The notes under the pieces: generated by a model | The model's input: the letters and a program-made list of their open reading frames with translations, nothing else | Told to the model about the DNA's origin: nothing | Databases searched by the model: none | From: Heliorestis convoluta | GTDB lineage: Bacteria; Bacillota; Desulfitobacteriia; Heliobacteriales; Heliobacteriaceae | Assembly: GCF_009649955.1 (NCBI RefSeq) | Contig: NZ_CP045875.1 | Coordinates: forward strand, 849,501 to 913,500 | Direction: 5' to 3' | DNA length: 64,000 nt | Shown here: piece by piece, positions 1 to 64,000 of the stretch | How positions within the stretch are numbered: the first letter of the stretch is position 1 | Layout: each line of letters begins with the position of its first letter | Made by a program: the position numbers and the translations under genes

Positions 1-2
1 AT

Positions 3-353
3 AAGACCTTGATTATTCAAATTGTTAATTTTTCCAAAATCTTCAACGAAGGTGGAGAGTTCCCCCTTTTAACAGGGCAAAAAGATGATGTAAAAGTCAC
101 CTTTGAACGACGTTATGAAGAAAAAGAATCAAATCTCATTTCATTTATCACCCATCTCAAGATAGAAAAGGGAGAAGAGGAAAAGACCTATCGTGATGAA
201 ACAACCTTACGACCTTTGACAAAAGGATTTTTACAAGAGCACTTACAGCGCCTTGGTTATAATGACCTTCAATGGTACGGCGATGTAACAGGAAAACCTT
301 TTCATCCAGAAGAAAGCCCAGCCATTGTCGTTGTGGCTCGTATCAAAAGATAA
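3..353 (+). CDS. C-terminal part of a class I SAM-dependent methyltransferase (cut by window edge)
   Basis: The reading frame is open at the left edge, so the N-terminal SAM-binding Rossmann half lies outside the window. The visible 116 residues end with a pattern typical of the last strands of small class I methyltransferases: a helix, then LQWYGDVTG, and finally AIVVVARIK, which matches the usual closing beta-hairpin. A TTG at position 9 could be mistaken for a start, but nothing like a ribosome site precedes it. The substrate cannot be told from this end. The family call is moderately sure; the partial status is certain. Confidence 0.6.
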   Translation, partial: KTLIIQIVNFSKIFNEGGEFPLLTGQKDDVKVTFERRYEEKESNLISFITHLKIEKGEEEKTYRDETTLRPLTKGFLQEHLQRLGYNDLQWYGDVTGKPFHPEESPAIVVVARIKR

Positions 354-442
354 AAGATTTTTGAGGTCATCGCTTGCAAAAAGAAGAAAGACAGCAATTA
401 CAAGAGCCTATAGCCTTGTCTGAAAGGGAGGGAAAGTGGTAA

Positions 443-461
443 TATTACTAATGAAGTAATA
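443..461. promoter_or_regulatory. Inverted repeat upstream of the Rrf2 gene, candidate operator
   Basis: TATTACT-N5-AGTAATA is a perfect 7-bp inverted repeat about 30 bp before the Rrf2 start. Rrf2 regulators often repress their own promoters through such dyads. That it is the operator of this regulator is inference. Confidence 0.4.
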
Positions 462-490
462 AAAAGCCGTCGAGAATGGAGGCCATAGAC

Positions 491-931
491 GTGGAAATTA
501 CCCGTAAAGCAGAATACGCCATCACAGCCTTACTCGACTTGGCTTTGTTACCGGAAGGAGAATTTACCCTTTCCAAAGAAATAGCCAGACGGCAAGGCAT
601 TCCCAGCAACTTTCTTCCCCAGATCATGGCCACCTTAAGTCGCAAAGGCTGGGTAGAAGCCACAAGAGGCGCTGGCGGTGGTGTCCGACTTTCCGTAGAC
701 CCGGCGACCATTTCACTGCAAGCTGTCATAGAAGTCATCGAGGGGCCCATTGCCATTAACAAGTGCCTCGTTGGAGCTGGCATATGCCAGAACCAGAGCG
801 CCTGCCCACTGCACAACGTCTGGTCTCGAGCCCAAGCAGCCATGTTACAAGTCTTAGGTGAAACAACAGTAGCCGATCTCGTCACGTCCAAAAAAGTCTT
901 GTTAGAAATCATAGAAAAAGAAAAACAGTAG
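491..931 (+). CDS. Rrf2 family Fe-S cluster transcriptional regulator
   Basis: A winged-helix DNA-binding protein of about 146 residues with the Rrf2 opening (EITRKAEYAI) and the GAGGG wing. Cysteines at about 92, 99 and 105 with His 108 (CPLH) lie where IscR and NsrR bind their Fe-S cluster, so it probably senses NO, redox state or cluster supply. GTG 491 is chosen because TGGAGG at 477-482 sits 8 nt before it; the in-frame ATG at 476 overlaps that ribosome site. A terminator follows and hcp is next, so control of the downstream hybrid-cluster and siroheme genes is the natural guess. It could be NsrR-like or IscR-like; sequence alone does not decide. Confidence 0.9.
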   Translation: MEITRKAEYAITALLDLALLPEGEFTLSKEIARRQGIPSNFLPQIMATLSRKGWVEATRGAGGGVRLSVDPATISLQAVIEVIEGPIAINKCLVGAGICQNQSACPLHNVWSRAQAAMLQVLGETTVADLVTSKKVLLEIIEKEKQ

Positions 932-953
932 TTTCGAAGAAAATAAAAATCCG

Positions 954-985
954 ACCGGAGGCGCAGGCACTCCGGTTTTTTGTGT
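954..985 (+). terminator. Rho-independent terminator after the Rrf2 gene
   Basis: ACCGGAG (954-960) pairs with CTCCGGT (970-976) across a 9-nt loop and is followed by a T-rich run. It separates the regulator from the hcp transcription unit. Confidence 0.8.
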
Positions 986-1009
986 TTTTTATAACTTTTT
1001 TCTAGAATC

Positions 1010-1071
1010 GTGATAAATATCACTGAACTAGTAAGGTATATTTGGTTTAATATAACCAAGTTAGTTACATT
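1010..1071 (+). promoter_or_regulatory. hcp promoter region with two inverted repeats
   Basis: GTGA-N6-TCAC at 1010-1023 has the shape of a Crp/Fnr-family site. TTGGTT-N6-AACCAA at 1042-1059 is a second dyad; its left arm could be the -35 element, with TACATT at 1066-1071 as -10 (18-bp spacing). The repeats are seen directly. Which regulator binds (the adjacent Rrf2 protein or a Crp/Fnr protein such as the one at 35903) is inference. Confidence 0.45.
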
Positions 1072-1153
1072 AAAAAAACGACTTCACAAAAGCACCAAAA
1101 ATTTTTCGCAAAAAAGTTTTTTATCCTGAATTAAAAAATGGAGGGGTACATCA

Positions 1154-2506
1154 ATGCATTGCTATCAATGTTCACAAACACCCAAAGGCGGTTGCACCAG
1201 CAAAATCGGCGTCTGTGGAAAAAATGAAGATGTAGCAGCCTTACAAGATACAATTATTTTTGGCCTCAAAGGCGTTGCCGCCTATGCAACCCATGCTCGT
1301 GAGCTCGGCTACACAGACTCAGAAGTAGATGCTATTACCCAAGAAGCACTCTACCTAACCTTAACAAACTCCAACTTTAATGTGCAAGAGCATATCGCCA
1401 TGGCCCTTCGCGTCGGCCACGGAACCGTGAAAGTCATGGATCTGCTTGATAGAGCCCACACAGAAAAACTGGGCGTACCACAACCGGCTGTTGTCAGCTC
1501 TGACAAAATCGAAGGAAAATGTATTGTTGTTACGGGCCATAACCTTTTTGCTTTAGAAGAACTGCTCAAGCAAACAGAAGGCAAAGGCATCAACATTTAC
1601 ACCCACTCGGAAATGCTTCCAGCCCACGGCTATCCAGCTTTGAAAAAATACAGCCACCTAAAAGGAAACATCGGCAAAGCTTGGTATGACCAGCGTCAAC
1701 TATTCGAAAACTTCCCGGGTGCTATCTTAGCAACAACCAACTGTGTAATGCCTATTAAAGGCAGCTACGCCGACCGTTTCTTCACCTACGGCGTCACAGG
1801 CTTAGAAGGTGCAGCCAAGATCGAAAACAACAACTTTGCACCACTAATTGAAAAAGCCCTTTCCTTACCGGCTGCCTCTGTTGATTCCAGCAAAACAATG
1901 CTCACAGGTTTCCACCATGAAACAGTCTTAGGCTTAGCAGACAAAGTCATTGCTGCTGTCAAAGCAGGCAAAATCAAGCGCTTCTTCGTCATCGCTGGTT
2001 GTGACAAGCCTGGTAAAGGCGGCGAATACTACCGTGAACTCGCTCTTTCCGTACCAAAAGACTGTGTCATCCTCACCACCTCCTGTGGTAAATTCCGCTT
2101 CAACGACCACGACTTCGGCGACATTGACGGCATTCCTCGTTACATTGACCTCGGACAATGTAACAACTCCGGCTCTGCTGTAAAAATCGCCGTAGCGCTA
2201 GCAGAAGCCTTCGGATGCTCCGTCAACGACCTACCTGTCAGCATCGTCCTATCTTGGTTCGAACAAAAAGCCGTCGCCATCTTACTAGGCCTCTTCAGCC
2301 TCGGCGTCAAAAATATCTACGTCGGCCCCAACCCACCAGAATTCATTACCCCAGGCGTACTCAAAGTTCTACAAGACAACTTTAACTTGCAACTAACAGG
2401 CAATGCCCAAGAAGACCTGAAAGCCATGCTCGGCAACGGTTCTGCCGTAAAAGTAGGTCCTACTTCTTGGAACGACAAGCTCAAGAACCTCCTTTCCCGT
2501 TTCTAA
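1154..2506 (+). CDS. hcp: Hydroxylamine reductase / hybrid-cluster protein, compact class III-like form
   Basis: The cytoplasmic hybrid-cluster protein reduces NO or hydroxylamine. The N-terminal cluster cysteines are C3-x2-C6-x7-C14-x6-C21. All hybrid-cluster ligands are visible: H129, E153, C197, C283 (persulfide, AGCD), C311, C336 and E370. Compared with the Desulfovibrio protein (H244, E268, C312, C406, C434, C459, E494) these are shifted by a steady 115 to 124 residues. So about 115 residues are missing after the N-terminal cluster, the hallmark of the short class III proteins; length is 450 instead of about 540. GGAGGGG at 1141 is the ribosome site. The genes after it (siroheme protein, DUF1858) suggest a nitrosative stress group. 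Confidence 0.95.
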   Translation: MHCYQCSQTPKGGCTSKIGVCGKNEDVAALQDTIIFGLKGVAAYATHARELGYTDSEVDAITQEALYLTLTNSNFNVQEHIAMALRVGHGTVKVMDLLDRAHTEKLGVPQPAVVSSDKIEGKCIVVTGHNLFALEELLKQTEGKGINIYTHSEMLPAHGYPALKKYSHLKGNIGKAWYDQRQLFENFPGAILATTNCVMPIKGSYADRFFTYGVTGLEGAAKIENNNFAPLIEKALSLPAASVDSSKTMLTGFHHETVLGLADKVIAAVKAGKIKRFFVIAGCDKPGKGGEYYRELALSVPKDCVILTTSCGKFRFNDHDFGDIDGIPRYIDLGQCNNSGSAVKIAVALAEAFGCSVNDLPVSIVLSWFEQKAVAILLGLFSLGVKNIYVGPNPPEFITPGVLKVLQDNFNLQLTGNAQEDLKAMLGNGSAVKVGPTSWNDKLKNLLSRF

Positions 2507-2526
2507 AAAAACCATAAACAAAGCAG

Positions 2527-2592
2527 AAGCGCAGAAGGGTTTAAATCTTGGAGATATGGAAACATATCAACAAAAGCCCTTCTGCGCTTTTC
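2527..2592 (+). terminator. Terminator after hcp with a nested tetraloop hairpin
   Basis: Arms AAGCGCAGAAGGG (2527-2539) and CCCTTCTGCGCTT (2577-2589) form a perfect 13-bp stem followed by TTTTC. The 37-nt loop holds a second perfect hairpin, GATATG-GAAA-CATATC, with a GNRA tetraloop. It lies between hcp and the siroheme gene, so it may attenuate rather than fully stop read-through. Confidence 0.75.
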
Positions 2593-2644
2593 TTCATGAA
2601 ACCAGAGCCTAGCAACAAAACAACGAAAGGAGGTCTAAACTCCA

Positions 2645-3457
2645 ATGACAGAACAAAAACCTCCCCCAGGCTTTGAAGATATGCTGGCCCCCAGAGGCGC
2701 TAACAAACAACGGGACCTGAAAACTTTCGCCATCGTGCCCCATCACCCCGGCGGTTTTATGACACCGGATCAACTGGCCAAAGTCGCCGAAGTAGCCAAA
2801 AAGTACGCCAAAGTCGTCAACGTCACATCGGGCCAACAAATCATGCTCATCGGCTTAGAAAGAAATGACGTAGAAAAAGCTTGGCAAGATCTCGGTAGAG
2901 AACCAGAAGGATTGCTCGGACCACGCTGTCGTGGTGTACGCTTTTGTCCAGGCATCGCCTATTGCAAACGAGCTACCTCCGATGCCATCGGCATCGGTAC
3001 ACAACTCGATAAAAAATTCCGAGGCATGGACGTACCGAACAAAGTAAAAATGAGCGTAGCCGGCTGCTACCTCTCCTGCACTGCCCCAGCCATTCGCGAC
3101 ATAGGCATCATCGGCGTAGATGCCGACAGCTATCGCATCGTCATCGGCGGTAGCGGCGGTCACGCCCCCCGCCTTGCCGACCTTCTCATCGAAGGCGTCA
3201 ATCGCCAACAAGTCTTAGAAATCTGCGAAAGAACACTGAACTACTTCAAAGAAAAAGCCCAACCCGGTGAACGCCTCTCAGAATTTGTCCCTCGCATGGG
3301 ACTAAAACAAGTTCGCCAGGAAATTTTAGGACCTATGAAAGACTTACCAAGATGGCCTACAGAAGAAGAAGAAAAAAATAGAGTACTCCGAGGCCCCAAC
3401 CCACCCATGACAGTACAAAGCGGCGGCCAAGCAAGCTGCCCCATGCCGCCTATGTAA
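2645..3457 (+). CDS. Small one-domain siroheme nitrite/sulfite reductase-like protein
   Basis: A 270-residue protein with one ferredoxin-like half domain (about 25-90) and one siroheme/[4Fe-4S] domain. The cluster and siroheme ligand pattern is intact: C95-x5-C101 and C141-x3-C145 (GCYLSC). Assimilatory sulfite and nitrite reductases have two such halves and over 500 residues; this resembles the short dissimilatory-like siroheme proteins of anaerobes. The tail is proline-rich and ends CPMPPM. GGAGG precedes the ATG. Lying between hcp and the DUF1858 gene suggests reduction of nitrite, NO-derived species or sulfite in the cytoplasm. The real substrate is unknown. Confidence 0.8.
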   Translation: MTEQKPPPGFEDMLAPRGANKQRDLKTFAIVPHHPGGFMTPDQLAKVAEVAKKYAKVVNVTSGQQIMLIGLERNDVEKAWQDLGREPEGLLGPRCRGVRFCPGIAYCKRATSDAIGIGTQLDKKFRGMDVPNKVKMSVAGCYLSCTAPAIRDIGIIGVDADSYRIVIGGSGGHAPRLADLLIEGVNRQQVLEICERTLNYFKEKAQPGERLSEFVPRMGLKQVRQEILGPMKDLPRWPTEEEEKNRVLRGPNPPMTVQSGGQASCPMPPM

Positions 3458-3546
3458 AGCCAGTATCCCTTTTAGAAGGAATCGACAACGCCGCTCTCCC
3501 TTCACTGTAAGGCATCGACACTACCTAATGATAAGGAGACCAAATA

Positions 3547-3744
3547 ATGATAGAAAAAGAAATGACCATTGCCCATATTGTCCAAAACTACCCTGCCACC
3601 ATTCCCGTATTTCGCTCTTTTGGCATGCACTGCCTAGGCTGCCCCTCGGCCACAGGAGAATCGCTAGCCCAAGCAGCACAAGTCCACGGTTTTGACGTCG
3701 ATAGACTGCTAGGTGCCCTGAACGACGCGCTGAAAAGCGATTAA
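3547..3744 (+). CDS. DUF1858 hybrid-cluster-associated redox disulfide protein
   Basis: A 65-residue protein made of a single DUF1858 domain. It has the family's CxxC-type pair at C29 and C32 in the motif MHCLGCPSA, and the typical opening MTIAHIVQNYP. The subfamily is named for its association with hybrid-cluster (prismane) proteins, and hcp lies two genes upstream, which supports the call. It may pass electrons or protect thiols for Hcp or the siroheme protein; that role is inference. AAGGAG lies 9 nt before ATG, and a strong terminator follows, ending the group. Confidence 0.85.
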   Translation: MIEKEMTIAHIVQNYPATIPVFRSFGMHCLGCPSATGESLAQAAQVHGFDVDRLLGALNDALKSD

Positions 3745-3782
3745 GAAAGTAGTTTTCCAGCCCCCGATATGATACAATGAGG

Positions 3783-3815
3783 CTCCGCCAGACTTTTTTT
3801 TGGCGGAGTTTTTTC
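3783..3815 (+). terminator. Rho-independent terminator
   Basis: CTCCGCCA (3783-3790) and TGGCGGAG (3801-3808) form an 8-bp GC-rich stem followed by TTTTTT. It closes the redox group before the replication genes. Confidence 0.9.
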
Positions 3816-3852
3816 TTGTTGTCCCACTGCAACCAACAGAAGGGAGAGGGAC

Positions 3853-5199
3853 ATGTCATTAGCACATTGGTTACAACGCCTTTGGGAAAAAGGCGTGCTG
3901 CATCTACATAAACTGCTCTATCACTCCAAAGAAGAATTACAACTGAGCAACGAAACATTACAAGCCTTGCTAGTGATCGAAGAAAAAATGGCCACAGCAG
4001 GTGACAAAGGCATTCCTGTCGTCGGCCTCACACGACATATCGCCGACTCCATCGCACACCTCAAAAAAAGCAATATCATTGAAGTAGAATGCGAAGAAGG
4101 TCGCGCTTTCATTTCTTTTACACCCCTTTTTGCCAGGTTGCTCCAGAGCAAAGGAGGCCATTCCGAACTAGGCAAACAGTACCTGCAAATGTACGAAGAA
4201 ATTCAAGAAGAAATGGGCCGCCTCGAAGACGTAAGAAACCGACAAGTCTTCGAACGGAACCAACTTCATGAAGAGCGCAAGGCAATGCTAGAAAAAGAAG
4301 AACGCCTCCATACCTGGGAAAAGGAACTACGAAAAAAAGAAAAAGAAATCCAAGAAGAGCAAAAAGAACTGATTCAAGAAGAAAAAAAATTACAAGAAAA
4401 AGCGCTTCATCTGGGAGAAGAAAAACTTCTCCTCGAAAAGGAAAGAAACGATCTAAATAATTTACGCCAAGAACTAAAAGAAGTAAAAGCCTACTTAGAT
4501 CAACAATCAGCAACACGCAACCGCTCTTCTGTCGTTATACCCCTTTTTGAACAAGAAGAAAGCCAACTCTTGCAAATCGCTACATTCTTGCAGCAACAAC
4601 GGGGACAAGCTGCCAACAAAGAAGAGATTCGAGAAATTGAAAAGCTTCAACAGCGCTACCGCTGGTCTCTCGAATTTACCTTGCGCTTTCTCAACCTAGC
4701 TTTCAAGCAAGGTCATCGCAGCGTAATAGAGTACCGTCGCCAGGCTGAAATGGTCTATCAGCGAGGTATCGAGACGATCGAAAAGCTCGAAGAATATTTT
4801 AATAAAAAATCATTTTTTGATGAAAAAATATCAGAAGTCTGGGTCACCTTAGGTAGCTCCATCCGGATCAACGATATCTTTATAGACATGTACAAAAAAT
4901 GGTCACAGACCTGGGGCTTTTCTCACGAAGTAATCCTAAGAGCCTGTCAAGAAACATACAAAGGCGCTCAGAATCCCAACCTCAATTACGTCGACGCCAT
5001 CTTGACGCGTTGGCGCCAAGCGGGCGTCCGTACAGTCCAAGAAGGGGAACGGGAAATAGAAAAGTTCAAACAACAACGCAATCGTAACTACCAAAGAAAC
5101 AAAGCCACCATCGCCACCAGCAGCCCCTTATCAGGTGAAAACGTCGTACCCAAAAATGAAGAAGAAGCCAAAGCCTACGAACGCTTTCGCCATCTGTAG
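3853..5199 (+). CDS. DnaD-domain replication initiation protein with a long coiled coil
   Basis: A 448-residue protein. Residues 1-105 look like the winged-helix N-terminal part of DnaB/DnaD primosome proteins. Residues about 108-225 are an almost unbroken Glu/Lys-rich coiled coil. From about 240, and most clearly in FSHEVILRACQETYKG through NYVDAILTRWRQAGV (about 350-400), comes the DnaD C-terminal domain that binds DNA. In Firmicutes this family helps load the replicative helicase, and the helicase loader gene follows directly. The coiled coil is much longer than in usual DnaD or DnaB and may be a dimer rod or spacer. GGGAGAGGG precedes ATG. Confidence 0.8.
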   Translation: MSLAHWLQRLWEKGVLHLHKLLYHSKEELQLSNETLQALLVIEEKMATAGDKGIPVVGLTRHIADSIAHLKKSNIIEVECEEGRAFISFTPLFARLLQSKGGHSELGKQYLQMYEEIQEEMGRLEDVRNRQVFERNQLHEERKAMLEKEERLHTWEKELRKKEKEIQEEQKELIQEEKKLQEKALHLGEEKLLLEKERNDLNNLRQELKEVKAYLDQQSATRNRSSVVIPLFEQEESQLLQIATFLQQQRGQAANKEEIREIEKLQQRYRWSLEFTLRFLNLAFKQGHRSVIEYRRQAEMVYQRGIETIEKLEEYFNKKSFFDEKISEVWVTLGSSIRINDIFIDMYKKWSQTWGFSHEVILRACQETYKGAQNPNLNYVDAILTRWRQAGVRTVQEGEREIEKFKQQRNRNYQRNKATIATSSPLSGENVVPKNEEEAKAYERFRHL

Positions 5200-5249
5200 A
5201 GCAATCTGATAGATAGACAGGCCAAATCCAAAGAGGTGATCAGCACCCA

Positions 5250-6203
5250 ATGATCGACCGCGATACAAAACGCCTACGCAAACAAGCCGAGCGGGACAGA
5301 AGAGTCGAAGAAATTTACCAAAAAGATAAAAAGCTCTATGAAATCGATCAAGCTTTGCGCCTTACAGGGATACAACTCCTTCAATTAGCCTTAGGTAAAA
5401 TATCTCTACAAGAGCAAGAAGCGCTAAGTAAGAAACGGTCTCAACTAAGCGAGGAACGAGAAAAGCGGCTTAAAGCCTTAGGACTCGATCAAAAGCTCTA
5501 CGAAGTACAGTGGGATTGCCCCCAGTGCCACGATCGAGGCTGGATTGACTTTGGCGTAAAATGCACCTGTCTCATTCAAGAAGAAATCAACACAGCCTTT
5601 GCGCAATCGGGACTTACAGAAGAAATGAAAGACCAAACTTTTGAGTCTTTTGATCTAACCTGGTATAAAGAACAAAGAGATGGATTGGCCCTCGCGCAGA
5701 AAATGGACAAGGTACTCGCCCTTTGCCGCAACTTTGCCCGTGAAGTAATCGCAGGAAAAAGGCAAAAAGATTTGCTTTTCTACGGCGCTGTAGGAACGGG
5801 CAAGACCCACCTTTCCAGCGCCATTGCCAATGCTGTCTTAGCAGAAGGCAAATCCGTCGTCTATCGCACGATCAGCCAAATTATCACCACCATCTACGAA
5901 GCCAAGTTCGACTTTCAGAATCAAGGTCGTCAACCAGAAGTACTCAAAGGGTTGCGCCAAGCTGATCTGGTGATCATTGACGACCTAGGAACTGAAAAAA
6001 CAACGGAATTTGTCGTACAGGAGCTTTTTGAGTTGATAAACGATCGTCAGCGCATGGGCAAACCTCTATTAATCTCAACCAACATGGCTCTTCGAGATCT
6101 ACCCAGTCGCTATAGCATGCGAACGGCCGATCGCCTGATTACGCGTTCAATTTGTATTCAATTCGAAGGCATGAGCATACGACAACTGAAGGCAGAAAAG
6201 TAG
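5250..6203 (+). CDS. dnaI: DnaI/DnaC-like AAA+ helicase loader
   Basis: A 317-residue loader for the replicative helicase DnaB. The N-terminal part (1-85) is helical and is followed by a zinc-binding stretch, CPQC then CTC (about 90-110), as in DnaI. The AAA+ core has Walker A GAVGTGKTH (about 180), Walker B VIIDDLG (about 245) and sensor 1 STN. GAGGTGAT lies before ATG. Its gene follows the DnaD-like gene by 50 nt, forming a helicase-loading pair, while dnaB itself is at 20667. The symbol follows Bacillus usage; dnaC would serve equally well. Confidence 0.9.
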   Translation: MIDRDTKRLRKQAERDRRVEEIYQKDKKLYEIDQALRLTGIQLLQLALGKISLQEQEALSKKRSQLSEEREKRLKALGLDQKLYEVQWDCPQCHDRGWIDFGVKCTCLIQEEINTAFAQSGLTEEMKDQTFESFDLTWYKEQRDGLALAQKMDKVLALCRNFAREVIAGKRQKDLLFYGAVGTGKTHLSSAIANAVLAEGKSVVYRTISQIITTIYEAKFDFQNQGRQPEVLKGLRQADLVIIDDLGTEKTTEFVVQELFELINDRQRMGKPLLISTNMALRDLPSRYSMRTADRLITRSICIQFEGMSIRQLKAEK

Positions 6204-6217
6204 ACGCCATAAAGTAG

Positions 6218-7063
6218 GTGAGTGTATTGTCTACGCAACAATCTTGGACTATCGGCATTGATGCTGGATCAACAGCCATCAAAATCGCTTTATACAACGG
6301 CCAGGATTTCTTTTGTGGACAAAGACCTTCTGGATGGAGCCCCCGTCAAGAAGCCCAAGAAATGCTTGACAAAGCAGTCAAAGAGCAAGTTGCAGCACCT
6401 TCAGAAGCAGAAAAAACGATCAAAGCCATCTACGCTACGGGCTACGGTCGTGTCAGTTTGCACTTTGCCAACAAAGCGATGACAGAAATTGCTTGTCACG
6501 GCAAAGGCGCTGCCTATCTAGCCAAGGAAGCGTTAGCATTAGAAAAAAGCCTGATCATTGATATAGGTGGCCAAGATGCCAAAGGCATTGTCATCAACAA
6601 CCAAGGTCGCGTTTTAGACTTTGTCATGAATGACAAATGCGCCGCCGGTACAGGTCGGTTCTTGCAAGTAACAGCACAGGCTTTAGGCTTAGAAGTGACT
6701 GACTTATCCACGATCGCGGAAGAAGGAACTGATAGAGCCCACCCCATTAACGCCATGTGTACCGTTTTTGCTGAATCGGAAGTCATCGGTTTACTTCATA
6801 AAGGAATAAGTCGCCAAGCCATCGTTGCTGGCTTACATCAATCCATCGCGCGCCGCGTTGTCGCCATGGTAGCTCGATTGCTACCGAGAGAGGAAAGCCC
6901 TATACTATTTACAGGCGGTGTATCTTGTAATCAAAGCATTGCTAAGGCCATAGAAGCAGAATTACAACGACCAGTTATCGTTCCATCCCAAGCAACCTAC
7001 GCTGGAGCCATTGGTGCAGCTTTATATGCTTGGGAAGATCAGAAAGGAGATTCACGAACTTGA
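6218..7063 (+). CDS. ATP-dependent acyl-CoA dehydratase activase / double-cubane protein reductase
   Basis: An ASKHA-fold ATPase of the HgdC/BcrA-D/YjiL family (about 281 residues). It has the phosphate-binding GIDAGSTAIK loop, IDIGGQDAK, and the two cysteines NDKCAAGTGR and CTVFAESEV that hold a [4Fe-4S] cluster between two subunits. It uses ATP to push low-potential electrons onto its partner, whose start overlaps its stop (TTGA). The start is uncertain: GTG 6218, or TTG 6227, which has AGGTGA better spaced before it. The single-subunit partner makes a double-cubane protein reductase likelier than a 2-hydroxyglutaryl-CoA enzyme. Confidence 0.85.
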   Translation: MSVLSTQQSWTIGIDAGSTAIKIALYNGQDFFCGQRPSGWSPRQEAQEMLDKAVKEQVAAPSEAEKTIKAIYATGYGRVSLHFANKAMTEIACHGKGAAYLAKEALALEKSLIIDIGGQDAKGIVINNQGRVLDFVMNDKCAAGTGRFLQVTAQALGLEVTDLSTIAEEGTDRAHPINAMCTVFAESEVIGLLHKGISRQAIVAGLHQSIARRVVAMVARLLPREESPILFTGGVSCNQSIAKAIEAELQRPVIVPSQATYAGAIGAALYAWEDQKGDSRT

Positions 7064-8214
7064 GCCTATCTCGTCCTTTATCCATGGCCCACTTTGACAT
7101 GGCCATACCTCACGCTGCCACATCCATCAAGCAAATGAAAGAAGCAGGCACCAAAGTTGTCGGACACTACTGTGTAATGGCACCGCAGGAACTTATTCTT
7201 GCAGCAGGTGCAGTTCCCATGGCCCTTTGCGCTACCAAAGAAGAACCGATTGCCGATGGCGAGAAAGCACTGCCTCGCAACTTCTGTCCTCTAATCAAAT
7301 CCTCATACGGCTTTGCCATCACCGATAAATGCCCCTTTTTCCTCTATTCCGATTTGGTCATGGGAGAAACGACTTGTGACGGCAAAAAGAAAATGTTTGA
7401 ACTCATGAGCCAATGTAAGCCCATGGTCGTCATGAACTTGCCACCAAGCTATGAGCGAGAAGCTGACAAAGCCTACTGGCTAACAGAAGTAGAACGAACA
7501 AAAGCAGTCTTAGAAGAACAATTTAACGTTACCATCACCGAAGAAGCCATTGTGGAAGCGACCAAAGTTCTTAATGCCGAGCGCCGTCTCGTACAAAGTC
7601 TAGCGAAAACAATGCAAGCTGATCCAGTGCCCTTAAGCGGCCTTGACTTATTAAAAGTACTCTGGTCTCGCAACTTCGTCTTTGACCGTGCAGAATTTGC
7701 CGCTCAAGTAGAAGAATTGATTGCCGAGCTAGAAGAACGAATTCAAAAAGGTGAAGGAGCCCTGCCCAAAGGCGCCAAACGCATCATCGTCACAGGCGTA
7801 CCAACCGGATTGGGCGCAGAGAAAGTCCTCCGCCTCCTCGAAGAATCAGGCGCTGCCATTGTCTACATAGAAAACTGTGCCGGCATGAAACAATTCTTGA
7901 CCGAAGTGGACGAATCAAAAGAACCGTTGCAAGGCGTTGCCGATAAATACCTAGCAACCCCCTGTTCCTGTATGAGCCCCAATAAGACGAGACTAGAACT
8001 ATTGGCACAACTTGTCGATGAATACAACGCCGACGGCGTCGTAGACATTACCTGGCAAGGCTGTCACACCTACAACGTAGAATCAAGAATTCTACGAGAG
8101 TACCTCCAAGAGAAAAAAGGCACGCCCTTCCTCCACATAGAGACAGATTACTCACAAGGAGACAGCGAGCAACTGAAAACGCGCATCCAAGCCTTCTTGG
8201 AAATGATAGCCTAA
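7060..8214 (+). CDS. 2-hydroxyacyl-CoA dehydratase-like protein, probable double-cubane cluster protein
   Basis: 384 residues, about the length of E. coli YjiM and of known double-cubane cluster proteins. C76, C106 and C335 match the spacing of the three cluster cysteines of HgdB/HadB-type subunits. Extra conserved-looking cysteines (C38, C91, C273, C302, C304) could hold a second cubane. There is one dehydratase-type subunit, not an A/B pair, as in the double-cubane protein of Carboxydothermus, which reduces small molecules such as acetylene. TTG 7060 is chosen because AAGGAGA ends 9 nt upstream; it overlaps the activase stop. No fermentation genes lie nearby. The natural substrate is unknown. 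Confidence 0.8.
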   Translation: MSLSRPLSMAHFDMAIPHAATSIKQMKEAGTKVVGHYCVMAPQELILAAGAVPMALCATKEEPIADGEKALPRNFCPLIKSSYGFAITDKCPFFLYSDLVMGETTCDGKKKMFELMSQCKPMVVMNLPPSYEREADKAYWLTEVERTKAVLEEQFNVTITEEAIVEATKVLNAERRLVQSLAKTMQADPVPLSGLDLLKVLWSRNFVFDRAEFAAQVEELIAELEERIQKGEGALPKGAKRIIVTGVPTGLGAEKVLRLLEESGAAIVYIENCAGMKQFLTEVDESKEPLQGVADKYLATPCSCMSPNKTRLELLAQLVDEYNADGVVDITWQGCHTYNVESRILREYLQEKKGTPFLHIETDYSQGDSEQLKTRIQAFLEMIA

Positions 8215-8220
8215 AGAAAA

Positions 8221-8271
8221 AAGAGGCAATTTAAACAGCCCAATCATACTGTTTAAATTGCCTCTTTTATT
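8221..8271. terminator. Strong, probably bidirectional terminator
   Basis: Perfect 18-bp inverted repeat: 8221-8238 with 8249-8266, loop of 10 nt, A-rich on the left and T-rich on the right. It ends the activase/dehydratase unit. Confidence 0.9.
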
Positions 8272-8359
8272 TTTCATCAGAAAAGCACAAAAGAGGGTAT
8301 AGTCAGACAAATTATGGTAAACTAGAAGTATTGTATTATTACTGTAGGAGGAAAAAGCG

Positions 8360-9103
8360 GTGAATGCCCTGGATATAGTCATACTGCTCATCGTCGCTTT
8401 TGCTTTTTATCGTGGCTTTCGCAAAGGCTTCCTTGCCACCTTACTAGGCGGAGGTGCCTTAATTTTCGCTTTTTTATTGGCCACCACAAGCTACCGATTC
8501 GTAGCCCATTGGCTAGATCAATGGCTAGGATCAGTAGAAGGAATCAAGAACTACCTAAGCCAAACCATAAATCTAACGATACCCTCAGCCCAAGTTCGCC
8601 TCGACGTAATACCCAGCCTGAACATGGATCTCATCCTCAAAGACCTATCGTTGCCGCAGTTTTATAAAGATGAAATGGCAAGACAACTTCAGGAACTTAC
8701 CTTCGCCGTGCCTGTTAACATAGAGACACTATCAGAGCTAGTCTATCACTACCTCGCCAGCTCACTTTGGAACGGCCTCGTATTTGTCCTACTTATTATC
8801 ACCATTACCTACAGTGCCAAACTTATCAGCAGAAGCTGGTTACGCTGGCGCGGAGAAGGCCTCGTCGGCCGAACCGATCAAATCTTAGGAGGCCTGCTCT
8901 TCGGAAGCGCCACAACAATCGTCCTCATTATCTTGCTCAATTGGTTCTACACAGGCCCATTAGAAAAAGCATCCCCCTTACGACTGGAAACAGAACCACT
9001 GCGAGCAAGCTCACAACTAATGCCCCACATTTATGAAAGCAGCGAGAAAATACGCAACCTTTACGGCGGCTTTACATTCAACCAATGGCAGGAAAAAGAA
9101 TAA
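8360..9103 (+). CDS. CvpA family membrane protein
   Basis: A 247-residue inner-membrane protein. It opens with the CvpA pattern (ALDIVILLIVAFAFYRGFRKGF): a first membrane helix, then a positively charged FRKGF turn and a second helix. Two more helices lie at about 135-155 and 175-195 with the family's GRTDQILGGLLFG motif. CvpA proteins are linked to colicin V export in E. coli and to cell envelope processes; the role in Clostridia is not known. GTG 8360 follows AGGAGG. The C-terminal 50 residues are soluble. Confidence 0.85.
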   Translation: MNALDIVILLIVAFAFYRGFRKGFLATLLGGGALIFAFLLATTSYRFVAHWLDQWLGSVEGIKNYLSQTINLTIPSAQVRLDVIPSLNMDLILKDLSLPQFYKDEMARQLQELTFAVPVNIETLSELVYHYLASSLWNGLVFVLLIITITYSAKLISRSWLRWRGEGLVGRTDQILGGLLFGSATTIVLIILLNWFYTGPLEKASPLRLETEPLRASSQLMPHIYESSEKIRNLYGGFTFNQWQEKE

Positions 9104-9176
9104 ATGTCGCATACTAAAAAGATGCAAGTAATAATTAAACATTTTCGTTAACAAAGAAAGAAAGGCGGAATCACCC

Positions 9177-10688
9177 ATGCCCGAAAAAGAAAACAAAAAG
9201 CAAAACAAAAACCAACTGTTCAGCAAACAAGAACCCCTCTGGGATCAAAAAGACAAAGATGAACGCAAAAAAATAATGGCCTTTGCAGAACGATATCGCC
9301 AATTTCTCTCCCAAGCCAAAACAGAGCGCTGGACCGTCGACTACTTTAAACAACGAGCCAAAGCGGAAAACTACCTTTCCTTTGAAGAGTTAGGTGACAA
9401 AGGATTGCGGCCAGGCGATCGGATCTACTTTGTCAATCGAAACAAAGCAATCATGCTCGTACAGATCGGACGTCGCCCCCTTTCAGAAGGGCTTTTTCTC
9501 GTGGGCGCCCATGTAGACGCGCCTCGCTTAGACTTAAAGCCGAACCCTCTCTATGAAGACGAAATGATGGCCCTATTCAAAACGCACTACTACGGCGGCA
9601 TCAAAAAGTACCAATGGCTGGCCACACCACTGGCTTTGCATGGCGTCACCTACCTAAGCGACGGCACGGCCAAAGCCATTGTAATTGGCGAAGAAGAAAG
9701 CGATCCTGTCTTCACCATTACCGATTTACTACCCCATCTCGCCAAAGATCAAATGCAAAAAAAGATGCTGGAAGCCGTAGAAGGTGAAGGCCTCAACATT
9801 TTAGCCGGTGGCCTTCCCGGCAAAAAAGATAGCGACAAAGGGCAAGAAGAAAGAGTCAAAAAAGCCATCCTAGAGTTGCTCCAAGAAAAATACGACATGA
9901 CGGAAGAAGATTTTCTCAGTTCTGAATGGCAAGCTGTACCAGCTGGAAAAGCCCGTGACATTGGCTTTGACCGTGCCTACATTGGCGGCTACGGGCAAGA
10001 CGATCGCGTTTGCTGCTTCACAGCAGCAGAAGCCCTCTTTTCCCTCAAAGAAGTAGAAAGAACAGCTGTGGTACTCCTTGTCGACAAAGAAGAGACAGGA
10101 TCAGACAGCAACACAGGCATGCGTTCTCGCTTCTTTGAACATGCTGTAGCCGAAATGGTCTACGCCACCTTGCCACAAGACGAACTAACACCACCAGAAC
10201 TAATCAGTCGGCGTTGTCTTTTCGCCACCAGAGCGCTCTCAGCCGACGTAACAGTCGCCCTTGATCCCAACTATGAAGGCGTCCTAGACAAACGAAACGC
10301 TGCTAGAATGGGCTATGGTGTCTCCATCTCAAAATATACAGGCAGCCGAGGCAAATACGGTACATCAGAAGCAAATGCTGAATTTGTCAGTGAAATGCGC
10401 AGAATTTTTCAACAAGCAGGGATTGGATGGCAAAGTGGAGAATTGGGGAAAGTCGATCAAGGCGGCGGTGGCACCATTGCCCAGTTTCTCGCTGTCTACG
10501 GCATGGATGTTCTCGATTGTGGCGTCCCCTTGTTGAGCATGCATGCACCATTAGAGATTGCTCACAAAGCCGATATCTACGAAACCTACAAAGCCTATCA
10601 AGCCTTTTTACGGCCACTTTACCCTAGACGCGAAAGAATTTCTCCGTGGGAAGAATTTTCTATAGAGAAAGGAGTGGGATATAAATGA
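9177..10688 (+). CDS. apeB: M18 family aminopeptidase
   Basis: A cytoplasmic zinc aminopeptidase of 503 residues that removes N-terminal, usually acidic or neutral, residues. Metal and catalytic motifs of family M18 are visible: GAHVDAPRLDLKPNP (about 108), GYGQDDRVCC (about 275), DKEETGSDSNTGM (about 305) and the C-terminal SMHAPLEIAHKADI with its zinc-binding His. It is longer than the usual 430-450, owing to an insertion around 190-260 that is rich in Lys and Glu. Its stop overlaps the start of the next gene (ATGA), so the two are translationally coupled. Confidence 0.9.
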   Translation: MPEKENKKQNKNQLFSKQEPLWDQKDKDERKKIMAFAERYRQFLSQAKTERWTVDYFKQRAKAENYLSFEELGDKGLRPGDRIYFVNRNKAIMLVQIGRRPLSEGLFLVGAHVDAPRLDLKPNPLYEDEMMALFKTHYYGGIKKYQWLATPLALHGVTYLSDGTAKAIVIGEEESDPVFTITDLLPHLAKDQMQKKMLEAVEGEGLNILAGGLPGKKDSDKGQEERVKKAILELLQEKYDMTEEDFLSSEWQAVPAGKARDIGFDRAYIGGYGQDDRVCCFTAAEALFSLKEVERTAVVLLVDKEETGSDSNTGMRSRFFEHAVAEMVYATLPQDELTPPELISRRCLFATRALSADVTVALDPNYEGVLDKRNAARMGYGVSISKYTGSRGKYGTSEANAEFVSEMRRIFQQAGIGWQSGELGKVDQGGGGTIAQFLAVYGMDVLDCGVPLLSMHAPLEIAHKADIYETYKAYQAFLRPLYPRRERISPWEEFSIEKGVGYK

Positions 10689-11113
10689 AAAAAACAGAAA
10701 CCATGACATTACCAGAAAGCTATACTGTAGGATCTGAAGAAAGTATAACCAGTGTAGAAACAGATTTGGTTCTTCACAAAAGCACCATCTATTTCTTAAA
10801 AAGCGACAGCATCGGCCAGGGTAGTGAGGAATTGGGCAAAGTCCTGATCAAATCATTTTTTTACACCCTAGCCGAAGCGGATCAAGTCCCAGGAACTATT
10901 ATCCTTCTGAACAGAGCCGTACTTCTAGCCTGCGAGGAATCGCCAGTACTAGAAAGCTTACTAGCTCTTGAAGAAAGAGGAACACAGATCCTCTCCTGCG
11001 GCACTTGTCTTGATTATTACAAAATGAAAGAAAAAGTAGTGAGCGGCAAAGTTAGCAATATGTACACCCTTGTTGAACTCTTAAACAGTGCCACCAAAGT
11101 CGTCTCTCTCTAA
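10685..11113 (+). CDS. YedF-like DsrE-domain protein lacking the TusA part
   Basis: 142 residues matching the C-terminal DsrE-like domain of the selenium-associated YedF family: SDSIGQGSEELGKVLIKSFFYTL, then ILSCGTCLDYY with two cysteines, then SNMYTLVELL. Normal YedF (about 200 residues) begins with a TusA/SirA domain carrying a CPxP motif; here there is only a 25-residue unrelated leader. It may work with a separate TusA in sulfur or selenium transfer. It overlaps apeB by 4 nt. Confidence 0.75.
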   Translation: MKKTETMTLPESYTVGSEESITSVETDLVLHKSTIYFLKSDSIGQGSEELGKVLIKSFFYTLAEADQVPGTIILLNRAVLLACEESPVLESLLALEERGTQILSCGTCLDYYKMKEKVVSGKVSNMYTLVELLNSATKVVSL

Positions 11114-11127
11114 GTGGGTGAAAGATC

Positions 11128-12114
11128 TTGGAAGAAAGAATTCCCTGGTGGCGACAACTTTTTTTTATCAAGCCAAAGAAAAAAGAAGGCCTAGACCTGG
11201 TCAAAGATCTATGGCATAAGCTTCAAAAAGGAATTGCACCAACGAAAGAAGAACTATCAAGACTGAAAAAAGCATCTTTAGAACAGCGAGCGCGCTGGTG
11301 GCGAGAAGCAATTTCACACTCCGCCATGAATGAACTATCAGCGCCTTCGCAAGACGCTTTTGACGCAGCCAGTGCTGCTTGGCGCTTTGCTCGTATTCTT
11401 GGATTGGAAACATACTGGCTTACGCTCCTACAAGCACCAGGTCATCAACAAAAAGAAGAACTTCTTGATATTATCGGCAGGCTACCAGTACCAGAAGCGC
11501 TACCCTTGCTCAAGAAAGCTGTATTCGATCACACACCTTCTGTCGGCTTAACTGCCGCAATGTTACTAGCACAGCGACCGGAGGAAGAAGTGACGACTTT
11601 TTTTCTTGACATACTTCATCAAGAGGGAGGTCCTTGGATGGACCGAGCCGCACGAGCTTTGTCGGTTCGAAGAAACCTAAAAGGACAAGCCATCTGGAAA
11701 AGTTTATTTCATCTGACAAAGCATCAAAGAGAAGAAATACGCTTGCGAGCTTGGGAAGTCATTACGTCCTTTGGGCCGCCAACAGAGCAAGAAGAGTGGG
11801 AAGGCATCGATCATGCGCTGCGACGAGGTCTCGATGATGAAAGTGAAAAAGTACGAGCCCAAGTTGCAGAAACAGTAGGTGTTTTAGCAAGGCCCCGTCT
11901 AGTTGAAGCGCTTGTGGAGCGAATCGAAGATGTTGACGGCAGAGTTCGCGCTGAGGCAGCCCGCTCTCTAGGCCGCCTAGGAACGCTGGAACTGCTGCCC
12001 CCGCCTTGTCAAGAAAAAGCACAGCAAGCCTTACAGCGAGCTTTAGAAGATGAAGATTACAGAGTGAATGGTTGCGCGCACCAAGCTTTACAAACGATGA
12101 TGCGAGCCCTCTAG
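11128..12114 (+). CDS. HEAT-repeat protein
   Basis: A 328-residue all-helical protein. Repeats are clearest at the end: VRAQVAETVGVLARPRLVEAL, VRAEAARSLGRLG and DEDYRVNGCAHQALQTM, each a pair of helices of the HEAT/PBS-lyase type. Earlier degenerate repeats run from about 90. Such solenoids bind other proteins; no catalytic motif is visible. TTG 11128 follows GGGTGA. The W-rich first 20 residues (IPWWRQLFFIK) look membrane-seeking. The function is not recognised. Confidence 0.7.
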   Translation: MEERIPWWRQLFFIKPKKKEGLDLVKDLWHKLQKGIAPTKEELSRLKKASLEQRARWWREAISHSAMNELSAPSQDAFDAASAAWRFARILGLETYWLTLLQAPGHQQKEELLDIIGRLPVPEALPLLKKAVFDHTPSVGLTAAMLLAQRPEEEVTTFFLDILHQEGGPWMDRAARALSVRRNLKGQAIWKSLFHLTKHQREEIRLRAWEVITSFGPPTEQEEWEGIDHALRRGLDDESEKVRAQVAETVGVLARPRLVEALVERIEDVDGRVRAEAARSLGRLGTLELLPPPCQEKAQQALQRALEDEDYRVNGCAHQALQTMMRAL

Positions 12115-12141
12115 CACAACGAATGGAAGAAGGTGATTCTT

Positions 12142-12351
12142 GTGGCACACTATGCTGTAGGCGATCGAGTTCGAATGCGCAAAAATCACCCCTGTGGCTC
12201 TGCAGAATGGGAAATTACTCGGACAGGCATGGATTTTCGAATTCGTTGTCTCGGATGCAATCATCAAGTTATGTTACCGCGGCAGAAATTTGAAAAAGCC
12301 GTCAAAACAGTTCTCTCCCGAGCAGGAGAAGAGCCATCAAAAAGCCAATAA
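12142..12351 (+). CDS. DUF951 family small protein
   Basis: 69 residues. It has the family pattern: YAVGDRVRMRKNHPCGSAEWEI, then RCLGC and the C-terminal basic helix. Two to three cysteines (C in HPCG and CLGC) suggest metal binding. In many Firmicutes this gene lies just before ychF, as here. GTG 12142 is preferred because GAAGGTG lies 6 nt before it; a GTG at 12133 has no well-spaced site. The function is unknown; an RNA or nucleic-acid binding role is often guessed from the small beta fold. Confidence 0.8.
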   Translation: MAHYAVGDRVRMRKNHPCGSAEWEITRTGMDFRIRCLGCNHQVMLPRQKFEKAVKTVLSRAGEEPSKSQ

Positions 12352-12354
12352 AAA

Positions 12355-12393
12355 AAGCACAGCCCGGCATCTTGCCAGGATGTGCCTTTTTCT
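12355..12393 (+). terminator. Probable terminator after the DUF951 gene
   Basis: An imperfect hairpin, GCACA...GGCA-TCT-TGCC...TGTGC, preceded by an A-run and followed by TTTTTC. Confidence 0.6.
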
Positions 12394-12459
12394 TTTTGGG
12401 GCATACTATATAGACAGATAGATAAAGTCCTAGACCCATCAATGATTGAGGTGAGAAAA

Positions 12460-12699
12460 GTGACCCAACTACGAAAGGACCTCCTGCTGTTGCTCATGGA
12501 AGTAGCTGCAGAAATGCGCTGGGAAAAAGAAGACAAAGCAGCGAAAGAAAAAAAAGAACAACTTTTGCAAGCGAAGCATCAACAAGCAAAAGTTGATCAT
12601 TATAAAACTGAGCAAGAAAAGCTTGATGAAAGTGGACCACCCATTCCTACAGGGAAAATAGAAGAACCACCAAGCCATCTTGAACAATCAACGCCTTAA
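12460..12699 (+). CDS. Small Lys/Glu-rich hypothetical protein
   Basis: 79 residues, not recognised. A short hydrophobic helix (LLLLLMEVAAEM) is followed by a highly charged helical stretch (residues 22-58) and a proline-rich tail. GTG 12460 is chosen because GAGGTGA lies 5 nt before it; an upstream ATG at 12382 overlaps the previous terminator. It might be a membrane-proximal or coiled-coil peptide. Real coding is likely from the ribosome site, but no homology is claimed. Confidence 0.5.
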   Translation: MTQLRKDLLLLLMEVAAEMRWEKEDKAAKEKKEQLLQAKHQQAKVDHYKTEQEKLDESGPPIPTGKIEEPPSHLEQSTP

Positions 12700-12731
12700 A
12701 GCGCCATTATTTTACATTTTCCTGTTTATAC

Positions 12732-12845
12732 TTAGTAATACCTCTTACGACTAAAACCACCAAAAATCCAATACAGAACTAAGCCAATAATGATGATGGC
12801 AATAATTCCGTCAAAACCTTTACCGAAACCACCGCAATGGCTCAT
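12732..12845 (-). CDS. 37-residue YjcZ-like small membrane protein
   Basis: The only convincing minus-strand gene. It encodes MSHCGGFGKGF followed by one membrane helix (IIAIIIIGLVLYWIFGG) and the basic end FSRKRYY. The layout, a Gly/Phe-rich head plus one transmembrane helix, resembles the tiny YjcZ-type sporulation proteins of Firmicutes. A strong ribosome site, AAGGGGGTG, lies 5 nt before its ATG on the minus strand. The role is unknown; spore or membrane stress is a guess from family. Confidence 0.65.
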   Translation of the reverse strand: MSHCGGFGKGFDGIIAIIIIGLVLYWIFGGFSRKRYY

Positions 12846-13018
12846 GATAGCACCCCCTTGTTGAATCGATATATAACAAAGTATGCAAAGAGCCAACTTA
12901 TGGAAACTACAAAAACCCATGGCAATCTTAGACAAAACATAACATTTTTCCTTGCATTCAGACGCACCTTGGACTACACTAAGGCTACAATGAAATACAA
13001 GTTGTTGGAGATGATCTT

Positions 13019-14119
13019 GTGGCAGTTCAAGCAGGCATAGTCGGATTACCCAATGTAGGAAAATCAACCTTATTTAATGCAATCACCAAAGCAGGCGCTG
13101 AAGCAGCCAATTACCCCTTCTGCACCATTGAGCCCAACGTTGGCATCGTAGAAGTACCCGATCCCAGGTTGGACAAGCTTACAGAAATGGTGCAACCTCA
13201 AAAGGTTGTGCCGGCTGTTGTGCGCTTCGTTGATATAGCTGGTTTGGTTCGAGGCGCTTCTAAGGGAGAAGGTCTAGGTAATAAATTTTTATCGCACATT
13301 CGAGAAGTCGATGCTGTTGTCCACGTTGTTCGGTGCTTTGAAGATTCCAACGTAACCCATGTAGACGGTAAAGTATCACCCCTTCGAGATATTGAGACCA
13401 TCGAGCTAGAACTGATTCTAGCTGATCTAGACGCCGTAGAGCGGAAAATGGAGAGGGTTCAGAAGCTACTCAAGTCGCAAGACAAAAAAGCGATAGCAGA
13501 AATGAATGTGTTGAAGAAGCTACAAGCTGCCTTTGAAGAAGAAATACCAGCTCGCGCCTTAGAGTGGGACGATGAAGAACGAGAAATTGTCAAAGGGCTT
13601 TTCTTACTCACTAGTAAGCCTGTTCTCTATGTGGCCAACGTATCTGAAAGTGAAGTCAGTGGGCCTGACAATTCGATGGTACAAGAAGTCAAAGCAAAAG
13701 CAGAGCGAGAAGGCGCTGCTGTCGTTGTAATTTGCGCCAAGATTGAAGCAGAAATCGCTGAATTGACGGATCCAGAAGAAAGAGCCATGTTCTTAGCGGA
13801 ACTAGGATTGGAAGAATCAGGTCTTGATCGCCTTGTGCGTGAAACCTATGCCCTCCTTGGCTTAATTACCTACTTTACCGCAGGCGTACAAGAAGTCCGT
13901 GCTTGGACCATTCGTCGGGGGATGAAAGCACCACAAGCAGCCGGTGTAATTCATACAGACTTTGAACGGGGCTTTATCCGCGCCGAAACAATCGGCTATG
14001 ACGACTTAATGGCAGCAGGCAGTCAAGTGGCAGCACGAGAAAAAGGCGTACAGCGTCTCGAAGGCAAAGAATATGTCGTAAAAGACGGTGACGTCATTCA
14101 TTTCCGATTTAACGTGTAG
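13019..14119 (+). CDS. ychF: Redox-regulated ATPase YchF (Obg-like GTPase family)
   Basis: A 366-residue P-loop protein of the TRAFAC class. It has the G1 loop [15 protein letters not shown] near the start, G3 DIAGLV, the G4 variant NVSE, the central coiled coil (about 140-175) and the C-terminal TGS domain ending [12 protein letters not shown]. YchF prefers ATP, binds ribosomes and affects stress tolerance and leaderless translation. GTG 13019 follows GGAGATG. In most Firmicutes rpsF comes next; here ssb follows after only 59 nt. Confidence 0.97.
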
Positions 14120-14178
14120 GAATTGAAACGTATTAAGAACTTACAAGAACCGTAAGAGGCAAGAAAGGGGCATCTTTT

Positions 14179-14811
14179 ATGTTGAACCGAGTCATACTCA
14201 TTGGAAGACTTGGCCAGGACCCTGAGCTAAGGCACACCAACAGCGGAACGCCCGTCTGCTCTTTTAGCATCGCCGTAGATCGACCGCAAGGTCAGTCGCA
14301 GCGACAAGCCGGTGCAGAAAAAGTTACAGACTGGATTAATATTGTCGTCTGGAATCAGCAGGCCGTCGTCTGCTCTCAGTACCTACATAAAGGTCGCCTG
14401 GTAGCCATTGACGGACGACTGCAGATTCGCACTTGGACAGATCAACAAAGTGGTCAGAAAAGAAGCGCTGCCGAAGTTGTTGCTGAATCGGTTCGCTTTC
14501 TAGAACGAGGCGAAAATCAGGCTATGGGAGGTTATAACAGACAAGCCTACCCTGGTGGTCAACCTTCTTACCCCGCCAATCCTCCGTACCCAGGGCCTGG
14601 CGCAGCTGGACAAGGAAGTTCTTTCCAGGCGGCACCTCCATCGCCTTATGGGAACAGCCCCTATCAGCCGGCAGCACCGATGGGAGCGGGCAATCCTTCG
14701 GGACAAGATTTTCCCAACAATTTTGGCAGCGAAATATCCTTTCCTGACAATGATTACCCAGATAGAGATTTCCAAGAAAAAGATGACAAAGAGGACGATC
14801 TACCCTTCTAA
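14179..14811 (+). CDS. ssb: Single-stranded DNA-binding protein
   Basis: 210 residues. The OB fold spans 1-110 (LNRVILIGRLGQDPELR at the start, then the WINIVVWNQQA strand). A Gly/Pro/Gln-rich flexible linker follows (115-190), and the acidic tip DDLPF, which recruits replication and repair proteins. The tail is longer than in Bacillus Ssb. ssb normally lies between rpsF and rpsR, which encode the proteins that flank it in this operon; neither is present here. The upstream site is AAAGGGG. Confidence 0.97.
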   Translation: MLNRVILIGRLGQDPELRHTNSGTPVCSFSIAVDRPQGQSQRQAGAEKVTDWINIVVWNQQAVVCSQYLHKGRLVAIDGRLQIRTWTDQQSGQKRSAAEVVAESVRFLERGENQAMGGYNRQAYPGGQPSYPANPPYPGPGAAGQGSSFQAAPPSPYGNSPYQPAAPMGAGNPSGQDFPNNFGSEISFPDNDYPDRDFQEKDDKEDDLPF

Positions 14812-14862
14812 TTCACTACAAAACAACTAGGCGTTTTTGGTGTCATAGCAGTTACAAGAACT

Positions 14863-14896
14863 CCCTGCAAGGCAAATAGATCTTGCAGGGGGTTTT
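14863..14896 (+). terminator. Terminator after ssb
   Basis: CCCTGCAAG (14863-14871) and CTTGCAGGG (14882-14890), 9-bp stem with a 10-nt loop, followed by GGTTTT. Confidence 0.8.
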
Positions 14897-14900
14897 CTAC

Positions 14901-14930
14901 TTGTGCAAAAGGGCAAAAAAGGTATAAAAT
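14901..14930 (+). promoter_or_regulatory. Promoter before the short leader of yybS
   Basis: TTGTGC and TATAAA with 16-bp spacing (14901-14906 and 14923-14928), directly after the ssb terminator. It should start transcription near 14936. Confidence 0.5.
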
Positions 14931-14935
14931 GTAGT

Positions 14936-15018
14936 AAGACTAATTTCAAAGCTCTGTGGAAAAATAAGGATAAGTGACTCTGTAGCTGGGTCAGGGAGCA
15001 GAAGTGCTCCCTTTTTTT
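14936..15018 (+). ncRNA. Candidate small RNA or attenuated leader of the yybS-gdpP-rplI unit
   Basis: A stretch of about 80 nt, between the promoter at 14901 and a strong terminator: AGGGAGCA-GAAG-TGCTCCCT (14993-15012) followed by seven T. No open reading frame is apparent. It would make either a stand-alone small RNA or an attenuator for the downstream genes. It resembles no riboswitch class I know. Confidence 0.4.
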
Positions 15019-15088
15019 CTAAACCTACGGAAGGAAGGATAAATGTGCATCTTCCCCGAATAGGTCTTTATGAAGAGGTGACAAGAAA

Positions 15089-16066
15089 ATGCAAGCACGT
15101 GGAGTAATAGAAAGTACTTTTTTAGCCATACTTACCGCTCTTTTGGCTATACTAGGCCTCGTCTTCCTTCCGCTTTCTCCGCTGATTAGTCTGATCTGGA
15201 CCATTCCAATTGTCGTCGTTCTCGTTCGTCATGACTGGACAGCGGGACTGTTTGCCCTCAGTCTTTCCACTGTTATTGTGGCTATGCTACTGGGCCCCGT
15301 AACTGCTTTAATGATGCTACTTTTATACGGAGGCCTGTCCGTTGCCTATGGTTATGCTTTTCGGAACTTATGGACGACTTTTCGAGCAGCCTTGCTCGGT
15401 CTTCTTGTATCCATTTTGTCTACCGCTTTATTTGTTCTCGCTGGAATCTTTTTAGCTGGATTTAGTCTTGCAGAATTAGAAGCACAGGTAACCCAATCGG
15501 TCGATGAAGTCATTGAGTTTTATCGTACGACGGGCTTGCTTGATCAATATGTAGAGCAAGGCATCACAGAAGAAGTTATGCGAGAACTCTTCACCGATTT
15601 TCTCACCTTGCTTACCAACATGTTGCCGAGCATTTTAATTATATATAGCTCTTTTGTAGCTCTTATTAATTTGCTACTGGCTCGCTGGGTTGTACGCAAG
15701 CTTACCTTGCCCGTCCCTGCCCTCACGCCTTTTAAAGACTGGCGCCTACCCTGGCCTGTTGTCTGGGTTGTAATTGCTGCCTTAGCGGCTTTACTGGCGG
15801 GAGACTACTGGGATATTAACGGGCTTAGCCTAGTGGGGCTGAATCTCCTTTATGTAATTTACCCTGTACTCTTAGTTCTAGGTATAGCTCTTATCATTTA
15901 CATCCTTGATCGTTTGCCCTATGCGCCTGTTGTCTGGGTTTTCTTAACCTTCTTTACACTTGTTTTTTTCAAAGGCATGATGATTTTCTTGGCTACCCTG
16001 GCTGTCTTTGATCTTCTCTTTGATTACCGGGCCACCTTTGACAAATACATGGATTCAAAGAATTAG
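15089..16066 (+). CDS. yybS: DUF2232 family membrane protein (YybS)
   Basis: A 325-residue integral membrane protein with about eight helices, including strongly hydrophobic segments at 10-45, 50-75, 105-130, 180-205, 225-250 and 255-310. YybS sits beside gdpP in many Firmicutes, as here, with 24 nt between the genes. Its biochemical role is unknown. GAAGAGGTGAC precedes ATG. Confidence 0.85.
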   Translation: MQARGVIESTFLAILTALLAILGLVFLPLSPLISLIWTIPIVVVLVRHDWTAGLFALSLSTVIVAMLLGPVTALMMLLLYGGLSVAYGYAFRNLWTTFRAALLGLLVSILSTALFVLAGIFLAGFSLAELEAQVTQSVDEVIEFYRTTGLLDQYVEQGITEEVMRELFTDFLTLLTNMLPSILIIYSSFVALINLLLARWVVRKLTLPVPALTPFKDWRLPWPVVWVVIAALAALLAGDYWDINGLSLVGLNLLYVIYPVLLVLGIALIIYILDRLPYAPVVWVFLTFFTLVFFKGMMIFLATLAVFDLLFDYRATFDKYMDSKN

Positions 16067-16090
16067 ATCTGGAGAGAAGGTGAAACTCTG

Positions 16091-17104
16091 GTGTTTCGAA
16101 AGTACAAGCGTCAGCTCTTATGGCTTGCCGGTCTTTTTGCCATCGCCATGGCAGCTCTGCTCATTACAGTGCTCGCATCCTGGCATCACTGGGCCGCTGG
16201 CGTTGCTGTGCTTGTAATAGCACTAGGCGGACTGGCTCTCTTAGATCAGACGCAGCGCGTCAAAGGAGATCTGGAAGAGACCATAGAAAAAATGGAGGAA
16301 AAAATCGAACTCGCTCACGTGGAGCTCCTATCCCATCTGCCTGTTGGCCTTGCCTACATTGATGCAGGTGGTTACCTGATCTGGCACAATCCCGAGCTAG
16401 GTCGCATCCTAGGTCGAGAAGGGCAGAAATTGCAAGGAAAAATACGCAATTACTTACCAGAGCTACACTTCAAGAAGAACTCTCGTTTTAGCGAACTCCT
16501 CTCCTCCCGCCTTGTAATTGGCGAAAGACTGATGAAAGTATCCCTCTATCCAGGTCCAGGCAAAGAAGCACGCATTCTTACTTTTGACGATGTAACAGAA
16601 CTCGATCAACGTGTAGCCCGAGAAGAAGGACCTGTCATCGGCATCTGTCTCATCGACAACTTTGCCGAAGCTGTCTTGCCTTTAGAAGAAGAAGACAAAT
16701 CGGCCGTGCTGGCAGAAATCGACAAAATCCTCGGCGAGTGGGCCTTGAGCATGGACGTATTCTTACGCAAATTTGCCGAAGATCGCTACGTTTTACTGAT
16801 GACAGGATCGAGCCTCCGTCATTGCCAGGCCCATAGCTTCGAAATCCTCGATCGAATTCGCACCATTGAACGGGCCAATAAGATTCCAGTAACCTTAAGC
16901 ATTGGTATCGGTGCCGCTGAAGAATCGATGGTCGATCTAGGCAGACTGGCACGGACGGCTGTAGACCTAGCCTTAGGCCGTGGCGGCGATCAAGTCGTTG
17001 TTAAAACAGTAGAAAAAGTATACTTTTACGGTGGCAATACGGAAGCCGTTGAAAAAAGAACTCGAGTTCGGGTGCGAGTCGTTGCTCGCTCCCTAAAAAC
17101 TTAA
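16091..17104 (+). CDS. gdpP: GdpP N-terminal half: membrane, PAS-like and degenerate GGDEF domains
   Basis: The first 337 residues of the c-di-AMP phosphodiesterase GdpP (YybT). Two membrane helices (about 7-53) are followed by a short coil, a PAS-like sensor (about 78-165) and a degenerate GGDEF domain (about 175-325). The frame ends at TAA 17102-17104 exactly where the linker to the catalytic DHH domain should continue (RVRVRVVARSLK). The DHH half lies in the -1 frame (17131-18063). Reading back one base in the A5 run at 17095-17099 would join them into a normal protein of about 656 residues. GTG 16091 follows AAGGTGA. Confidence 0.85.
   Translation: MFRKYKRQLLWLAGLFAIAMAALLITVLASWHHWAAGVAVLVIALGGLALLDQTQRVKGDLEETIEKMEEKIELAHVELLSHLPVGLAYIDAGGYLIWHNPELGRILGREGQKLQGKIRNYLPELHFKKNSRFSELLSSRLVIGERLMKVSLYPGPGKEARILTFDDVTELDQRVAREEGPVIGICLIDNFAEAVLPLEEEDKSAVLAEIDKILGEWALSMDVFLRKFAEDRYVLLMTGSSLRHCQAHSFEILDRIRTIERANKIPVTLSIGIGAAEESMVDLGRLARTAVDLALGRGGDQVVVKTVEKVYFYGGNTEAVEKRTRVRVRVVARSLKT
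17092..17104 (+). other. Frame-change site in gdpP (A5 run before the stop codon)
   Basis: The 0 frame reads CTA AAA ACT TAA; the -1 frame reads AAA AAC TTA ATC and continues into the DHH domain. A lysyl-tRNA on AAA can re-pair perfectly one base back within the A5 run. It is not a full X-XXY-YYZ heptamer. Confidence 0.6.
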
Positions 17105-17130
17105 TCTACAGTGCGGAAAACATCATTGTC

Positions 17131-18063
17131 ATGGGCCATGAAAACGCCGATCTAGATGCCGCCGGGGCCGCTTTCGGTTTGGCACGAGCCATTAAAGCTA
17201 TGGGCAAGCCCGTCACCATTCACCTCGACAACCGAGGCGGTGCCCTAGAAAACCTTTTTCAGCTAATACAAAAAAACGAGAGCTTAGCAAAGCTTCTCGT
17301 CACTGGCGAAGAAGCGCTTGCCTCCGCCGGAGAAGGTACCTTGCTGATTGTCGTTGATACCCATAAGCCCTCCCTTTTGCCCGTACAATCGATCCTAAAA
17401 AAAGTCGACAAAGTTGCTATTATCGATCACCATCGTCGAGGTACCGAATCCATTGAACCAAACAGCCTGCTCTACATCGAAGCCTATGCTTCATCCACCT
17501 GTGAACTCGTCGCCGAATTGATTCAATACCTCGACGAAGAAATAGAACTCGGTAGACTCGTCGCTTCCGCACTCTTAGCAGGTATCACCGTTGACACAAA
17601 GAATTTTGCCTTTATGACAGGTGCTAGAACCTTTGAAGCCGCCTCTTACTTACGCAGAAGCGGTGCAGAACCACAACTTGTGCAAGCCATCTTACGAGAT
17701 CCCCTCGATACAGTCGTACGCCGAGCTGCCATTATCAAAGACGCAGAAGTCTACTACGACAACATAGCCATAGCCATACAACCAGAACAAACAACACGCT
17801 CAGCCGTCATAGCTGCCCAAGCCGCTGATGCACTCCTAGAAGTGGCCGATATCAAAGCATCCTTCGTATTGCGCCCAGAAGGCAAAGGAACAGCCATCTC
17901 AGCGCGCTCTCATAATGAAATCAACGTCCATGCCATTATGGAACGCCTCGGCGGAGGCGGTCACCTCACCATAGCGGGGGCCCAACTGCCAGATTGCACA
18001 CCCCAAGAGGCAAAAGAACAGTTAGTTAGAGCCATCGAAGACTATTTTCAACAAGAAGAATAA
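17131..18063 (+). CDS. gdpP: GdpP C-terminal half: DHH-DHHA1 cyclic-di-AMP phosphodiesterase
   Basis: 310 residues carrying the catalytic DHH domain: GHENADLDAAGAA, VDTHKP, IDHHRRG, then the DHHA1 domain with the GGGGHLTIAGA motif. The full enzyme hydrolyses c-di-AMP at the membrane. The in-frame sequence just upstream (NLIYSAENIIV before MGHENAD) is the conserved linker and first beta strand, so ATG 17131 is not a natural start, and no ribosome site precedes it. Expression as a fusion by -1 frameshifting, a real mutation, or a base-call error are the options. If translated alone it would lose its membrane anchor and sensors. Confidence 0.85.
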   Translation: MGHENADLDAAGAAFGLARAIKAMGKPVTIHLDNRGGALENLFQLIQKNESLAKLLVTGEEALASAGEGTLLIVVDTHKPSLLPVQSILKKVDKVAIIDHHRRGTESIEPNSLLYIEAYASSTCELVAELIQYLDEEIELGRLVASALLAGITVDTKNFAFMTGARTFEAASYLRRSGAEPQLVQAILRDPLDTVVRRAAIIKDAEVYYDNIAIAIQPEQTTRSAVIAAQAADALLEVADIKASFVLRPEGKGTAISARSHNEINVHAIMERLGGGGHLTIAGAQLPDCTPQEAKEQLVRAIEDYFQQEE

Positions 18064-18095
18064 ACAATTAGCATCACCATAAGGAGGCAAAAACC

Positions 18096-18542
18096 ATGAA
18101 AGTAATCCTACAAGAAGACGTAAAAAAACTAGGCAAAAAAGGCGACATCGTCGAAGTCAAAGAAGGCTACGGACGTAACTTCCTCATGGCCCGCGGTCTC
18201 GCTTTGGAAGCGAATAAAGGAAATATGAACACCTTAGAAAGACAAAAAGCCAACGAAGCAAAACGAAAAGAAGAAGAACTAGCAGCCGCAAAAGCCCTGG
18301 GCCAGAAACTACAAGGAATTACAGTGACCATCAAAGCCAAAGCAGGCGACGGTGGACGTCTTTTTGGTGCTGTTACGAACAAAGAGATCGCCGAGACTTT
18401 GCAGAAAGAGAAAGGGCTCAAGATTGATAAGCGGAAGTTAGAACTAAAGCAGCCCATTAAAGCTTTGGGGCTTTACACCATCACCGTTAAAATTCACCCT
18501 GCTGTCTCTGAGGAACTAAAAGTGCAAGTTATCTCCGAATAA
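18096..18542 (+). CDS. rplI: Ribosomal protein bL9
   Basis: 148 residues with the classic opening MKVILQEDVKKLGKKGDIVEVK and EGYGRNFLMARGLA, a long connecting helix (about 40-75) and the C-terminal rRNA-binding domain. It binds the base of the L1 stalk in the 50S subunit. AAGGAGG precedes ATG. It follows gdpP by 32 nt, the standard Firmicutes order. Confidence 0.98.
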   Translation: MKVILQEDVKKLGKKGDIVEVKEGYGRNFLMARGLALEANKGNMNTLERQKANEAKRKEEELAAAKALGQKLQGITVTIKAKAGDGGRLFGAVTNKEIAETLQKEKGLKIDKRKLELKQPIKALGLYTITVKIHPAVSEELKVQVISE

Positions 18543-18593
18543 TATCATAGAGCGTTCTTTTTAAGGAGCGATCGACCAGGACAAGGGGGATCG

Positions 18594-20591
18594 TTGAGTC
18601 ACAAAAGGCTCGACCTGACAAAAGAGATTACGGAGCGAAATATGAAAAAAATTATGGAGAAACTTAGCAAAACAGGAATACTGGGACTCAAATCAGAAAA
18701 ACAAGACGACGAGGCGCTTTTGCGTCAGGTCGATGCGCTTTTTGAGATGCTTTCAGAATTATACGGAGCAGACAAGCTGGTTTTAAAAGGAACAAAGCTA
18801 GAGATTTTGCCTTACATGCGTTCTGAAAAGTTAGAAGAGCGCGTCTTGGCTTTGCAATTTTTGGTCTTAGGGCGCACCGGTGCCAAAAAAGTGCCCCAAT
18901 TGAACGAGGTTCCGGCTGTTTTAATGCAGGTGGAAGAAGAATTGGCCACCGTGATGGCTCGTCGTTCTGTAGAAGAAAAGCTAGAAAAGCTTGTCGTGGA
19001 AAAGATGCAAGAGCGCCATGAAGAGTATTTGCGTGAGATTAAATTGCAAGTACTCAAAGAAAACAGTGGTCCTGAGACAGCGCAAACTTTTAAAAGGTTG
19101 GCCATGCTGGAGAAAATGGATCACCAGGGCTTGACTCGTTCAGCCATGGAAGTGTTACGACCGCAACGACTAGAAGAAGTTGTGGGACAAGAACGAGCCA
19201 TTCGTGCCCTCTTATCAAAGCTTGCCTCTCCCTATCCACAACACATCATTTGCTATGGTCCGCCCGGTGTAGGAAAAACAACAGCGGCTCGCCTTGCTTT
19301 TTCAGCGGCGAAAGAGCGCAAAGTTGTTCCTTTTAGCAAAGAAGCGCCTTTTATTGAAATTGACGGCACGACCTTACGTTGGGATCCGAGAGAAGTAACC
19401 AATCCTTTGCTCGGCTCTGTTCACGATCCGATCTACCAAGGAGCCCGCAAAGATTTAGCAGACACAGGCATTCCAGAGCCGAAGCTCGGCCTTGTTACGG
19501 ACGCTCATGGTGGAATTCTTTTTATCGATGAAATTGGCGAAATGGATAGCATGTTGCTGAACAAGCTACTCAAAGTCTTAGAAGACAAAAGAGTCTTTTT
19601 CGACTCGGCCTACTACGATCCTACCGATAACAACATTCCACAATGGATCAAGAAAATCTTTGAAGCAGGCGCACCGGCAGACTTTATCCTTGTAGGCGCT
19701 ACGACCCGAGACCCTTCGGAGCTAAATCCAGCTTTGCGTTCACGTTGTGCAGAAATCTTTTTTGAACCCCTAACACCTACAGATATCAAAGCAATCATTC
19801 ACAATGCTGCTGAAAAACTAGGTGTTACTCTCGATGAAGCCATACCGGAGCGAATTGCGGAATACACCATTGAAGGTCGCAAAGCCGTCAACTTACTAGC
19901 GGATACATATAGTCTAACGCTTTATCGAGAAGAATGTGGTGATGGTACACCTACCGTCCATATTCGAGAAGAAGACTTGCTAGAAGTACTGCGCACATCT
20001 CGCTTAAGTCCTTACGTCTTACAGCGGGGGGAACACAATAGTGAAGCAGGTCGCATCTTTGGTCTTGGCGTAACTGGTTTTGTAGGTTCTTTGATTGAAT
20101 TAGAAGCAGTCGCCTTTCCTATAGAGGGAGATAAAGGTTCCATTCGTTTTAATGACACGGCTGGATCCATGGCCAAAGATTCCCTTTTCAACGCTTCATC
20201 GGTCTTTCGTCACCTTACAGGCAAAGAGCTGAACCACCATGATGTACACGTTAACGTCATCGGTGGCGCCAACATCGACGGTCCTTCTGCGGGACTGGCT
20301 ATTTTTCTTGCGATTTATTCAGCCGTCGAAGAAGTACCACTCTGGCAGGACGTAGCCGTCACCGGAGAAATCTCTCTCCGCGGTAAACTGAAAGCCGTTG
20401 GTGGCATTTTTGAAAAAATCTATGGCGCTCGCCAAGCTGGTATGCGACGCGTTATCATTCCCAAAGAAAATAGCAAAGACATACCTTCAGGACTAAAAGG
20501 CATCGAAGTCATTCCTGTCGATACCATTAAAGAAGCTCTAGAGTATGTTGTAGATCGAGAGAGAAAGACAGAGAAAGCTGTCGCTTCCTAG
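18594..20591 (+). CDS. lonC: LonC-type ATP-dependent Lon protease
   Basis: A 665-residue Lon relative. The N-terminal helical region (1-180) replaces the usual LON substrate domain. The AAA+ module has Walker A GPPGVGKTT (about 220), ILFIDEIGEM as Walker B, and an insertion in the ATPase part. The S16 protease domain at the end carries the catalytic serine in GANIDGPSAGLA and lysine in SLRGKLKAVGG. This architecture matches the spore-former LonC family. TTG 18594 follows AAGGGGGA. A location between rplI and dnaB is usual in Clostridia. Confidence 0.9.
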   Translation: MSHKRLDLTKEITERNMKKIMEKLSKTGILGLKSEKQDDEALLRQVDALFEMLSELYGADKLVLKGTKLEILPYMRSEKLEERVLALQFLVLGRTGAKKVPQLNEVPAVLMQVEEELATVMARRSVEEKLEKLVVEKMQERHEEYLREIKLQVLKENSGPETAQTFKRLAMLEKMDHQGLTRSAMEVLRPQRLEEVVGQERAIRALLSKLASPYPQHIICYGPPGVGKTTAARLAFSAAKERKVVPFSKEAPFIEIDGTTLRWDPREVTNPLLGSVHDPIYQGARKDLADTGIPEPKLGLVTDAHGGILFIDEIGEMDSMLLNKLLKVLEDKRVFFDSAYYDPTDNNIPQWIKKIFEAGAPADFILVGATTRDPSELNPALRSRCAEIFFEPLTPTDIKAIIHNAAEKLGVTLDEAIPERIAEYTIEGRKAVNLLADTYSLTLYREECGDGTPTVHIREEDLLEVLRTSRLSPYVLQRGEHNSEAGRIFGLGVTGFVGSLIELEAVAFPIEGDKGSIRFNDTAGSMAKDSLFNASSVFRHLTGKELNHHDVHVNVIGGANIDGPSAGLAIFLAIYSAVEEVPLWQDVAVTGEISLRGKLKAVGGIFEKIYGARQAGMRRVIIPKENSKDIPSGLKGIEVIPVDTIKEALEYVVDRERKTEKAVAS

Positions 20592-20609
20592 CTGATTCAG
20601 TGAAGCAAA

Positions 20610-20640
20610 TCCCGGGCTATTTGATATGCCCGGGGTTTCC
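20610..20640 (+). terminator. Terminator between lonC and dnaB
   Basis: CCCGGGC (20611-20617) and GCCCGGG (20628-20634), loop of 10 nt, followed by GTTTCC. The T-run is short, so read-through into dnaB is possible. Confidence 0.6.
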
Positions 20641-20666
20641 TGTCTTTCTAGAAGGTGGAGGGTACA

Positions 20667-22001
20667 ATGAGTACAATTTTTGATCGTCTACCACCGCAGA
20701 ACATAGAAGCGGAGCAATCTGTTCTAGGTTCTATGCTTTTAGATGGCGAAGCTGTCAACAAAGCAATGGAGCTCTTAAAAGCAGAAGACTTTTATAAAGA
20801 AGCCCACCAGATGCTGTTTACGACATTGGTGACGCTGTCCCAACGTGGTGAAGCCGTTGACCTCGTTACCGTAACAGAAGCATTGCGCCAGACAGGGAAT
20901 CTAGAACGTGTGGGGAGCATTCCTTATCTCATAGAACTAGGCAACGTCGTCCCAACGGCGGCCAACATAGAACACTATGCGCAGATCGTCATAGAAAAAT
21001 CATTACTGCGTCAGGTCATCAAAGCCGCTACGAAAATCACCCAGAAAGGCTATGAAGGCAATGACGAAGTAGATCAATTGATCAATGAAGCTGAGCAAGC
21101 TTTTCTCGAAATTGCCCAGCGCCAGAGCTACGACAGCATGGTACCCATTCGGGATGTTTTGGTACATACGCTCGAACACATTGAATATCTCTACAATCGT
21201 AAAGCCGACGTAACAGGCGTGGCGACGCACTTTCGAGAGCTAGACCGTATCACATCAGGACTACAACCGTCCGATCTCGTGATCGTAGCAGCGCGTCCCG
21301 CTATGGGAAAAACAGCTTTTTGCCTCAACATCGCTCAAAATGCAGCGGTGCGCAACAAAACGGCCGTTGCCGTCTTTTCTTTAGAAATGTCACGGGAGCA
21401 ACTTGTCCAAAGGATGCTCTCTTCAGAAGCGCTCATTGATCAACAGCGCCTGCGCAATGGCGTCTTATCCGATCAAGATTGGGACAGCCTCACCAATGCC
21501 ATAACGCCGTTGTCTGATGCGCCTATCTACATAGATGACACTGCCGGCATTACTGTCATGGAAATGAGAGCCAAGTGCAGGCGACTCAAGCAAGAAAAGA
21601 ACCTAGGCCTCATTATCATAGACTATCTTCAACTGATGCAAGGTGGTACCAAGCGAAGAAGTGAAAACCGTCAACAAGAAATCTCGGAGATATCCCGCTC
21701 CTTAAAAGCCTTAGCTCGCGAACTGAGCGTACCTGTTGTTGCCCTCTCGCAGCTATCGCGCTCCGTAGAACAAACACCGGATAAAAAACCGAACCTAAGC
21801 CACCTTCGAGAATCAGGTGCCCTTGAGCAAGATGCTGATATGGTCATGTTTATATATCGAGAAGACTACTACTTTCCCGATACAGAAAACAAAGGCATTG
21901 CCGAAATCATCATTGCCAAGCATCGAAACGGCCCTGTCGGCACCGTCGAACTAGGCTTTTTGAAAGAGTTTACCAAGTTTGTTAACCGAGATTATCGATA
22001 G
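20667..22001 (+). CDS. dnaB: Replicative DNA helicase DnaB (DnaC in Bacillus naming)
   Basis: A 444-residue hexameric 5'-3' helicase of the replication fork. The N-terminal domain opens RLPPQNIEAEQSVLGSMLLD. The RecA-like domain has Walker A ARPAMGKTAFCLN (about 205), FSLEMS, IIIDYLQLM as Walker B, and the C-terminal SHLRESGALEQDADMVMF. ATG 20667 is used because GGTGGAGGG lies just before it; an in-frame GTG at 20655 is part of that site. It works with the loader at 5250 and the DnaD-like protein at 3853. Confidence 0.97.
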   Translation: MSTIFDRLPPQNIEAEQSVLGSMLLDGEAVNKAMELLKAEDFYKEAHQMLFTTLVTLSQRGEAVDLVTVTEALRQTGNLERVGSIPYLIELGNVVPTAANIEHYAQIVIEKSLLRQVIKAATKITQKGYEGNDEVDQLINEAEQAFLEIAQRQSYDSMVPIRDVLVHTLEHIEYLYNRKADVTGVATHFRELDRITSGLQPSDLVIVAARPAMGKTAFCLNIAQNAAVRNKTAVAVFSLEMSREQLVQRMLSSEALIDQQRLRNGVLSDQDWDSLTNAITPLSDAPIYIDDTAGITVMEMRAKCRRLKQEKNLGLIIIDYLQLMQGGTKRRSENRQQEISEISRSLKALARELSVPVVALSQLSRSVEQTPDKKPNLSHLRESGALEQDADMVMFIYREDYYFPDTENKGIAEIIIAKHRNGPVGTVELGFLKEFTKFVNRDYR

Positions 22002-22027
22002 TTTTTTCCAGTACTACCGTTTTACCG

Positions 22028-22056
22028 TTGACTTTATAGCCTTGCCTTTGTAGAAT
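22028..22056 (+). promoter_or_regulatory. Probable purA promoter inside the dnaB terminator
   Basis: TTGACT (22028-22033) and TAGAAT (22051-22056) with 17-bp spacing. The -10 element lies in the loop of the terminator hairpin, so a transcript from here would contain only the short competing hairpin. Confidence 0.6.
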
Positions 22057-22095
22057 GAAAAGGGTCAGTCTTGCCCCAGGGCAAGGCTATTTTTG
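22036..22095 (+). terminator. dnaB terminator with a competing short hairpin
   Basis: ATAGCCTTGCC (22036-22046) pairs perfectly with GGCAAGGCTAT (22080-22090), followed by TTTT. The right arm can instead pair with the nearer CTTGCCC, giving CTTGCCC-CA-GGGCAAG. The two folds exclude each other. Confidence 0.75.
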
Positions 22096-22166
22096 CGTAT
22101 AAGGGAATAATGAAGCTAGAAAGCGCTGACGACAGGATCGTCTTGGCGATTTTTATAAAAAACATC

Positions 22167-22190
22167 TAAGTACGAGAATAAGTACGAGAA
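22167..22190 (+). repeat. Tandem 12-bp repeat before purA
   Basis: TAAGTACGAGAA occurs twice head to tail, ending about 28 bp before the purA start. It is a possible regulator site or leader element. Confidence 0.5.
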
Positions 22191-22200
22191 AAAGAATTAG

Positions 22201-23505
<1,305 letters not shown>

Positions 23506-23534
23506 AGAGATATTGAATCACAGATTTGCTCAAA

Positions 23535-23575
23535 AGCATCCTGCCCACCATACAGGATGCTTCCTTTCTTTACAA
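23535..23575 (+). terminator. Terminator after purA
   Basis: AGCATCCTG (23535-23543) and CAGGATGCT (23553-23561), 9-bp stem, followed by TCCTTTCTTT. Confidence 0.75.
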
Positions 23576-23596
23576 TCCAAAGCAGGTGACAAAGCA

Positions 23597-25147
23597 ATGA
23601 TGTCTCGAGCAATCTACCCCTCATGTAGCGCCTTCCAGGAAATGCGTCAGAATCACCCTCACGAGGGAATTCCCCTCGTAGTCACGATAAAAAGGCCAGA
23701 AAAAATCACAGTACCAGCAACTTTCAATCACTTCTGTCCCCAAGGCACAATTGGCATCTTGCTCGAAAGCAGTCGACACAATGAACAATCGGGTCGCTAC
23801 TCCTTAATCGCGTTGAACCCTTACCAAGAGTTTCGAGCGAAAGGCTCTACCATCTCCATTCGAAAAAATCAAGAGAGAAGAGCCTTAAGACCGCGACCAG
23901 CCCTTCCTTTTGGGCAAGCCTCAGGAGAGCAAACGGAAGAAGCAGACAAACCACTAGAAAGATTGCGCCAAGAATATCTCCAATCACCTATCTATGCCTG
24001 GCCCGGAAGGCCCAAATTCTGCGGCGGTATTGTCGGTGGTTTATCCTATGACATGGGACGCCATTTTGAGCGTCTCCCTGATCAGACCATTGACGATCTA
24101 GATTTACCAGATCTGCTTTTCTACTGGGTCGATGATGCCATCCTTTTTGATCATCTGGAAGACACTGTGACGATAGTTGCACTGCAATGGCCTAGAGAAA
24201 CATACGAAATAACAGCAAAGCGTTTGCAAGACTACGTGGATCAACTAGACTTCATTAAGCCATTGCCAGAAGGAAAATGGACAGATAAGAAAAAAGCCTA
24301 TGAAGAAACCATTTCCGTAAAGCCCAATGTATCAGCCCAGCAATTTACCGAAATGGTAAAATCCTGTCAAGAATACATTCGAGCAGGCGACATATTCCAA
24401 GCCAACTTATCAGTGCGGCTAGAAACAGACGTCACTGCCCATGCCTGGTCAGTCTACCAAATTCTACGCCAAATCAACCCATCACCCTATAGTTGTTACC
24501 TTGATTTTGGCGATTGGCAAGTAGTAAGCTCTTCGCCAGAACTGCTTGTTCGACTTCAAGAGGGGCTAGCAGAGACGAGGCCCATTGCCGGTACACGCAA
24601 AAGAGGAAAAACGTCCATAGAAGACGAAGCCATGGCAGAAGAATTGCTGCACAATGAGAAAGAAGAAGCGGAACATGTTATGCTTGTCGACCTAGAACGA
24701 AATGATCTAGGGCGACTTTGTCAGTTTGGTACCGTAGAAGTAAACCAATTTAAGGTCATAGAATACTACTCTCATGTCATGCACTTAGTCTCTAACGTCC
24801 GAGGTATCTTGCGTCCGGATCAGGATGTATTCGACTTGATCCAAGCGACTTTCCCAGGTGGTACCATCACAGGCGCTCCCAAAATTCGTTCTATGGAAAT
24901 CATTGAAGAACTAGAACCAACGAAGCGATCTTTTTACACAGGCTCTATTGGTTTTATTGGCTTTGATGGTACCATGGAGTTGAACATTGTTATCCGAACG
25001 TTGCTCTTCAAAGCAGGCTTGGCTTACGTTCAAGCTGGTGCGGGTATCGTTGCTGATTCCCTGCCAGAAAGAGAATACAAAGAATCACTACGTAAAGCTG
25101 AAGCCTTACTCAGAGCGGTGGAAATTGCAGAAGAGAAGCAACCCTAG
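23597..25147 (+). CDS. pabB: Aminodeoxychorismate synthase component I (PabB)
   Basis: A chorismate-binding enzyme of 516 residues that forms 4-amino-4-deoxychorismate for folate. The C-terminal chorismate domain has IAGTRKRGKT, LVDLERNDLGR, FPGGTITGAPKIRSMEIIEELE and GSIGFIGFDG. The N-terminal part (1-230) is the anthranilate/PabB accessory fold. ATG 23597 follows AGGTGA by 7 nt. PabB is preferred over TrpE because a PabC-like gene follows and no trp genes are near. The glutaminase subunit PabA is not in the window. Confidence 0.88.
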   Translation: MMSRAIYPSCSAFQEMRQNHPHEGIPLVVTIKRPEKITVPATFNHFCPQGTIGILLESSRHNEQSGRYSLIALNPYQEFRAKGSTISIRKNQERRALRPRPALPFGQASGEQTEEADKPLERLRQEYLQSPIYAWPGRPKFCGGIVGGLSYDMGRHFERLPDQTIDDLDLPDLLFYWVDDAILFDHLEDTVTIVALQWPRETYEITAKRLQDYVDQLDFIKPLPEGKWTDKKKAYEETISVKPNVSAQQFTEMVKSCQEYIRAGDIFQANLSVRLETDVTAHAWSVYQILRQINPSPYSCYLDFGDWQVVSSSPELLVRLQEGLAETRPIAGTRKRGKTSIEDEAMAEELLHNEKEEAEHVMLVDLERNDLGRLCQFGTVEVNQFKVIEYYSHVMHLVSNVRGILRPDQDVFDLIQATFPGGTITGAPKIRSMEIIEELEPTKRSFYTGSIGFIGFDGTMELNIVIRTLLFKAGLAYVQAGAGIVADSLPEREYKESLRKAEALLRAVEIAEEKQP

Positions 25148-25198
25148 CAAAGAGAGAAGAAGAGGACAGCACGGTGAATCATAAGGAGGGGAGCACTA

Positions 25199-26122
25199 TT
25201 GTCCCTCAAAGAAGCTTTCAAACCAGAAGGCGTCGTCTTTCATAACGGTCTATATAAACCTGCCTTAGAAGCGCGGGTGAGCATTTATGATCATGGATTT
25301 CTATACGGCGACGGTCTCTTTGAAACAATGCGAGCTTACAACGGCAGAGTCTTTGCTTTAACAGCACATTTACAAAGACTCTACCGCGGATTGGCCTGCC
25401 TTGGCTTTTCCATAGAACAATTCCCCTACACAATGCCGCAACTTGCTGAAGCCATTGAAAAAACAGTGGCCCTTAATAGCCTCACAGAAGCCTACGTACG
25501 GATTACGGTAACTCGTGGCGAAGGACCTCCGGGACTCGATCCAGAATTATGCTTCAAACCAAATGTTGTCATCATAGCTCGACCCGTACGTGCCTTGCCT
25601 CCAGCGGAACGACCACAAGGCATTCGTGCTGTCACTGTCTCTGTTCGCAAACCATCACCAGCTTCCCTAGACCCGGCGCTCAAAAGTCTCAACTACTTGC
25701 CGAACATCATGGCGACCATGGCTGCACGAGCCGCTGGCGCCGAAGAAGGCATCCTTCTAAACGAACAAGGCTTTGTTGCGGAAGGAGCTGTTAGCAACAT
25801 CTTTTGGATAAGCCAAAACAAAATTTACACACCTTCTTTAGATACGGGCATCTTGCCAGGTATTACCCGTGAAACAGTCTTAGAAGTTATCAACGACATG
25901 GGACTGCAAGTGAAAGAAGGTCTTTTTACCATAAGCCATCTTTATAGCGCCCAAGAAGTCTTTTTCACCAACTCGGGCAAAGAACTTCTTCCTGTAGGCT
26001 TTATTGACGGCCGACAAATCGGAAGCGGCCGCCCTGGAGAAAGAACCTGTCACCTCTGGCAACGATATCGAGAAAAAGTCTGGCACGAGATCGGTACGCG
26101 ACTCAATAGAACAGAAGCATAA
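25199..26122 (+). CDS. pabC: Class IV aminotransferase-fold enzyme, probable aminodeoxychorismate lyase (PabC)
   Basis: A 307-residue fold-type IV PLP enzyme. The pattern SIYDHGFLYGDGLFETMRAYNG, the PLP lysine in LKSLNYLPN, and EEGILLNEQGFVAEGAVSNIFW are typical. TTG 25199 follows AAGGAGGGGAG. Standing directly after pabB, it most likely releases pyruvate from aminodeoxychorismate to give p-aminobenzoate. Branched-chain or D-amino-acid aminotransferases have nearly the same fold, so the exact reaction rests on context. Confidence 0.8.
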   Translation: MSLKEAFKPEGVVFHNGLYKPALEARVSIYDHGFLYGDGLFETMRAYNGRVFALTAHLQRLYRGLACLGFSIEQFPYTMPQLAEAIEKTVALNSLTEAYVRITVTRGEGPPGLDPELCFKPNVVIIARPVRALPPAERPQGIRAVTVSVRKPSPASLDPALKSLNYLPNIMATMAARAAGAEEGILLNEQGFVAEGAVSNIFWISQNKIYTPSLDTGILPGITRETVLEVINDMGLQVKEGLFTISHLYSAQEVFFTNSGKELLPVGFIDGRQIGSGRPGERTCHLWQRYREKVWHEIGTRLNRTEA

Positions 26123-26172
26123 AAGCCACCCCCCAGATAGAGCCAAACCAGTCGGGGGGTGGCTTTTATTTT
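26121..26172 (+). terminator. Strong terminator after pabC
   Basis: AAAAGCCACCCCCC (26121-26134) pairs perfectly with GGGGGGTGGCTTTT (26154-26167), then ATTTTT. Confidence 0.92.
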
Positions 26173-26287
26173 TGTGAAAAACTAAACATTCAAAGCAAAA
26201 AGGCGACTAGAGAGAACCTTTGCAAGCTCGTGATAGAAATAACTTAATAAAAAAACGCATAAAAAAGAAATAATACGTATAAATGTG

Positions 26288-26316
26288 TTGACATTGTCTA
26301 TTATATTCTGTATACT
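26288..26316 (+). promoter_or_regulatory. tRNA operon promoter
   Basis: TTGACA (26288-26293) and TATACT (26311-26316) with a 17-bp spacer: a near-consensus housekeeping promoter, followed by the four tRNAs. Confidence 0.85.
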
Positions 26317-26369
26317 TTCAAATTGTCAGGGCTCGGGACAAGCAAGAAATTGTAGTACCGACGTACGCA

Positions 26370-26445
26370 GATCCATTAGCTCAGCTGGTAGAGCACCTGA
26401 CTTTTAATCAGGGTGTCGCTGGTTCGAGTCCAGCATGGATCACCA
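26370..26445 (+). tRNA. tRNA-Lys (anticodon TTT)
   Basis: A 76-nt cloverleaf: acceptor GATCCAT/ATGGATC, anticodon stem CCTGA/TCAGG with loop CTTTTAA, T-arm GGTTCGAGTCC, encoded CCA end. First of four tRNAs from one promoter. Confidence 0.97.
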
Positions 26446-26450
26446 TGTAA

Positions 26451-26526
26451 GGCCCGTTGGTCAAGTGGTCTAAGACACCGCCCTTTCACGGCGGTAACAG
26501 GGGTTCGAATCCCCTACGGGTCACCA
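26451..26526 (+). tRNA. tRNA-Glu (anticodon TTC)
   Basis: 76 nt. Acceptor GGCCCGT/ACGGGTC with one G-U pair, anticodon stem CCGCC/GGCGG with loop CTTTCAC, T-arm GGTTCGAATCC, encoded CCA. Confidence 0.97.
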
Positions 26527-26534
26527 ACATTTTT

Positions 26535-26610
26535 GGGCGATTAGCTCAGCTGGGAGAGCACCTGCCTTACAAGCAGGGGGTCGGCAGTTCGATCCTGTCA
26601 TCGCCCACCA
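26535..26610 (+). tRNA. tRNA-Val (anticodon TAC)
   Basis: 76 nt. Acceptor GGGCGAT/ATCGCCC, anticodon stem CCTGC/GCAGG with loop CTTACAA, encoded CCA. Confidence 0.97.
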
Positions 26611-26616
26611 TACGAT

Positions 26617-26693
26617 GGAGCTGTGGTGTAGAGGCCTAACATGCCTGCCTGTCACGCAGGAGACCGCGGGTTCGAATCCCGTCAGCTCCGCCA
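26617..26693 (+). tRNA. tRNA-Asp (anticodon GTC)
   Basis: 77 nt. Acceptor GGAGCTG/CAGCTCC, anticodon stem CCTGC/GCAGG with loop CTGTCAC, discriminator G, encoded CCA. Confidence 0.97.
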
Positions 26694-26710
26694 TTAACAA
26701 GCTTATAAAA

Positions 26711-26750
26711 GGGCCTGTTTCCAGATTGAACTGGGGGCGGGTTCTTTTTT
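26711..26750 (+). terminator. Terminator of the tRNA operon
   Basis: A 14-bp stem with several G-U pairs (26711-26724 with 26731-26744, loop ATTGAA) followed by TTTTTT. Confidence 0.8.
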
Positions 26751-26772
26751 CGTTCTTTTTCAGAAAGAATAT

Positions 26773-26801
26773 TTGACAATGCGTCCCGAAAAGAGTATGC
26801 T
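26773..26801 (+). promoter_or_regulatory. lgt promoter
   Basis: TTGACA (26773-26778) and TATGCT (26796-26801), 17-bp spacing, 70 bp before the lgt start. Confidence 0.75.
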
Positions 26802-26870
26802 TTGGGATAAACTGGGCACCACTGAAATAAACTGCAGGCACAAGCTAGGAAGCAAAAGGAGGAATCACTT

Positions 26871-27632
26871 TTGCCAGATCCCATTGCATTTACCATAGGT
26901 CCCATCACTGTACATTGGTATGGAATTATCATCAGTAGCGCTCTACTTATTGGTACCTACTTGGCCCACCGAGAAATGATTCGCCAGGGTCTTGACCCGG
27001 ACTTTCTCTACAACTTGGTCTTATTCGGAACCCCCATTGCTTTGCTCGGAGCCCGATTCTACTACGTCGTCTTTAACTGGCAATACTACGCCAATGACCC
27101 AAGGCAGGCTTTTTACATCTGGCACGGTGGCTTGGCCATTTATGGTGCTTTGATCGCGGCCTTTCTCTTTGGTTGGTACTATACCCGCAAGCACAACCAA
27201 TCTTTTTTACAAATCGCCGATATTGCCGCACCGTCGCTCATCATTGGACAAGCCATAGGGCGCTGGGGCAACTTTGTGAACCAGGAAGCCTATGGTTATC
27301 CGACCGATTTACCTTGGGCGATGATGATCGCCGGAGAAATGCGTCATCCCACTTTTCTGTATGAATCGATCTGGAACTTTGCCGCCTTTGGTTTACTGCT
27401 CTATCTCCGTCGCCATCCTAGCGTTCGTCGCGGAGAAGTCTTCTTTGCTTACCTGGCCCTTTACTCTACAGGCCGCTTTTGGATTGAAGGACTGCGTATG
27501 GACTCTGAAATGATCGGAGAATTTCGTCTTGCCCAGGTGCTTGCTGTGCTCTTTATCGGCCTAGCCTTTTTTATGGTCTACTACAGAAGAAAAAAAGGTC
27601 TCGCTACCGAACCTGCTACACCCCTTGACTAA
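26871..27632 (+). CDS. lgt: Prolipoprotein diacylglyceryl transferase
   Basis: A 253-residue membrane enzyme that adds diacylglycerol to the lipobox cysteine of prolipoproteins. Seven membrane helices are visible. Signature motifs are HWYGIIISSALLIG at the start, WHGGLAIYGALIAA, and the Lgt signature GRWGNFVNQEAYG, followed by HPTFLYESIWN. TTG 26871 follows GGAGG. It has its own promoter after the tRNA operon. Confidence 0.96.
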   Translation: MPDPIAFTIGPITVHWYGIIISSALLIGTYLAHREMIRQGLDPDFLYNLVLFGTPIALLGARFYYVVFNWQYYANDPRQAFYIWHGGLAIYGALIAAFLFGWYYTRKHNQSFLQIADIAAPSLIIGQAIGRWGNFVNQEAYGYPTDLPWAMMIAGEMRHPTFLYESIWNFAAFGLLLYLRRHPSVRRGEVFFAYLALYSTGRFWIEGLRMDSEMIGEFRLAQVLAVLFIGLAFFMVYYRRKKGLATEPATPLD

Positions 27633-27709
27633 ACAGAAGGGGACCCTTCGAGGCCACTAAAAACCAACCATTTTTCACAACAGGTCAGAAAAAGCACAAA
27701 GACCTTCTA

Positions 27710-27738
27710 TTTACCCTGCCTCAGATCAATGTTATAAT
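27710..27738 (+). promoter_or_regulatory. Promoter of the SCIFF peptide gene
   Basis: TTTACC (27710-27715) and TATAAT (27733-27738) with 17-bp spacing, about 50 bp before the peptide start. Confidence 0.6.
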
Positions 27739-27786
27739 AACCGATGGACTTTTTTCCATACCCAGGAGCGAGGGGGGATTTTTACA

Positions 27787-27930
27787 ATGAGCAAACACAT
27801 TTTTACAGTACAGAAAGGTTCCTTGCAGCAGACCGTAGAGACAGGCGGTTGTGGTGAATGTCAGACCTCCTGCCAATCAGCCTGTAAAACATCTTGCACC
27901 GTAGGCAACCAAGTTTGCCAAAAGGCATAG
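27787..27930 (+). CDS. scfA: SCIFF ranthipeptide precursor (six cysteines in forty-five)
   Basis: A 47-residue peptide: MSKHIFTVQKGSLQQTVETG as leader, then a core with six cysteines at 22, 25, 29, 33, 37 and 44, ending VCQKA. This is the pattern of SCIFF, the near-universal Clostridia peptide whose cysteines are cross-linked as thioethers by the radical SAM maturase encoded next. The role of the mature product is not settled. GCGAGGGGGG precedes ATG. A hairpin at 27953-27983 separates it from the maturase gene. Confidence 0.93.
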   Translation: MSKHIFTVQKGSLQQTVETGGCGECQTSCQSACKTSCTVGNQVCQKA

Positions 27931-27952
27931 ATCGAACATAAGAGCCGGAAGG

Positions 27953-27983
27953 CCCCCTATTCGCGGCAACGACGGATAGGGGG
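27953..27983 (+). terminator. Hairpin between the SCIFF peptide and maturase genes, likely partial terminator
   Basis: CCCCCTAT (27953-27960) pairs with ATAGGGGG (27976-27983). The T-run after it is poor (TACTTGTTTAT), so it probably sets a peptide-to-enzyme expression ratio. Confidence 0.55.
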
Positions 27984-28039
27984 TACTTGTTTATAAATAG
28001 AAGAAAATGGAACATACTACGAAAAAGGGAGATCATACA

Positions 28040-29515
28040 ATGACCAAAACCGAAGCAGCCTATCGCGCAACGCCAATGTGGTGGGCTGACCTACAAGGCT
28101 ATGACTTTGCTGCCCATATCTTAACTTTCTCTTACGGTGATGTAGCTTTTGTCTATGATGTCAATTCCAACTCCCTTCATCGTCTAGGACCTCTTGCCCA
28201 GCAAGTCATGGATGCCCTTATCTTTAACCAGGGAGACGGCCATGCAACAACAGCGCAACTGCTCTGTGAAAACCACTTGTCTCAAGAAGTAATTGATGAA
28301 GTATTTACAGAACTAGGTGAACTGAAAAAAGCAGGCCTCCTTTTTACCAGTGACCACTTAGCCAGACGTTATAGCTATGGACAAAGCAACCAGAAAAGCC
28401 TAGAAGACTCAGGAGAAGAACCCTATGAGCCCATTGTAAAAGCGCTCTGTTTGCACATTTCCCATGACTGCAACCTCCGTTGCACCTACTGCTTTGCCGG
28501 TACCGGCCCTTTTGGTGGCGACCGCAGTCTCATGTCTTTAGAAACAGGACAACAAGCCATTGAATTTTTACTTCGTCACGCCAAAGGGAGACGGCACATC
28601 GAAATTGACTTTTTCGGTGGCGAACCACTCCTTAATTTCACCGTCGTCAAAGAACTCGTCGCTTACGCCAAGAAAAGAGCAGCCGAAGAAGACAAAGTAC
28701 TAAAGCTCACCTTGACAACAAACGGTCTCCTCTTAAACGCTGAAGTCACAGAGTTCTTGAATCAAGAAGGTTTATCTGTCGTACTATCCTTAGATGGTCG
28801 TAAAGAAATTCATGATGCCATGCGTCCTTACATAGATGGACAAGGCTCCTATGAAGAAGTGGTCGAGAATCTACAAAGATTTGTCCATTCCCGCCAGAAC
28901 GAAGACTACTATGTCCGAGGCACCTACACTCGCCAGAACCCCGATTTTGCCGCCGATGCCTTGCACATTCACGATCTTGGCTTTGTCCACCTATCGGTCG
29001 AACCGGTCGTCGCCTCACCACAGGAAGGGTACGCCTTACAAGCCACCGATTTACCCAAAATCGATGAACAATACCGCATCTTAGCCAAAGAAATTCATCG
29101 ACGACAACAAGAAGGCCAGCCCTTGAACTTCTTTCACTTTCAACTGGACCTAGCAGAAGGACCATGTCTAGCCAAGCGACTTTCTGGCTGTGGTGCTGGC
29201 TTTGAATACATGGCTGTAGACCCCAAAGGAGACCTCTACCCCTGTCATCAATTTGTCGGGCGTGAAGATTTTAAGCTAGGCCACGTTAGCGGCACCATCG
29301 AAAGAAAAGACCTTTCCGAGACTTTCGCACAAGCCCACATCTACCACAAACAAGGATGCCCAAGCTGTTGGGCTCGCTTTCTCTGCTCCGGCGGCTGTCA
29401 CGCCAACAACGAAGCCGAAACGGGCGACCTTCGCAGCCCTTCTCCCATCGGCTGCGATCTCGCTCGCATTCGCTTAAAATGGGCCCTCTACGCCCGCGTA
29501 GTAGCAGGAGAGTAA
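28040..29515 (+). CDS. scfB: SCIFF radical SAM maturase
   Basis: A 491-residue enzyme that builds thioether cross-links in the SCIFF peptide. The N-terminal part (1-110) resembles a peptide-binding RiPP recognition domain. The radical SAM motif is C144-x3-C148-x2-C151 (CNLRCTYC), followed by FFGGEPLLNF. The C-terminal SPASM domain holds two more Fe-S clusters, with cysteines in CGAGFEYMAVDPKGDLYPC and CPSCWARFLCSGGCH. ATG 28040 is preferred, since GGGAGAT lies before it; an in-frame ATG at 28007 lacks a site. It follows its substrate gene by about 110 nt. Confidence 0.95.
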   Translation: MTKTEAAYRATPMWWADLQGYDFAAHILTFSYGDVAFVYDVNSNSLHRLGPLAQQVMDALIFNQGDGHATTAQLLCENHLSQEVIDEVFTELGELKKAGLLFTSDHLARRYSYGQSNQKSLEDSGEEPYEPIVKALCLHISHDCNLRCTYCFAGTGPFGGDRSLMSLETGQQAIEFLLRHAKGRRHIEIDFFGGEPLLNFTVVKELVAYAKKRAAEEDKVLKLTLTTNGLLLNAEVTEFLNQEGLSVVLSLDGRKEIHDAMRPYIDGQGSYEEVVENLQRFVHSRQNEDYYVRGTYTRQNPDFAADALHIHDLGFVHLSVEPVVASPQEGYALQATDLPKIDEQYRILAKEIHRRQQEGQPLNFFHFQLDLAEGPCLAKRLSGCGAGFEYMAVDPKGDLYPCHQFVGREDFKLGHVSGTIERKDLSETFAQAHIYHKQGCPSCWARFLCSGGCHANNEAETGDLRSPSPIGCDLARIRLKWALYARVVAGE

Positions 29516-29581
29516 GCTATCCGAGAATAATCTGTTCTGCCTTGCAGCCACAGCACAAAGCCTAAGGAGGAACCAGCCCCT

Positions 29582-31705
29582 TTGAAGCAAAAAGCACTCG
29601 CCACTTGCCCCCTTCGCTGCTATGACCTCTGCTCCTTTCAAGTCCACGTAGAAGAAGAAAAAATCACAGCCATTGAAGGCAACCCACAACATATGGTCAC
29701 CAAGGGATTTCTCTGCTCACGAGCCCAGGCCTTGCTTCAACGTCATAACAGCATGGATCGCATCACGACGCCTCTTCTGCGAAAACAAGGCCATTGGCTG
29801 AAGATATCTTGGGAGGAAGCCTTATCGAGTCTGGCCGAAGCTTTAGAAAAGGCCCTCGGTCGCTCAGGGCCCCCTTCCATCCTCCATATCCCCAACAACG
29901 CATCAACAGGCCTTTTGAAAAAGCTCGATCAACGATTTTTTAACAGCCTCGGTGGTATCACCAGACCTTACGATAGCCCCTCGTACAGTGCTGGCGTAGA
30001 AGCACAAAAAGCCGACTTTGGCCTTGCCGTTGCACCACCCTGGTCAGACCTCGTCCGCGCTAGAACGATCCTTCTTTGGGGACGCCATGTCACCACAACG
30101 AACATTCATCTTTTGCCGTACCTCTTAGAGGCAAAAGAAAAAGGCGCCAAAATCATCTCCATCAATCCACTTCCCTTGGCAGGCGCCTCTGAATGGCTCG
30201 ATCAGCACATTGCCATTCAACCTGGCACCGATGGTCTTCTTGCGCTGGGAATGGCGCAGGTAATCTTACAAGAACGCTGGTGGGACAGTGACTTTATCGC
30301 CCAACACGTCGAAGGATTTTCCTCTTACGCCCAAGCCATCGTCGCCTTGACACCAGAAAAAATAGCGCCCATCGTAGGGCTTGAAGCAAGCACAATTCGC
30401 CAACTGGCGCGACAATATGCACGAAATGGCCGTCCTTCCGCCATCGTCATCGGCGCAGGCTTGCAAAAGTATGGTCATAGTGGTCTCACGATACGAGCAC
30501 TCAACGCCCTCGCTCTACTCACAGGACAGATCGGTGTACCTGGCGGTGCCATTCATCTGGCAAACTTGTCGGCCCATCGCTTTGCTCAGGCATTGACGGG
30601 AGAAGAAAAAGCGACAAGAAACCAATATGTACACTGGGCAGACCTAGCCCATGAGATCCTGGCCAGAAAAAGGCCTATAAGGGACTCAGAAAGCAACCTG
30701 CAAAGCCTGCAGGATAGAAGCAGAGGCACCACTGAAAGAGCAGTGCCCATTGAAGTGGCCGTTATAACAGGTGCCAATCCCATCAGCCAAATGGCACAAA
30801 GCATGCACCTAGCCGAAGCCTTTCACAGCATTCCTTTCAAAGTCGTCATTGACTACCATCTAACCGACACAGCACAACTGGCCGATCTCATCCTTCCAGC
30901 GAGCACCGCTTTTGAAACAGAAGATCTGTACCTTAGCCCCTGGAATGACTATATCCACTACCAAAAAGCAATCGAAAAGCCTCGTGGAAAAGTGCGCCCA
31001 GAATATCAGATCTGGCAAGAACTTGCCCGAAGACTGCAACAACAAGTACCAGGTTTACAAGAAGATCAGGCTTTTTGGGAAAAAGATCCCCAGAGTTGGC
31101 TCCAAGCCACAATAGAGCAAGCACCCTTCACGCTTGCCGATCTAGAAGTAGCGCCTCGTGCCAACCCTCATCTTCAAGTCGTACCATTTCAAGATAAAAA
31201 CTTTGCGACTTCGTCAGGCAAAGCCAATCTTTTACCAGGTGATAAGATCCCGCTGCTGGCACAAGCTTGTGAAAATATTAAAAAAGAAAGAAGCGAAGAA
31301 AAAAGACAAAAACACTTTCGCTTGATAACGCTCCACAGCCAGGGTCGACAGAATTCACAATTCTGGGAACTAGCCTGGGAGGAAGACCCCGCTGACGGTA
31401 GCGGCAATGAGATCTGGTTAGAAAAGGAAGAAGCAAAAGCAGAAGGGTTACGACCAGGCGATAAAGTAGTAGTAGAAACAGAACAAGGCACACACATTTT
31501 TACACTACGAGTAGATGAACAAGTCCCCCAAGGGACGGCCGTTCTGTACCAAGGGTTGCCTTCACAAATCGGTGGGGGCATCAACAAAGTAACAGCAGCA
31601 CAAAAAACAGATCTCGGTCATGGCGTTGCCTACTATCAAACGCTAGGACAGATTCGCAAAGTTGCGCTTGCGGAACTGATCAGCACTGACGGGCTTAATC
31701 GCTAG
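29582..31705 (+). CDS. Molybdopterin-dependent oxidoreductase (DMSO reductase family)
   Basis: A 707-residue protein with an N-terminal [4Fe-4S] motif (CPLRCYDLCSF then GFLC), the Mo-bisPGD catalytic domains (about 45-560) and the C-terminal dinucleotide-binding domain (about 590-700, GDKVVVETEQG). There is no Tat signal, so it is likely cytoplasmic. Mo ligand candidates lie around SPSYSAG (about 135); Ser is possible but not certain. No electron-transfer or membrane subunit lies beside it. TTG 29582 follows AAGGAGG, and 66 nt separate it from the SCIFF maturase, suggesting co-transcription. The substrate is unknown. Confidence 0.85.
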   Translation: MKQKALATCPLRCYDLCSFQVHVEEEKITAIEGNPQHMVTKGFLCSRAQALLQRHNSMDRITTPLLRKQGHWLKISWEEALSSLAEALEKALGRSGPPSILHIPNNASTGLLKKLDQRFFNSLGGITRPYDSPSYSAGVEAQKADFGLAVAPPWSDLVRARTILLWGRHVTTTNIHLLPYLLEAKEKGAKIISINPLPLAGASEWLDQHIAIQPGTDGLLALGMAQVILQERWWDSDFIAQHVEGFSSYAQAIVALTPEKIAPIVGLEASTIRQLARQYARNGRPSAIVIGAGLQKYGHSGLTIRALNALALLTGQIGVPGGAIHLANLSAHRFAQALTGEEKATRNQYVHWADLAHEILARKRPIRDSESNLQSLQDRSRGTTERAVPIEVAVITGANPISQMAQSMHLAEAFHSIPFKVVIDYHLTDTAQLADLILPASTAFETEDLYLSPWNDYIHYQKAIEKPRGKVRPEYQIWQELARRLQQQVPGLQEDQAFWEKDPQSWLQATIEQAPFTLADLEVAPRANPHLQVVPFQDKNFATSSGKANLLPGDKIPLLAQACENIKKERSEEKRQKHFRLITLHSQGRQNSQFWELAWEEDPADGSGNEIWLEKEEAKAEGLRPGDKVVVETEQGTHIFTLRVDEQVPQGTAVLYQGLPSQIGGGINKVTAAQKTDLGHGVAYYQTLGQIRKVALAELISTDGLNR

Positions 31706-31913
31706 CCTGCCCTAGGTACATTTTTTTGGTTGTGACTAAGCTGCTGGCTTATGCGGCCAGTGAATTCTTGGATAAACCGTAATCAGCCTTCAAAATTAAC
31801 CAGATATTACCTGCACTTACATTTTTTTCACCAATATTGAAAAAACTCTTTTTTTTTATAAAAAAAAGCCTCCGAAAAGGGAACTTTTTGTATTTACCCG
31901 GATATTATTGACA

Positions 31914-31922
31914 TGCTATAAT
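31914..31922 (+). promoter_or_regulatory. Extended -10 promoter before the M23 peptidase
   Basis: TGCTATAAT is an extended -10 element about 65 bp before the next gene; there is no good -35. A 7-bp inverted repeat (AACCTTT-ACC-AAAGGTT) lies in the leader near 31956-31972. The rest of the 31706-31987 gap is AT-rich without any coding signal. Confidence 0.5.
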
Positions 31923-31987
31923 GACAAAGGCTTCTGTGAAAATCAAAAAGTTCACAACCTTTACCAAAGGTTGGGAAGGGGGCGCAA

Positions 31988-33358
31988 ATGTCCAGAGGCA
32001 GAGAGAGAAAAAAAGCGAAAAGAAAAGCTGACACACAAGTGCAGTCACAAGTAAAGACACAAGTGCAATCGCGCATACCGACAGAAAGCTTTAACTTTTC
32101 GGCTCTACGCCAAAAGGCTTTGGAATTGAAGTCATCCCTAGAGAAGATAAAAGCTAATAAATTAACATTAAAAGCAAGCGCAGCCATTGCAGGTATAGCC
32201 ATCGCGGGCAGCCTATTTGCATTTTCTTTCGGTGCCGTCAGCTTACCTGGCTCCGGAAGTGTTGTTTCAGCCAGTCAAAAAGAAGAAGTTCAAGAACCGG
32301 CTTGTCAAATCTTCATTGATGGAGAACCTTTGTTTGCAGTAAGCTCCACAGAAGAAGCCGATAAGCTTATCAAGCATATAAAACACTACTTCTCCTACAT
32401 GCAGGCAACGGACGGTATGGAAGTCGTTGACGTTCAGATCAAAGAACAGATTAGCTATCAAGAAGTTGAAGTAGCACCTGAAGACATTCTTACATACGAA
32501 GATGCACTGAATCAACTTATCGAAGGCAAAGACGAAAAGATTCGCTACGTCGTAGAAGCAGGCGACAATCTTTGGACCATCGCGAACAAACACGGTATGA
32601 ACTGGATGGAGTTGCGAAAAGCCAACGCCCAACTCGACAATGAAAATAATTTAAAAATTGGTGACGAGATTTATCTCAACAGACCAAGCTACTATCTAAC
32701 GGTCCAATCTACCTTTAAAGTGCAAGCAGAAGAGACCATCCCCTTTAAGACACAAGTAGAACGAGACAACAACCTTCGCACCGGGACAGTTCGAGTGAAG
32801 CAAGAAGGACAAAGGGGAACGAAGCTCGCTACATATATCGTCAGCAAGGAAAATGACATACAGATTGAGAATAACTTGATTGATGAAAAGGTATTAAAAG
32901 AACCCGTTTCTCGCATTGAAGTTCGAGGTAACCAAGCCGTACAAGTTGCCTCTCGTGGCAGCGTTGCCAGCTATAACGGTGGCGGAAACGGTACCTTATC
33001 GTGGCCTACCAATGGCCGCCGCATCACATCAGGTTTTGGTTACCGAGGTCGTGAATTCCATACGGGCATTGACATTGATTTAAGAACGGGCGATCCCGTC
33101 TTTGCAGCAGGCAATGGCGTCGTTGTCTTTGCAGGCTGGAACGGTGGCTACGGCAACTTAATCACTGTCGACCACGGAAATGGTCTACAGACAAGATACG
33201 CTCACTTATCACAAATCCACGTCTCCGTTGGACAAAGTGTAAGTCGCGGCAATGTCATCGGTCTTGGAGGCTCAACCGGTCGCTCTTACGGCCCTCACCT
33301 ACACTTTGAAGTTCGTCAAAACGGAAGCGCCCAGAACCCACGAAGCTACCTGAACTAG
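31988..33358 (+). CDS. M23 peptidase with LysM and G5 domains
   Basis: A 456-residue envelope protein. A basic cytoplasmic head (1-55) precedes one membrane helix (about 62-90). Next come a small alpha/beta stretch, a LysM peptidoglycan-binding domain (about 187-235, YVVEAGDNLWTIANKHGM), a G5 domain (about 240-315) and the LytM/M23 metallopeptidase domain (about 335-455) with zinc ligands in HTGIDID and HLHFEV. It cuts peptidoglycan cross-links or bridges. This order is common in Clostridia cell wall or spore-coat hydrolases. GGGAAGGGGGCG precedes ATG. Confidence 0.92.
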   Translation: MSRGRERKKAKRKADTQVQSQVKTQVQSRIPTESFNFSALRQKALELKSSLEKIKANKLTLKASAAIAGIAIAGSLFAFSFGAVSLPGSGSVVSASQKEEVQEPACQIFIDGEPLFAVSSTEEADKLIKHIKHYFSYMQATDGMEVVDVQIKEQISYQEVEVAPEDILTYEDALNQLIEGKDEKIRYVVEAGDNLWTIANKHGMNWMELRKANAQLDNENNLKIGDEIYLNRPSYYLTVQSTFKVQAEETIPFKTQVERDNNLRTGTVRVKQEGQRGTKLATYIVSKENDIQIENNLIDEKVLKEPVSRIEVRGNQAVQVASRGSVASYNGGGNGTLSWPTNGRRITSGFGYRGREFHTGIDIDLRTGDPVFAAGNGVVVFAGWNGGYGNLITVDHGNGLQTRYAHLSQIHVSVGQSVSRGNVIGLGGSTGRSYGPHLHFEVRQNGSAQNPRSYLN

Positions 33359-33403
33359 AACCAATCAACGATAAAAAGGCACCAACTTCCATAAATTATA
33401 ACA

Positions 33404-33450
33404 GGGCGATATATCCTCGTAAAAACCTACGAAGATATATCGCCTTCTTG
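33404..33450 (+). terminator. Terminator after the M23 peptidase
   Basis: GGCGATATATC (33405-33415) and GATATATCGCC (33434-33444), 11-bp stem with a further inner pairing, followed by TTCTTG. Confidence 0.7.
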
Positions 33451-33611
33451 CTGTACTCATCCAACAGCGCAGCAACAGCAGTAGTTCCTGGCAAAAGTAT
33501 CTGCTATAATGAAAAAGATACCAACAATGAAAACAAATAGAAAAAAATACCTGTCTTTATTAGAACCCCCTACGCTTGGCTGGGTACAACCAACGGTGAA
33601 AATCAATATTT

Positions 33612-33641
33612 CCTGATCACATTGGGGTTACTTCATAGAGG
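33612..33641 (+). repeat. Left arm of a 30-bp inverted repeat
   Basis: Starts CCTGATCACATTGGGG and includes GGTTACTTCATA. It matches the reverse complement of 34231-34260 at 26 of 30 positions, like the end of a mobile element. Confidence 0.7.
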
Positions 33642-34011
33642 GGCCAGGTCATCACGCTTTCCTCCGCTCTGGACTGGTCCCACGCTGTTACCGCCAGCAA
33701 GCTACTGATACGCTGAGGTCCCAAGTCCCGCTGCGGAAAGCGTGATGCCCAGGCCCAGAGGACTTTTTGCTGATTGTTACTTTCCGTTGACATTGCTTTG
33801 CGCAACTTTCTGCGATGTATATGCAACTGCTTATTGTTTTTGTATTTGCAATAAGCCAAAACTCAGTCACAACCAGCAAGATGTATCTGGGTCAGGCGTT
33901 ATGACTTCCTGGAGAGAGGACTATCAGACCTCAGCCATCGGCAGCTTGCTGCCGCTCATGGCGTGGGATGAGTCCGTTCGGAAGGAAATCATAACGCCTG
34001 ACCCCACCACA
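33612..34011 (+). repeat. Structured repeat element, copy 1 (two modules plus middle hairpin)
   Basis: A noncoding element of about 400 bp. Module A lies at 33645-33757, in reverse sense, closed by 33650-33662 with 33735-33747 (13 bp). A middle hairpin pairs 33829-33836 with 33849-33856. Module B lies at 33889-34004, closed by a perfect 16-bp stem (33889-33904 with 33989-34004). The same layout occurs at 50527-50912. In this copy the inner helix of module A is damaged (GCTACTGATACGC replaces the paired arm), so this copy may be decaying. Its first 30 bases recur inverted at 34231-34260. It matches no RNA or mobile element family I recognise. Confidence 0.8.
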
Positions 34012-34077
34012 GAGTAGCTATTTTCGTATTAGCCCCCTATGCCCGGTACAATAGAAAAAATATAAGGAAGTGACAAA

Positions 34078-34239
34078 ATGATTTACTACCCCTCGCTACG
34101 CACCATCGCCATTGTAGGCATCTCAGACAAAAAAGAACGCCCCAGCTACCAGGTTGCTCAATACCTCCAGTCACAAGGCTATCGAATCATACCTGTCAAC
34201 CCAAGAGTCACAGAAGATTATGCAAAAACCCCAGTATGA
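34078..34239 (+). pseudogene. Truncated CoA-binding (YccU-like) protein
   Basis: 53 codons starting with the Rossmann pattern of the CoA-binding family: TIAIVGISDKKERPSYQVAQ, then YRIIPVNPRV. The family is usually about 135-140 residues. Here the frame breaks off after about 48 family-like residues and ends at TGA 34237, inside the inverted-repeat arm at 34231-34260. AAGGAAGTGAC lies before ATG, so the intact gene was once translated. Insertion or recombination at the repeat end most likely removed the rest. Confidence 0.7.
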
Positions 34240-34260
34240 AGTAACCCCAACGTAATCAGG
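34231..34260 (-). repeat. Right arm of the 30-bp inverted repeat, ending the truncated CoA-binding gene
   Basis: Contains GAAGTAACCCCAACGT and AATCAGG. It shares the GTAACCCC end motif with the outer ends of the repeat copies at 47.9 and 50.5 kb, but no module follows it. Confidence 0.7.
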
Positions 34261-34294
34261 AATAATTGCAACAAGACATAAAGGATGAACAAAA

Positions 34295-35413
34295 ATGCCC
34301 CAAAAGACCCTCCTCCCCGAAGCATTCCAAAAGCGTCTCCAAAGCCAACTCGACGAAAAATCTTACCAAGCCTTCTTAGAAAGCTACAACCGCTCGCCGG
34401 CCCAAGCCCTCCGCCTCAACCCTCTCAAAGTCAAAAACCACGCAACATTTCAAGAGAAAAGCCCCTTCCACCTCAAGCCAGTCCCCTGGTGCTCCCTCGG
34501 CTATTACTACCACGAAGAAGACCGCCCAGGCAAACACCCCTACCACGCCGCCGGCCTCTACTACATACAAGAGCCTAGCGCCATGGCCGTTGTCGAAGTC
34601 CTCAACCCCCAAGAAGGCGAGCGCATTCTCGACCTTTGCGCCGCCCCCGGAGGAAAATCAACCCAAATCGCCGGCTACCTTGCCAACGAAGGCCTGCTCA
34701 TCGCCAACGAAATCAACTACAAAAGAGCACGAATCCTAGCCGAAAACCTCGAACGATGGGGTGCGAAAAATGTCCTAATCACCAACGAAAACCCCGACCG
34801 TTTGGCACAAAAGTTCCCCGAATTCTTCGACAAAATTGTCATCGATGCGCCTTGTTCCGGCGAAGGCATGTTTCGCAAACTGCCGGAAGCCCTAAGCGAC
34901 TGGACCGAAAACAAAGTCGAACAATGCTCCCTTATGCAAAAAGACATACTAGTACAAGCCGCCACCATGCTACGCCCCGGCGGAACCATCGTTTACTCCA
35001 CCTGCACCTTTTCACCAGCAGAAAACGAAGAACAAATCAATCACTTTCTCGACCAACAGCCCCAATTTGAGGCCCTGAACATCACAACACCAGCGTACTT
35101 TCAAAGAGAGAACAACAATCTCCGCCTCTGGCCCCATCAAATAGAAGGAGAAGGCCACTACATCGCCTTACTACGAAAAAAAGAAAACCCCACGAAAGAC
35201 CTTGAAAACTGCATCACCATAGAACAGCATCCTTCAGAAGAAAAATCCATCAGCACAAAAGGTAAAAAAGCAGAAAAAAAACAAAAAGAACAGGAAAACA
35301 AGTCATCAACAAAGAAAAAAAACAAGAGAAAGCAACCACAAAAGAAACAGCGCAAGCACAGCACCACTTCATCGAATTTTGTCAAAACACCCTCGGGTAC
35401 GTGCCAGAAATAG
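34295..35413 (+). CDS. rsmF: RsmF/NOL1-type rRNA m5C methyltransferase, catalytic part (frame-broken gene)
   Basis: 372 residues. The SAM-binding domain has LDLCAAPGGKSTQIA (about 112). The two catalytic cysteines of the NOL1/Nop2/Sun family are in IDAPCSGEGMF and YSTCTFSPAENEE. From about 305 a Lys/Glu/Gln-rich linker begins, encoded by long A-runs, and the frame ends at 35413. The C-terminal RNA-binding domain continues in the -1 frame. A one-base slip at A8 (35274-35281), read A-AAA-AAA in the 0 frame, or at the next A8 run would restore a protein of about 490 residues. Confidence 0.85.
   Translation: MPQKTLLPEAFQKRLQSQLDEKSYQAFLESYNRSPAQALRLNPLKVKNHATFQEKSPFHLKPVPWCSLGYYYHEEDRPGKHPYHAAGLYYIQEPSAMAVVEVLNPQEGERILDLCAAPGGKSTQIAGYLANEGLLIANEINYKRARILAENLERWGAKNVLITNENPDRLAQKFPEFFDKIVIDAPCSGEGMFRKLPEALSDWTENKVEQCSLMQKDILVQAATMLRPGGTIVYSTCTFSPAENEEQINHFLDQQPQFEALNITTPAYFQRENNNLRLWPHQIEGEGHYIALLRKKENPTKDLENCITIEQHPSEEKSISTKGKKAEKKQKEQENKSSTKKKNKRKQPQKKQRKHSTTSSNFVKTPSGTCQK
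35274..35320 (+). other. Candidate -1 frameshift region in rsmF
   Basis: The A8 run at 35274-35281 reads gaA AAA AAA caa, a classic A-AAA-AAA slippery heptamer. A second A8 run near 35313-35320 reads A-AAA-AAC. The -1 frame is open from here to 35769 and reads FIEFCQNTLGYVPEID before the RsmF C-terminal domain. Confidence 0.6.
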
Positions 35414-35769
35414 ATCCCCTTCTACAAGGCGATCACCTATACGCGTGGCCTGCCAAGCTCCCTCGAAATATCACCGAAAGCCTCAAAATCCTCCGCCCAG
35501 GCTGGCACCTCGGCACGATCAAAAGAGACCGCTTTGAACCTTCTCACGCCCTCGCCTTAGCCCTACAAGCAGAAGAATGTCAAAAAACCATCAACCTATC
35601 CTCAGCAAGCCAGGAAGTCTATCGCTACTTAAAAGGGGAAAGCCTCACCATCCCTGCAAACCACCAGGGCTGGCACCTAATCACCCTTGAACACCATCCC
35701 CTTGGCTGGGGAAAAGCCGTGCAAGGCCAACTCAAGAACCACTACCCCAAAGGACTTCGCTGGCTCTAA
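35401..35769 (+). CDS. rsmF: RsmF C-terminal RNA-binding domain, in the -1 frame
   Basis: 122 residues forming the RsmF/YebU C-terminal region: GDHLYAWPAKL, LRPGWHLGTIKRDRFEPSHALALAL, and the closing LGWGKAVQGQLKNHYPKGLRWL. The GTG at 35401 has no ribosome site, and family-like sequence extends upstream of it in the same frame, so this is the end of the upstream gene rather than an independent one. It is either reached by programmed -1 frameshifting in the A-rich linker, or the gene carries a one-base deletion. Confidence 0.8.
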   Translation: MPEIDPLLQGDHLYAWPAKLPRNITESLKILRPGWHLGTIKRDRFEPSHALALALQAEECQKTINLSSASQEVYRYLKGESLTIPANHQGWHLITLEHHPLGWGKAVQGQLKNHYPKGLRWL

Positions 35770-35902
35770 AAAACTGTTTTCCAGTGCCTCTATCAAGCTA
35801 GGAAGCTCCTAATTTCATTAAGAAAGCCTAGTAAAAAAGCTTGCCCCCACAAAGATCGTGGCATACTACAAAACGAGCCAACGAGAGAAAGGACTGGTGA
35901 AC

Positions 35903-36616
35903 ATGGAAAACTGGCTTCAACTAAGAAAAATCACCATCCTAGAAGAACTCACCGAAGACCAAATCCAAGCCATTGCGCCTAAATTCGGCGAAAGAACCTA
36001 TAAAAAAAGAAACCAACTCATGCACGAAGGAGAACGCCAAGATGGCATCTACTTCATTCTCAAAGGCAAAGTAAAGCTCACCAAAATGAACCCTGACGGC
36101 CAAGAAAAAGTCGTCGCTGTCGTAAGCGAAGGCGAAATCATCGGCGAGATCGTCGCTTTTGACGGTGGCGCCTGTCCCTATACGGCCGAAACAATGGAAG
36201 AAGTAAGAGCCGCCTTTCTCACGATCAAAGACTTCAAAGAAATGCTCAACAACTACAGCCCCGTTGCCATGGCCTGTTTACAACAAAGTGCCTTGCGACT
36301 ACGTAAAGCCTACCGCCATATGAAAAACCTGGCCTTGCTCGACACCTATGGACGCATGGCTGCCCACCTTTTTAAAATGACAAGAGACTATGGTGTTCAA
36401 GAAAAAGAAGGCATACGCATCAACTTCAATGTAACGAGGCAAGAAATGGCCCAATTTATTGGCACCTCCCGTGAAACCGTATCACGAGTTCTTGCTGAAT
36501 TTGAAAGAATGGGTATCTTGCAAGTAGACCGTCATCAGATCACCGTCTTAGACATAGAAGAACTACGAGAACGAGCCAGCGGAGGCAGGAAAAACAGTTC
36601 TTCTAACGAATGGTAA
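35903..36616 (+). CDS. Crp/Fnr family transcriptional regulator
   Basis: 237 residues. A cyclic-nucleotide-binding-type beta barrel spans about 15-125 (GERQDGIYFILKGKVKL, then GEIIGEI). A long dimer helix follows, then the winged helix with RQEMAQFIGTSRETVSRVL (about 175). The Fnr-type N-terminal cysteine cluster is absent, so it is not an O2-sensing Fnr. ATG 35903 follows AAAGGA by 9 nt. It may use GTGA-N6-TCAC sites like the one before hcp; this is inference. It is followed by the ywiB-argS pair. Confidence 0.9.
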   Translation: MENWLQLRKITILEELTEDQIQAIAPKFGERTYKKRNQLMHEGERQDGIYFILKGKVKLTKMNPDGQEKVVAVVSEGEIIGEIVAFDGGACPYTAETMEEVRAAFLTIKDFKEMLNNYSPVAMACLQQSALRLRKAYRHMKNLALLDTYGRMAAHLFKMTRDYGVQEKEGIRINFNVTRQEMAQFIGTSRETVSRVLAEFERMGILQVDRHQITVLDIEELRERASGGRKNSSSNEW

Positions 36617-36641
36617 CAGAACCACAGAAAGAGGAGACCCC

Positions 36642-37085
36642 ATGAAAAAATCAGTGCTCGTCTCCGTGCTAGGCACACAAAAAAACGACGTAGGAGAAGT
36701 AGATAAGATCGAACTCGTCACGCCGGGAACCTTTTTTTTACGAGATCAATCCTACTACATCATCTACCAAGAAACAGAAATCACCGGCATGGAAGGCACA
36801 ACGACAACGGTAAAAGTAGAGCCACAGAAAATCACCCTCAATCGCATGGGGGCACAAGAGCTGAAGCAAACCTTTGAGAAAAACAAAGCCAATCATAGCA
36901 TCTATGCAACACCCTACGGAACCTTGAACCTCACAGTAATCCCATCTAAAGTCGAAGTATCCATGCATCAAGAAGGTGGAACCATCGACTTAGCCTACGA
37001 ACTACAAGTAGACAAGAAAAAATTAAGCGATAACACCTTACAAATTATCGTAAAGGAGGCGCGAAGCCGTCGTGAACTTCGTTGA
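36642..37085 (+). CDS. ywiB: DUF1934 beta-barrel protein (YwiB family)
   Basis: 147 residues with a lipocalin-like all-beta pattern: [26 protein letters not shown]..., [23 protein letters not shown], and [19 protein letters not shown]. YwiB precedes argS in Bacillus and many Clostridia, as here, and the end overlaps the argS start by 14 nt. The function is unknown. GAAAGAGGAGACC precedes ATG. Confidence 0.88.
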
Positions 37086-38757
37086 AAAGATAAGACAACA
37101 GATTCGAGAGGGCCTTCAAGAAGCGCTGCAAAAAGCGCAGCAAGCAGGCGAAATTAACTTCCAGAACATACCTGATATCGCTCTAGAAGTACCAAGAGAA
37201 AAACAACATGGACACTTTGCTACCAACATCGCCATGACCATGGCCAAAGAAGCTCGCATGAATCCACGGCAGATCGCCGAAAAAATCGTTCAACATTATG
37301 ATAAAGGAACTCTCGTTCAAGACTTGCAAGTAGCCGGCCCAGGATTTATCAACTTTACCCTTGAACACAACTGGCTCTACGATGTCCTATCGGCTGTACA
37401 AGAGCAAAACGAAAACTACGGCGCCTCAACCGTTGGAGCAGGCAAGAAAGTACAAGTTGAATTTGTCAGCGCCAACCCCACGGGGCTGCTCCACATGGGC
37501 AACGCCCGCGGTGCTGCCTTAGGTGACACCTTGGCCAATCTGCTCAAAATGGCAGGCTTTGAAGTAACCAAAGAATTCTACATCAACGACGCGGGCAACC
37601 AGATTGAGAACTTTGCCAAATCACTAGAGGCGCGTTACTTAGAACTGCTCGGTCAGGAAGTCGTCTTTCCTGAAGAAGGCTACCATGGTCAAGACGTCAT
37701 TGATACCATGAGCCGCCTCATCGAAAAAGAAGGCGACAAATACGTACCCATGGAGCGAGAACTGCGCCGTGAACTTCTCGTTAAGCATGCCCTAGAAGAG
37801 AAGCTGCAAGGCATCCGAGCAAGCCTCGGAAACTTTGGCGTATCCTATGACGTCTGGTTCTCAGAGCAAAGCCTTCATGACAGTGGCGCCATCGAGAAAA
37901 CGTTGGAACAACTGCGACAAAACGGCTATATCTATGAAAGTGAAGGCGCACTTTGGTTCAAAGCCACCGCGCTCGGTGAAGAAAAAGACGAAGTCCTTGT
38001 TCGCTCCAACGGCATTCCCACCTACTTTGCCGCTGACATTACCTATCACAAAGATAAATTCGACCGACAATTTGATTGGGTTATCAACATCTGGGGTGCC
38101 GACCACCACGGACACGTATCGCGCATGAAAAACGCTGTCAAAGCCCTTGGGTACAACAGCGACAAACTGGACATTATCTTAATGCAGCTTGTACGACTTC
38201 TAAAAGGCGGCGAAATTGTGCGCATGTCCAAGCGTACAGGCCAATATATTACTCTCGATGAACTCGTCGAAGAAGTAGGCAAAGACGCAGCCCGATTCTT
38301 CTTCGTCATGCGCAGTGCCGACTCTCACCTAGACTTTGACCTCGATCTTGCCAAAAGCCAGTCGGCCGAGAACCCCGTCTATTACGTACAATATGCTCAT
38401 GCACGCATTTGCTCCATCTTGCGGACAGCCCAAGAAGCAGGCTTTACAGTACCGCAAGCCAAATCAGAAGAAATCAACTACCCCTTGCTAACCCATCCCG
38501 CCGAGCTAGCACTGTTGCGCAAAATTGCTGACTTACCCGATGAAGTAGCCCGAGCCGCTACCACCATGGAGCCCCACCGGATGGCTCGCTACGCCCAAGA
38601 GCTTGCATCCCTATTCCACAGTTTTTACACCCATTGCCGTGTCCTCACCGATGAAAAAGAACTGCGGCAAGCAAGGCTACTCCTCGTTGACGACTCTCGA
38701 ATCGTTTTGCGCAATGTACTACACTGGATGGGTTTGACAGCGCCCGAGAGAATGTAG
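37072..38757 (+). CDS. argS: Arginyl-tRNA synthetase
   Basis: A 561-residue class I synthetase. The class motifs are seen as [19 protein letters not shown] (HIGH-type, about 140) and the KMSKS-type [15 protein letters not shown] (about 385). The N-terminal Add-1 tRNA-binding domain and the C-terminal DALR anticodon domain (ending [14 protein letters not shown]) are complete. GTG 37072 follows AAAGGAGG at 37053, spaced about 11 nt. Confidence 0.97.
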
Positions 38758-38792
38758 TATAGTCTGTTTCATGAACAATGAGGGAGTGTGGA

Positions 38793-39164
38793 TTGGTGGC
38801 CCCATTGATGGATCATCAAGAATTAGGTCGGAGATTTTCCGAAGCAGAACAACTCGTGCAAGTGCTACGAGAAAAAGGCGAAGCCCTTCACTTTCGTGAA
38901 CTGATTGCAGAAGTGCTTAAGAAGAAGGGACATGAAGATCCCAGCAACGATGTGAGAGCCGTAGCCAGACTGTACACCCAGATGAATCTGGATATGCGCT
39001 TTGTCTTCCTAGGCGATGGCCTTTGGGGACTGAGGAACTGGTCTGAAAAAGGCGTAGGCCTCTCTCTGCTGAACAAAGATTACGATGACGACAATGACAG
39101 CGGAGATGACGAAGACTATCAAGAAAGAGAGAATCATTATTCGAGAAATCGCGATGAAGACTAG
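38793..39164 (+). CDS. rpoE: DNA-directed RNA polymerase delta subunit
   Basis: About 123 residues: a HARE-HTH winged-helix domain (about 10-85: HFRELIAEVLKKKG, MNLDMRFVFLGDGLWGLRNW) and a short acidic tail (DYDDDNDSGDDEDYQE). Delta binds core RNA polymerase in Firmicutes and aids recycling. Starts are close together: TTG 38793 with GGGAG 6 nt before it, GTG 38796, or ATG 38778. rpoE before pyrG is the usual order. Confidence 0.88.
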   Translation: MVAPLMDHQELGRRFSEAEQLVQVLREKGEALHFRELIAEVLKKKGHEDPSNDVRAVARLYTQMNLDMRFVFLGDGLWGLRNWSEKGVGLSLLNKDYDDDNDSGDDEDYQERENHYSRNRDED

Positions 39165-39190
39165 AGCGGGCCGAATAGGCTCGCTTTTTC
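39165..39190 (+). terminator. Terminator after rpoE
   Basis: AGCGGGCC (39165-39172) pairs with GGCTCGCT (39178-39185), one G-U pair, followed by TTTTC. Confidence 0.8.
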
Positions 39191-39219
39191 TTGATCCTTT
39201 CATAGACTTTCGGTAGAAT
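39191..39219 (+). promoter_or_regulatory. pyrG promoter
   Basis: TTGATC (39191-39196) and TAGAAT (39214-39219), 17-bp spacing, 34 bp before the start codon. The short leader has no GGGC start or attenuator hairpin of the kind known for Bacillus pyrG. Confidence 0.7.
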
Positions 39220-39249
39220 AAATGCAGAATTAAAAGAAAGCAGGCATAA

Positions 39250-40863
<1,614 letters not shown>

Positions 40864-40882
40864 CCCCAATAAAAAGACACTG

Positions 40883-40936
40883 AAGAGGCCTTCTTCGACA
40901 GCCTGACATAAAAAGGTTTCGAAAAGGCCTTTTATG
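40883..40936 (+). terminator. Probable terminator after pyrG
   Basis: AGAGGCCTT-C-TTCGA pairs with TCGAA-AAGGCCTTT across a 20-nt loop with a one-base bulge; the right arm ends in TTTTAT. Confidence 0.5.
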
Positions 40937-40991
40937 GTTACCGTAAAATAATGGAAAAGAATAAAGAGGTAGAAAGGCAGGAGTAAAGCCC

Positions 40992-42062
40992 TTGAAGGCC
41001 TACGAACTGACCATTCAAGATAAAGAAAAATTCAACCAATTCCTGGCCACCCACCCCAAAGGCCACGTCCTGCAATCCTGGGAATGGGGCAACGTCAAAG
41101 CCAAAACAGGCTGGCAGCCCCATCGCCTTCTCGTAGAAGATCAAGGCAAGCCTGTCGCCGCCATCTCCGTCCTCAAACGACGCATCCCGGCCCTAGGCAA
41201 ACACATCTTCTACGCCCCCCGAGGCCCCGTCATCGACCCAGCCCAAGCAGAAGCAGCCGACTGCCTCCTCCAAGCTGTAGAAGACTTGGCTAAGCGAGAA
41301 AATGCCATATTTTTAAAAATAGATCCCGACATCCCCGACGCGAACGAAGACTGGAAAAACTACCTCATCAGCCGCCAATTTCGCCCCTTAGACACGGGCG
41401 AAGGCTTCGAAGGCGTACAACCTCGCTACGTCTTTCGCCTTGACATAACAGATGACCTCGACACAATCTTCGCCCGCTTCCACTCCAAGACCCGCTACAA
41501 CATAAGACTGGCAGAACGAAAAGGCGTCACCATCGAAGAAAACTGTGGCAGAGAAATGCTACCCACTTTCTACGACATCCTCAAAGTAACAGCCACAAGA
41601 GATAAATTTCTCATCCGCTCCTACGAATACTTCGAAGAAATCTGGGACAACCTCGTCCCCGCCGGACAAGCCAAACTATTCATCGCCCGCTACCAGGACC
41701 AAGTCATCGCCGGCACCCTCGCCTTCATCCTAGGTGACAAAGCTTGGTACATCTACGGCGCCTCCTCCAACGAACACCGCAACGTCATGCCCAACTACCT
41801 CATTCAGTGGAAGATGATCACCTGGGCCAAAAACCAAGGCTGCACCCTCTACGACTTCCGCGGCGTCCCCGGCCACGAAGTAGACCAAAGTCACCCTCTC
41901 TACGGTCTAGTCCGCTTCAAGAAAGGCTTCAGCGGCGACCACGTCGGCTTCATCGGCGAATACGATCGCATCTACCAACCCTTCTACTACCACTTCTGGA
42001 ACATGGCAGAACCGCTCTATCAAAACACAATCCGGAAAATCCTCTCCGTCGTTAGAAAGTAA
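40992..42062 (+). CDS. FemAB-like peptidoglycan aminoacyltransferase
   Basis: 356 residues in two GNAT-like domains. Family patterns are HVLQSWEWGNVKAKTGW, FYAPRGPVID, HSKTRYNIRLAERKGV, and the C-terminal LYDFRGVPGHEVDQSHPLYGLVRFKKGFSG. FemXAB proteins move amino acids from aminoacyl-tRNA to lipid II to build interpeptide bridges. The helical insertion arm typical of FemA is not obvious. TTG 40992 follows AGGAG. The neighbour alr (alanine racemase) also serves cell wall synthesis. Confidence 0.85.
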   Translation: MKAYELTIQDKEKFNQFLATHPKGHVLQSWEWGNVKAKTGWQPHRLLVEDQGKPVAAISVLKRRIPALGKHIFYAPRGPVIDPAQAEAADCLLQAVEDLAKRENAIFLKIDPDIPDANEDWKNYLISRQFRPLDTGEGFEGVQPRYVFRLDITDDLDTIFARFHSKTRYNIRLAERKGVTIEENCGREMLPTFYDILKVTATRDKFLIRSYEYFEEIWDNLVPAGQAKLFIARYQDQVIAGTLAFILGDKAWYIYGASSNEHRNVMPNYLIQWKMITWAKNQGCTLYDFRGVPGHEVDQSHPLYGLVRFKKGFSGDHVGFIGEYDRIYQPFYYHFWNMAEPLYQNTIRKILSVVRK

Positions 42063-42092
42063 GCATCCCGACTAAAGGACCGTGATACAACG

Positions 42093-43253
42093 ATGCCCCA
42101 GACCTGGATAGAAATAAACCTCACCGCTCTAGCCCACAACGCCCAAAAAACGCGCCAACTCGTAGGCAACAACAAAATCATCTACGGCGTCGTCAAAGCC
42201 AACGCCTACGGCTGCGGCAGCATAGAAGTCTCCCACTGCCTCATCCAAAACGGCATCGACCGCCTCGCCGTCACCCACGTTCAAGAAGGCATCGAACTTC
42301 GTCAAAGCGGCATCGAAGTCCCCATCCTGGTCATGGGCCCGACGGCCTCAGAAGACGTTGACAACCTCATCAAGCACAAGCTAACACCAGCCATCTCCAC
42401 CCTAGAATCCCTCGAAAATATCGCCGAAAAAGTACAACAAAAAGGCCTTCAAAACTATCCCATCCACGTCAAAATCGAAACAGGACTGGGAAGAACAGGC
42501 CTTTTTCCCTTCCAAGTCACCAATATAACCAAGGCTATTTTAGACCATCCTGAGTTATATTTAGAAGGAGCCTTTACGCACCTCGCCACAGCAACAACAG
42601 GAAAAGGAAACTATGTTCACCAGCAAGTGGCAGCTTTTTCAGAAGCCATTCATACCATGGAAGCAGCAGGTGCCACCATACCAATCAAGCACGTGGCCAA
42701 CTCCGCCGCAACGCTGGCGTACCCCCAATATCACTTTGACGCAGTCCGCGTAGGCACCCTGCTTTACGGACAAAACCCTGGCGTCACAACAGACAAAACG
42801 CCAACGCTTCAAGAAGCATGGTCATTCAAAACAAAAATTGCCCACCTCGCAGACCTTCCATCAGGTCACGGCGTAGGCTATGGAAGAGCTCATATTACAG
42901 GTAGACCTACCAAAATAGCGGTACTCCCTGTAGGCTACATTGATGGCTATCAACTCGAACCCATCTCTGTTCCCGTTAACCTCTGGGATCTCACCAAAAT
43001 CCTATTAAAAACAACAGCCGCCTACTTTGGAATCGGCAGCCTCGCTCGCAACGTGCGCATTAAAGGCAAAACCGTCCCCGTCCTAGGCAAAGTCGCCATG
43101 CAGTTCACCATGATCGACGTAACCTCTGTCAAAGACATAAAAATCGGCGATACCGTAGAACTGCCTGCCCGACGAACCGTCATCAACAGCAACCTACCGA
43201 GAGTATATAAAGAACAAGAAAGCCAAGAAAAACAAGAACTAGCACTAGGATAG
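42093..43253 (+). CDS. alr: Alanine racemase
   Basis: A 386-residue fold-type III PLP enzyme making D-alanine for peptidoglycan. The PLP lysine is in VVKANAYGCG (about 39). KIETGLGRTG, the YGxxP-like phosphate site region and the C-terminal catalytic-tyrosine region follow (VGYGRAHITG, VLPVGYIDGY). Near the active-site loop VAMQFTMIDVT stands where most racemases read GRVCMDQ(M/F), so two usual positions differ; the enzyme may be divergent or have different substrate preference. AAAGGA lies upstream of ATG. Confidence 0.88.
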   Translation: MPQTWIEINLTALAHNAQKTRQLVGNNKIIYGVVKANAYGCGSIEVSHCLIQNGIDRLAVTHVQEGIELRQSGIEVPILVMGPTASEDVDNLIKHKLTPAISTLESLENIAEKVQQKGLQNYPIHVKIETGLGRTGLFPFQVTNITKAILDHPELYLEGAFTHLATATTGKGNYVHQQVAAFSEAIHTMEAAGATIPIKHVANSAATLAYPQYHFDAVRVGTLLYGQNPGVTTDKTPTLQEAWSFKTKIAHLADLPSGHGVGYGRAHITGRPTKIAVLPVGYIDGYQLEPISVPVNLWDLTKILLKTTAAYFGIGSLARNVRIKGKTVPVLGKVAMQFTMIDVTSVKDIKIGDTVELPARRTVINSNLPRVYKEQESQEKQELALG

Positions 43254-43280
43254 AATTCAGGGAAGGAGGTACCCATCGGA

Positions 43281-44234
43281 GTGACTAACAAAAAGCCCAT
43301 CGTCATCGCCATCATCTCCATCGTACTCTTCTCGATCATAGCACTCGCCTTAGGCGTGGGCACCGATCGAGGCGCTCGTCCGGAAGCCGCAAATCGCACA
43401 GGCCTAGGAGGCAGCAACGATGTTGTGGTGGTGCGCATTGAAGGTCTTATCACCGCTTCAGGCGGATCAGGTGGACTGTTGAGCACACCAGGTGGTCCTC
43501 GCATCATGGACACATTGCGACAAATAAGCGAAGACCGAACCGTTCGCGCCGTTGTATTACGAATCAACTCGCCCGGAGGAACAGCGGCCGCCTCTCAAGA
43601 AATCGCCATGGAAGTCGATCGCCTACGCCAGGCCGGCAAAGTCGTCGTCACCTCCATGGGAGACACAGCCGCCTCAGGAGGCTATTGGATCGCTGCAAGA
43701 ACCGATCGCATCGTAGCCAACCCTGCCACCACCACAGGATCGATTGGTGTCATCATCGATCTCGTCAACTTAGAAGAACTATATGATAAAATCGGCTACC
43801 GCTCCGAAACCTTCAAAAGCGGCCCCCACAAAGACATCACCTCGCCGAATCGCGAAAGAACGGAAGCAGAAAAAGAGCTCCTGCAAGCCATGGTCGATGA
43901 CATCTACGAACAATTCGTCCACATTGTCGCAGAAGGTCGTAACCTCCCAGAAGAACAAGTACGGCAACTGGCTGACGGACGCATCTTCACAGGCCGACAA
44001 GCGCAAGAAGTCGGACTCGTTGACGATCTCGGCAACTTCTACGACGCCGTAGAAATTGCAGCTCAACTAGCCGGCATTGAAGGGAAACCGAACATTCGAG
44101 AATACGGACGCACAAGCCCTTGGGGTATGTTCTTTCAATCAGCCCTTGGCAACTTTGGCAGTGGCAGCTTCTCCATGAATGACCTCGCCCAGTACTTGCG
44201 AACGCTCGAAGCACAGGAGCCTATCATTCGCTAA
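43281..44234 (+). CDS. sppA: Signal peptide peptidase SppA
   Basis: A 317-residue membrane-anchored serine protease that clears cleaved signal peptides. There is an N-terminal membrane helix (about 5-27). The ClpP-like S49 domain has LRINSPGGTAAASQEI, the nucleophile serine in DTAASGGYWIAA and the general-base lysine in FKSGPHKDITSPNR. It is the short, Firmicutes-type SppA. GGAGGTACCCATCGGA precedes GTG 43281. Confidence 0.93.
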   Translation: MTNKKPIVIAIISIVLFSIIALALGVGTDRGARPEAANRTGLGGSNDVVVVRIEGLITASGGSGGLLSTPGGPRIMDTLRQISEDRTVRAVVLRINSPGGTAAASQEIAMEVDRLRQAGKVVVTSMGDTAASGGYWIAARTDRIVANPATTTGSIGVIIDLVNLEELYDKIGYRSETFKSGPHKDITSPNRERTEAEKELLQAMVDDIYEQFVHIVAEGRNLPEEQVRQLADGRIFTGRQAQEVGLVDDLGNFYDAVEIAAQLAGIEGKPNIREYGRTSPWGMFFQSALGNFGSGSFSMNDLAQYLRTLEAQEPIIR

Positions 44235-44250
44235 AGTAAAGGAGGAACAA

Positions 44251-45057
44251 ATGGAAGAAAAAAAACCTCCCACAGCGGAGGAACCCAATAACCCCGTAGA
44301 AAAGAACCCCTCCTTCGAAAATAGAACAACAGACCATAGAGACACAACAGCACCAGAATCACCACCGGCACCACCAGCAGCCTCGCCACCCCTAGAATCA
44401 CCAGAACACAAGACAGACCAACCACAGCAAGAACCCCATTGGACCAGCTGGGACTACATATATAACGTCCTGGCAGAACCGAACAAAGCCTTTGCCAGAG
44501 CATCGCAAGCAAAGCCCCTCGGTCTCGCTTTTGCCGTCATCGTCATCAGTACTTTAATTTCACTGATTGTCAATCTGAGCATGGGGCCTGGCGACATGAC
44601 GCAACTAGAACAACAAGGCCTGCCAATCGGTCTCATCGGTGTTTTTACCACCATCTTTGCCATCGTTGGCGCCTTTTTTGGCCTTATCATGTGGTTTATC
44701 ATGGCCGGTATCTATAACCTTATCGGCGAACTCCTCGGCGGAAAAGGCAATGCCAAAGGCTTGCTCGTAACACTAGGCTTGGCATCTTTGCCGAGCATAT
44801 TCACCTCGCCGCTGCGACTTCTCGGCGAAGTCCTGCCAGGAGGCGCAACCTTAGAGTGGCTTGGCATCTTAGCCTTAACCGTCTGGACTATCATTTTACA
44901 AGTCTTTGCCATTAAGCAATCAGTCCAACTCAGTACCATCCGCGCGGCCATAACTTATTTTGCCCCCCTACTACTCCTACTCATTGCCACAATCAGCTTG
45001 ATTGTCTTTATCCTCCTAACCATTCCTGCCATCGGAAGCCTACCTGGCATTCAATAA
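44251..45057 (+). CDS. Yip1-domain membrane protein with a disordered N-terminus
   Basis: 268 residues. The first 65 are Pro/Glu/Ser-rich and look disordered. A Yip1-like domain follows, with membrane helices at about 95-118, 130-160, 175-205, 212-235 and 240-265 (WDYIYNVLAEPNKAFARA is the family's lead-in). AAAGGAGG lies before ATG 44251. The function is unknown; these proteins often accompany envelope genes, and sppA is 16 nt upstream. Confidence 0.8.
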   Translation: MEEKKPPTAEEPNNPVEKNPSFENRTTDHRDTTAPESPPAPPAASPPLESPEHKTDQPQQEPHWTSWDYIYNVLAEPNKAFARASQAKPLGLAFAVIVISTLISLIVNLSMGPGDMTQLEQQGLPIGLIGVFTTIFAIVGAFFGLIMWFIMAGIYNLIGELLGGKGNAKGLLVTLGLASLPSIFTSPLRLLGEVLPGGATLEWLGILALTVWTIILQVFAIKQSVQLSTIRAAITYFAPLLLLLIATISLIVFILLTIPAIGSLPGIQ

Positions 45058-45076
45058 AAATCAAAATAAGAAGACC

Positions 45077-45125
45077 AAAAAAAGAGACTTGTCATGCGCC
45101 TTGCATAGAACAAGTCTCTTTTTTC
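45077..45125 (+). terminator. Terminator after the Yip1 gene
   Basis: AAAAAGAGACTTGT and ACAAGTCTCTTTTT arms with a 17-nt loop and a run of six T. Confidence 0.9.
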
Positions 45126-45228
45126 ATTTCCCATCATCTCCATAAAAAGCTAATATCATCTTACTTACAGAAGGAGGATTTTGCACCGTAACGTTGAAAT
45201 AAAGGGATAAGGAAGGGGGGAAATACAC

Positions 45229-45897
45229 ATGATAGTGTCCACCATGACCATCGTCGCCTTGCGCTGCCAGGCCTGTGGAGCCATAGATTTTCACGGACTC
45301 TCACTCTTTACATTTTCCCAACAGAAAACCCAGCAGATCAACTGCTCTTGCGGAGCTAGGTTGCTGACGGTGGGAACGAAGGACCGCAAACGCTTCTATA
45401 TACAAGCTCACTGCATCATGTGCGAAAGCCAGCACCTCTTCTGGTACTTACGAGACCAACTGTGGTCTCAACAACTACTTGTTCTACAATGTGAAGAAAA
45501 TCTTGTCGAAATAGGCTTTATCGGTCCCCGTGACAAAGTCAAAGCGGCCATCATGAAGCAAGATAAATCACTTCGTGAAATGGCAGAAAATCTTGGTGTC
45601 GTAGAATATTTTGAGAACCCTGAAGTCATGTACGGCGTACTCGATTCACTACACAGTCTCACCGAGAATGGGAGACTCACCTGCAGTTGTGAAAGCCAGC
45701 AGATCAGCGTCGACATCTACCCCGATCGCGTCGAGCTACGCTGTGAAGCCTGCAGTAACAACCAAGTTTGCTATGCCGAATCAGATCATGACCTTCAAAT
45801 GATCAAAAGGGTAAAAGAAATGCAAATAGAAGACCCTTCCGCACCACATTCCCGCAATCGAAGAGCCAGAGGCCGCAGAAGCAAAAAATCCCCATAA
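45229..45897 (+). CDS. Hypothetical protein with zinc-ribbon-like cysteine pairs
   Basis: 222 residues, not recognised. Cysteines come in pairs: C-QA-C (about 13-16), C-S-C (about 39-41), C-IM-C, then C-S-C and C-EA-C in the second half, so the protein looks like two related halves, each of zinc-ribbon type (LRCQACGAIDFHG against LRCEACSNNQVC). The tail (from about 200) is Arg/Lys-rich and may touch nucleic acid. AAGGGGGG precedes ATG by 8 nt. It stands alone between terminators. Confidence 0.6.
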   Translation: MIVSTMTIVALRCQACGAIDFHGLSLFTFSQQKTQQINCSCGARLLTVGTKDRKRFYIQAHCIMCESQHLFWYLRDQLWSQQLLVLQCEENLVEIGFIGPRDKVKAAIMKQDKSLREMAENLGVVEYFENPEVMYGVLDSLHSLTENGRLTCSCESQQISVDIYPDRVELRCEACSNNQVCYAESDHDLQMIKRVKEMQIEDPSAPHSRNRRARGRRSKKSP

Positions 45898-45906
45898 CAG
45901 CACAAG

Positions 45907-45955
45907 AAAACCGCGGGTGAAGACAATAGTAAGTAAGTGCCCGTGGTTTTATTAT
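45907..45955 (+). terminator. Terminator after the cysteine-pair protein
   Basis: AAAACCGCGGG (45907-45917) and CCCGTGGTTTT (45940-45950) with one G-U pair. Confidence 0.75.
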
Positions 45956-46075
45956 GACCCAGAACAAAGGAATAAGATGGCATAAAATCATCAAAATAAC
46001 CATAAAAGGAAAATAGTAACTCACAAAGAAACATCCCTAACAGGGGCACAATAAATACCAAGGAGGAATAGAACT

Positions 46076-46930
46076 ATGCCAATGGTAACACTGGCCGAAC
46101 TTATGGCGAAAGCAGAAGAAGGAAAATACGCAGTGGGTGCTTTTAATTGCAACAACATGGAGATTGTACAAGCCATTATCATGGCTGCCGAAGCCGAAAG
46201 AGCACCCGTCGTCATACAAGCCTCTCAGGGAGCCATCAAGTATGCCGGACTTGACTATATCGTAGCCCTCGCCCGCTTAGCAGGCGACAAAACATCCGTT
46301 CCCGTCGCCCTACATCTCGACCACGGCACCAGCTTTGAACAATGCGTCCAATGCATCAGCAGCGGCTTTACCTCTGTCATGATCGACGGATCTAAGCACG
46401 CTTTAGAAGACAACATTGCCCTCACCAACCGCGTTCTCTCCGTTGCCCGCGCCGTCGGTGTCTCCGTTGAAGCAGAACTCGGTAAAATCGGCGGTACCGA
46501 AGATGACATTCATGTCGACGAAAAGGACGCCCTCTTTACAGATCCCGAAGAAGCTCGCTACTTCGTAGACAAAACAGGTGTTGACGCCCTCGCTGTAGCC
46601 ATCGGTACGGCCCATGGACAATACAAAGGAAGACCCGAACTCGACTTCGATCGCCTGGCCAAGATCGAACAACTTGTCGATGTCCCTCTCGTACTCCACG
46701 GCTCCTCCGGCGTCCCTGACGAAGATATACGCCGTGCCATCGAAATCGGTGTCCGCAAAGTCAACATTGACACCAACCTTCGCGAAGCCTTCACCGAAGG
46801 CGTTCGAGAAGTCATCAGCCAAAAACCAAATGAAATCGACCCCCGCAAAATCCTAGGCCCAGCCAAAGAAAGAATGAGCGAAATCATTCGGGAAAAAATC
46901 CGCCTTTTCGGCTCTTCGAACAAAGCCTAA
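46076..46930 (+). CDS. fba: Class II fructose-bisphosphate aldolase
   Basis: 284 residues, zinc-dependent. Zinc ligands and substrate motifs are HLDHGTSFEQC (about 80), VEAELGKIGG, ALAVAIGTAHGQYKG (about 178) and VLHGSSGVPDEDIR (about 207), plus NIDTNLREAF. It interconverts fructose-1,6-bisphosphate with triose phosphates. AAGGAGG precedes ATG. It begins the fba-tal-glpX carbon cluster also seen in Bacillus. Confidence 0.95.
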   Translation: MPMVTLAELMAKAEEGKYAVGAFNCNNMEIVQAIIMAAEAERAPVVIQASQGAIKYAGLDYIVALARLAGDKTSVPVALHLDHGTSFEQCVQCISSGFTSVMIDGSKHALEDNIALTNRVLSVARAVGVSVEAELGKIGGTEDDIHVDEKDALFTDPEEARYFVDKTGVDALAVAIGTAHGQYKGRPELDFDRLAKIEQLVDVPLVLHGSSGVPDEDIRRAIEIGVRKVNIDTNLREAFTEGVREVISQKPNEIDPRKILGPAKERMSEIIREKIRLFGSSNKA

Positions 46931-47113
46931 AGCAATAAAAAAAGCAAACCCAATCACCCAACGGCTCAACAATTCCGTCACTAGGAACCCTTTTTAATAC
47001 AGACCTCCATAAAACTCAAAGATCGACGCCCAATATAAAGCACGAAAAAAGGCGGAATAAAGTAAGGCTTAGAAAACGGACAAGAAAACGATATGAAGGA
47101 ACGGAAAAGTTCA

Positions 47114-47204
47114 AAAGGAGGGCAGGTCATCGTATCCTCGTAAAGAACGCTGCGCGAACAACGTAACGATTCCGAAGCGAGACCTACTACGATGACAACA
47201 GAAC
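47114..47204 (+). promoter_or_regulatory. tal leader: ribosome site and start codon separated by a hairpin
   Basis: The only good Shine-Dalgarno sequence, AAAGGAGGG (47114-47122), lies over 80 nt before the tal ATG. Between them GTCATCGTA (47126-47134) pairs perfectly with TACGATGAC (47188-47196), with an inner CTCG/CGAG pairing. If the hairpin forms, ribosome site and ATG are about 11 nt apart along the remaining single strand. Confidence 0.5.
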
Positions 47205-47852
47205 ATGAAACTCTTTTTAGACAGTGCCAATATCGACGAGATCCGAGAAGCCAACGCCCTCGGTGTAATCAGCGGCGTCACCACCAACCCATCCCTTATC
47301 GCCAAAGAAGGGCGAAATTTTCGCCAGGTCGTAGAAGAAATTGCTGATATTGTAGATGGTCCTATCTCCGCGGAAGTCATCAGCCTCAAAGCCGAAGGCA
47401 TGATCCACGAAGCGAGAGAGCTTGCCGCCATCCACCAGAACATCGTCATCAAAATTCCCATGACCGCCGAAGGCCTCAAAGCAACAGCCCAACTGCACAA
47501 AGAGCACATTCGCACCAACGTAACCCTCGTCTTCTCGGCCAACCAAGGCCTTCTCGCCAGCCTAGCCGGCGCCACCTATATCAGCCCCTTTGTCGGCAGA
47601 CTTGACGATATCGGACAAGACGGCATGATCCTCATTAAGCAGCTTGCCGAAATCATCGAAATCCACCAATTCAACACAGAAATCATCTCCGCCAGCATTC
47701 GTCACCCCATCCACGTTACCGAATCAGCCCGTGCCGGCGCCCACATCGCTACCGTCCCTTACAAGATCCTGCAGCAAATGACCAAGCACCCTCTCACAGA
47801 CCTCGGCATCGAACGGTTTCTAAAAGACTGGGAGACTGTGAAAGACAAGTAG
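47205..47852 (+). CDS. tal: Transaldolase-like protein (short TalC/MipB/Fsa type)
   Basis: A 215-residue TIM-barrel aldolase. The start is canonical: [16 protein letters not shown], then [17 protein letters not shown]. The Schiff-base lysine is in [11 protein letters not shown] (about 83). Short members act as transaldolase or fructose-6-phosphate aldolase; next to fba and glpX a transaldolase role in the pentose phosphate route is likelier. A TGA lies in frame 12 nt before ATG, so no upstream start is possible. No ribosome site lies close to ATG (see the leader). Confidence 0.92.
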
Positions 47853-47892
47853 TTGCCACAAGGACGTTTCGTTTGCCACGCAGAGCTACTCC

Positions 47893-48060
47893 AATGGGAG
47901 TAACAATCAGCAAAAACTCTCTGGGTCTGGGCATCACGCTTTCCGCAGCGGGACTTGGGACCTCAGCTATCGCCAGCTTGCTGGCGATAGCAGCGTGGGA
48001 CCAGTCCAGAGCGGAGGAAAGCGTGATGACCAGGTCCCCCCTTGCAAGAAGTAACCCCAA
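47893..48060 (-). repeat. Structured repeat element, copy 3 (module A alone, inverted)
   Basis: One module in the sense opposite to module A of the other copies. The outer stem is 47932-47944 with 48016-48028 (13 bp, identical to the other copies). The inner part has GGACTTGGGACCTCAGC, the CTTG-capped hairpin CGCCAG-CTTG-CTGGCG and GCGTGGGACCAGTCC. Here the helix below the tetraloop hairpin is GCTAT/ATAGC, different from copy 2 but still paired. It ends with GAAGTAACCCCAA, the shared end motif. It lies between tal and glpX, where Bacillus has a murA gene. Confidence 0.8.
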
Positions 48061-48096
48061 CAAACTAAACCGCGCCAGTTAAGAAAGGAGCCACCC

Positions 48097-49089
48097 ATGG
48101 ATAGAGAACTCGCTCTAGAATTTGCCAGAGTCACCGAAGCCGCCGCCTTGGCCTCAGCTCGTTGGATGGGTCGAGGCGACAAAAACGCCGCCGACGATGC
48201 TGCCACCGAAGCCATGCGCGCCGTCTTTGACACCATACGCATGGATGGACGCGTCGTCATCGGCGAAGGTGAAATGGACGAAGCTCCCATGCTTTACATA
48301 GGAGAAAAGCTCGGCACCTGCGAATCAGGCGACCTCGACTTTGACATTGCCGTCGACCCTGTCGAAGGCACCAGCGTCGTTGCTAAAGGTCTTAACGGCT
48401 CCATTGCCGTTTTAGCTGCCGCTCGCCGTGGTTGTCTTCTTCATGCACCAGACATGTACATGAACAAAATCGCCGTAGGCCCAGCGGCCGCTGGCAAAGT
48501 TCACCTTGATGCACCCGTTGAGCAGAACCTACGCAATGTCGCAGAAGCCCTGCGTAAAGACGTAGAAGACCTCACCGTCGTCATCCTCGATCGCCCACGG
48601 CACGAAGAAATCATCCGTCGCTGCCGTTCTGTCGGCACACGCATCCAACTCATCCAGGATGGAGATGTCGCACCCGCCGTCGCCACAGCCTTCCCTGACT
48701 CTGGTATCGACATGATGATGGGAATTGGTGGCGCTCCCGAAGGTGTAATCGCCGCCGCCGCCATACGCTGCCTTGGAGGAGACATGCAAGCACGTCTATG
48801 CCCAGACTCCCCGGAAGAAGAAGCACGCTGTCGCAAAATGGGTCTAGAAGACCCTAGAAAAATCCTCCTCCTTGACGACCTCGTAAGCGGTGAAGGCGTC
48901 ATTTTTGCCGCCACCGGCATCACCGACGGCAGCTTACTCAAAGGCGTAAAAATCACCTCACAAGGTGCCCTAACCCACACCGTCGTCATCCGAGGCCGCA
49001 CCGGAACGGTACGCTTTATCAACGCCCTCCACCGACTCGAGAAGAAACCCTACTTCGGCAGAGGCCGCTGCGACTGCGAAGAAGAATAA
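48097..49089 (+). CDS. glpX: Class II fructose-1,6-bisphosphatase (GlpX)
   Basis: 330 residues. It dephosphorylates fructose-1,6-bisphosphate in gluconeogenesis. Metal and substrate motifs are RVVIGEGEMDEAPMLYIGE (about 52), DIAVDPVEGTS (about 86), KIAVGPAA and DSGIDMMMGIGGAPEGVIAAAAIRCLGGDMQ. AAAGGAGCCACCC precedes ATG. The C-terminus ends GRGRCDCEEE. It is adjacent to fba and tal, although a repeat copy separates it from tal. Confidence 0.96.
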   Translation: MDRELALEFARVTEAAALASARWMGRGDKNAADDAATEAMRAVFDTIRMDGRVVIGEGEMDEAPMLYIGEKLGTCESGDLDFDIAVDPVEGTSVVAKGLNGSIAVLAAARRGCLLHAPDMYMNKIAVGPAAAGKVHLDAPVEQNLRNVAEALRKDVEDLTVVILDRPRHEEIIRRCRSVGTRIQLIQDGDVAPAVATAFPDSGIDMMMGIGGAPEGVIAAAAIRCLGGDMQARLCPDSPEEEARCRKMGLEDPRKILLLDDLVSGEGVIFAATGITDGSLLKGVKITSQGALTHTVVIRGRTGTVRFINALHRLEKKPYFGRGRCDCEEE

Positions 49090-49141
49090 AAAAAGCAAAA
49101 ACAGCCAAATAGAAAAAAATTCCACAAAAAACGCTTTCACC

Positions 49142-49203
49142 CGGAATAAGCCATGGAACATCTGGTTAGCCTATCCATGGAACCCTAGATTATTCCGAGG
49201 TGA
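49142..49203 (+). promoter_or_regulatory. Leader hairpin next to the ribosome site of the second M23 gene
   Basis: CGGAATAA (49142-49149) pairs with TTATTCCG (49190-49197); inside it two CCATGG blocks (49151-49156 and 49175-49180) can pair. The right arm touches the first base of the ribosome site GAGGTGA, so the fold could limit initiation. Confidence 0.45.
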
Positions 49204-49211
49204 TTTTTTTT

Positions 49212-50108
49212 ATGGAACCGACAAAAAAAGACTCAAAAGGGGCACATAGCCTTTTTGGTCTTTTCGTAGCTTCCCTCCTGGTGATTCAACTCCTATACCC
49301 CGTAGCAGGAGAAAGCTATGTTAACAATGATACCTTGCTCCGCTTACTCAAAGGCGAACCAATTATAGAAAGCTTGCCCCTTCAACAAAAAGAAAATGTA
49401 GCAGCAATAACACGCACCTTCAACATCTACACCTTGTCTGACAATGAGAGCTCGAAAAGCAGCCCTAGCACTACCAATAGCAACCCTATAACAAGCGCGG
49501 CAGCAAGCACAAGCAGAGCAACCCAAGCACATAAAGTCGTCCGAGGTGACACCCTTACCCACATTGCCAGACAATACGACATGACCCTCGATGAGCTAAT
49601 TACCCTGAACAGCCTCAACCCTCGAACTTTTATCCAACCAGGTCAACTCATCATGGTCAAAACAGGAGCAGAAAGCACCAGCAAAAGCACAAACAACCGG
49701 AATCAACTCGTTTCCCGGGGTGCCGTCCTCTCCACAATGCAACCACCTCTCCAAGGTAGAATCACATCGCCCTTTGGCCCTAGAAACAATGCCTTTCACC
49801 ATGGCGTAGACATTGCAGGAGATACAGGCGATCCCATCCGTGCCGTCCAGGCCGGTCAAGTCGCCTTCGCAGGCTGGAAACCCATCTATGGACAAACCGT
49901 CATCATTGAACATCCCCACAACGTCAAAACCCTCTATGCCCACGCCTCAAGAATCCTCGTACGAGTAGGACAAGAAGTGGAAAGAGGACAAACCGTCGCC
50001 CTCGTCGGCGCCACCGGCGTCTCCACAGGCCCTCACCTTCACCTAGAAATACACATAGATGAAAAAGCCGTGAACCCACTTGCCCATATTCGCAGTCTAG
50101 GGCGCTAA
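49212..50108 (+). CDS. M23 peptidase with LysM domain
   Basis: 298 residues. There is a short cytoplasmic head, one membrane helix or signal anchor (about 14-35), then a Ser/Thr-rich linker. A LysM domain (about 112-155: VVRGDTLTHIARQYDM to LIMV) and the M23 endopeptidase domain (about 180-295) follow, with zinc motifs HHGVDIAG and HLHLEIH. It trims peptidoglycan outside the membrane. ATG 49212 is 8 nt after GAGGTGA; an in-frame GTG at 49200 is part of that site. In Bacillus rho lies in this slot; here the peptidase replaces it. Confidence 0.9.
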   Translation: MEPTKKDSKGAHSLFGLFVASLLVIQLLYPVAGESYVNNDTLLRLLKGEPIIESLPLQQKENVAAITRTFNIYTLSDNESSKSSPSTTNSNPITSAAASTSRATQAHKVVRGDTLTHIARQYDMTLDELITLNSLNPRTFIQPGQLIMVKTGAESTSKSTNNRNQLVSRGAVLSTMQPPLQGRITSPFGPRNNAFHHGVDIAGDTGDPIRAVQAGQVAFAGWKPIYGQTVIIEHPHNVKTLYAHASRILVRVGQEVERGQTVALVGATGVSTGPHLHLEIHIDEKAVNPLAHIRSLGR

Positions 50109-50230
50109 AACCAGAAAAAAATTCTCTTGCCACATCCTTCAAAACTATGATATAATGCCCGTTGTGAATCTTAACTATAAACTGACAGCCTGGACAACGG
50201 GCTCGGTCATACATGAAAGAGGTGACGCCA

Positions 50231-50428
50231 GTGAAGGAAGGCATCCATCCTAATTTCCAACGGAGTAAAGTAAGCTGTGCCTGCGGAGAGAACTTCGAAC
50301 TCGGATCAACCCGCAAAGAAATCAAAGTAGAGATTTGCTCCAAGTGCCATCCTTTTTACACCGGTCAAACCCGTGCTATCGAGGCCGGTGGACGGGTTGA
50401 CAAGTTTAAGAAAAAATACGGACTCTAA
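50231..50428 (+). CDS. rpmE: Ribosomal protein bL31, zinc-binding form
   Basis: 65 residues: [10 protein letters not shown] at the start, cysteines C16, C18, C36 and C39 (CACG and ICSKC) for zinc, then [25 protein letters not shown]. The zinc-bearing version is used under zinc-replete conditions. GTG 50231 lies 5 nt after GAGGTGA; an in-frame ATG at 50213 is upstream of that site. A TATAAT with a TTGCCA upstream (18-bp spacing, near 50129-50158) is a likely promoter. Confidence 0.96.
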
Positions 50429-50435
50429 ACCAACT

Positions 50436-50466
50436 AGCAGAGCCAATAACGAGCTCTGCTCTTTTT
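50436..50466 (+). terminator. Terminator after rpmE
   Basis: AGCAGAGC (50436-50443) and GCTCTGCT (50453-50460), then CTTTTTC. Confidence 0.9.
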
Positions 50467-50516
50467 CTATTCGTCTACATCTACCCCATACAACCCAAGA
50501 GCCTCAACGCACCTTG

Positions 50517-50912
50517 TAACCCTCCTAGGGGTTACTGCTTGCAGGGGCCCGGTCATCACGCTTTCCTCCGCTCTGGACTGGTCCCACGCTGTTACCGCCA
50601 GCAAGCTGGCGACAGCTGAGGTCCCAAGTCCCGCTGCGGAAAGCGTGATGCCCAGGCCCAGAAGGCTTTTACTGATTGTTACTCCCATTGACATACCTTT
50701 GTGTAACACGTCCTGCTATGTTTACGCAACTACCTATTGTATTTGCAATGCAATAGGCCCAAACCCAGTCACAACCAGTAAAATGTACCTGGGTCAGGCG
50801 TTATGACTTCCTGGAGAGAGGACTTCAGACCTCAGCCATCGGCAGCTTGCTGCCGCCTATGGCGTGGGATGAGTCCGTTCGGAAGGAAATCATAACGCCT
50901 GACCCCACCACA
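50517..50912 (+). repeat. Structured repeat element, copy 2 (most intact)
   Basis: About 390 bp, noncoding, same layout as copy 1. A small palindrome with GTAACCC and GGGTTAC (50517-50536) marks the left end. Module A is closed by 50554-50566 with 50638-50650. The middle hairpin CCTATTG/CAATAGG (50733-50739 with 50751-50757) replaces GCTTATTG/CAATAAGC of copy 1, a compensatory change. Module B is closed by 50791-50806 with 50890-50905. Both modules contain GACCTCAGC, a CTTG-capped hairpin and GCGTGGGA when each is read in its own sense. It lies between rpmE and prfA, where Bacillus has tdk. Confidence 0.85.
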
Positions 50913-50966
50913 AATTACTGCGTGTTAACCACCAACCCTAGACTTGCGAATACAGGTGAAATAAAA

Positions 50967-52034
50967 ATGCTCAGCAAACTAGATGCCATAGAACAAAGAT
51001 ACGAAGAGCTCACCCAACTTCTCAGCGACCCCGAAATCATCAGCGACCAAGCGACCTGGCAACGCCACGCCAGAACCCAATCGGGAATGACAGAAATCGT
51101 AGAAACCTATCGAACCTACAAAAGCGTCCTCCAAGGCATCGAAGACGCCAAATCCATGCTTGAAGAAGATGACGCTGAGATTCAGGAAATGGCACGCCTC
51201 GAACTCAATGAACTCACAGAAAAAAGAGAAGCCTTAGAAAAAGAACTCAAAATCCTACTCCTGCCCAAAGACCCCAACGACGAAAAAAACGTCATCATGG
51301 AAGTCAGAGCCGGTACTGGTGGAGAAGAAGCAGCCCTTTTTGCTGGCGACCTCTATCGCATGTACAGCCGCTTCGCCGACGCACAACGTTGGAAAACAGA
51401 AGTCCTCTCGGCCAACTACACCGATATTGGTGGCTTCAAAGAAGTCGTCTTCCTCATCGAAGGCCAAGGCGCCTACTCCAAGATGAAGTTTGAATCAGGC
51501 GTACATCGCGTACAGCGCGTACCAAGCACCGAATCAAGCGGACGCATCCACACCTCCGCCGCGACCGTCGCCGTACTACCTGAAGCCGAAGACGTAGAAA
51601 TCGACATTAACCCGAACGATCTGCGCATCGACGTCTTCTGTGCCTCCGGCGCCGGGGGACAGCACGTCAACCGAACCGAATCAGCCGTACGTATCACCCA
51701 CTTACCGAGTGGCGTCGTCGTCAGCTGTCAGGACGAAAAATCACAGCACAAAAACCGCGACAAAGCCATGCGTGTCCTCCGAGCTCGCCTCCTAGAAAAA
51801 GCACAAGAAGAAGCGCACGGCGAAGTAGCCAGCGCTCGCAAATCCATGGTCGGATCAGGCGACCGCTCCGAACGAATTCGAACCTACAACTTCCCCCAAG
51901 GTCGCGTTACGGACCACCGCATCGGTCTAACCCTCCATCGCCTAGAAGCAATTCTAGAAGGAGACTTAGAAGAAATCATCGACGGACTTATCACCACAGA
52001 ACAAGCCGAAAAAATGAAAGCCATGGAAAATTAA
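50967..52034 (+). CDS. prfA: Peptide chain release factor 1
   Basis: 356 residues. It releases peptides at UAA and UAG. The N-terminal helical domain opens [19 protein letters not shown]. The catalytic loop is [16 protein letters not shown] (GGQ), and the codon-reading region is around [26 protein letters not shown] 50967 follows AGGTGA by 8 nt. The reading frame stays open upstream into the repeat copy, but that part has no family similarity. prmC, encoding the GGQ methylase, is next. Confidence 0.97.
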
Positions 52035-52122
52035 AGACAAAAGTCAGAAAAATCTTTCCATGACCACCTCGCCAGTTCGGTGAACTTCCTACAAAACAAA
52101 ACGAAAGCCGTGGATAACAAAG

Positions 52123-53061
52123 ATGAAAACAAATCAGTCGGCGACTGTAGGAGAAAAACTGCAGACGGCGGCTTTTTCTTTCGCCCAAAAAGGCATAGAA
52201 AGCCCTCGCCTCGAAGCAGAAATCCTCCTGGCCCACCTGCTAAAGACAAACCGCGCAGGCCTCTTCGCGCGCCTTCGCGACAACTTTCCAGAAGAAAAAG
52301 AGCAACCCTGGCAAGACTACATCCAAAAGCGCCTCCAAAACTGGCCCCACCAATACATCACAGAAGAAGAAGAATTCTACAACCTACCCTTTCGAGTTAC
52401 CCCCGCCGTTCTTATCCCACGACCAGAAACAGAAGAACTTGTTACCATCGTCTTGCACCATCTAGAAAAAATGAAACCGCCACAAAACCAAAACCCACAA
52501 GCAGTAACAATCATCGACGTCGGCACAGGCTCCGGCGTCATCGCTGTCTCCATCGCCCATACCTTTATGACAAAAAGTAACATCCATACAAAGACAAGCG
52601 ACAAAAAAAGTCTTCAAATCATAGCCATCGACATCTCCCCAGAAGCCCTTGCCATCGCCCAAGAAAACGCCAATAGCAACCAAGTCGACCACCTTATCCA
52701 ATTCCAACAAGGAGATCTTCTCGCAGCACCAGCAAAACAGGGCAGGGGAGAAGAAAAAGTCCATATCATCGTCTCCAACCCACCTTACATCGAAAGCAAC
52801 ACCATCAAAAGCCTACAAAAAGAAGTACGCCAACACGAACCCCACCGCGCCCTCGACGGCGGACCTGACGGCCTCGACCTCTACCGCCGCCTCATCCCCC
52901 AAGCCGCCCAAAAACTCCACCCCCAAGGTCTCATCGCCCTAGAAATCGGCTACAACCAAGGCCAAGCCGTAAAAGAACTGCTCCAACAAGCAAACTTCCA
53001 AAACATCCAAATTCACCAAGACTATCAAAACCACGACCGCATCGTCACCGCAACCAAATAA
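52123..53061 (+). CDS. prmC: Release factor glutamine methyltransferase
   Basis: 312 residues. It methylates the glutamine of the release factor GGQ motif. A helical N-terminal domain (1-85) precedes the SAM domain with VTIIDVGTGSGVIAVSIA (about 128) and the catalytic IIVSNPPYIE (about 215). An insertion of about 20 residues (HTFMTKSNIHTKTSDKKS) lengthens one loop compared with usual 280-290-residue members. It stands directly after prfA, its substrate gene. No strong ribosome site is visible. Confidence 0.95.
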   Translation: MKTNQSATVGEKLQTAAFSFAQKGIESPRLEAEILLAHLLKTNRAGLFARLRDNFPEEKEQPWQDYIQKRLQNWPHQYITEEEEFYNLPFRVTPAVLIPRPETEELVTIVLHHLEKMKPPQNQNPQAVTIIDVGTGSGVIAVSIAHTFMTKSNIHTKTSDKKSLQIIAIDISPEALAIAQENANSNQVDHLIQFQQGDLLAAPAKQGRGEEKVHIIVSNPPYIESNTIKSLQKEVRQHEPHRALDGGPDGLDLYRRLIPQAAQKLHPQGLIALEIGYNQGQAVKELLQQANFQNIQIHQDYQNHDRIVTATK

Positions 53062-53103
53062 AGGAATCTCGAAAAAAATACCCAAAACGGTGGTACAGAA
53101 AAA

Positions 53104-54189
53104 ATGAAAACAAAACACTTACAGCCCCATCAGATAGCAGAAGCAGCCCAACTCCTCAAGCAAGGACAGCTCGTCGCCTTTCCCACAGAAACCGTCTATG
53201 GCCTTGGTGCCAACGCCCTCGACAGTCAAGCCGTCAACAAAATCTTTCAAGCCAAAGGTCGCCCCTCTGACAACCCATTGATCATTCACATAGCCCAAAT
53301 CGAAGACCTAGCCCAACTCACCACCGACGTTCCACCCCTAGCCCAGAGACTGGCCGAAAAGTTCTGGCCAGGCCCGCTAACGCTCGTCCTGCCAGCCGCC
53401 CCAACCGTTCCCCGGGAAGTTACCGCAGGCCTTAACACCGTAGCCGTCCGCATGCCCAACCATCCCATCGCCCTAGAACTGATCAAAACAGCAGGCCTGC
53501 CAGTAGCGGCCCCTTCCGCCAATCGTTCCGGAAAACCAAGCCCTACCCGAGCGCATCACGTCAGCAAAGACCTAGAAAACAAAATCGCAGCCATCATCGA
53601 CGGCGGCCCTTGTAGCGTCGGCATCGAATCAACGGTCGTCGATGCCACAGGCCCAGAACCCATCATCCTACGCCCTGGCGGCATTACCTTCGAAATGCTC
53701 GAAGCCACCACCTCGGAAAGGCTCACAACAATAGCCCCAGGCCTTCACGGCACTAGAGCCAACCTAGAAACCGATGAAACACCTCGCTCCCCCGGCATGA
53801 AATATACCCACTACGCACCCCAGGCACCGCTCTACCTGCTCACAGGCACATGGGAAGAACAAGTGAAAAAGCTGGAAAAAATCCAAGAAAGAATCGAAAA
53901 AAGCAAAGAAAAAATTGGCCTCTTCATTTCCGAAGAAAGCTTTCGCATCATATCAAAAAAAAGCAACCATAGGATAGAAAAGGGAGCAATCCCTGTGATT
54001 CAACGGGCTGGTTCAAGGGAAAACTTAAAAGACATCGCAGCCGGCCTCTTCGATGCCTTACGCGCCTTTGACGAAACCGAAGCCAACCTGATCATCGCCG
54101 AAACCTACCCCACCCATGGCATCGGCCTAGCTCTCATGAATCGACTTACCAAAGCGGCAGGAGACCGCATTTGGAACGAAGACAACTAG
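53104..54189 (+). CDS. tsaC: L-threonylcarbamoyladenylate synthase (Sua5/YwlC type)
   Basis: A 361-residue two-domain Sua5-type enzyme. The YrdC domain (about 10-205) has GQLVAFPTETVYGLGANALD, AKGRPSDNPLIIHIA and AAPSANRSGKPSPTRAHHV. The Sua5 C-terminal domain follows SPGMKYTHYAPQAPLYLL. It makes threonylcarbamoyl-AMP for the t6A37 modification of ANN-reading tRNAs. The location between prmC and mntP matches Bacillus ywlC. Confidence 0.95.
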   Translation: MKTKHLQPHQIAEAAQLLKQGQLVAFPTETVYGLGANALDSQAVNKIFQAKGRPSDNPLIIHIAQIEDLAQLTTDVPPLAQRLAEKFWPGPLTLVLPAAPTVPREVTAGLNTVAVRMPNHPIALELIKTAGLPVAAPSANRSGKPSPTRAHHVSKDLENKIAAIIDGGPCSVGIESTVVDATGPEPIILRPGGITFEMLEATTSERLTTIAPGLHGTRANLETDETPRSPGMKYTHYAPQAPLYLLTGTWEEQVKKLEKIQERIEKSKEKIGLFISEESFRIISKKSNHRIEKGAIPVIQRAGSRENLKDIAAGLFDALRAFDETEANLIIAETYPTHGIGLALMNRLTKAAGDRIWNEDN

Positions 54190-54290
54190 CAGGGTGGCGT
54201 GCCATAGTTTTTTGAAAAAGGCGTACTATGTAAAGCAAAAGAGTGGCTCAATAAATTGAACCAAAGTCGTAACAAACCAGGAGGTTGCTC

Positions 54291-54893
54291 ATGGACATAG
54301 GGACCCTCATGATCCTGGCAATCGGTCTCGGCGCCGATGCCTTCTCCGTCGCCATCGGCATAGGCATAGAAGGGATTCGGCGCCGTGACATCTACGTCCT
54401 AGGAGCTATCATTGGCCTCTTTCACATCATCATGCCTTGGATAGGACTGCTCGCCGGAGGTGCTTTAGGCGCCGTTCTAGGGCAACTGGCCGTCATCATT
54501 GGAGCCATTATTCTCTTTTTTCTAGGAGGAAAAATTCTTTACGAAGCCTGGTTCAAAGATCAAGGTCCCACCTATGGCATCGGAGGAAACCGACGAGTCA
54601 CAGTGGGGGGCATACAACCAGAACCCATCACAACCCACTTTAGCGCCAACCTCTACACACTCGTCGTCCTCGCCGCAGGCGTCAGCATGGACGCCCTCAC
54701 CGTCGGTTTCACCCTTGGAACCGTAGGAGCCGACCTCATCCAAACCATCGTAACCTTCGGCATCGTCGCCGCCGCCATGACCGTACTAGGCTGCTTCATC
54801 GGACGACGAGTCGGATCGACCCTCGGCGTCCATGCACAAGTCGTTGGAGGCTTGATTTTAATCGGTATAGGTATTAAGCTTTTATTATGGTAG
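54291..54893 (+). CDS. mntP: Manganese efflux pump MntP family protein
   Basis: A 200-residue membrane protein with six helices in two similar halves. The first half has GLGADAFSVAIGIGIEG and the second has AGVSMDALTVGFTLG, the paired Asp motifs of MntP. It exports Mn2+. ATG 54291 lies 6 nt after AGGAGG. No yybP-ykoY manganese riboswitch is visible in the 95 bp upstream. It matches Bacillus ywlD by position. Confidence 0.9.
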   Translation: MDIGTLMILAIGLGADAFSVAIGIGIEGIRRRDIYVLGAIIGLFHIIMPWIGLLAGGALGAVLGQLAVIIGAIILFFLGGKILYEAWFKDQGPTYGIGGNRRVTVGGIQPEPITTHFSANLYTLVVLAAGVSMDALTVGFTLGTVGADLIQTIVTFGIVAAAMTVLGCFIGRRVGSTLGVHAQVVGGLILIGIGIKLLLW

Positions 54894-54958
54894 AGTTATG
54901 GTTTGTCAAAAGTTACTGGAAAGCGACCACAGAACCGTATTACTAGGAGGGGATTTGC

Positions 54959-55432
54959 GTGGACCAAACAAAACGTCAACTCACCCTTTTATTCGTCTGC
55001 ACCGGCAATACCTGCCGAAGTCCTATGGCGCAGACCATCGCCCGAACCCTATTAGAAGAACAGGGGAGAAAAGGCATACAAGTCCTCTCTGCGGGAACCT
55101 TTGCCTGGAAGGAAAGCCCCGCCTCTTTGCAAGCCCGTCAGGTCATGCTAGCCCAAGGACTGAACCTAGAAGACCACAGAGCAACGACCATCACAGAAGC
55201 ACAACTCCAACAAGCAGACATTATCCTCACCATGACCCAGAACCAAAAAGAACTGCTCCTCGAAATGGCTACCGACGATACAACAAGAGCCAAAATCTTC
55301 ACACTCCGAGAATTTACCGGAGACAGTGGCGACATTGCCGACCCCTTCGGTCAAGATGAAACTGTCTACTACCAGTGCTATAAAGAACTTCAAGCATCCA
55401 TTGCCAACGCAATCAATCGAATCCAAATGTAA
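54959..55432 (+). CDS. ywlE: Low-molecular-weight protein arginine phosphatase (YwlE type)
   Basis: 157 residues. The active-site loop is VCTGNTCRSPMAQ, a C-x5-R-S signature. The Thr in CTGNT is the feature that makes Bacillus YwlE prefer phospho-arginine over phospho-tyrosine. The general acid Asp is in IADPFGQDETVY. It would oppose an arginine kinase such as McsB; no mcsB gene is in the window. GTG 54959 follows AGGAGGGG. The position matches Bacillus ywlE. Confidence 0.9.
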   Translation: MDQTKRQLTLLFVCTGNTCRSPMAQTIARTLLEEQGRKGIQVLSAGTFAWKESPASLQARQVMLAQGLNLEDHRATTITEAQLQQADIILTMTQNQKELLLEMATDDTTRAKIFTLREFTGDSGDIADPFGQDETVYYQCYKELQASIANAINRIQM

Positions 55433-55440
55433 AAAAATTA

Positions 55441-55482
55441 AAAACATCGCTTTCGCGCAAGTGAAAGCGATGTTTTTTTCAT
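55441..55482 (+). terminator. Terminator after ywlE
   Basis: AAAACATCGCTTTC (55441-55454) pairs with GAAAGCGATGTTTT (55463-55476), then TTTC. Confidence 0.92.
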
Positions 55483-55588
55483 ATTTGTTAATGTGAAAAA
55501 TAGAAAAGGGAAACGCTAAACTCTGTAGAATAAAATCATATTTAGGCATTCTTTGGACAGCACAAGCATTTATGGAGCGTGAAAAACA

Positions 55589-56068
55589 GTGAAAATTGCC
55601 ATCGGAAGTGACCATGGTGGCTTCCAGCTCAAAAAAGAAATCCTCGCCTTCTTCGCAGCCGAACAAAAAGCCGGCACCGAACTCGGAAAAGCGCAGCTCA
55701 CCGACCTAGGAACCTATAGCGAAGAATCGGTAGACTACCCTGACTTTGGCGAAGCCGTCGCCCGTAGCGTCGCCCAGGGACAATACCAATATGGCATCCT
55801 CGTCTGCGGCACCGGCATCGGCATCTCCATCGCAGCCAACAAAGTCCACGGCATCCGCGCCGCCCTCTGTACCGAACCCTTCTCTGCTCGCATGGCCCGT
55901 GAACACAACGACGCCAACATCCTAGCCCTTGGCGAAAGAGTCACCGGACCGGGCCTTGCCCGCGAAATCGTCGCCGCCTTTTTCCAAACCCCCTTTGCCG
56001 GCGACCGCCACGCCCGAAGAATCGAGAAAATCAGAGCCATAGAGAAAAACGGCTGCAGTTGCAAATAA
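55589..56068 (+). CDS. rpiB: Ribose-5-phosphate isomerase B
   Basis: 159 residues of the RpiB/LacAB fold: MKIAIGSDHGGFQLKKEI, then VDYPDFGEAVARSVAQGQ, the catalytic cysteine in GILVCGTGIGISIAANKV, and REHNDANILALGERV. It interconverts ribose-5-phosphate and ribulose-5-phosphate, feeding with tal in the pentose phosphate pathway. It matches Bacillus ywlF by position. The C-terminus ends GCSCK, slightly longer than usual. Confidence 0.95.
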   Translation: MKIAIGSDHGGFQLKKEILAFFAAEQKAGTELGKAQLTDLGTYSEESVDYPDFGEAVARSVAQGQYQYGILVCGTGIGISIAANKVHGIRAALCTEPFSARMAREHNDANILALGERVTGPGLAREIVAAFFQTPFAGDRHARRIEKIRAIEKNGCSCK

Positions 56069-56123
56069 CCCCACCCAGACATAGACTACTCTACTAACAG
56101 CAAAGAAAAGGATGCGAAACCTT

Positions 56124-56666
56124 GTGGAACAGACCATAGCATCACAAGTAAGATGGGCCGCCGAAGAACTCCTTCACCTCTCCAACCTAAGACCAGGTCA
56201 AATCCTTGTCGTAGGTTGTAGCACCTCCGAAGTAGCCGGCGCCACCATCGGCACAGCAGGCTCCCAAGAAATCGCAAAAAACATCCTCCAACCCCTCCAA
56301 GAAACAGCCTTTAACAACCAGATCTACCTTGCCATCCAATGCTGTGAACACCTCAACCGGGCCCTCGTCGTAGAACGAGCCCTTCTCCACAGCTACCCTC
56401 AATTTGAAGAAGTAACCGTAAAGCCCATCGCCCACGCCGGAGGTGCCCTCGCCGCCCGAGCCATAGAACAATACAGCGACCCCACCGTCATCGAAACCAT
56501 CCAAGCCCACGCCGCCCTCGACATCGGCGAAACCCTCATCGGCATGCACCTCAAAGCCGTCGCCGTCCCCGTCCGCCTCTCCATCCGCCACATCGGCAAC
56601 GCCCGAGTCACAGCCGCCCGCACCCGCCCCAAACTCATCGGCGGCCCCCGCGCCTGCTATGACTAA
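56124..56666 (+). CDS. ywlG: TIGR01440/DUF436 family protein (YwlG)
   Basis: 180 residues. Family patterns are GQILVVGCSTSEVAGATIGTAGS, AIQCCEHLNRALVVE and AHAALDIGETLIGMHLKAVAVPVR. The function is unknown; the conserved Cys-Cys-Glu-His-Leu-Asn stretch looks like an active site. GTG 56124 is chosen since AAAGGATG lies about 10 nt before it; the ATG at 56112 overlaps that stretch. It lies between rpiB and glyA as in Bacillus. Confidence 0.88.
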   Translation: MEQTIASQVRWAAEELLHLSNLRPGQILVVGCSTSEVAGATIGTAGSQEIAKNILQPLQETAFNNQIYLAIQCCEHLNRALVVERALLHSYPQFEEVTVKPIAHAGGALAARAIEQYSDPTVIETIQAHAALDIGETLIGMHLKAVAVPVRLSIRHIGNARVTAARTRPKLIGGPRACYD

Positions 56667-56724
56667 AGCCTAAAATCAAAGGAACGCATTGAGCACGAAA
56701 GAACGAAAGGAACGGTGCAACCCC

Positions 56725-57972
56725 ATGAACCAATGGCAACACCTACATCAAATCGACCCTCAACTGGCAGAAGCCATCGAACGAGAAGAAACTAGACAGA
56801 AAAAGAACATCGAACTCATCGCCTCAGAAAACTTCGTCAGCCCAGCCGTCATGGAAGCAACAGGCACCGTACTCACCAACAAATACGCCGAAGGCTACCC
56901 AGGCAAACGCTACTACGGCGGCTGTGAACACGTCGACGTCATCGAATCCATAGCCATCGAAAGAGCCAAAACCCTCTTTGGTGCCGACCATGCCAACGTC
57001 CAACCCCACTCCGGCGCCAACGCCAACCTAGGCGTCTACTTTGCCTGTCTTAACCCCGGCGACACTGTCCTCGGCATGAACCTCGCCCACGGCGGTCACC
57101 TCACCCATGGCTCCCCTGTTAACCTATCAGGAAAATATTACAACTTCGTCTCCTACGGCGTAGAAGAACATAACGGCATGATCAACTACGAAGAAGTAGC
57201 CCGCCTTGCCCGCGAAAGCCGCCCCAAACTCATCGTCGCCGGCGCCAGCGCCTACCCAAGAACCCTTGACTTTGAACGCTTCAAAGCCATCGCCGACGAA
57301 GTAGACGCCCTCTTCATGGTTGACATGGCCCACATCGCCGGCCTTGTCGCCACAGGACAGCACCCCAGTCCCATCCCCTACGCAGACTTCGTCACCACCA
57401 CCACCCACAAAACCCTTCGCGGACCCAGAGGTGGCCTCATTCTCTGCAAAGAAGAATGGAAAGCCAAAATCGACAAAGCCATCTTCCCAGGCCTTCAAGG
57501 CGGTCCCCTCATGCACATCATCGCCGCCAAAGCCGTCGCCTTCCTCGAAGCCATGGATCCATCCTTCCGAGAATACCAACAACAAATCATCAAAAACGCC
57601 AGCACACTCGCCAACAGCCTTACCGAAAGAGGCTTCAACCTCGTCTCCGGCGGCACCGACAACCACCTCATGCTCCTTGACCTACGTAACAAAGACCTCA
57701 CCGGCAAAGAAGCCGAACACCGCCTCGACAGCGTCGGCATCACCGTCAACAAAAACGCCATCCCCTTCGACCCCCAAAGCCCCTTTGTCACCAGCGGCAT
57801 CCGCATCGGAACCCCCGCCGCCACCAGCCGCGGCATGAACGAAGAAGCCATGGTCAAAATCGCCGAAGCCATTGACCATTGCCTCAGCGACAGCAACGAA
57901 GCCTCCCAACAAAAAGCCCAAGACATCGTCAACGAACTATGCCAAAAATTCCCCCTCTACGAAACAATCTAA
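56725..57972 (+). CDS. glyA: Serine hydroxymethyltransferase
   Basis: A 415-residue PLP enzyme converting serine and tetrahydrofolate to glycine and methylene-THF. Motifs are [32 protein letters not shown], the PLP lysine in [14 protein letters not shown] (about 228) and [19 protein letters not shown] 56725 gives the family start [22 protein letters not shown] at 56689 with AAAGGA before it is an alternative start adding 12 residues. A link with the pab genes is functional, not positional. Confidence 0.95.
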
Positions 57973-58042
57973 AGCATCCATAAAGCCCAAAGCAACGCCA
58001 AGAGGCCCCCGAAAAAACCCAAAAGGGCAGGTGCAAAAAAAG

Positions 58043-58672
58043 ATGGCGAAGCTACAAATCCTAGACCACCCCCTAATCCAACACAAACTAAGTCTCATCC
58101 GACAAAAAGACAAAGGCGCCAAAGAATTTCGAGAACTCGTAGAAGAAATCGCCATGCTCATGGCTTATGAAGTAACGCGCCACCTCCCCCTCAAAGAAGT
58201 AGAAATCGAAACACCTGTCACCACAGCCACCACCAAAATGCTAGAAGGCAAAAAGCTAGCCGTCGTTGCCATCTTGCGCGCCGGCCTAGGCATGGTCAAC
58301 GGCTTCGTAAAGCTTATCCCTGCCGCCAGAGTCGGCCACATCGGCCTATACAGAGACCCCGATACCTTAGAACCTGTTGAATACTTCAGCAAACTACCCC
58401 AAGACGTCCCAGAGCGAGAAATCATTCTCATCGACCCCATGCTAGCCACCGGTGGTTCCGCCTCCGCCGCCATCAGCCTGCTCAAAAACAAAGGCGCCCG
58501 CCTCATCAAGCTCGTCGTCCTCGTAGCCGCCCCCGAAGGCGTAGAACGCATTCAAAAAGACCACCCCGACATAGAAATCTACACCGCCGCCTTAGACCAG
58601 GGACTGAACGACCACGCCTACATCGTCCCAGGTCTCGGCGACGCCGGGGACCGCTTTTTCGGAACAAAATAA
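58043..58672 (+). CDS. upp: Uracil phosphoribosyltransferase
   Basis: 209 residues. It salvages uracil to UMP. It opens [20 protein letters not shown], has the PRPP loop [14 protein letters not shown] and ends [18 protein letters not shown] 58043 lies 9 nt after AGGTG; GTG 58031 is a possible alternative. It sits between glyA and the dCMP deaminase gene, near the ATP synthase operon as in Bacillus. Confidence 0.96.
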
Positions 58673-58717
58673 AGTACTGAATCGACAACAGCAATCCATA
58701 TAGTAGGGAAAAGAGAT

Positions 58718-59275
58718 ATGGTGCCAGAAAAAAACAAAAAATCCCCCTTACCCAATCAAAAGGCAAAGCAAGATAGTCATCAAATCACACAAGAAGATCG
58801 CCCCAGTTGGGATCAATACTTCATGGAAATAGCCCACCTCGTAGCCCAGCGCTCTACCTGCGTCCGTCGCAAAGTAGGCGCCATCATCACCAAAGATCAA
58901 CGCATCCTCGCCACCGGCTACAACGGCGCACCGAGAAAACTCCCTCACTGCCAGGACATCGGCTGCCTGCGCAACCAACAGAACATCCCCTCTGGAGAAC
59001 GCCACGAACTCTGTCGAGCTGTCCACGCCGAACAGAACGCCCTTCTTCAAGCAGCAGCCTACGGTGTCCCCATCCAGGGCGGCACCCTCTACAGCACCAC
59101 CCAACCCTGCGTCCTCTGCGCCCGCATGATCATCAACGCCCAGCTTACTCGCATCATCTACCAAGGTAGTTACCCCGACACCTTGGCCCTTACCATGTTA
59201 GAAGAAGCAGGCATAGAACTCATTCGCTGGGAAGAGAAGCAAGAGGAAAGCAAGACCAACCCCCAAGAGCCATAA
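58718..59275 (+). CDS. comEB: Deoxycytidylate deaminase (ComEB type)
   Basis: 185 residues. The zinc-dependent deaminase core has the His/Glu motif [15 protein letters not shown] and PCVLCARMI (PCxxC). Its start region [21 protein letters not shown] is the family opening. It turns dCMP into dUMP for thymidylate synthesis. The first 25 residues are charged and extra, and the tail is longer than usual. The comEB name reflects a late competence operon in Bacillus; no other com genes are here. Confidence 0.93.
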
Positions 59276-59364
59276 AGAAGAACAAAGAAAAACCAACACC
59301 AGTCATAGAAAAAGAACAATGTATCTGGGCCTGGCAGGTCCCAGCATAAGGGAGGTTCCAAAAA

Positions 59365-60519
59365 GTGCCCCAAAAGATCAAAGTACTTTCGATCTTCGGC
59401 ACCCGCCCCGAAGCCATCAAAATGGCCCCTGTCGTCAAAGAACTGGAAAAGTACCCAGAAAATTTTATCTCCAAAGTTGCCGTCACGGCCCAACACCGAG
59501 AAATGCTTGACCAAGTCCTCCAGCTTTTTCAGATTACACCAGATCATGACCTCAACATCATGGCCCCGGAACAAACCCTCTATGACATCACCGCCAAAGC
59601 CCTCCTCGGCCTCAAGCCCATTTTTGAACAAGAGCGGCCCGACCTCGTCTTAGTCCACGGTGACACCACAACCACCTTTATCGCCTCCTTAGGCGCCTAC
59701 TATCAACAAATTCCCGTGGGCCACGTCGAAGCAGGATTGCGCACCCACAACAAATACTCACCCTACCCCGAAGAAATGAACCGCAAGCTTACGGGTTCCA
59801 TCGCCGACATCCATTTCTCACCCACCGCCACATCAAGAGAAAACCTTATAGACGAAGGCATCGATCCAGAAAGCATTTACGTCACCGGCAACACCGTCAT
59901 CGACGCCCTTTTAACAACAGTGCGCCATGACTACAGCTTCCATAATGACAGCCTCAACAAAGTCAATTTTGCAGAAAAAGAGATTCTCCTCGTAACAACC
60001 CATCGTCGGGAAAACCTCGGAGAGCCCATGCGTCAAGTTTACAAAGCCCTGCGCCAAGTCTTAGAACAAAGAAGCCAAGCCTCCATCATCTTTCCCGTCC
60101 ACAAAAACCCCGCCGTCCGCCGCGTCGTCGAAGAAGAACTGGGCCAACACCCACGAGTTCAGCTGATCGAACCAATGGATTACGAGCCCTTCGTCAACCT
60201 CATGAACAAAGCCAATATCATCCTCACAGACTCCGGCGGCATGCAAGAAGAAGCCCCCTCTCTTGGTAAGCCCGTCCTCGTCTTGCGAGACACCACCGAA
60301 AGACCAGAAGCTGTACGAGCAGGCACCGTTAAGCTTGTCGGCACCTCAGCAGAAACCATTGCCAGAGAAACACTAGAACTGCTCACAAACCCGGAAGCGT
60401 ACAAAAACATGGCCAACGCCGTAAACCCCTACGGAGACGGCAAAGCCTCCCAACGAATCGCCCAGGCCATCCTATACCACTTCCGTAAAAGCGACCAACT
60501 ACCAGAAGAATACGCGTAA
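59365..60519 (+). CDS. mnaA: UDP-N-acetylglucosamine 2-epimerase (non-hydrolysing)
   Basis: 384 residues, GT-B fold. It interconverts UDP-GlcNAc and UDP-ManNAc for wall polymers. It starts KIKVLSIFGTRPEAIKMAPVV and has HGDTTTTFIASLGAYY, HVEAGLRTHNKYSPYPEEMNR, TTHRRENLG, and TDSGGMQEEAPSLGKPVLVLRDTTERPEA. GTG 59365 follows GGGAGG. It lies upstream of atp in Bacillus too (wecB is the enteric name). Confidence 0.96.
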   Translation: MPQKIKVLSIFGTRPEAIKMAPVVKELEKYPENFISKVAVTAQHREMLDQVLQLFQITPDHDLNIMAPEQTLYDITAKALLGLKPIFEQERPDLVLVHGDTTTTFIASLGAYYQQIPVGHVEAGLRTHNKYSPYPEEMNRKLTGSIADIHFSPTATSRENLIDEGIDPESIYVTGNTVIDALLTTVRHDYSFHNDSLNKVNFAEKEILLVTTHRRENLGEPMRQVYKALRQVLEQRSQASIIFPVHKNPAVRRVVEEELGQHPRVQLIEPMDYEPFVNLMNKANIILTDSGGMQEEAPSLGKPVLVLRDTTERPEAVRAGTVKLVGTSAETIARETLELLTNPEAYKNMANAVNPYGDGKASQRIAQAILYHFRKSDQLPEEYA

Positions 60520-60869
60520 AAAAGCCCGAAAAAAAGAAATTTTCTTTATAAAAAGTCACAACAATGCCATAACGATCATTGACTTTTTGGCAAATAACGA
60601 TTTTTTTGCAAATTCTAAAAGGATTTTTAAAGGTAACCTCGAATAGCTTATGTTGGCATTCTGAGTTCAAGAAAACAGCAAAAGCAAGATTTTTGACACA
60701 TTTCTACCATAGCTGCATAGAAATTACACATAACTCTTGCATATTTTTCTTTGCGTACAAGGCGAAATAATGGTAGAATTGTTCAATGACGGGAATGTCC
60801 CTCATCAATATAGGGAATACTTCCAAAAAAGCCAACTACGCAGGCCATCCATTTTAGGGGGAATGGCTC
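60520..60869 (+). promoter_or_regulatory. Intergenic region before the ATP synthase operon, with terminator and promoter
   Basis: An AT-rich gap without coding signal. AAAAAGTCA (60550-60558) and TGACTTTTT (60580-60588) form a 9-bp stem, a likely mnaA terminator. The atp promoter is TTGCGT (60751-60756) and TAGAAT (60774-60779) with 17-bp spacing. A TTGACA at 60693-60698 has only a poor -10 partner (CATAGA). The rest of the stretch shows no recognisable structure. Confidence 0.65.
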
Positions 60870-61139
60870 TTGTGGGACAACGAAAGTCCCAAGCACAGAC
60901 CGCGTCAGGTCCTAAAAGCCATAGGCATTGGCTCCAGCATTGGAGTAGAACTAGCCGTGGCCGTCTATCTAGGTTTTGCTGCAGGCCGTTACGGTGACAG
61001 CAGATTGGGTACGGACCCGTGGCTTATGCTCATAGGAGTACTCCTAGGCATAGTCATCGGGTTTTTCGGTGTCTATTACCTGATTAAGAACTTCTACAGA
61101 GAAGGAATAACAGATGAGGAAGACGCTGGAAAGGGATAG
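60870..61139 (+). CDS. atpZ: AtpZ/AtpI-family F1Fo ATP synthase accessory protein
   Basis: 89 residues with two membrane helices (about 18-40 and 50-72), each Gly-rich: IGIGSSIGVELAVAVYLG, then LMLIGVLLGIVIGFFGVYYLIKN. This is the AtpZ pattern, a small protein at the head of many atp operons, linked to Mg2+ or Ca2+ uptake or synthase assembly. TTG 60870 follows AGGGGGAA. AtpI is next, after a 3-nt gap. Confidence 0.85.
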   Translation: MWDNESPKHRPRQVLKAIGIGSSIGVELAVAVYLGFAAGRYGDSRLGTDPWLMLIGVLLGIVIGFFGVYYLIKNFYREGITDEEDAGKG

Positions 61140-61142
61140 AAA

Positions 61143-61556
61143 ATGGAACTTCGTCAAATGCTGGCACGGCTCGTTTACCTGAACCTCCTGGGGGTGGGGG
61201 TTTGCCTGGTATTCGTGCCCTTCATAGATAATCCTGCCATTCCAGCAGGATTTGCCTTAGGATGGTTTCTCAGTAGCATAGCCACCTGGTTCACCTATGT
61301 ACGAGAACGAAGAGCCGATGGACAAGCGGCCGAAAAGACCGTCCAGAACATCCTGTCCGGCTTTATCGTGCGCTTTGTACTAGCCATTGTGGCCCTTCTG
61401 ATTGCTGCCAGAGCCCCCGAAAAGTTCCACGTTTTGGCTACGGGTCTTGGCCTGCTCATGCCCACTGTAACAACCGTCATTGTGGGAGTCATACAGGCAA
61501 AAGATTCGACCATCGACAATAACGAAGCGAAAGGGGGGACAATGGAACAACAATGA
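61143..61556 (+). CDS. atpI: ATP synthase subunit I
   Basis: 137 residues, four membrane helices (about 10-28, 32-52, 72-90 and 95-118), the AtpI pattern. AtpI helps assemble the c-ring. The ATG comes right after the atpZ stop, and the gene overlaps atpB by 4 nt (ATGA). Confidence 0.85.
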   Translation: MELRQMLARLVYLNLLGVGVCLVFVPFIDNPAIPAGFALGWFLSSIATWFTYVRERRADGQAAEKTVQNILSGFIVRFVLAIVALLIAARAPEKFHVLATGLGLLMPTVTTVIVGVIQAKDSTIDNNEAKGGTMEQQ

Positions 61557-62281
61557 CATACGAAAGAGAAGTATGGCATTTCATGGGCTTGGAGTTCTGG
61601 GCCGATACTCTCGTTGCAACCTGGATCACCATGGCCATCCTCCTCGTCGTCGGCATTATGGTCGGCCGAGGAGCTACAGCAGGCGTACCTGGACGTCTAA
61701 CCGTAGCCTTCGAGATGGTTCTCGAATTTATCAAGAACCTTATCGCAGAAAATGCCGACTACAAGAAGATGGGAGCGCTCCTAACCTACATCCTTACCTT
61801 GCTTCTGTTTATCTTGTTCAGCAACACGATAGGTCTGTTCCCCAACTTTACATTCGGCCTAGGTGGCATCATCACGAAGGAGAACATGGTATCACCAACT
61901 GGTGACCTGAACGCGACCTTAGCTCTGGCCTTGTTGACGATTATCCTCGTCCAGATCTGGGGCATACGGTACAACGGCATGCACTACTTCAGCCACTTCC
62001 TTACGCCACACTGGCTCTTCCTGCCCTTGCACCTCATCGAATTAATCACCAAGCCGGTGACACTTGCTTTCCGTCTATACGGGAACATTTACGCGAAATC
62101 GGTGCTCATGGGCGTACTCCTCAAGTTCATCCCATTTGGGTTGATCTTCATCTTGGGTGGATTTATCCCCCACGTAATCTGGCTAGGCTTCTCACTCTTT
62201 ATTGGAGCCATCCAGGCCTTCGTATTTACCATCTTAACCATCGTGTATGTTTCCCAAGCCGTCAATGCTTCTGAACACTAA
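61553..62281 (+). CDS. atpB: ATP synthase subunit a
   Basis: 242 residues, membrane proton channel of the Fo part. The essential arginine is in KPVTLAFRLYGNIYAKSVLM (about 173), with the conserved AFVFTILTIVYVSQAV closing helix. Five to six membrane helices are visible. Translation is coupled to atpI through the ATGA overlap. Confidence 0.96.
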   Translation: MTYEREVWHFMGLEFWADTLVATWITMAILLVVGIMVGRGATAGVPGRLTVAFEMVLEFIKNLIAENADYKKMGALLTYILTLLLFILFSNTIGLFPNFTFGLGGIITKENMVSPTGDLNATLALALLTIILVQIWGIRYNGMHYFSHFLTPHWLFLPLHLIELITKPVTLAFRLYGNIYAKSVLMGVLLKFIPFGLIFILGGFIPHVIWLGFSLFIGAIQAFVFTILTIVYVSQAVNASEH

Positions 62282-62335
62282 AACATCAGAAGTCTTGAAC
62301 CATAAAAATCTAAAAAACTTACAGGGGAAAAGTGA

Positions 62336-62587
<252 letters not shown>

Positions 62588-62691
62588 TCGACAGCTCCAA
62601 GTACCGTCTAAGATTTATTTTATTTCACTAAAATCATGAGCGTAGCGAAGCAGGAGCGAACCCATAACGGCTCCATAAAGGAGGTTACGCG

Positions 62692-63192
62692 TTGCTAGAG
62701 GCATTAGGCATTAAATTAGGTTCCATCTTAGCCATGGTCATCAGCTTCTTGCTGCTCGTTGGCCTGCTTCACAAATTTGCTTTTGGTCCCCTGATCAAAG
62801 CTATCGACGACAGACGAGCTAAGATCCAGTCTGATTTTGACAAAGCCGAAAGAGAACTTGTTGAAGCAAGTAAACTGCGTGAAGACTACGTAAAAGAGCA
62901 GACCCGTGTTCGCAAAGAAGCCCATGACATCATGACCAATGCAACCAAAGTGGCTGAAGAAAAAGCCCAAGAAATCGTCGCCGCCGCCCGGCAAGAAGCG
63001 GACAACCTGCGTGACCGGGCTCGTGCCGAGATCGAACGGGAAAAGCAAAAGGCCCTTGACGAATTACGCACATACACCGTCAATATCTCCATCTTAGCAG
63101 CCCAGAAAGCGATTCAGCAAAACATCGATCCCGCCACCCAGAAAAAGCTGGTTGACGATGCGATCAAAGAGGTGGGGAGACTGCCATGTTAG
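62692..63192 (+). CDS. atpF: ATP synthase subunit b
   Basis: 166 residues. One N-terminal membrane helix (about 8-28) is followed by a long charged helix forming the peripheral stalk. TTG 62692 lies after GGAGG. It overlaps atpH by 7 nt. Gene order atpB-E-F-H-A is standard. Confidence 0.95.
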   Translation: MLEALGIKLGSILAMVISFLLLVGLLHKFAFGPLIKAIDDRRAKIQSDFDKAERELVEASKLREDYVKEQTRVRKEAHDIMTNATKVAEEKAQEIVAAARQEADNLRDRARAEIEREKQKALDELRTYTVNISILAAQKAIQQNIDPATQKKLVDDAIKEVGRLPC

Positions 63193-63740
63193 TCGGAGCA
63201 GTGGCCCGTCGCTATGCCCAGGCTTTGTTGGAGATAGGAGAGCAGACGAACTCCCTCGATCAACTGGAAAAAGAACTCGGTACCTTTGTTGTCCTTCTCG
63301 ATAACAATCGTGAATTACAGCAGCACCTCTACCACCCTTCCATCGTGGTAGAAGCCAAAAAAGAACTCGCAGACGCTATCTTAGAAAAAGGCGGCTATTC
63401 AGAAGCAGCCCGTGCTTTTATCTTGCTCGTCATCGAGCGGCGTCGCGAAAATTACTTCATTAGTATTTACAGAGAATTTGTGCGCCTGGCTAACCAGGCC
63501 CGCAACCTCTTAGAAGCTCACGTCACCAGTGCTATCAAACTGACAAAAGAGCAAGCCGACAAGATGACGCAAGAGATCGCCCGCCTAACGGGCAAGACAA
63601 TCATCTTGAGACAAAAAGTCGACCCTGCTCTTATCGGTGGCGTCGTCATCACCATTGGCGATCGCGTCATTGACGCCTCTGTCGTGGGCAAACTACAAGG
63701 ACTCCGAGAATCTCTGCTCAAGGCACCTTTGACTGTATAG
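63186..63740 (+). CDS. atpH: ATP synthase subunit delta
   Basis: 184 residues, OSCP/delta family. It starts VGAVARRYAQALLEI and has the C-terminal VDPALIGGVVITIGDRVIDASVVGKLQGLRE signature. It joins the peripheral stalk (b) to the top of F1 (alpha). It overlaps atpF by 7 nt. Confidence 0.96.
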   Translation: MLVGAVARRYAQALLEIGEQTNSLDQLEKELGTFVVLLDNNRELQQHLYHPSIVVEAKKELADAILEKGGYSEAARAFILLVIERRRENYFISIYREFVRLANQARNLLEAHVTSAIKLTKEQADKMTQEIARLTGKTIILRQKVDPALIGGVVITIGDRVIDASVVGKLQGLRESLLKAPLTV

Positions 63741-63798
63741 AATAAGTAGCGGAGAGTAAAGCACAACGAATCAGAACCATCTCAAGATATTTCAATAA

Positions 63799-64000
<202 letters not shown>

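Follow-up and report, generated by a model that had tools for sequence, protein, structure and literature searches.

The deposited chromosome of Heliorestis convoluta HH writes the gene coding for the c-di-AMP phosphodiesterase GdpP in two reading frames, which raises the question of whether the split belongs to the cell or to the assembly. The sequence studied (the window; 64,000 nt) corresponds to positions 849501-913500 of the single-contig chromosome (CP045875; 3,218,981 bases).

Geometry and conservation of the gdpP split

The two pieces of gdpP and the elements at their junction are listed in Table 1. The A run at the junction is exactly five residues long. Frame 0 reads CTA AAA ACT TAA, while the DHH frame reads AAC TTA ATC from position 17098, a shift of -1. 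Counted from its first ATG, the second frame codes for 310 aa and is open throughout. Piece 1 matched the Pfam family GGDEF_GdpP (E = 4.5e-29) and, under its cut-off, PAS_4; the membrane segment was seen by eye in the translation. Piece 2 matched DHH (E = 1.7e-23) and DHHA1 (E = 4.3e-14), and also solved GdpP-type DHH/c-di-AMP phosphodiesterase chains (5xsi, E = 1.8e-65; also 9n0l). The GGDEF_GdpP part and the DHH-DHHA1 catalytic part are therefore both encoded, in the order PAS-GGDEF_GdpP-DHH-DHHA1 of GdpP/YybT proteins. Judging by translation, the neighbours are presumably rplI (at 18096), a gene for a Lon-like protease and dnaB (at 20655). With rplI alongside and dnaB downstream, the gene order would be a further likeness to GdpP/YybT.

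Table 1. Features of the gdpP locus (window coordinates) and remaining chromosomal sites of the 14-mer described in the next section
Feature	Position	Strand	Remarks
gdpP piece 1	16091..17104	+	GTG start at 16091; 337 aa; TAA stop at 17102-17104; membrane segment, PAS-like part, degenerate GGDEF part
gdpP piece 2	17098..18063	+	-1 frame; last part of the linker, then the DHH/DHHA1 phosphodiesterase; first ATG at 17131
A5 run, site of the frame change	17095..17099	+	shorter by one base than its counterpart in the sister species
Hairpin immediately 5' of the A5 run	17070..17093	+	MFE -15.3 kcal/mol; probably incidental
Other eight 14-mer sites (chromosome)	135167, 646553, 790188, 1114376, 1114390, 1339279, 2400577, 3084147		

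Alignment with the DNA of the sister species showed one single-base gap only, at the A5 run, and the protein sequence across the junction (SLK followed by NLIYSAENIIVMGHENADLD, compared with SLKNLIYNAENVIVMGHENADLD in the sister) lost no residue. An earlier note on this DNA had described two intact halves in frames 0 and -1 at these coordinates, joined by an unbroken linker, and both observations were borne out. The note had also suggested checking whether relatives keep the same frame change. A search with the DHH half found gdpP in seven of eight family relatives, each time as an unbroken frame of 660-703 aa, so that all seven with the gene encode a single polypeptide, unlike the H. convoluta assembly. 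The eighth, with an 87% complete genome, gave no gdpP match but distant DHH and GGDEF matches only. A more distant Clostridia MAG carries the gene as a single 677-aa frame. Judged from these comparisons, the split is limited to the H. convoluta assembly among the genomes searched.

The pN/pS ratio against the sister species was 0.164 for piece 1 and 0.131 for piece 2, the median for 270 unbroken orthologues being 0.169. Both halves thus show ordinary values, which argues against long decay; with pS around 0.7, synonymous sites are near saturation and the test rules out an old break only.

454 remnants and frame changes in the assembly

According to the available text of the genome paper, strain HH, a phototrophic heliobacterium, was sequenced by Roche 454 GS20 (14x) and Illumina GAIIx (35x) and assembled with Velvet, and 22 putative pseudogenes were counted (PMC7143216). 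The mutS gene of this assembly, which proved decisive for judging its quality, is also read in two frames, the break being a 14-bp insert (chromosome 641277-641290). Of seven relatives, six have an unbroken mutS and one has it cut by a contig end. Including a shared T, the insert reads TCAGAGACGCACTC, in which the barcode MID3, AGACGCACTC, comes directly after the 454 key TCAG. A table in the accessible part of PMC4725846 gives the key as tcag and GS-MID03 as agacgcactc. MID3 is documented on the 454 GS-FLX in the accessible part of PMC4036018, and the available text on H. convoluta names the GS20 (PMC7143216).

The same 14-mer is present at nine exact sites in the H. convoluta chromosome, against about 0.02 (0.024) expected, while a reversed-pattern control gave none; no copy was found in seven family relatives. 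Two copies lie head to head at chromosome 1114376-1114403. None of the nine chromosomal sites falls at gdpP or anywhere else in the window. The gdpP locus shares with a 454 artefact an A-run change in a chromosome that holds exact TCAG plus MID3 remnants, and differs from the untrimmed sites in that gdpP itself has no remnant. At the level of the assembly, 454 data were used and technical errors are present.

Broken mismatch repair was considered as a source of the frame changes, mutS being in two frames and mutL open. This idea was rejected: since the mutS insert matches the sequence of 454 key and MID3 exactly, the cell itself probably has an intact mutS, which removes the ground for a mutator. 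Separately, a second MutS-family gene (chromosome 2578545-2579501) has a 702-aa frame, against 790-1001 aa in relatives, possibly reflecting another frame change.

The frequency of frame changes was surveyed by reading 647 ORFs of the sister species (659.5 kb of its sequence) on 852 kb of the H. convoluta genome. Requiring at least 80% chained coverage gave 290 orthologues, and 306 in the reverse reading; this survey replaced an earlier, smaller one at 70% coverage (174 and 189 orthologous ORFs). Raw frame changes affected 15 of the 290 ORFs in H. convoluta (16 changes) and six of the 306 in the sister (p = 0.044). After curation by eye the counts were 9/290 and 0/306, respectively (p = 0.0014). 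The six H. convoluta rows dropped comprised one change within the last 15 residues, one at an ambiguous divergent end, two before the probable true start, one in an antisense shadow ORF and one repeat hit at a locus already counted. All six reverse rows were dropped: they comprised upstream extensions or non-coding sequence, short ORFs of doubtful status, and one ORF that is the truncated counterpart of a counted locus.

The nine curated genes are gdpP, those for YyaC, two serine recombinases, a DSHCT helicase, spore photoproduct lyase, RNase J, a YaiI/YqxD protein (with two nearby indels) and a MacB-type permease. Five of the nine changes lie at A runs. The RNase J change was examined as a possible break in an essential gene, but the genome also has an intact paralogue and the case is not decisive. 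None of the nine is known to be strictly essential; true mutations would give the same picture, which counts against an error, though nine genes are too few to tell. The change in the DSHCT-type helicase gene (chromosome 847890), a single base relative to the sister, lies about 1.6 kb before the window, and the gdpP break follows it at a distance of 18.7 kb.

This complete Heliorestis genome thus appears to hold 454 key and barcode remnants, one of them splitting mutS, together with an excess of frame changes, so claims of missing or broken genes in H. convoluta need checking first. The literature searched, which lay mostly outside subscription papers and included the accessible parts of PMC7143216 and PMC13209566, mentions neither the gdpP split nor the mutS break nor the barcode remnants.

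Explanations for the split

Because the assembly holds 454 barcode remnants and excess frame changes, a sequencing error is the best supported explanation. The missing base relative to the sister, the single open frames of the relatives and the ordinary conservation of both halves also speak for it. The deposited sequence does contain the split, but quite probably the cell does not: it would be an uncorrected 454 sequencing or assembly error, the 454-based assembly having called the A run one base short, and the cell would carry one ordinary full-length gdpP. We infer that the base in question is one of the errors of this assembly, and of the readings that the earlier note had offered it is the base-call error that gains most from these data. 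As biology, the split is then probably ordinary. Some points count against an error. Neither gdpP nor the rest of the window holds a remnant, five or six A in a row are not a long run by 454 standards, the 35x Illumina coverage should have corrected many such errors, and true slippage mutations prefer the same runs.

The main rival, itself unlikely, is that the HH culture used for sequencing had recently acquired a true slippage mutation that inactivated full-length gdpP. The product would be a membrane sensor lacking the catalytic DHH part, and c-di-AMP would rise only partly, PgpH being retained. Mutations in gdpP do occur in other Firmicutes, according to the accessible part of PMC8715439. 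In H. convoluta, a PgpH-type 7TM-7TMR_HD gene (739 aa) is open, as are two genes for DAC cyclases; the conservation of both gdpP halves would fit a recent event, and the dispensable spore genes among those with frame changes (YyaC and spore photoproduct lyase) are what a laboratory-kept strain would be expected to lose. However, a mutational origin would require many independent recent changes in one lineage and none in its sister, in an assembly that demonstrably contains technical sequence. The earlier note had suggested that a mutation might lead to high c-di-AMP. Its gene identity and frame geometry stand, while the predicted rise is weakened: with PgpH intact, a second hydrolase family would remain, and a real gdpP break would not abolish c-di-AMP hydrolysis.

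That the DHH half is a protein of its own, re-initiated at ATG 17131 after the TAA ending at 17104, is extremely improbable. This ATG is close behind the stop and in frame with the DHH part, but only a weak GGA-type match was seen upstream of it by eye, and no relative has a split gene. Starting there would also remove the NIIV stretch ahead of the GH motif, which is aligned from residue 29 of the solved chain. The removed stretch is presumably the first strand.

It is also highly unlikely that the cell makes full-length GdpP as a minor product beside a truncated sensor, whether through ribosomes that shift by -1 at A_AAA, in a leaky or a programmed way, or through RNA polymerase slippage aided by the hairpin. 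In the P site, AAA could pair again after stepping back one base, and a stop lies close behind; the A-site codon, however, could not. The site reads C_CTA_AAA_ACT and lacks a slippery X_XXY_YYZ heptamer, two downstream windows folded no better than shuffled sequences in a test of pseudoknot-free structures (z = 1.36 and -0.16), no SD-like stimulator was seen by eye at the frame change, and no conserved split or signal was found in the relatives compared. The programmed reading of the earlier note is thus disfavoured.

The hairpin speaks for slippage. It ends one base 5' of the A5 run, and none of 200 shuffles was equally stable. An equally stable hairpin was found at only nine of 6141 runs of at least five A (852 kb) and in 43 of 6000 random 41-nt windows, although this folding window was picked post hoc, after the fold had been seen; a smaller sample of 767 A runs, with the folding window one base off, gave none. 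However, the hairpin was absent from both relatives folded, as was the split, and in a 61-nt window the fold at the gdpP site was ordinary, with 0.133 of random windows (13%) as stable. The accessible part of a report on Citrobacter tssM describes a gene likewise interrupted after an A run and read by polymerase slippage; the run there has 11 A, against five in gdpP (PMC4256274). A genuine hairpin-A5 element at which polymerase or ribosome slips, tuning the ratio of DHH-less GdpP sensor to full-length hydrolase, accordingly seems very improbable. The hairpin was also considered as an error hot spot and rejected, since the other eight frame-change sites share no strong hairpin. The fraction of random 61-nt windows at least as stable ranged from 0.016 to 0.898 across the nine sites.

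Follow-up and report, generated by a model that had tools for sequence, protein, structure and literature searches.

An unclassified, MITE-like hairpin family in Heliorestis convoluta and other Bacillota

The insertion sequence IS1272 targets stem-loops and replaces them (Wan et al. 2017; PMC5678879). The same authors proposed a second outcome, duplication of the whole stem-loop, should joining take place at the 5′ feet of a cruciform. On the REP sequences and their RAYTs, the text of a 2013 survey makes no mention of Firmicutes (PMC3733652). The genome of Heliorestis convoluta HH, 3.22 Mb on one chromosome, has been described (PMC7143216); this heliobacterium genome paper leaves unmentioned the more than 100 repeats for which the hairpin family considered here accounts.

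The present work examines a window of 64,000 nucleotides from H. convoluta (C1:849501-913500 of genome G000, a single contig of 3,218,981 bp), and in particular the element at 50517-50912, which has rpmE and prfA on either side. The hairpin family to which it belongs is real, unclassified, phylum-wide and MITE-like. It shows a rare pairing of properties: a folded core is kept across families while the ends turn over, and the target-site duplication is of variable length and comprises a whole terminator hairpin. This provides a sequence-level case for structure-dependent transposition, which has so far been argued mainly from IS1272.

Modules and units in the H. convoluta genome

The sequence-only reading had described the rpmE-prfA element as two homologous modules in opposite orientation, and this description holds (Table 1). 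Modules A and B can be aligned end to end, with outer stems that differ yet stay complementary. Both fold far better than shuffled sequences: the RNA folds reach -78 and -73.5 kcal/mol (z ~ -8 against dinucleotide shuffles), and the DNA folds give z values of -7 to -8.5 on both strands. Reading frames across the element are short or chance ones only.

Table 1. Positions of hairpin modules and adjoining features within the window.
Feature	Position	Strand	Basis or remark
Module A, long imperfect hairpin with conserved core	50544-50659	-	core pattern, alignment, fold
Module B, hairpin homologous to module A	50785-50911	+	~73-75% identity to A
Spacer of A-B unit	50660-50784	.	inverted repeats TTTTTGCTGATTGTTA / CACAACCAGCAAAA at its ends
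Palindrome GTAACCCTCCTAGGGGTTAC adjoining left side of unit	50516-50535	.	read in sequence; fold
rpmE intrinsic terminator GCAGAG..CTCTGCTCTTTTT	50437-50467	+	also at unit-free H. acidaminivorans site
Solo module A, transaldolase/glpX gap	47922-48037	+	similarity to rpmE-prfA unit covers 47878-48038 only
Module A of second complete A-B unit	33640-33755	-	
Module B of second complete A-B unit	33884-34010	+	

The core pattern GGACTTNNGACCTCAGC..GCGTGGGANNAGTCC has four matches in the window, and a looser version, GACCTCAGC..GCGTGGGA, has five (33678-, 33927+, 47959+, 50582-, 50828+); none are expected from shuffles in either case. The looser pattern thereby recovers all five modules that had been counted in the window beforehand. 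Because the similarity to the rpmE-prfA unit breaks off at 47878 and 48038, the solo module A is a truncated unit. A 24-nt hairpin in the window's comEB-wecB gap (TCTGGGCCTGGCAGGTCCCAGCAT, 59324-59347) resembles the outer ends of a module and has no core; H. acidaminivorans has a full module there, and the hairpin is possibly a deletion scar.

Across the whole genome, DNA and covariance-model searches found at least 146 modules (E <= 1e-13, among 150 scored candidates), all between genes. Modules of one type share 88-100% identity and occur in both orientations. Altogether, 98 modules or pieces were mapped, covering the examined stretches of the genome. Among these, 86 make up 43 complete A(-)-spacer-B(+) units of about 390 bp, which are found in both genomic orientations and have spacers of 118-137 bp; the remaining ones are solo or truncated. 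The exact ends of the unit are blurred by other repeats alongside. Many units (e.g. L033, L052) have at their flanks a second small repeat, the palindrome CATGCCCGGTCGGGCAC..GATGAAAAT, which is also found without the A-B cassette. The A-B units may be nested in this repeat or joined to it. Two A..B gaps of about 1.5 kb (930-933 kb and 1274-1276 kb) were considered as autonomous copies; each consists of two adjacent units around ordinary genes.

Relatives and the folded core

Distribution was assessed with a first covariance model (R1) and then with a core model (R2) derived from 20 modules of the Heliobacteriaceae. Such a search of related genomes had been suggested from the sequence, and it located the module both in other Heliobacteriaceae and in distant Bacillota. 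Within the family, R1/R2 detect 12-13 modules in Heliorestis acidaminivorans (DSM 24790, same genus). Heliobacterium chlorum and H. mobile have five apiece; G005 and a further four members of the family gave no match.

Most of the H. chlorum and H. mobile copies follow directly on the 3′ end of 23S rRNA, and may affect 23S maturation. There, the module sits between the 23S 3′ end and a CTGTGTAGTTTTGAGGG trailer motif (L073, L074, L078, L081, L082, L085, L086, L089); in H. modesticaldum, nothing but a short spacer occupies this position. A general association with 23S rRNA was discarded, as it is confined to Heliobacterium and the module is absent behind the readable 23S ends of Heliorestis and H. 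modesticaldum. In H. convoluta, the 3′ portion of 23S rRNA has several partial matches, at C1 505731-505992, 1459254-1459523, 1534624-1535010 and 3215535-3215923, one of them directly upstream of a tRNA-Asn gene; these are either real fragments or a scoring artefact.

Beyond the Heliobacteriaceae, the R2 search of a phylum-wide draw of 398 genomes yielded nine further carriers in five families among about 390 other Bacillota genomes, including G163 (44 copies), G191 (25), G156 (23), G224 (12) and G449 (10). In these bacteria the element consists of one hairpin, about 140 bp long, and most full-length distant copies reach 47-68 bits (E 1e-11 to 1e-17). A scan of 85,000 genomes with the exact pattern gave non-heliobacterial matches that lacked model support beyond chance level; it missed the distant relatives found by the covariance model because their cores deviate from the pattern. 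In G446 the match is limited to model positions 24-62, the core's apical hairpin, which is present as six tandem repeats of about 90 bp at L267:1472-1962 and in dispersed copies elsewhere. Phage or plasmid carriage was also considered and dropped, the one weak pattern match in viral contigs being without model support; BLAST found no match to the G191 element in either the phage or the plasmid collection.

In an alignment of 97 distinct modules, 91% of the pairs in the core structure are standard, and 14 of 20 pairs show changes on both sides. The covariation score is 0.342, compared with 0.112 +/- 0.007 in shuffles, of which 0 out of 500 reach the observed value, and with at most 0.064 in slid versions. 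Covariation above background, which had been proposed as a check, is thus evident in the core pairs. This alignment was fitted to the model, which biases it in favour of the structure; a MAFFT alignment of the founding set gives a concordant result. The sequence kept in the core is roughly GNAGCGGGRC, YCAGC, CGTCG, a 3-nt bulge before AACGGCGT, and GTCC-NNN-GCG, while the outer stems and ends are variable. Identity over the whole module is 49-68% between most lineages and rises to 74-88% among G191, G449, G411 and G115, a group drawn from two families. The paired helix changes pointed out earlier between modules A and B are genuine, except that GG/CC against CA/TG belongs to a variable internal loop, which has other states as well; the features best kept in the wider alignments are a CA/UG internal loop and the 3-nt bulge on the 3′ arm. 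The assignment to an unclassified structured family is borne out by this strong covariation and by Rfam 15, which gave no match at gathering or relaxed thresholds.

Insertion sites, and RNA or DNA

Comparison of the two Heliorestis species reveals polymorphic sites. The rpmE-prfA gap measures 541 nt with the unit in H. convoluta and 160 nt without it in H. acidaminivorans, where the same terminator is present. Conversely, the glyA-upp and comEB-wecB gaps measure 79 and 128 nt in H. convoluta against 274 and 196 nt in H. acidaminivorans, which carries a module in each. Between transaldolase and glpX both species have a module, with outer stems that are unlike.

In G191, a complete Bacillota chromosome, 40 elements bear 15-bp terminal inverted repeats (CAGNYYGTMGACAAA) at both ends. 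The core lies inside an element of about 142 bp (CAGACCGTCGACAAA.../...TTTGTCTACAAGCTG), and elements of 200, 265 and 408 bp have the same ends. Those of 265 and 408 bp (L302, L304, L305, L306, L314, L315) contain an unrelated, hairpin-rich interior, together with terminal repeats and duplicated palindromes as in the core-bearing element.

A locus-specific direct repeat (score >= 12) flanks 29 of the 40 G191 elements and none of 1560 mismatched left/right pairs. It is usually an entire stem-loop of 16-31 bp, unlike between loci and touching both ends of the element, and most of the duplicated palindromes are terminator-like. Palindrome duplication is likewise seen in G449 and G115. In these three genomes the repeat is a long target-site duplication of variable length that equals a palindrome. 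The H. convoluta units, and likewise G224, G163 and G156, yielded no duplicated target palindrome; by analogy with its relatives' elements, the H. convoluta unit would move by the same route.

Whether the fold acts as RNA or as DNA can be addressed through its mismatches. Selection at the RNA level should tolerate G.U and not A.C. In the stems, G.T and A.C mismatches stand at 43:34 (p=0.36; 36:27 in outer stems, 7:7 in core helices), counted as distinct genome/position events that are limited in number, share ancestry and are not fully independent. Modules lie mostly between tandem or convergent genes, 30 in the same orientation as the gene and 27 opposite; in tandem-gene settings, sense and antisense modules number 12:11, 6:8, 6:5 and 6:3. 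The mismatch symmetry and random gene orientation fit a DNA palindrome better than an RNA. Covariation alone, however strong, is no proof of RNA, and here the symmetry of the mismatches points to DNA. Template switching across a palindrome can yield compensatory changes without selection; on its own, it would not account for the persistence of asymmetric loops and bulges.

A new structured non-coding RNA, either trans-acting or an mRNA/rRNA processing hairpin, with a core that binds a protein or RNase and copies duplicated over the genome, would agree with the strong covariation, the conserved internal loop and the one-sided bulges, as well as with the modules directly behind 23S rRNA in H. 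chlorum and H. mobile, presumably inside a transcribed unit. It is nonetheless distinctly unlikely, given that the stems show no significant excess of G.T over A.C, that orientation relative to genes is random, that palindromes are duplicated around the G191 copies, and that insertion sites differ between the two Heliorestis species. The sequence-only reading had offered a non-coding RNA or a MITE/REP-like element; the mobile option fits, while mismatches, orientation, site polymorphism and terminator duplications do not favour the RNA.

Mobilisation and comparison with known systems

Most probably, the element is mobile DNA of the MITE kind, non-autonomous and mobilised in trans by an enzyme that probably acts on folded DNA. 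The element would fold into a long DNA hairpin or cruciform, to be recognised through its conserved core and/or its ends by an enzyme supplied in trans. This enzyme would insert it next to a second hairpin in the DNA, as a rule an intrinsic terminator, and repair of the staggered joint would duplicate the entire target palindrome. The G191 duplications match the 5′-feet outcome proposed in PMC5678879, and from this match we infer that insertion depends on structure. We likewise infer the enzyme, an intermediate of folded DNA and the part played by the core; conservation of the core gives rise to the hypothesis that it may be the recognised structure. More tentatively, and as a possibility that we rate below even, this may be an undescribed, phylum-wide family of folded DNA that is recognised by its core rather than its ends, and that inserts hairpin into hairpin with the target terminator duplicated whole.

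A transposase with ends matching those of the element, the existence of which had been suggested, was looked for and none was found; in 15 G191 regions with unpaired ends, sought as autonomous copies, no transposase lies between matching ends. Nor were core matches present near any of the transposase loci tested, Y1 included. As a sub-case of the MITE explanation, a DDE transposase of IS1182/IS1272 type that targets stem-loops could be the source of mobility. Target choice and palindrome duplication match the pathway proposed for this group (PMC5678879), insertion occurs at palindromes in G191, G449 and G115, and several carrier genomes have DUF772 transposases. This sub-case is unlikely, however, as the DUF772 element of G191 has ends with GAGCT rather than CAGAC and flanks that suggest a duplication of only ~5 bp, and as H. 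convoluta and H. acidaminivorans are carriers without a DUF772 match; in H. convoluta, searches gave no match to either PF05598 (DUF772) or PF13751 (DDE_Tnp_1_6).

It is highly improbable that the modules are REP/BIME-type repeats moved by a RAYT (a Y1 tyrosine transposase), with the inverted module pairs corresponding to a BIME or REPIN. They are indeed dispersed palindromes that lie outside genes and form inverted pairs, for the most part where the neighbouring genes are tandem or convergent, and G001, G449, G115, G197 and G156 have Y1 genes of RAYT size. Yet the modules measure 85-142 nt rather than 20-40, H. convoluta has only one Y1 gene, of IS200 size (136 aa), Heliobacterium chlorum and H. 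mobile (G002, G006) and G163 have none, and no module occurs at any Y1 locus tested. Moreover, palindrome duplications are not expected from the tyrosine HUH mechanism. The G191 ends contain CGTC and GTAG within their repeats; other lineages have no fixed tag. A G191 reading frame (L379:976-1839) encodes an IS200-type Y1 transposase domain fused to a phage-integrase domain.

A further point against the MITE explanation is that conservation is higher in the interior than at the ends, which is unusual for such elements and could reflect a host function.

Among described systems, REP/BIME sequences with RAYTs (GTAG and CGTC families; PMC3733652) resemble the hairpin family as extragenic palindromes that often form inverted pairs. 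The hairpin modules differ in being several times longer, with an internal-loop core and apparently no consistent GTAG/CGTC tag, and the H. convoluta genome lacks a RAYT-size gene. The IS1272/IS1182 family likewise targets stem-loops that are unrelated in sequence and of which some lie shortly behind genes, and has a proposed pathway of whole-stem-loop duplication (PMC5678879). Unlike IS1272, which deletes its target stem-loop and encodes a transposase, the hairpin family duplicates the palindrome and is non-coding, with ends that showed no relation to those of a resident DUF772 element. Bacterial MITEs (Bcr1, NEMIS/Correia, ERIC, RUP; PMC3733652, PMC10969869) are similarly short, non-coding and interspersed, with strong hairpin potential and with terminal inverted repeats such as those of the G191 form; in contrast to them, the hairpin family conserves its interior core rather than its ends between lineages, and its target duplication is a palindrome of variable length.
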